13,161 bases of DNA from Clostridiales bacterium. Its GTDB lineage: Bacteria; Bacillota; Clostridia; Oscillospirales; Oscillospiraceae. Position numbers and translations under genes: made by a program. Location: the NCBI GenBank assembly GCA_029098065.1, contig JAQXNP010000128.1:1-13161 (forward strand), in the 5' to 3' direction. How positions within the stretch are numbered: the stretch's first letter is position 1; each line of letters begins with the position of its first letter. The notes beneath the pieces are model-generated. The model was given only the letters and a program-made list of their open reading frames with translations, was not told the origin of the DNA and searched no databases. Positions 1-13,161 of this stretch are shown here, piece after piece.

Positions 1-816
1 GCCAGCCTGTCCGCCACCAACGTGGCCGCCGCCGAGAAGGAGGCCAGCCTGAAGGTCCTCAGCTATGAGACCTCCACCTACGTCGCCATGGGCTGCAACC
101 TGTCCACTCCCGCCCTGCAGGATAAAAACGTCCGTCAGGCCATGAGCTATGCCATCGACCGGCAGGCCATCATCGATGTGGTGTTCGCCGGCCAGGCCGT
201 GCCCTGCTCCATGATGCCTCCCGCCATGGGCCACTGGTCCCTGGATGTGTCCGATATGGACCTTTACAAGACCGACGTGGAGAAGGCCAAGCAACTCATG
301 GAGGCTGCCGGCTACAATGAAAACAACCGCCTGACCCTGAAGGTGGCCGCCGGCCTGCTGGACTACATCCGTCAGACCGCCGTAGTCCTCCAGCAGCAGC
401 TGAGCGAGATTTACATCGACCTGGAGATCACCAACCTGGAGTCCGGCGAGTACGTGGACATCTGGGGCAAGATGAGCACTCCCGAGGCCGGCTTTGACCT
501 GATGGTGGTCAGCGACGGCGCCGGCACCGATCCCAACCGCGCCATCTCCTTCTTCTTCGGCACGGGCTCCGGCGCCAACTTTACCGGCTTCTCCAACGAG
601 CGCGTGGATGAGCTCTGCGCTCTGGGCATCGCCACCACCGATGAGGCCAAGCGCGAGGAGTACTACAATGAGGCTCAGGAAATCTGCATCGATGACTGCT
701 CCAAGCTCTGCATCGCCAGCCCCATGAGCTACATTGTCACCTCCGCCAGCGTGGAGGGCTTCCATCCCTCTGCCGCCGACGCCAGCAACCTCCGCGATAC
801 CTATCTGGCTCAGTAA
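1..816 (+). CDS. Peptide ABC transporter substrate-binding protein (family 5), 3' part
   Basis: This is the C-terminal 271 residues of an extracytoplasmic solute-binding protein of family 5 (DppA/OppA type), which captures peptides or similar solutes outside the membrane and hands them to the permeases encoded next. The reading frame is open from base 1, so the gene starts upstream of the window and the signal peptide is not visible; the in-frame GTG at 22 is internal. The family is shown by the stretch NVRQAMSYAIDRQAII (about residues 43-58 of the visible part), by the following pocket-lining segment with MMPPAMGHW, and by the late FTGFSNERVDEL segment typical of the second lobe. The stop at 814-816 is followed at once by a hairpin terminator. 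This fits the usual excess of binding protein over membrane components. Ligand specificity cannot be read from the sequence. Confidence 0.93.
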   Translation, partial: ASLSATNVAAAEKEASLKVLSYETSTYVAMGCNLSTPALQDKNVRQAMSYAIDRQAIIDVVFAGQAVPCSMMPPAMGHWSLDVSDMDLYKTDVEKAKQLMEAAGYNENNRLTLKVAAGLLDYIRQTAVVLQQQLSEIYIDLEITNLESGEYVDIWGKMSTPEAGFDLMVVSDGAGTDPNRAISFFFGTGSGANFTGFSNERVDELCALGIATTDEAKREEYYNEAQEICIDDCSKLCIASPMSYIVTSASVEGFHPSAADASNLRDTYLAQ

Positions 817-825
817 ATTTTCCGT

Positions 826-873
826 GGGGATGGGACAGCGGACAGCTTCCACTGTCCCATCCCCCTGTTTTAT
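826..873 (+). terminator. Hairpin terminator or attenuator after the binding-protein gene
   Basis: A perfect 13-bp inverted repeat (826-838 with 852-864, arm GGGGATGGGACAG) starts 9 bases after the stop codon. The inner bases 840-842 and 848-850 can add three more pairs. It is followed by CTGTTTTAT, a short and interrupted T-run. It looks like a leaky intrinsic terminator that would allow partial readthrough into the permease genes and so leave more binding protein than permease. Readthrough is inferred, as no other promoter is evident before 968. Confidence 0.8.
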
Positions 874-877
874 CCTT

Positions 878-932
878 GAGCGCTGACAATTTCCAATCGG
901 CCGGAACCGCCGGTTGGGCATTGTCAGCACTC
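878..932 (+). repeat. Long imperfect inverted repeat in the spacer before the permease
   Basis: Arms 878-901 and 909-932 can fold into a stem of about 24 positions with a 7-base loop. The outer 13 positions (GAGCGCTGACAAT against ATTGTCAGCACTC) contain one C-A mismatch, and the inner part has one C-T mismatch and G-T wobbles. No T-run follows, so it is not a normal intrinsic terminator. It could stabilise the upstream mRNA end, be a processing site or a dispersed palindromic element, or bind a regulator. The spacer 817-967 otherwise holds no recognisable gene or convincing promoter. Confidence 0.6.
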
Positions 933-946
933 AAACGCACTATTCC

Positions 947-951
947 GGGAG
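947..951 (+). promoter_or_regulatory. Weak, distant ribosome binding site of the first permease
   Basis: GGGAG at 947-951 is the only Shine-Dalgarno-like sequence before the ATG at 968, and it lies 16 bases away, far beyond the usual 5-9. All other genes in this window have strong sites at normal spacing. Initiation of this permease is therefore probably weak, unless the upstream hairpin or another element helps. Confidence 0.35.
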
Positions 952-967
952 TGTGACATCTTATACC

Positions 968-1911
968 ATGAAAAATTACATTATCCGCCGTGTTCTTCAG
1001 GTTATCCCCGTTTTATTCGGCATCAGCGTTCTGATCTTCGCTGTGATGAAAATGATCCCGGGCGACGTAATCTCGGGCATTCTGGGCATCGGGCCACCCC
1101 TGAGCTCCGTGCCCAGCTGGCCGCCAAATACGGTCTGGACCGCCCCTATATCGTCCAGTATCTGGACTGGATCGGCGGGGTGCTCCGCGGGGACTTTGGG
1201 GAGTCCATCCGGACCTCCGCCCCCATCCTGCCTGAAATTCTCAGCCGTTTCAAGGTTACCGCCGAGCTGACCATTCTGGCCGCCATTATCTCCTGGATCA
1301 TTGCCATTCCCCTGGGCGTGCTGGCCGCGGTAAAGCGCAACTCCTGGGTGGACCGCTTTGTCCGGGTGTTCGCTCTGCTGGGTGTCTCTGTTCCCGGCTT
1401 TGCTCTGTCCATTCTTCTGATCCTGGTCCTGTCCCTCTGCTTCCACTACTTCTCCCCTCTGGGCTATGTGGGATTCTTTGAAGATCCCATCCGCAATCTG
1501 GAGATCATGATCCTCCCCGCCTTTATCCTGGGAATCAGCATCTCGGGTTCGGTGATGCGTATGACCCGATCCTCCGTACTGGAAGTGCTCCGTCAGGACT
1601 TCATCAAGACCGTTCGGGCCAAGGGAGCCAGTGAGCGGGTCGCTATTTTCAAACACGCTCTGCGCAACGCCCTCATCCCCATCATCACTCTGATCGGTAT
1701 GCAGATCGGCTCTCTGCTGGGCGGCGCGGTCATTGTGGAACAGATTTTCTCTCTCCCCGGTTTGGGACAAATGACGCTCACCGGCATCAATCAGCGGGAT
1801 TACCCTGTCGTCCAGGGCTGTGTTCTTTTTATTGCCTTCATCTACGTGCTGGTCAACCTGCTGACCGATCTGCTGTACGCCTATATTGATCCCCGAATCT
1901 CTTACGACTGA
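968..1911 (+). pseudogene. Dpp-type ABC transporter permease 1, interrupted by a frameshift
   Basis: The product would be an inner-membrane permease of the DppB/OppB family, half of the transmembrane channel for the peptide importer. Translation from ATG 968 gives the classic start MKNYIIRRVLQVIPVLFGIS and a first membrane helix, then MIPGDVISGILGIG, and then loses the family pattern. The continuation, ATPELRAQLAAKYGLDRPY, is in the next frame from 1093. A missing base at 1091-1093 (GGG where GGGG is expected) restores 314 residues, a normal length. The rest has several membrane helices, the EAA-type loop facing the ATPases (around KTVRAKGASERVAIFKHALR) and a normal C-terminus. Read as given, the first frame stops at 1270 after 100 residues. 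Because the rest of the operon is intact, a sequencing or assembly error is as likely as a real mutation. The stop overlaps the ribosome binding site of the next gene. Confidence 0.88.
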
Positions 1912-1922
1912 GGTGACGCGCA

Positions 1923-2759
1923 ATGAGAAAACTGTTACAGACTCTGCGGGAACTCTGGCGCGACCCCATGGGCAAAATCAGTATCATAGGCATACTTCTG
2001 ATTATCCTGATGGCTATTTTCGCCCCCCAGCTCTCTCATTACGGTCCCGAGAAAATGGTCGGAATCCCCAAATCAGCCCCTAACGCTCAATTCTGGTTCG
2101 GTACCGATAACTACGGCCGGGATATTTTCAGCCGTATCATTTACGGCGCCAGGGTCTCTCTTCAGGTCGGCATCATCGCCGTTGGAATCGGCGCCACTGC
2201 CGGTTATATTCTGGGACTCATTGCCGGCTACTTTGAGGGCTGGGTAGACCGTGTCATCATGTGCATCATGGACATTCTCTTCGCGTTTCCCTCGATCCTG
2301 CTGGCCATTCTGATCTCTACCGTCCTGGGCCGGGGACTGGTCCCCACCATGGTGGCCATCGGTATCGTCAATATCCCGGTTTTTGCCCGGACGGTGCGGG
2401 CCTCCGTCATCTCGGCCAAGAGCCTGGAGTACGTGGAAAATGCCCGCAGCGTGGGTGTGAAGACCTGGCCCATTCTGATCCGGCATATCTCTCCCAACGT
2501 GGTGGCCCCCTTCACCGTTCAGGCTACGCTGGCCCTCTCCAGCGCCATCCTTACGGAAGCTTCCATGAGCTTTCTGGGCCTGGGCATTCAGCCCCCTGAC
2601 CCCTCCTGGGGTTCCATGCTCTCCGAGTCCCGGGCCTTTATGGAGCAGGCCCCCTGGATGGCCATCTTCCCCGCGCTCTTCATCATCGTCACCATCCTGC
2701 TTTTCAATATTCTGGGCGACAGCCTCCGCGACGTGCTGGATCCCAAACTCAAGCTGTAA
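1923..2759 (+). CDS. Dpp-type ABC transporter permease 2
   Basis: A 278-residue inner-membrane permease of the DppC/OppC family, the partner of the preceding permease in the translocation channel. The N-terminus has the short cytoplasmic segment LRELWRDPMGKIS and the first membrane helix (about 20-36) typical of the family. WFGTDNYGRDIFSRIIYGAR (about 58-77) is a hallmark of OppC-type proteins. Further hydrophobic helices follow. The EAA loop that contacts the ATPase lies at about 170-195 (YVENARSVGVKTWPILIRHI). The C-terminus has the usual SMSFLGLGIQPPDPSWG and GDSLRDVLDPKLK motifs. The ATG at 1923 is preceded by GAGGTGA at 1910-1916, which overlaps the stop of the previous gene, so the two are translated in close succession. 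Length and motifs are normal. Confidence 0.95.
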   Translation: MRKLLQTLRELWRDPMGKISIIGILLIILMAIFAPQLSHYGPEKMVGIPKSAPNAQFWFGTDNYGRDIFSRIIYGARVSLQVGIIAVGIGATAGYILGLIAGYFEGWVDRVIMCIMDILFAFPSILLAILISTVLGRGLVPTMVAIGIVNIPVFARTVRASVISAKSLEYVENARSVGVKTWPILIRHISPNVVAPFTVQATLALSSAILTEASMSFLGLGIQPPDPSWGSMLSESRAFMEQAPWMAIFPALFIIVTILLFNILGDSLRDVLDPKLKL

Positions 2760-2776
2760 CGGGAGGAATCGAGGAT

Positions 2777-3784
2777 ATGGAACACCTGTTAGAGATCCGG
2801 AATCTCTCCATCGAACTCCCTCAGGGGAAACGTCAGCCGCCTGTAAAGCTGGTGGAAGGCGTGGATCTGGACATTGACAAGAAACAGAACTTCGGCATCG
2901 TAGGCGAATCGGGCTGCGGGAAGAGCATCACCTGTTCGTCCATCATGGGCCTGCTCTCCTATCCCCTGACATTGGGCAAAGGCAGCAGCATCCGCTTTCA
3001 GCAGGAAAATGGAAATGAGGTGGAGATCACTTCCCTTCCCTCTTCCGAGCTGCGGAAGATCCGGGGCAAGGAAATCTCCATGATCTTCCAGGAGCCCATG
3101 ACCGCTCTGGATCCCACGTCGACCATCGTGGCCCAGATCGAAGAGACCCTCCGCTTTCACACCAGCCTCACCAAAGCAGAAATGCACGATGCCGCTTTGG
3201 CGATGCTGAAAAAAGTCAATATTCCCCGGCCGGACCAAATCCTGCTGGATTATCCCCACCACCTCTCCGGCGGCATGCTCCAGCGGGTGATGATCGCCAT
3301 CGCCCTCATCAACAACCCCAGGCTTCTGATTGCCGATGAGCCGACCACCGCTTTGGACGTGACGATTCAGGCCCAGATTCTGGATCTGATGAACGAGCTG
3401 CGGGAGAGCTTTGACACCTCGGTCATCATGATTACCCACGACTTGGGCGTGATCGCCGAAACCTGCGAGAAAGTCGCTGTCTTCTACGCCGGTCAGGTGG
3501 TGGAGCAGGCCAGTGTCGAGGAAATTTTTCATGCCACTGCCCACCCCTACACCGCCGGACTTCTGAAGTCTGTCACCTCTCTGGGCGGCGCGGAAAAAAA
3601 GCTTTACACCATCCAGGGCACGGTACCGACAGCAGGCCATTTCGGTTCCGGCTGCCGTTTTGCCGACCGCTGCGACCACTGCACCTCCCGCTGCCGGGAG
3701 GCCGCCCCCGCCTTGACTGAGATCGCCCCCGGGCACCTGTGCCGCTGCTGGCTCCATGCCCCGGAAAAGGAGGCCGCCCAATGA
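2777..3784 (+). CDS. Dpp-type ABC transporter ATP-binding protein (DppD type)
   Basis: A 335-residue cytoplasmic ATPase that, paired with the next gene product, drives peptide import. Visible motifs are Walker A GESGCGKS (43-50), Q-loop FQEP (104-107), ABC signature LSGGMLQR (163-170), Walker B LLIADEPT (183-190) and the switch histidine in MITHDLG (218-224). The C-terminal oligopeptide-transporter domain contains HPYTAGLL followed by a cysteine cluster (C293, C299, C302, C306, C322, C324). In DppD/OppD-type proteins such C-terminal cysteines are thought to bind an iron-sulfur cluster. The start ATG at 2777 has GGGAGGA at 2761-2767. The stop overlaps the start of the next ATPase gene by four bases (ATGA), the usual arrangement for coupled translation of a heterodimer. 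Substrate specificity is set by the binding protein and is not known. Confidence 0.95.
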
Positions 3785-4755
3785 GTGAGCACACTGTTTT
3801 GCTGGATGTTCAGCATCTTCAGACTTATTTCCCCATCAAGGGCGGCGTGGTCCATAAAACAGTGGGCCACGTTCACGCCGTGGAGGACGTCTCCTTTCAG
3901 ATCCGGGAACAGGAGACCTTCGGCCTGGTCGGTGAGTCGGGCTGCGGCAAATCCACCACCGGCCGCACCATTCTGCGGCTCATCGAACCTACCGGCGGCA
4001 AAATCTTCTTTGACGGACAGGACCTGTGCCAGCTGGATCGGGAAGCCATGCGCCAGAAACGGCGGGATATGCAGCTGGTCTTTCAGGACCCCTATTCTTC
4101 CCTGAATCCCCGGATGACCGTCCGGCGTCTTCTGGAGGAACCTCTTCAGACCCACTTCACCCTCACTCAGAAGGAAATGAATGAGCAGGTCCTCTGGATC
4201 GCCCACGCGGTGGGTCTGTCTCCCGAGCAGTTGGAACGCTATCCCCATCAGTTTTCCGGCGGCCAGCGCCAGCGGGTGAGCATCGCCCGGGCTCTCATTA
4301 CAAAGCCCCGCTTTGTGGTGGCGGACGAACCGGTTTCCGCTCTGGATGTGTCCATCCAGGCCCAGATCCTGAACCTGCTCTTTTCGCTTCAGGAAGAGCT
4401 GAAGCTGTCCTATCTCTTCATTTCCCATGATCTGAACGTGGTCCGGCATATCAGCAATCGGATCGGCGTTATGTATCTGGGCCGTATCATGGAACAGGGC
4501 AATACCGAATCGGTCTACCGCAATCCGCTCCACCCCTATACCCGAGCTCTCCTCTCCGCCATCCCCAAGCTGGACCCGCTGGAAGAAAAGCACCGCATTC
4601 AATTGGAGGGGGATGTGCCCAGCCCGGCCAATCCCCCCAAGGGATGTCCTTTCCACGACCGGTGTTCCAAATGCATGGAGATCTGCAAACAGTCCGTTCC
4701 GGAAGAAAAAGAACTGGAGCCCGGCCACCGTGTCTCCTGCCATCTCTACGATTGA
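3781..4755 (+). CDS. Dpp-type ABC transporter ATP-binding protein (DppF type)
   Basis: A 324-residue cytoplasmic ATPase, the second nucleotide-binding subunit of the peptide importer. Motifs are Walker A GESGCGKS (51-58), Q-loop FQDPYSSLNPRMTV (101-114), signature FSGGQRQR (158-165), Walker B VVADEP (179-184), and switch histidine ISHDLNVVRH (214-223). The start FPIKGG and the C-terminal HPYTRALLSAIP are typical of DppF/OppF. The C-terminal cysteines C289, C295, C298, C302 and C320 mirror those of its partner. I chose ATG 3781 instead of an upstream in-frame codon at 3739 because it has AAGGAGG at 3768-3774 and overlaps the previous stop by four bases, and because family members begin just before the LLDVQHL strand. 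It is the last transporter gene; two enzyme genes follow. Confidence 0.95.
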   Translation: MSEHTVLLDVQHLQTYFPIKGGVVHKTVGHVHAVEDVSFQIREQETFGLVGESGCGKSTTGRTILRLIEPTGGKIFFDGQDLCQLDREAMRQKRRDMQLVFQDPYSSLNPRMTVRRLLEEPLQTHFTLTQKEMNEQVLWIAHAVGLSPEQLERYPHQFSGGQRQRVSIARALITKPRFVVADEPVSALDVSIQAQILNLLFSLQEELKLSYLFISHDLNVVRHISNRIGVMYLGRIMEQGNTESVYRNPLHPYTRALLSAIPKLDPLEEKHRIQLEGDVPSPANPPKGCPFHDRCSKCMEICKQSVPEEKELEPGHRVSCHLYD

Positions 4756-4792
4756 TCCGTGAGGCGGACGGGCAAAAAGGAAGTTATTTGAT

Positions 4793-5518
4793 ATGCGTCT
4801 CATCTCGGTTTCCGACTATTCCGCCCTCAGCACCGCGGCGGCAGATCTGATCGCCGCCCAGATCCTTCTGAAACCCGCCTGTGTTCTGGGGCTGGCCACC
4901 GGCTCCTCTCCCGTGGGAGCTTACCGGGAGCTGGTAAAACTCCATCAGGCCGGCCGGCTCAGCTTTTCCCGGGTGACCACTTTCAATCTGGATGAATATC
5001 GTGGACTGCCCGACGATCACCCCCAGAGCTATCACACATTTATGAACCAGAATCTTTTCCGGGCTGTGGACCTGCCCTCCGGAGCCGCCCATCTGCTGGA
5101 CGGCATGGACCCGGACGCCGCGCGTCAGTGCGCAGGCTATGAAGCCGCCATTCACGCCGCCGGCGGCATCGACCTTCAGCTGCTGGGGATGGGCCACAAC
5201 GGCCATATCGGCTTCAACGAACCCGCCGATTTCTTCCCCCTGGACACCCACTGCGTGGATCTGACCCCCTCCACCCGGCAGGCCAATCAGCGGTTCTTCC
5301 CCTCTCTGGACGATGTGCCCCGGCAGGCCTACACCATGGGCATCCGCACCATCCTGTCCGCCCGCCGCATCCTCATCCTGGTACACGGCGCCGACAAGGC
5401 GGAGATTCTGAAAACGGCCTTCTATGGCCCGGTGACCCCCCAGGTCCCCGCTTCCATTCTTCAGCTCCACTCCGACGTGACCCTCGTCGCCGACGAGGCT
5501 GCCCTCAGCGCCCTGTGA
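4793..5518 (+). CDS. nagB: Glucosamine-6-phosphate deaminase (NagB)
   Basis: Cytoplasmic enzyme that converts glucosamine 6-phosphate into fructose 6-phosphate and ammonia, the step that feeds amino sugars into glycolysis. Its 241 residues match the short Firmicutes form of the family. Visible are the phosphate-binding loop GLATGSSPVGAY (33-44), FNLDEY with the catalytic aspartate D67, and the active-site segment MGHNGHIGFNEP (133-144) with H138 and E143. The position of the E. coli catalytic D141 is asparagine here (N136). Other Firmicutes deaminases, as I recall them, also have NGHIGFNEP, so this is not taken as inactivating. MGIRTIL and LQLHSDVTL are also family segments. ATG 4793 has AAAAAGGAAG upstream, and 37 bases separate it from the transporter. 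Its place in this operon suggests that the imported compound carries or yields an amino sugar (inference). A related sugar-phosphate isomerase role is possible. Confidence 0.92.
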   Translation: MRLISVSDYSALSTAAADLIAAQILLKPACVLGLATGSSPVGAYRELVKLHQAGRLSFSRVTTFNLDEYRGLPDDHPQSYHTFMNQNLFRAVDLPSGAAHLLDGMDPDAARQCAGYEAAIHAAGGIDLQLLGMGHNGHIGFNEPADFFPLDTHCVDLTPSTRQANQRFFPSLDDVPRQAYTMGIRTILSARRILILVHGADKAEILKTAFYGPVTPQVPASILQLHSDVTLVADEAALSAL

Positions 5519-5540
5519 CAAAAAAGGAAAGGTCGATCGT

Positions 5541-6200
5541 ATGCCCCGCATTCTGATTTCCGGCTCCAGAGAGGGCTGTGACAACTACATCAACGCCGTC
5601 CGCGCCGCCGGCGGCGAGCCGTTCGGCAGCAACCTGCCCCCGGGGGACGGAAGCTATGAACCTCTACGCCGCACCCGCGGGGATCAGATGGATCCCGCCT
5701 ATTTCAACCAGCCCAACACCGCCTCCCACGGCATCGATCTGGAGCGGGATGAAGTCGAACTGGCTCTGGCCAGACTCTACCTGAGTCTGGGAAAGCCCAT
5801 CCTGGGCATCTGCCGGGGGCACCAGCTCCTCAATGTGGCGCTGGGTGGCGATCTCCGCCAGGACATCGGCGATCCCCTTCACCTCTTCCACACCCGGGGG
5901 GAGCTGCCTCAGGACCGTGTCCATCCGGTCCACGCCGCGCCGGGCAGCTTTCTGGAGGTCCTCTACGGCCCCGTGTTCCCCGTGAACAGCTCCCACCATC
6001 AGGTGGTGGAGCGGCTGGGAGAAGGCCTGCGGGCCGCCGCCTGGTCGGAGAGCGGCCTTGTGGAGGCCCTGGAACATGAGTCGCTGCCTGTCCGCACGGT
6101 TCAGTGGCATCCGGAGCGGATGAGCTACGGCCTCCGCCGCCCCGATACGGTGGACGGCGCTCCCATCTTTCAGTGGCTGGTGGCCGCCGCGGGTAAGTAA
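5541..6200 (+). CDS. Gamma-glutamyl hydrolase-like class I amidotransferase (peptidase C26)
   Basis: A 219-residue cytoplasmic protein of the peptidase C26 / PuuD-like family, which hydrolyses gamma-glutamyl amide bonds, for example in gamma-glutamyl-GABA or folate polyglutamates. The nucleophile is C91 in GICRGHQ (89-95), and the other catalytic residues are H190 and E192 in WHPE. NSSHHQ (149-154) is also characteristic. It lies 22 bases after nagB with AAAGGAAAGG before the ATG, so it is co-transcribed, and its stop is followed by the shared terminator. Oddity: at about residues 40-50, where the family usually has a hydrophobic strand and a glycine-rich loop of the form DGLLLxGGGD, this protein reads EPLRRTRGDQM. 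It is also shorter than E. coli PuuD (about 250). That may be divergence or a local sequence fault. The true substrate is unknown; gamma-D-glutamyl peptides from cell wall would fit the neighbours. Confidence 0.85.
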   Translation: MPRILISGSREGCDNYINAVRAAGGEPFGSNLPPGDGSYEPLRRTRGDQMDPAYFNQPNTASHGIDLERDEVELALARLYLSLGKPILGICRGHQLLNVALGGDLRQDIGDPLHLFHTRGELPQDRVHPVHAAPGSFLEVLYGPVFPVNSSHHQVVERLGEGLRAAAWSESGLVEALEHESLPVRTVQWHPERMSYGLRRPDTVDGAPIFQWLVAAAGK

Positions 6201-6203
6201 ATG

Positions 6204-6263
6204 GAATCAAACAGAAAAGGGACCTGGAAGCCGGTGCTTCCAGGTCCCTTTTCTGTTTGATTC
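6204..6263. terminator. Bidirectional terminator between the convergent operons
   Basis: A perfect 27-bp inverted repeat, arms 6204-6230 and 6237-6263 with the 6-base loop CCGGTG. The arms hold AAAAGGG and CCCTTTT tracts, so either transcript carries a U-rich segment after the GC-rich core AGGGACCTGG/CCAGGTCCCT. It starts 3 bases after the stop of the + strand operon and lies 29 bases past the stop of the - strand operon. It can therefore serve both. The rest of 6264-6292 shows nothing recognisable. Confidence 0.92.
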
Positions 6264-6292
6264 AGGAATAACGCCGCGGGCCGCGCCACGTC

Positions 6293-7003
6293 TCATCCCT
6301 GACCGTAGTAGGCGTCCTTTCCGTGCTTGCGCAGGTAGTGCTTGTCCAGAAGCTCCCGCTGCATGCTCCCCCGGCCGGGCTCCAGCATCAGGGCGTGGAA
6401 ATCCATGAAGGCCACCTCTTCCAGCACCACCGCGTTGTGCACCGCCTCCATGGGGTCCTTCCCCCAGGTAAAGGGGCCGTGGCTGTTCACCAGCACGCCC
6501 GGCACCGCCATGGGCGGGATCTTCTGTTCCGAAAAGGTCTCCACAATGACCTTTCCGGTGTTCTTTTCGTAGCTGTCCCGGTCCTCCGGGGTCCCGATCT
6601 CCTCCGCCGTCATGGCCCTTGTGCAGGGGACCTCCCCGTAAAAATAGTCCCCCTGAGTAGTACCCATAGCCGGGATGCCCCGGCCCGCCTGAGCGAAGCT
6701 GGCCGCCCAGCGGGAGTGGGTGTGGACGATGCCGCCCACCTCGTTCCAGGCCCGGTACAGCTCCAGGTGGGTGGCCGTGTCGCTGGAGGGTTTGTATTTC
6801 CCCTCCACGATCCTTCCGTCCAGATCCACCACCACCATGTCCTCCGGGGCCATGCCCTCATAGGGTACGCCGGAGGGCTTGATCACCACCAGTCCGGAGC
6901 TCCGGTCGATCCCTGAGACATTTCCCCAGGTGAAGGTCACCAGATCATACCGGGGCAGCAGGAGATTAGCCTCGCAGACCTGTTGTTTCAGCTCTTCCAG
7001 CAT
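6293..7003 (-). CDS. araD: L-ribulose-5-phosphate 4-epimerase (AraD family)
   Basis: Cytoplasmic zinc enzyme that converts L-ribulose 5-phosphate to D-xylulose 5-phosphate, linking pentose catabolism to the pentose phosphate pathway. The 236 residues resemble E. coli AraD over the full length: WGNVSGID (26-33), KPSG (42-45), KPSSDT (71-76), the metal ligands in HTHS (H94, H96) and SHGPF (H175), the proton donor in GDYFYG (D119), and the C-terminal [16 protein letters not shown] with Y233. The start is ATG 7003, with GAGGAGGGG at 7011-7019; a longer reading to 7078 would overlap the previous gene and lacks family support. It is the last gene of the - strand operon, 14 bases after the glycohydrolase gene. 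Close relatives include UlaF and SgbE, which do the same reaction in L-ascorbate and L-xylulose pathways, so the actual sugar is not settled. The match to true epimerases is better than to RhaD or FucA aldolases. Confidence 0.93.
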
Positions 7004-7010
7004 GGGACTT

Positions 7011-7019
7011 CCCCTCCTC
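7011..7019 (-). promoter_or_regulatory. Ribosome binding site deciding the araD start
   Basis: Read on the - strand, GAGGAGGGG lies 7 bases before ATG 7003. It overlaps the stop codon (7018-7020) of the preceding glycohydrolase gene. It supports the short araD start over an upstream in-frame codon at 7078. Confidence 0.8.
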
Positions 7020-9111
7020 AAACCGTACCTGCAATATGGAACATGCCCCAGCGGCTCTCCCCGGCGGATTGGTGGCAAATCCCGGCCATTCCGTAGGCGA
7101 ACCGGCTGTCCTCCGCTGTCAGCAGGATCTGTCCGTCCACAGAGAGCGTCAGCCGCTCTCCGACCGCCTCCGCCTTCAGAATGTATTCCTCATCCTTCTC
7201 CCAGGGGAAGCCGGCGGAGGCCAGTTCGGTCCAGACGCCCGAATCATACCGGGCGATGACCGCCCGTCCCGGTCCATCCAGGCCCAGGGCGTAGAACCGG
7301 CGGCAGCCCTGCCCCCGCAGGAGGAGCATGGCGCCCGTGCCGGAGCCGGGGGTCAGCCATCCCTTGACAACCTGGTCCCGCATATAGTAGTTCCCGGTAA
7401 AGGCCTGACCCTCTCCCTCCGTGCGGAGGACCAGCATCCCGTCCTCCAGGGCGCCGTCCGCGTCATTGAAGGAGAAGGGGGTGACCTGCTCAAACTCCAC
7501 CCGCTGGATGGCCGGATCAATGGTGTAATCCATGGGACCGGACACCGTGATGTCATCAATATAGACCTTGCCGTAGGTCCAGGGCTTCACCGCCGGATCA
7601 ATAGCAATGGTCCAGCCCACATCGTGGACCTGATCCCCTGTCAGTTCCGGCACAGCAAAAGCGATCTCCGTCCACTCCCCCTCCGGAAGCACCACCGGCG
7701 GCAATTCCATCCGCTGTCCCCCCATGGCTGTGGTCAGATAGGGGGTCACCGTGATGGCGGCCTCCGCCGTCTGTTCGCTGCGCATCCAGCAGCTGATCCG
7801 CTGGCCGGGGCAGACCCGGGGGGAGAACACCGGACTATACCGCTCGTCGCTGAAGTCGGAACGGACATAGCAGCCCTTGAAAAAGAGATCCGCCGGGGTG
7901 GGGACTTTGCCGTCGATCATCATCTCCAGGCACCGGCGGCCCGTGTGGGCCTTTCCTTCCACGTTCCGCAGCTCATGGGCGGCGTGGTCGGAGAGCTCCA
8001 GGCTGTGGGTGGAGCCGGGCAGTTCGAAGTCCATCAGCATCTCACCGGGCCTGGCCCGCCGCACCCAGCCGGGAAGCTCCTCCCCCCGCAGCGAGCAGGC
8101 CAGGGCCGCCAGTTCCTTGGCGAACGCCGCCGAATCCAGCATATTGAGATAACCCGAGGCGCTGGAGAGAACGACCCCGTCGTTGATGGGAGCCCGGTAG
8201 CGCCGGGGCACCCCCTCCAGCCCGTGCAGGACGCCGGTGATGGAGCCCACACTGGAGGCGTTGCAGTCGGTATCAAAGCCGCACATGACCGCGATCTCGA
8301 TACACCGGCCCAGCTCTCCGCCGCCGTACAGAAGGGCCAGCGCGCAGATCCCGCCGTTGGGAACGATGTGACAGTAGCCCGGGTATTTGTCCGCCCCCCA
8401 CTCCCGGTCCACATAGTCCCGGCAGGCCCGGAAATCCTCCGGGTGGGCGGCGTGGAAGGCCCGCACTCCGTCCACCACCCTCCGGTAGTCGCAGTCGGCG
8501 GGGATCACCGTCAGAGCGGTGTCGAGGATCTCATCCACCGTGGAACAGGTAAAGGCGGCGGCGATGGCGGCGGCCATGAAGGCCGCGCCGTGGAGCCCCT
8601 CCCCGTCATGGGAGACACTGGCCGCCCGCCGGGCGAACTCAGCCGCCCGCTCCGGATCACCGGGATTGATAAAGCCCCAGGTGTCGATGAAAATCTGGCC
8701 TCCGATCTGCTCGGCGGCCACCCGGCCGTTTTGGGCGATGCTCCCGGACTCCGGGGCCTTGATCCCCCGCTTCAGGTTCATATAGGCCCGGTGTTCGGTG
8801 GACATGTCCTCTCCGCCCCACCAGAACATTCCCCGGCCCTTCCGGGTGTAGTTGAGCCAGGTCTCTCCCGCGTCCTCCGCGGTGAAATCAGGGCCGCAGT
8901 CGGTCAGGCTGCGCAGGAAAATCACCGGACCGTTCACATCGTCGTCGGCGGCATAGTGCCTGTACTCCCGGACGTAATCCCGGATATCGCCGAAATACTC
9001 CTTCAGCCGGTCATAGGTCCAATAGGGGGACTCCACCGGGGCCCCCAGACGCATTCCGGCGTCCATGCCCAGAAATCCGGCGTAAATTTTTTCAATGGTC
9101 TCGTCGCGCAC
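7018..9111 (-). CDS. ADP-ribosylglycohydrolase-family protein fused to C-terminal beta-sandwich domains
   Basis: A 697-residue protein of unknown substrate. Residues 1 to about 345 form an ADP-ribosylglycohydrolase (DraG/ARH) domain: [16 protein letters not shown] (12-27), the metal-binding acidic run DDDV (56-59, usually DDT), SHDGEG (168-172 region) and [15 protein letters not shown] (277-291), where family members usually have GGDTDTNA. The metal-binding acids are all present. The C-terminal half looks like two beta-sandwich regions. Residues about 355-525 resemble a carbohydrate-binding-module fold ending in [11 protein letters not shown], and residues about 535-697 resemble a laminin-G/concanavalin-like domain ([21 protein letters not shown]). 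No signal peptide or membrane helix is visible, so it should be cytoplasmic. The start is GTG 9111, with GGAGAG at 9119-9124. The family cleaves N-ribosyl bonds on proteins or small molecules; here, beside a nucleoside hydrolase and sugar enzymes, a small glycoside or ribosyl conjugate is more likely (inference). Confidence 0.87.
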
Positions 9112-9129
9112 GCGGCATCTCTCCTTTTT

Positions 9130-9756
9130 TCAGGCAAACAGCTCCACAGCGGGGCCGTGGAGCCCCACAAAGGCACCGGCCTCCGCCTCCGGCGTACCGG
9201 GGCTGGCAATGACCCACTTGTTCCGCCCCAGCAGAAGGCGGGCCTCCCCCACGGCGGGGACCTGAGGGCTGGCCAGGTTGGTGCCCCGGGGCAGGACGCA
9301 GGCCATGCGGAACCCCTTTCCCCGCCCCACCCCGCAGGGGGCGTAGTGAAGGGTGGTGGCATAGAGTTCCACCGCCGTTCCCGCCGGCACCAAGAAGGCC
9401 CTGACCCGGCCGGTGTCCAGCCGGTACTCCTCCAGTTCGGTCTGGAGGGCCAGCAGCAGGATCACATCATCGGCGGGGATGTCGATCTCGCTGGAGCGGT
9501 GATACTCCAGGCAGGTCAGTTTTGAATTGTACCCGTTGCAGAAGCCGATCTCGATGTCCAGCCCGCCGAAGCCCTGATCCCGCAGCGCCTCCGCGGCGGG
9601 GAGTTCCTCCAGGGCGGGCCAGGAGGGTTCATAGCAGGTCCCCGCCTCGGGCATGGGGGTATCCCGCAGAACGGAGAGAAAATCGGACAGGCCGAAGCCC
9701 TCCGCCGCCCTGCCGTAAGGGGCGAAGCGGGGGTCGCTGATGGGAATGATCTCCAT
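9130..9756 (-). CDS. DUF4867 family protein, cupin-like, function unknown
   Basis: A 208-residue cytoplasmic protein that I recognise as a member of the DUF4867 family, found mostly in Firmicutes and without an assigned activity. The conserved core is IEIGFCNGYNSKLTCLEYHR (68-87) with SSEIDIPADDVILLL after it, then FLVPAGTAVELYATTLHYAPC (121-141) and VLPRGTN (154-160). The pattern of H86, E90, E130 and H137 spread over two beta-rich segments, with PAGTAVE resembling a second cupin motif, suggests a cupin-like metal site such as those of sugar isomerases or lyases. This is inference. The ATG at 9756 has AGGAGGAG upstream. It lies 36 bases after the alcohol dehydrogenase gene and 18 before the glycohydrolase gene, so it is part of the sugar operon. 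A role in isomerising or opening a sugar intermediate, or in sensing one, would fit. Confidence 0.82.
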   Translation of the reverse strand: MEIIPISDPRFAPYGRAAEGFGLSDFLSVLRDTPMPEAGTCYEPSWPALEELPAAEALRDQGFGGLDIEIGFCNGYNSKLTCLEYHRSSEIDIPADDVILLLALQTELEEYRLDTGRVRAFLVPAGTAVELYATTLHYAPCGVGRGKGFRMACVLPRGTNLASPQVPAVGEARLLLGRNKWVIASPGTPEAEAGAFVGLHGPAVELFA

Positions 9757-9792
9757 AGGCTCCTCCTTATCATTTGAAACCGGGCGGCGGAC

Positions 9793-10953
9793 TCAAAGGG
9801 CCATCCGCAGGATATTCACCACATCCTCCCGGGTGAGCGGCTTATAGCTCCAGCAGCTCAGGTCGGTGAGGTCGGCGATACGGTCGATGTCGGCCTCCCC
9901 CACGCCCAGCTCGGCCAGAGTGGCAGGGGCTCCCAGCTCTCTGAAAAACGCCTTGACCCGGCGGATGCCCTCGACGGCCAGCTCATCCTGGCTCTTTCCC
10001 GCCGGATCCACCTCCCACACCCGCTGGGCAAAGCGGGCAAACTTGGCGGGGGCGCAGGAGCGCACATACTCCAGATAGTTGGGATGGACCACCGCCAGAC
10101 CGGCGCCGTGGGCCACGTCGAAGAGAGCGGAAATAGGGTGCTCGATGCAGTGGCTGGCCCAGTCCGTCTTTTTGCCGTTGTTCAGCATCCCGCACAGGGC
10201 CACGCTGCTGGTCCACATGAGATCGGCCCGGGCATCGTAATCCGTGGGGTCGGCCATGGCGGCCCGGGCGGCCCGGATCAGGGCCCGTAAAAGTCCCTCC
10301 GCCAGATAGTCGGTGACGTTATCCTCATCGGGAGGTGAAAAGTAGAGCTCGAAGATATGGGACATGGTGTCCACGATGCCGTTGGCCATCTGATTTTTGG
10401 GCAGGGTGAACGTGAGGGTGGGATCCAGAATGGAAAACCTGGGATAAATCAGGGGGCTGTCATAGTTGTTCTTCTCGCTGGTGGCCCAGTTGGTGATCAC
10501 AGCGGACATATCCATCTCGCTTCCCGTGGCGGGGATGGTGAGGATGGTCCCCAGCGGGATGGCGTCGGCCGCCGGCTCCCCGTTGATGAAGAAGGTCTGC
10601 CAGAAGTCCCTGTCCGTCTTTGCCCCCACAGCGATGGCCTTGCAGCAGTCAATGACGCTGCCGCCCCCCACCGCCAGAAGGAAGTCGATGTTCTCCCGCC
10701 TGCACAGCTCAATGCCCTCATAAACCTTTTCCGTCCGGGGGTTGGGCATGACGCCGGGGAGCTCGAAGACTGTCTTCCCCGCCTCCCGCAGCTGGGACAG
10801 CACCCGGTCATAGAGGCCGGTGCGCTTGATGCTCCCACCGCCGTAGACCAGCAGGATTCTGGGGCCGTAAGGGGCCACCGCCTCTTTCAGCTGATTGACC
10901 TGATCTTTGCCAAAGTAGATCCTGACCGGATTGTAATAGTGAAAATCGTACAT
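9793..10953 (-). CDS. Iron-containing alcohol dehydrogenase (butanol/YqhD type)
   Basis: A 386-residue cytoplasmic oxidoreductase that most likely reduces an aldehyde with NAD(P)H. Family features are the N-terminal FHYYNPVRIYFG (4-15), the nucleotide-binding segments YGGGSIKRTGLYD (37-49) and GGGSVIDCCKAIA (96-108), TIPATGSEMD (139-148), and the metal ligands D195 and H199 in NGIVDTMSH, H268 in DWASHCIEH and H282 in DVAHGAG. These match the YqhD/BDH branch. The start at ATG 10953 has AGGAGGAG at 10957-10964; an upstream in-frame start at 11004 would overlap the nucleoside hydrolase gene. It lies between the nucleoside hydrolase and DUF4867 genes. In a deoxysugar pathway the substrate could be lactaldehyde, giving 1,2-propanediol, a step done by FucO in E. 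coli. Glycolaldehyde or acetaldehyde are alternatives; the sequence does not decide. Confidence 0.92.
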   Translation of the reverse strand: MYDFHYYNPVRIYFGKDQVNQLKEAVAPYGPRILLVYGGGSIKRTGLYDRVLSQLREAGKTVFELPGVMPNPRTEKVYEGIELCRRENIDFLLAVGGGSVIDCCKAIAVGAKTDRDFWQTFFINGEPAADAIPLGTILTIPATGSEMDMSAVITNWATSEKNNYDSPLIYPRFSILDPTLTFTLPKNQMANGIVDTMSHIFELYFSPPDEDNVTDYLAEGLLRALIRAARAAMADPTDYDARADLMWTSSVALCGMLNNGKKTDWASHCIEHPISALFDVAHGAGLAVVHPNYLEYVRSCAPAKFARFAQRVWEVDPAGKSQDELAVEGIRRVKAFFRELGAPATLAELGVGEADIDRIADLTDLSCWSYKPLTREDVVNILRMAL

Positions 10954-10981
10954 ATTCTCCTCCTGAATGTCTTGAAAACGA

Positions 10982-11920
10982 TCAACCCGCACCCAACAGG
11001 GCAAAGAGGCGCCGTTTGTATTCCGCCGCGTCGATCTCGGGGCAGACGATGCAGTTGGCCTCTCCGTTCCGGTCCATATAAAACCGGCCCCGGTCCGCGC
11101 CGCTCCGAAGCTCCACCGAGCAGCGCGCCGAAAAGGTCCCCCGCATGATCTCCGGATAGAGGACAGCGGTCATCAGCATACTGTCGATGATGCCCAGAGT
11201 GTCTCTTCCATAGCGTCTCTTCTGATAGTCCCTCAGGGAACGGACGCACCGGGCGCAGAACGCCCCGGCCCTGTCTCCGCAGCCGGCCAGCCGCTCCAGT
11301 TCCTCCGGGGTGATCTCGGTGTCTCCCCGGGAGGTGTCCCAGGTGACCCAGAGCGTCTCCAGCCCCGAATCCAGCACGATGGCCGCCGCCTCCGGATCGG
11401 TATAGACGTTGTACTCCGCCGCCGGGGTCATGTTGCCCACTCCCCGGGCCGCGCCGCCCAGGATCCAGACCCGTTTGACCCATTGGGCCAGCCGGGGCTC
11501 CTTCAGCACCGCCATGGCCACATTGGTCAGGGGCCCGCAGGTGGCGATCTCCAGCTCACCGGGCCGCTCCCGGGCCAGGTCAATGATGGCGTCCATGGCA
11601 TGCCGGTCCCCCACCGGCCGTTCCGGCGCGGGAAGATCCATCTCCCCCAGCCCGTCGGAACCGTGGACATCAGCGGCGTAGAAAGCCGTCTTCCGCAAAA
11701 GGGGGCGCTCCATCCCCCGGAAGACCGGGGGGCAGGAACGCCCTGCCGCGTCTTCGGCCAGCAGGGCGTTCTTCACACACAGTTCCAGAGGCAGGTTTCC
11801 GCATACCACGGTCACAGCCTCCACCCGGACCACATCCGTGGCCCGGAGGGCCTCCACGATGGCCCACACGTCATCGGAACCGGTGTCCGTATCCACGATG
11901 AGACGGCGGGGCGCGCTCAC
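10982..11920 (-). CDS. Inosine/uridine-preferring nucleoside hydrolase family protein
   Basis: A 312-residue cytoplasmic hydrolase of the IUNH family, which cleaves the N-glycosidic bond of ribonucleosides to free ribose and base. The calcium- and ribose-binding signature DTDTGSDD (10-17) has threonine in place of the usual proline. N41 in VVCGN, CGPLTN (128-133), ILGGA (153-157), and N163, E169 and N171 in GNMTPAAEYNVYTDPEAA support an intact ribose site. Near the C-terminus the usual His-Asp pair is Ile-Asp (I245-D246 in LGIIDSML). The Asp calcium ligand is kept, but the histidine that in several members protonates the leaving base is absent. The start is GTG 11920, overlapping the rhaA stop (GTGA), with GGAGGGG inside the rhaA end. 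Substrates may be pyrimidine-like or non-standard ribosides. A glycoside other than a nucleoside is possible given the neighbours. Confidence 0.9.
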   Translation of the reverse strand: MSAPRRLIVDTDTGSDDVWAIVEALRATDVVRVEAVTVVCGNLPLELCVKNALLAEDAAGRSCPPVFRGMERPLLRKTAFYAADVHGSDGLGEMDLPAPERPVGDRHAMDAIIDLARERPGELEIATCGPLTNVAMAVLKEPRLAQWVKRVWILGGAARGVGNMTPAAEYNVYTDPEAAAIVLDSGLETLWVTWDTSRGDTEITPEELERLAGCGDRAGAFCARCVRSLRDYQKRRYGRDTLGIIDSMLMTAVLYPEIMRGTFSARCSVELRSGADRGRFYMDRNGEANCIVCPEIDAAEYKRRLFALLGAG

Positions 11921-13137
11921 GCCAGCCCCTCCATCCAGTCCGCGCCCTTCACCTGGTGGCGGGCGCAGTATTCCTCAAAGACGATGCCGGCGGGCAGGAG
12001 CTTGAACTCCTCCAGCAGCGCCAGACGGCGGGTCAGATCCCCGCTGTGCTCGGCGTCCATCAGGGCCTCGGTGGGTTCCAGCAGGGCCATGAGGAGGGCC
12101 TTTTTCACACTTCTCGCGCCGATCACCGAAGCGGCGACACGGTTGATGCTGGCGTCAAAGAAATCCAGCCCCAGGTGGACCTTGTCAAAGGCGCCGCAGC
12201 GCTTGATCTCCTGCATGATGGTGATAATATCCTCGCAGATGATGGGCACATGGTCGCTGTCCCAGCGGACCGCCCGGGACAGGTGCATCATGATCTCCTG
12301 TCCGAAGGTAAAGTAGGAGGACAGCTTGGCGGCCACGCTCTCGGTGGGATGGTAGTGGCCGATGTCCATGCAGACAATGGCCTTCCCGGTGGTAAGGGCA
12401 TAGTTGGTGTAAAACTCATGGGAACCGGCGGTGTAGCTCTCCACCCCCAGGCCGAAGACCTTGCCCTCCACCGAGTCCACATTGCACTTCCTGTCGATGG
12501 GCTCGGCAAAGATCCGGTCCAGGGACTCAATGAGCCGCTGACGGGGGCCCAGGGTATCCACGCAGGTGTCCTTGAAGCCATCGGGGATCCAGTGGTTGGT
12601 GACACAGGTCTCTCCCAGAGATTTGCCCAGGTAGGCTCCGATCTCCCGGCAGGCGATGCCGTGCTCCACCCAGAAGTCCCTTATCCCCCTGTCGGGGCTG
12701 GCCAGGGTCCAGCCGCTGTCCGCCATGGGATGGGAGAAGTAGGTGGGATTGAAATCCAGTCCGATGCCCTTTTCCCCGGCGTAGTCCACCCAGCGGGCAA
12801 AATGTTCCGGCCTGAGCTGGTTGCGGGGGACCTTTTTCCCGTCCGTCAGGGCATAGATGCTGTGGAGCGCCAGATGCTTGGCCCCCGGCACCAGGGAGAG
12901 CATCCTGTCCAGATTGGTGAAATACTCCTCCACGCTCCGGGGTTTTCCCGGGGCGTTTCCGGTGGCGGCGATGCCGCCGGTGAGCTTGGCGTCGAAGTCC
13001 TCAAACCCGGTGAGGTCATCCAGCTGCCAGCAGTTGATGGAGATGGGGATCTCGTCCATCCGGCGGAGGGCTTCCTCCGTGTCCACTCCCCAGCCGGCAT
13101 AAATCTCACGGGCGGCCTCATAATGCTTGCTTGACAT
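11917..13137 (-). CDS. rhaA: L-rhamnose isomerase (RhaA)
   Basis: Cytoplasmic metal-dependent isomerase converting L-rhamnose to L-rhamnulose; members also act on L-lyxose, D-allose and other sugars. The 406 residues match the family length (E. coli 419). Visible motifs are YAGWGVDTEEAL (13-24), IPISINCWQLDD (30-41), LHSIYA (91-96), NPTYFSHP (130-137), NHWIPDG (181-187), and the metal-site segments VESY (232-235), CMDIGHYHPTE (256-266), WDSDHVPIICEDI (292-304) and LGLDFFDASINR (322-333). They correspond to the E, D, H and D ligands of E. coli RhaA. ATG 13137 has AGGAGGGG at 13143-13150. It is the first gene of the operon in this window, and only 24 bases of upstream sequence are present, so the promoter and any rhaB kinase are not visible. 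No rhamnulose-1-phosphate aldolase follows, so the sugar handled here may not be rhamnose. Confidence 0.95.
   Translation of the reverse strand: MSSKHYEAAREIYAGWGVDTEEALRRMDEIPISINCWQLDDLTGFEDFDAKLTGGIAATGNAPGKPRSVEEYFTNLDRMLSLVPGAKHLALHSIYALTDGKKVPRNQLRPEHFARWVDYAGEKGIGLDFNPTYFSHPMADSGWTLASPDRGIRDFWVEHGIACREIGAYLGKSLGETCVTNHWIPDGFKDTCVDTLGPRQRLIESLDRIFAEPIDRKCNVDSVEGKVFGLGVESYTAGSHEFYTNYALTTGKAIVCMDIGHYHPTESVAAKLSSYFTFGQEIMMHLSRAVRWDSDHVPIICEDIITIMQEIKRCGAFDKVHLGLDFFDASINRVAASVIGARSVKKALLMALLEPTEALMDAEHSGDLTRRLALLEEFKLLPAGIVFEEYCARHQVKGADWMEGLA
11926..11932 (-). promoter_or_regulatory. Ribosome binding site within the rhaA end, for the nucleoside hydrolase
   Basis: On the - strand, GGAGGGG lies 5 bases before the GTG at 11920, inside the last codons of rhaA. 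With the GTGA overlap, it supports the GTG start and coupled translation of the two genes. Confidence 0.7.
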
Positions 13138-13161
13138 GGTCTCCCCTCCTGTTACGGTTCC

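Follow-up and report, generated by a model that had tools for sequence, protein, structure and literature searches.

A RhaA-nucleoside hydrolase gene cluster conserved among uncultured Oscillibacter relatives and its possible role in the scavenging of an L-lyxose furanoside

Which compound is used by a bacterium that carries, in a single closely spaced gene set, a rhamnose isomerase (RhaA)-family protein, two hydrolase families and an AraD-family epimerase? In this work, we analyzed such a set in a stretch of 13,161 nucleotides (the window), which is the entire contig C128 of a Clostridiales genome that is 89.7% complete, DNA past position 13161 being searchable only via other contigs of the same (own) genome. 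All six genes were confirmed on the minus strand at 6293..13137, with the Pfam families expected from the original prediction (Table 1). They form one tight operon: the genes for RhaA and the nucleoside hydrolase (NH) overlap by 4 bases and the remaining intergenic gaps measure, in gene order, 28, 36, 18 and 14 bases. The starts of the iron-containing alcohol dehydrogenase (Fe-ADH) and AraD genes were corrected from the sequence to 10953 and 7003, respectively. We give about even chances to the explanation that this conserved locus imports a nucleoside-like furanoside, frees its sugar, most likely L-lyxose, and routes it via RhaA, an L-xylulokinase-like kinase, UlaE and AraD to D-xylulose-5-phosphate. 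Gene order, its conservation, enzyme families and key residues were read from the sequence itself, and all functions were assigned by homology.

Table 1 Genes of the operon in the window and their family matches
Feature	Position	Strand	Family match
RhaA-family aldose isomerase	11917..13137	-	PF06134, 4.5e-166
Nucleoside hydrolase (NH)	10982..11920	-	PF01156 (IU_nuc_hydro), 1e-75
Iron-containing alcohol dehydrogenase (Fe-ADH)	9793..10953	-	PF00465, 7.4e-46, and its C-terminal domain
DUF4867 (SftX/SqvB family) cupin	9130..9756	-	PF16161, 2.4e-67
ADP-ribosylglycohydrolase (ADPRGH) fusion	7018..9111	-	PF03747 (ADP_ribosyl_GH), 1.3e-51, residues 12-304 of 697
AraD-family L-ribulose-5-phosphate 4-epimerase	6293..7003	-	Aldolase_II, 8.6e-51

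Conservation of the cluster and its remaining genes

The order RhaA-NH-Fe-ADH-DUF4867-fusion is kept in the own genome and in three relatives, where the five-gene run is preceded by a PotDBCA-like transporter; the hosts of the cluster are uncultured relatives of Oscillibacter. All families come together in genome G444, with 13 continuous genes on one contig (AraD-FGGY-UlaE-LacI / PotD-PotB-PotC-PotA-RhaA-NH-ADH-DUF4867-fusion). The expectations of co-occurrence in other genomes and of a kinase, transporter and regulator as further members of the locus were thus borne out, an FGGY kinase, a Pot-like transporter and LacI being carried both by G444 and by contig C203 of the own genome. C203 holds LacI, UlaE and the kinase, with PotD-PotB running off the contig end, and from synteny we infer that it adjoins C128.

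Of 400 genomes from the family, 7 were found to have an NH of at least 55% identity and, at E <= 1e-70, the own genome stood alone among 394 genomes of the order and among 391 of the class, these samples overlapping. Anaerotruncus colihominis also carries an NH, of 62% identity. A contig scan across genomes, using short exact patterns which limited its reach, returned three DUF4867 relatives, two of them having the cluster, and RhaA, NH, ADH and the fusion had no match around nine other DUF4867 matches (three weak ones excluded). A literature search for nucleoside hydrolase and rhamnose isomerase together returned nothing judged related.

Of the seven genomes of the NH clade, six have RhaA, the LyxK-like kinase and AraD together, and one (G566), which has a PfkB kinase in place of the RhaA set, has none of the three. 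NH adjoins RhaA in 6/7 genomes, under two unrelated transporters. This argues against a rather improbable alternative, namely that the sugar set serves free L-lyxose (or another source of L-xylulose) and that both hydrolases and the ADH, though adjacent, do something separate, although a second locus in G757, with RhaA and a LyxK-like kinase and no NH match within the fetched 20 kb, would be in agreement with it. In G558 and G757, NH, RhaA and the LyxK-like kinase are found with another transporter, which in G558 is of the BMP/PnrA (nucleoside) type; the substrate is therefore probably a nucleoside-like furanoside.

Sugar enzymes and the route through L-xylulose

The original prediction stated that no standard pathway uses this gene set, a view that has to be abandoned. 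A four-reaction L-lyxose pathway that begins with a secondary activity of RhaA is described for Escherichia coli in a passage of PMC7982652, and its enzymes (RhaA, LyxK, SgbU and SgbE) represent the same four families that are found here (RhaA, LyxK, UlaE and AraD), which strongly supports L-lyxose as the sugar. Furthermore, the idea that L-lyxose, through L-xylulose, reconciles RhaA with AraD proved right, because the kinase and the 3-epimerase of this route were both found. Whereas the E. coli genes are split over two loci (rha and yia), those of G444 lie in one, which adds hydrolases, ADH, DUF4867 and an ABC transporter and is devoid of SgbH. Nine places of the OMP-decarboxylase family, spread over six genomes, gave no match to SgbH/UlaD, and 3-keto-L-gulonate/ascorbate utilization was rejected on this ground.

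RhaA, 50% identical to its E. coli counterpart and 81-83% to the RhaA of the three relatives, scores just below both NCBIfam rhamnose isomerase cut-offs (570.6 versus 572 and 540.4 versus 584.95) and is predicted to convert L-lyxose to L-xylulose. Its closeness to these cut-offs would also suit the catabolism of L-rhamnose or a rhamnoside; we find this scarcely credible, since the substrates of UlaE and AraD are pentulose-5-phosphates and since, as had been noted for the window, neither RhaB nor RhaD was seen, here among the FGGY kinases and class II aldolase-family members encoded by the own genome (~90% complete). The former are three: a glycerol-kinase-like one on C62 (judged by eye), a ribulokinase on C103, above its NCBIfam cut-offs, and the LyxK-like kinase on C203; the latter are two, one being the window AraD and the other a distant gene on C110 (31% to AraD). 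The best match of the C203 kinase is E. coli LyxK (38%, 340 bits), followed by LsrK (174) and XylB (119), and the ranking with LyxK first is identical in three relatives; no NCBIfam LyxK model was among its matches. This kinase would give L-xylulose-5-phosphate, which UlaE would turn into L-ribulose-5-phosphate. UlaE (L-ribulose-5-phosphate 3-epimerase; SgbU/UlaE) is above its cut-offs (NF009689, 400.7 versus 200; TIGR00542, 378.2 versus 272.15).

AraD is predicted to catalyze the last step, giving D-xylulose-5-phosphate. It scores 377.6 bits with NF006047 (cut-off 257) and 374.3 with TIGR00760, below the cut-off of 389.1, and is 59-61% identical to E. coli AraD, UlaF and SgbE. Asp120, Thr116, Glu142 and His218, which are absent from FucA and separate epimerase from aldolase, are retained, with two neighbours of the site altered (H100W and H118Q), and with these residues the suggestion that the sugar is split finds no support. 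These residues bear likewise on a sugar-1-phosphate route, which would resemble fucose/rhamnose or 5-deoxyribose catabolism: the kinase would phosphorylate the sugar at C1, its product would be cleaved by the class II aldolase-family protein, and the resulting aldehyde would be reduced by the ADH. Such a route would give Fe-ADH a job, and glycolaldehyde is reduced by FucO/YqhD in engineered RhaA-RhaB-RhaD routes according to a figure legend of PMC6443609. However, the protein is AraD by NCBIfam, UlaE would be left without a role, RhaD was not seen in the own genome, and the NH-RhaA-kinase stretches of G558 and G757 contain no ADH, all of which makes this route very unlikely. 5-Deoxyribose salvage was rejected on the epimerase residues of AraD and on the presumed 5'-OH contacts kept by NH.

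AraD was found in all six genomes with RhaA and lies apart from the cluster in G742, G558 and G757. The window AraD is 75% identical to the copy in the AraA-AraD locus of G444, but its identity to the AraDs within the clusters of G444 and G445 is 58-59%. Because of this closeness to the AraA-AraD copy, and because no second AraD was found in the own genome, where a ribulokinase is also encoded, it may serve L-arabinose. Its closeness to the arabinose-locus copy and the off-cluster AraDs speak against L-lyxose.

Hydrolases, uptake and the ribonucleoside alternative

From its residues, NH is predicted to cleave a furanoside bond. D11, D15, D16, N40, N158, E164, N166 and D240 (RihB numbering), which we take to be metal- and sugar-binding residues, are kept in the NH of 120/120 relatives, the Asp, Asn and Glu of this site being common to E. 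coli RihB/RihC. In contrast to RihB, the position of His239, presumably the leaving-group His, is occupied by Ile in 110/120 and by Val in 10/120 relatives, and that of Pro12 by Thr in all 120. The sugar contacts of ribonucleoside hydrolases, which we assume to include those to the 5'-OH, are also kept in 120/120. These contacts fit D-ribose, and in an L-lyxoside the carbon bearing this hydroxyl lies on the opposite face, which counts against L-lyxose.

The same retained ribose-site residues favor ribonucleoside scavenging, in which NH and the fusion would free D-ribose, RhaA would isomerise the D-ribose, D-ribulose-5-phosphate would be formed by the FGGY kinase, and UlaE/AraD would serve other sugars or be redundant. 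The BMP-type transporter of G558, the PfkB kinase of G566 and the PfkB genes near distant fusions (4/7 loci, two of these above the ribokinase cut-off) point in this direction too. We nevertheless hold it to be unlikely: the kinase is nearest to LyxK, UlaE (present in the own, G444, G445, G742 and G558 loci) and the AraD of the RhaA genomes would be pointless, and one characterised RhaA was least active on D-ribose among six sugars, as reported in part of PMC10987364. Besides the PfkB genes near distant fusions, a ribokinase-like gene beside the G444 cluster (228.1 bits, below the cut-off of 299.65) also stands against L-lyxose.

Under the L-lyxose explanation, uptake of the compound would be performed by the PotDBCA-like transporter. 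At positions which we take to be polyamine contacts of PotD, 4/4 binding proteins carry T35Q, E36A/G, Y85N, E171D, W255Y and Q327L/I; D168 is present in 2/4, and W34, Y37, W229, D257 and Y293 are kept. None of the four has the polyamine-contact set, and NF007048 gives 76 bits versus a cut-off of 582. NH would hydrolyse the bond at C1, and the ARH-type fusion, a predicted second furanosidase, would act likewise on the opposite anomer or on an O-linked compound. The fusion comprises an ARH/DraG fold (~1-345), a middle beta domain (~350-520), barely covered by the fold comparison, and a C-terminal CBM66-like module (~530-697), with a levanase CBM match by sequence at 1.3e-5; in the AlphaFold2 model (pLDDT 85.8), the fold comparison returned the ARH fold, and the family score agreed.

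Relation to known systems

The ribose-scavenging (rbs) system of Bacteroides thetaiotaomicron also has a nucleoside hydrolase and an ADP-ribosylglycohydrolase in one sugar locus; it employs ribokinases, whereas RhaA, the LyxK-like kinase, UlaE and AraD are found here. To our knowledge, no natural L-lyxose nucleoside has been described, which is a further point against L-lyxose. It is tempting to speculate, though we regard it as doubtful, that the bacteria feed on natural nucleoside-like compounds of the L-lyxosyl (4'-epimeric) kind, that the NH clade and the ARH-CBM66 fusion cleave L-lyxofuranosides, and that the locus is the natural, dedicated version of an L-lyxose pathway which in E. coli is cryptic; the E. 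coli kinase gene is so called by the title of a paper from 1994 (reference list of PMC6958661). If the L-lyxose explanation is true, these bacteria would be predicted to feed on an L-lyxose-containing compound, the locus would point to an undescribed L-lyxose source, and Clostridia would have a dedicated L-lyxose locus, as opposed to LyxK in only a few Gammaproteobacteria groups in the portion of a 2011 survey considered here (PMC3245297). It also offers two hydrolase families of unusual make-up for assay and gives the orphan DUF4867 family, beside RhaA, a clear test substrate.

DUF4867 proteins stand beside an aldose isomerase in sulfoglycolytic clusters with SftX/SqvB as well, according to passages of PMC11968277 and PMC9594981; sulfoglycolysis, raised by this likeness, was rejected, as no sulfosugar enzyme is among the families named at our locus. 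When aligned to 9gyy, with its 2His-2Glu metal site (PMC11968277), the DUF4867 protein of the window has the Glu-x-His...Glu and the His of that site all in place, and it is predicted to open the ring of the freed sugar or to mutarotate it. Finally, Fe-ADH, for which the nearest NCBIfam model is PRK15138 (YqhD type; NF011717, 322.7 bits, far below the cut-off of 645), would act on the aglycone or on an aldehyde derived from it.

The cluster and its counterparts in relatives

The cluster brings together known enzyme families in a new arrangement, centred on a known, rarely used route. All six genes of the original prediction, encoding RhaA, a nucleoside hydrolase (NH), an iron ADH, a DUF4867 protein, an ADP-ribosylglycohydrolase-family (ARH) fusion and AraD, were borne out by Pfam and NCBIfam matches, every one on the minus strand. 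RhaA and NH overlap by 4 bases and the remaining gaps are 14-36 bases; the starts of ADH and AraD were corrected to 10953 and 7003. The window spans the whole of their contig, C128 (13,161 bases), in a 1.71-Mb draft genome. The left-hand genes, read in the opposite direction, look like a separate unit, in which the Opp labels are given by resemblance and NagB scores above the TIGR00502 cut-off.

Coordinates of the features discussed
Feature	Sequence	Positions	Strand
Six-gene operon	C128	6293-13137	-
AraD of the operon	C128	6293-7003	-
Truncated family-5 binding protein, OppB-, OppC-, OppD-, OppF-like genes, NagB, peptidase C26-like	C128	1-6200	+
Variant PotD-PotB-PotC-PotA-NH-ADH-PfkB kinase	L104 (G566)	2775-9799	
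NH-less locus LacI-RhaA-aldo/keto reductase-LyxK-like kinase, reductase assigned by eye	L135 (G757)	5610-10657	
AraD adjoining AraA homologue	L154 (G444)	7354-8049	
Tandem ADPRGH-family genes	L053	1217-13901	
Long ARH fusion near ribokinase-family gene	L058	3215-7868	
Long ARH fusion near ribokinase-family gene	L054	9116-12172	
Long ARH fusion near ribokinase-family gene	L057	8581-11684	

A DUF4867 scan of named genomes gave three relatives. Loci L016 ('uncultured Oscillospiraceae bacterium') and L017 ('uncultured Oscillibacter sp.') keep the order RhaA-NH-ADH-DUF4867-fusion (identities: RhaA 83%, NH 68-70%, ADH 68-71%, DUF4867 65%, fusion 69-73%, the fusion of L016 being interrupted by the contig end), preceded by a transporter with weak to moderate PotD/PotB/PotC/PotA matches below the family cut-offs; the third, L018, has DUF4867 (39% identity) without the rest of the cluster. 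Among 400 same-family genomes, NH matched at E <= 1e-30 in 59 and at 55% identity or more in seven, the next best reaching 38%. These seven (the NH clade) are our own genome, G741 (also G444, carrying L017), G580 (also G445, carrying L016), G742, G566, G757 and G558; four of them hold the five-gene core from RhaA to the fusion, and G742 has the full PotD-to-fusion row (59-81% identity).

On a single contig, G444 carries AraD-FGGY-UlaE-LacI / PotD-PotB-PotC-PotA-RhaA-NH-ADH-DUF4867-fusion. The genes of our contig C203 (6,031 bases) are divided between the strands: one has an FGGY kinase, UlaE (74% identical to the L017 protein) and LacI (63%), the opposite one PotD (63%) and PotB (77%), which continues past the contig end. 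This order matches G444, where AraD is additional, and we infer that C203 precedes C128. UlaE-FGGY-AraD lies on a separate short contig in G445, and LacI-UlaE-FGGY on another such contig in G742.

Enzymes of the predicted sugar route

In Escherichia coli, L-lyxose is converted to L-xylulose, L-xylulose 5-phosphate, L-ribulose 5-phosphate and finally D-xylulose 5-phosphate. This pathway has four reactions, the first being a secondary activity of RhaA (PMC7982652). The cluster kinase matches E. coli LyxK best (38% identity across 512 residues, 340 bits); LsrK (174), XylB (119), FucK (101), RhaB (46) and AraB (46) score lower. LyxK also ranks first for the kinases of three relatives' loci (L079, L107, L106). 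UlaE scores above the NF009689 and TIGR00542 cut-offs, with 56% identity to SgbU. 3-keto-L-gulonate is disfavoured because SgbH/UlaD was not found at nine OMP-decarboxylase-family places in six genomes. AraD keeps Lys42, Ser44, Gly45, Ser74, Ser75, Asp76, His95, His97, Thr116, Asp120, Glu142, His171, His218 and Tyr229 (E. coli numbering), FucA departing from it at Lys42, Ser44, Asp76, Thr116, Asp120, Glu142 and His218. Two neighbouring residues are altered (His100 to Trp, His118 to Gln).

RhaA (at least 58% identity), the LyxK-like kinase (at least 52%) and AraD (at least 58%) are jointly present in six of the seven NH-clade genomes and jointly absent from G566, the genome of the variant locus, where RhaA and the kinase had no match and the only class II aldolase match was distant (34%). 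AraD lies apart from the cluster in G742, G558 and G757. The sugar half of the predicted route has good support from enzyme families, residues and co-occurrence; L-lyxose itself, the glycoside and the roles of ADH and DUF4867 we infer. The interest of the cluster lies in the as yet undescribed L-lyxose source that it implies.

The AraD of our own cluster seems to have been swapped, since it is 73-75% identical to the AraA-adjoining AraD of G444, against 58-59% for the cluster copies in G444 and G445. As the sole AraD found in our genome, it may serve L-arabinose too.

ADH, DUF4867 and ARH-family genes

ADH accompanies the PotD-type transporter at five of five loci (L016, L017, L104, L105 and our own, which counts through the proposed C203-C128 link) and is absent at both BMP-type loci; it therefore probably acts on the non-sugar part of the imported compound. 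Several polyamine contacts are lost in the PotD-like binding proteins. DUF4867 proteins occur alongside aldose isomerases and FGGY kinases, and ring opening or mutarotation was proposed, which an NMR assay did not detect (PMC11968277, PMC9594981). The isomerase partner here is RhaA.

Long ARH fusions also lie near ribokinase-family genes in three other genomes (L058, L054, L057) and likewise at L053, and perhaps form a separate riboside-cleaving family. At L053 and L052, a tandem pair of ADPRGH-family genes adjoins a sugar-type transporter, and L053 also carries an AtuA-family gene.
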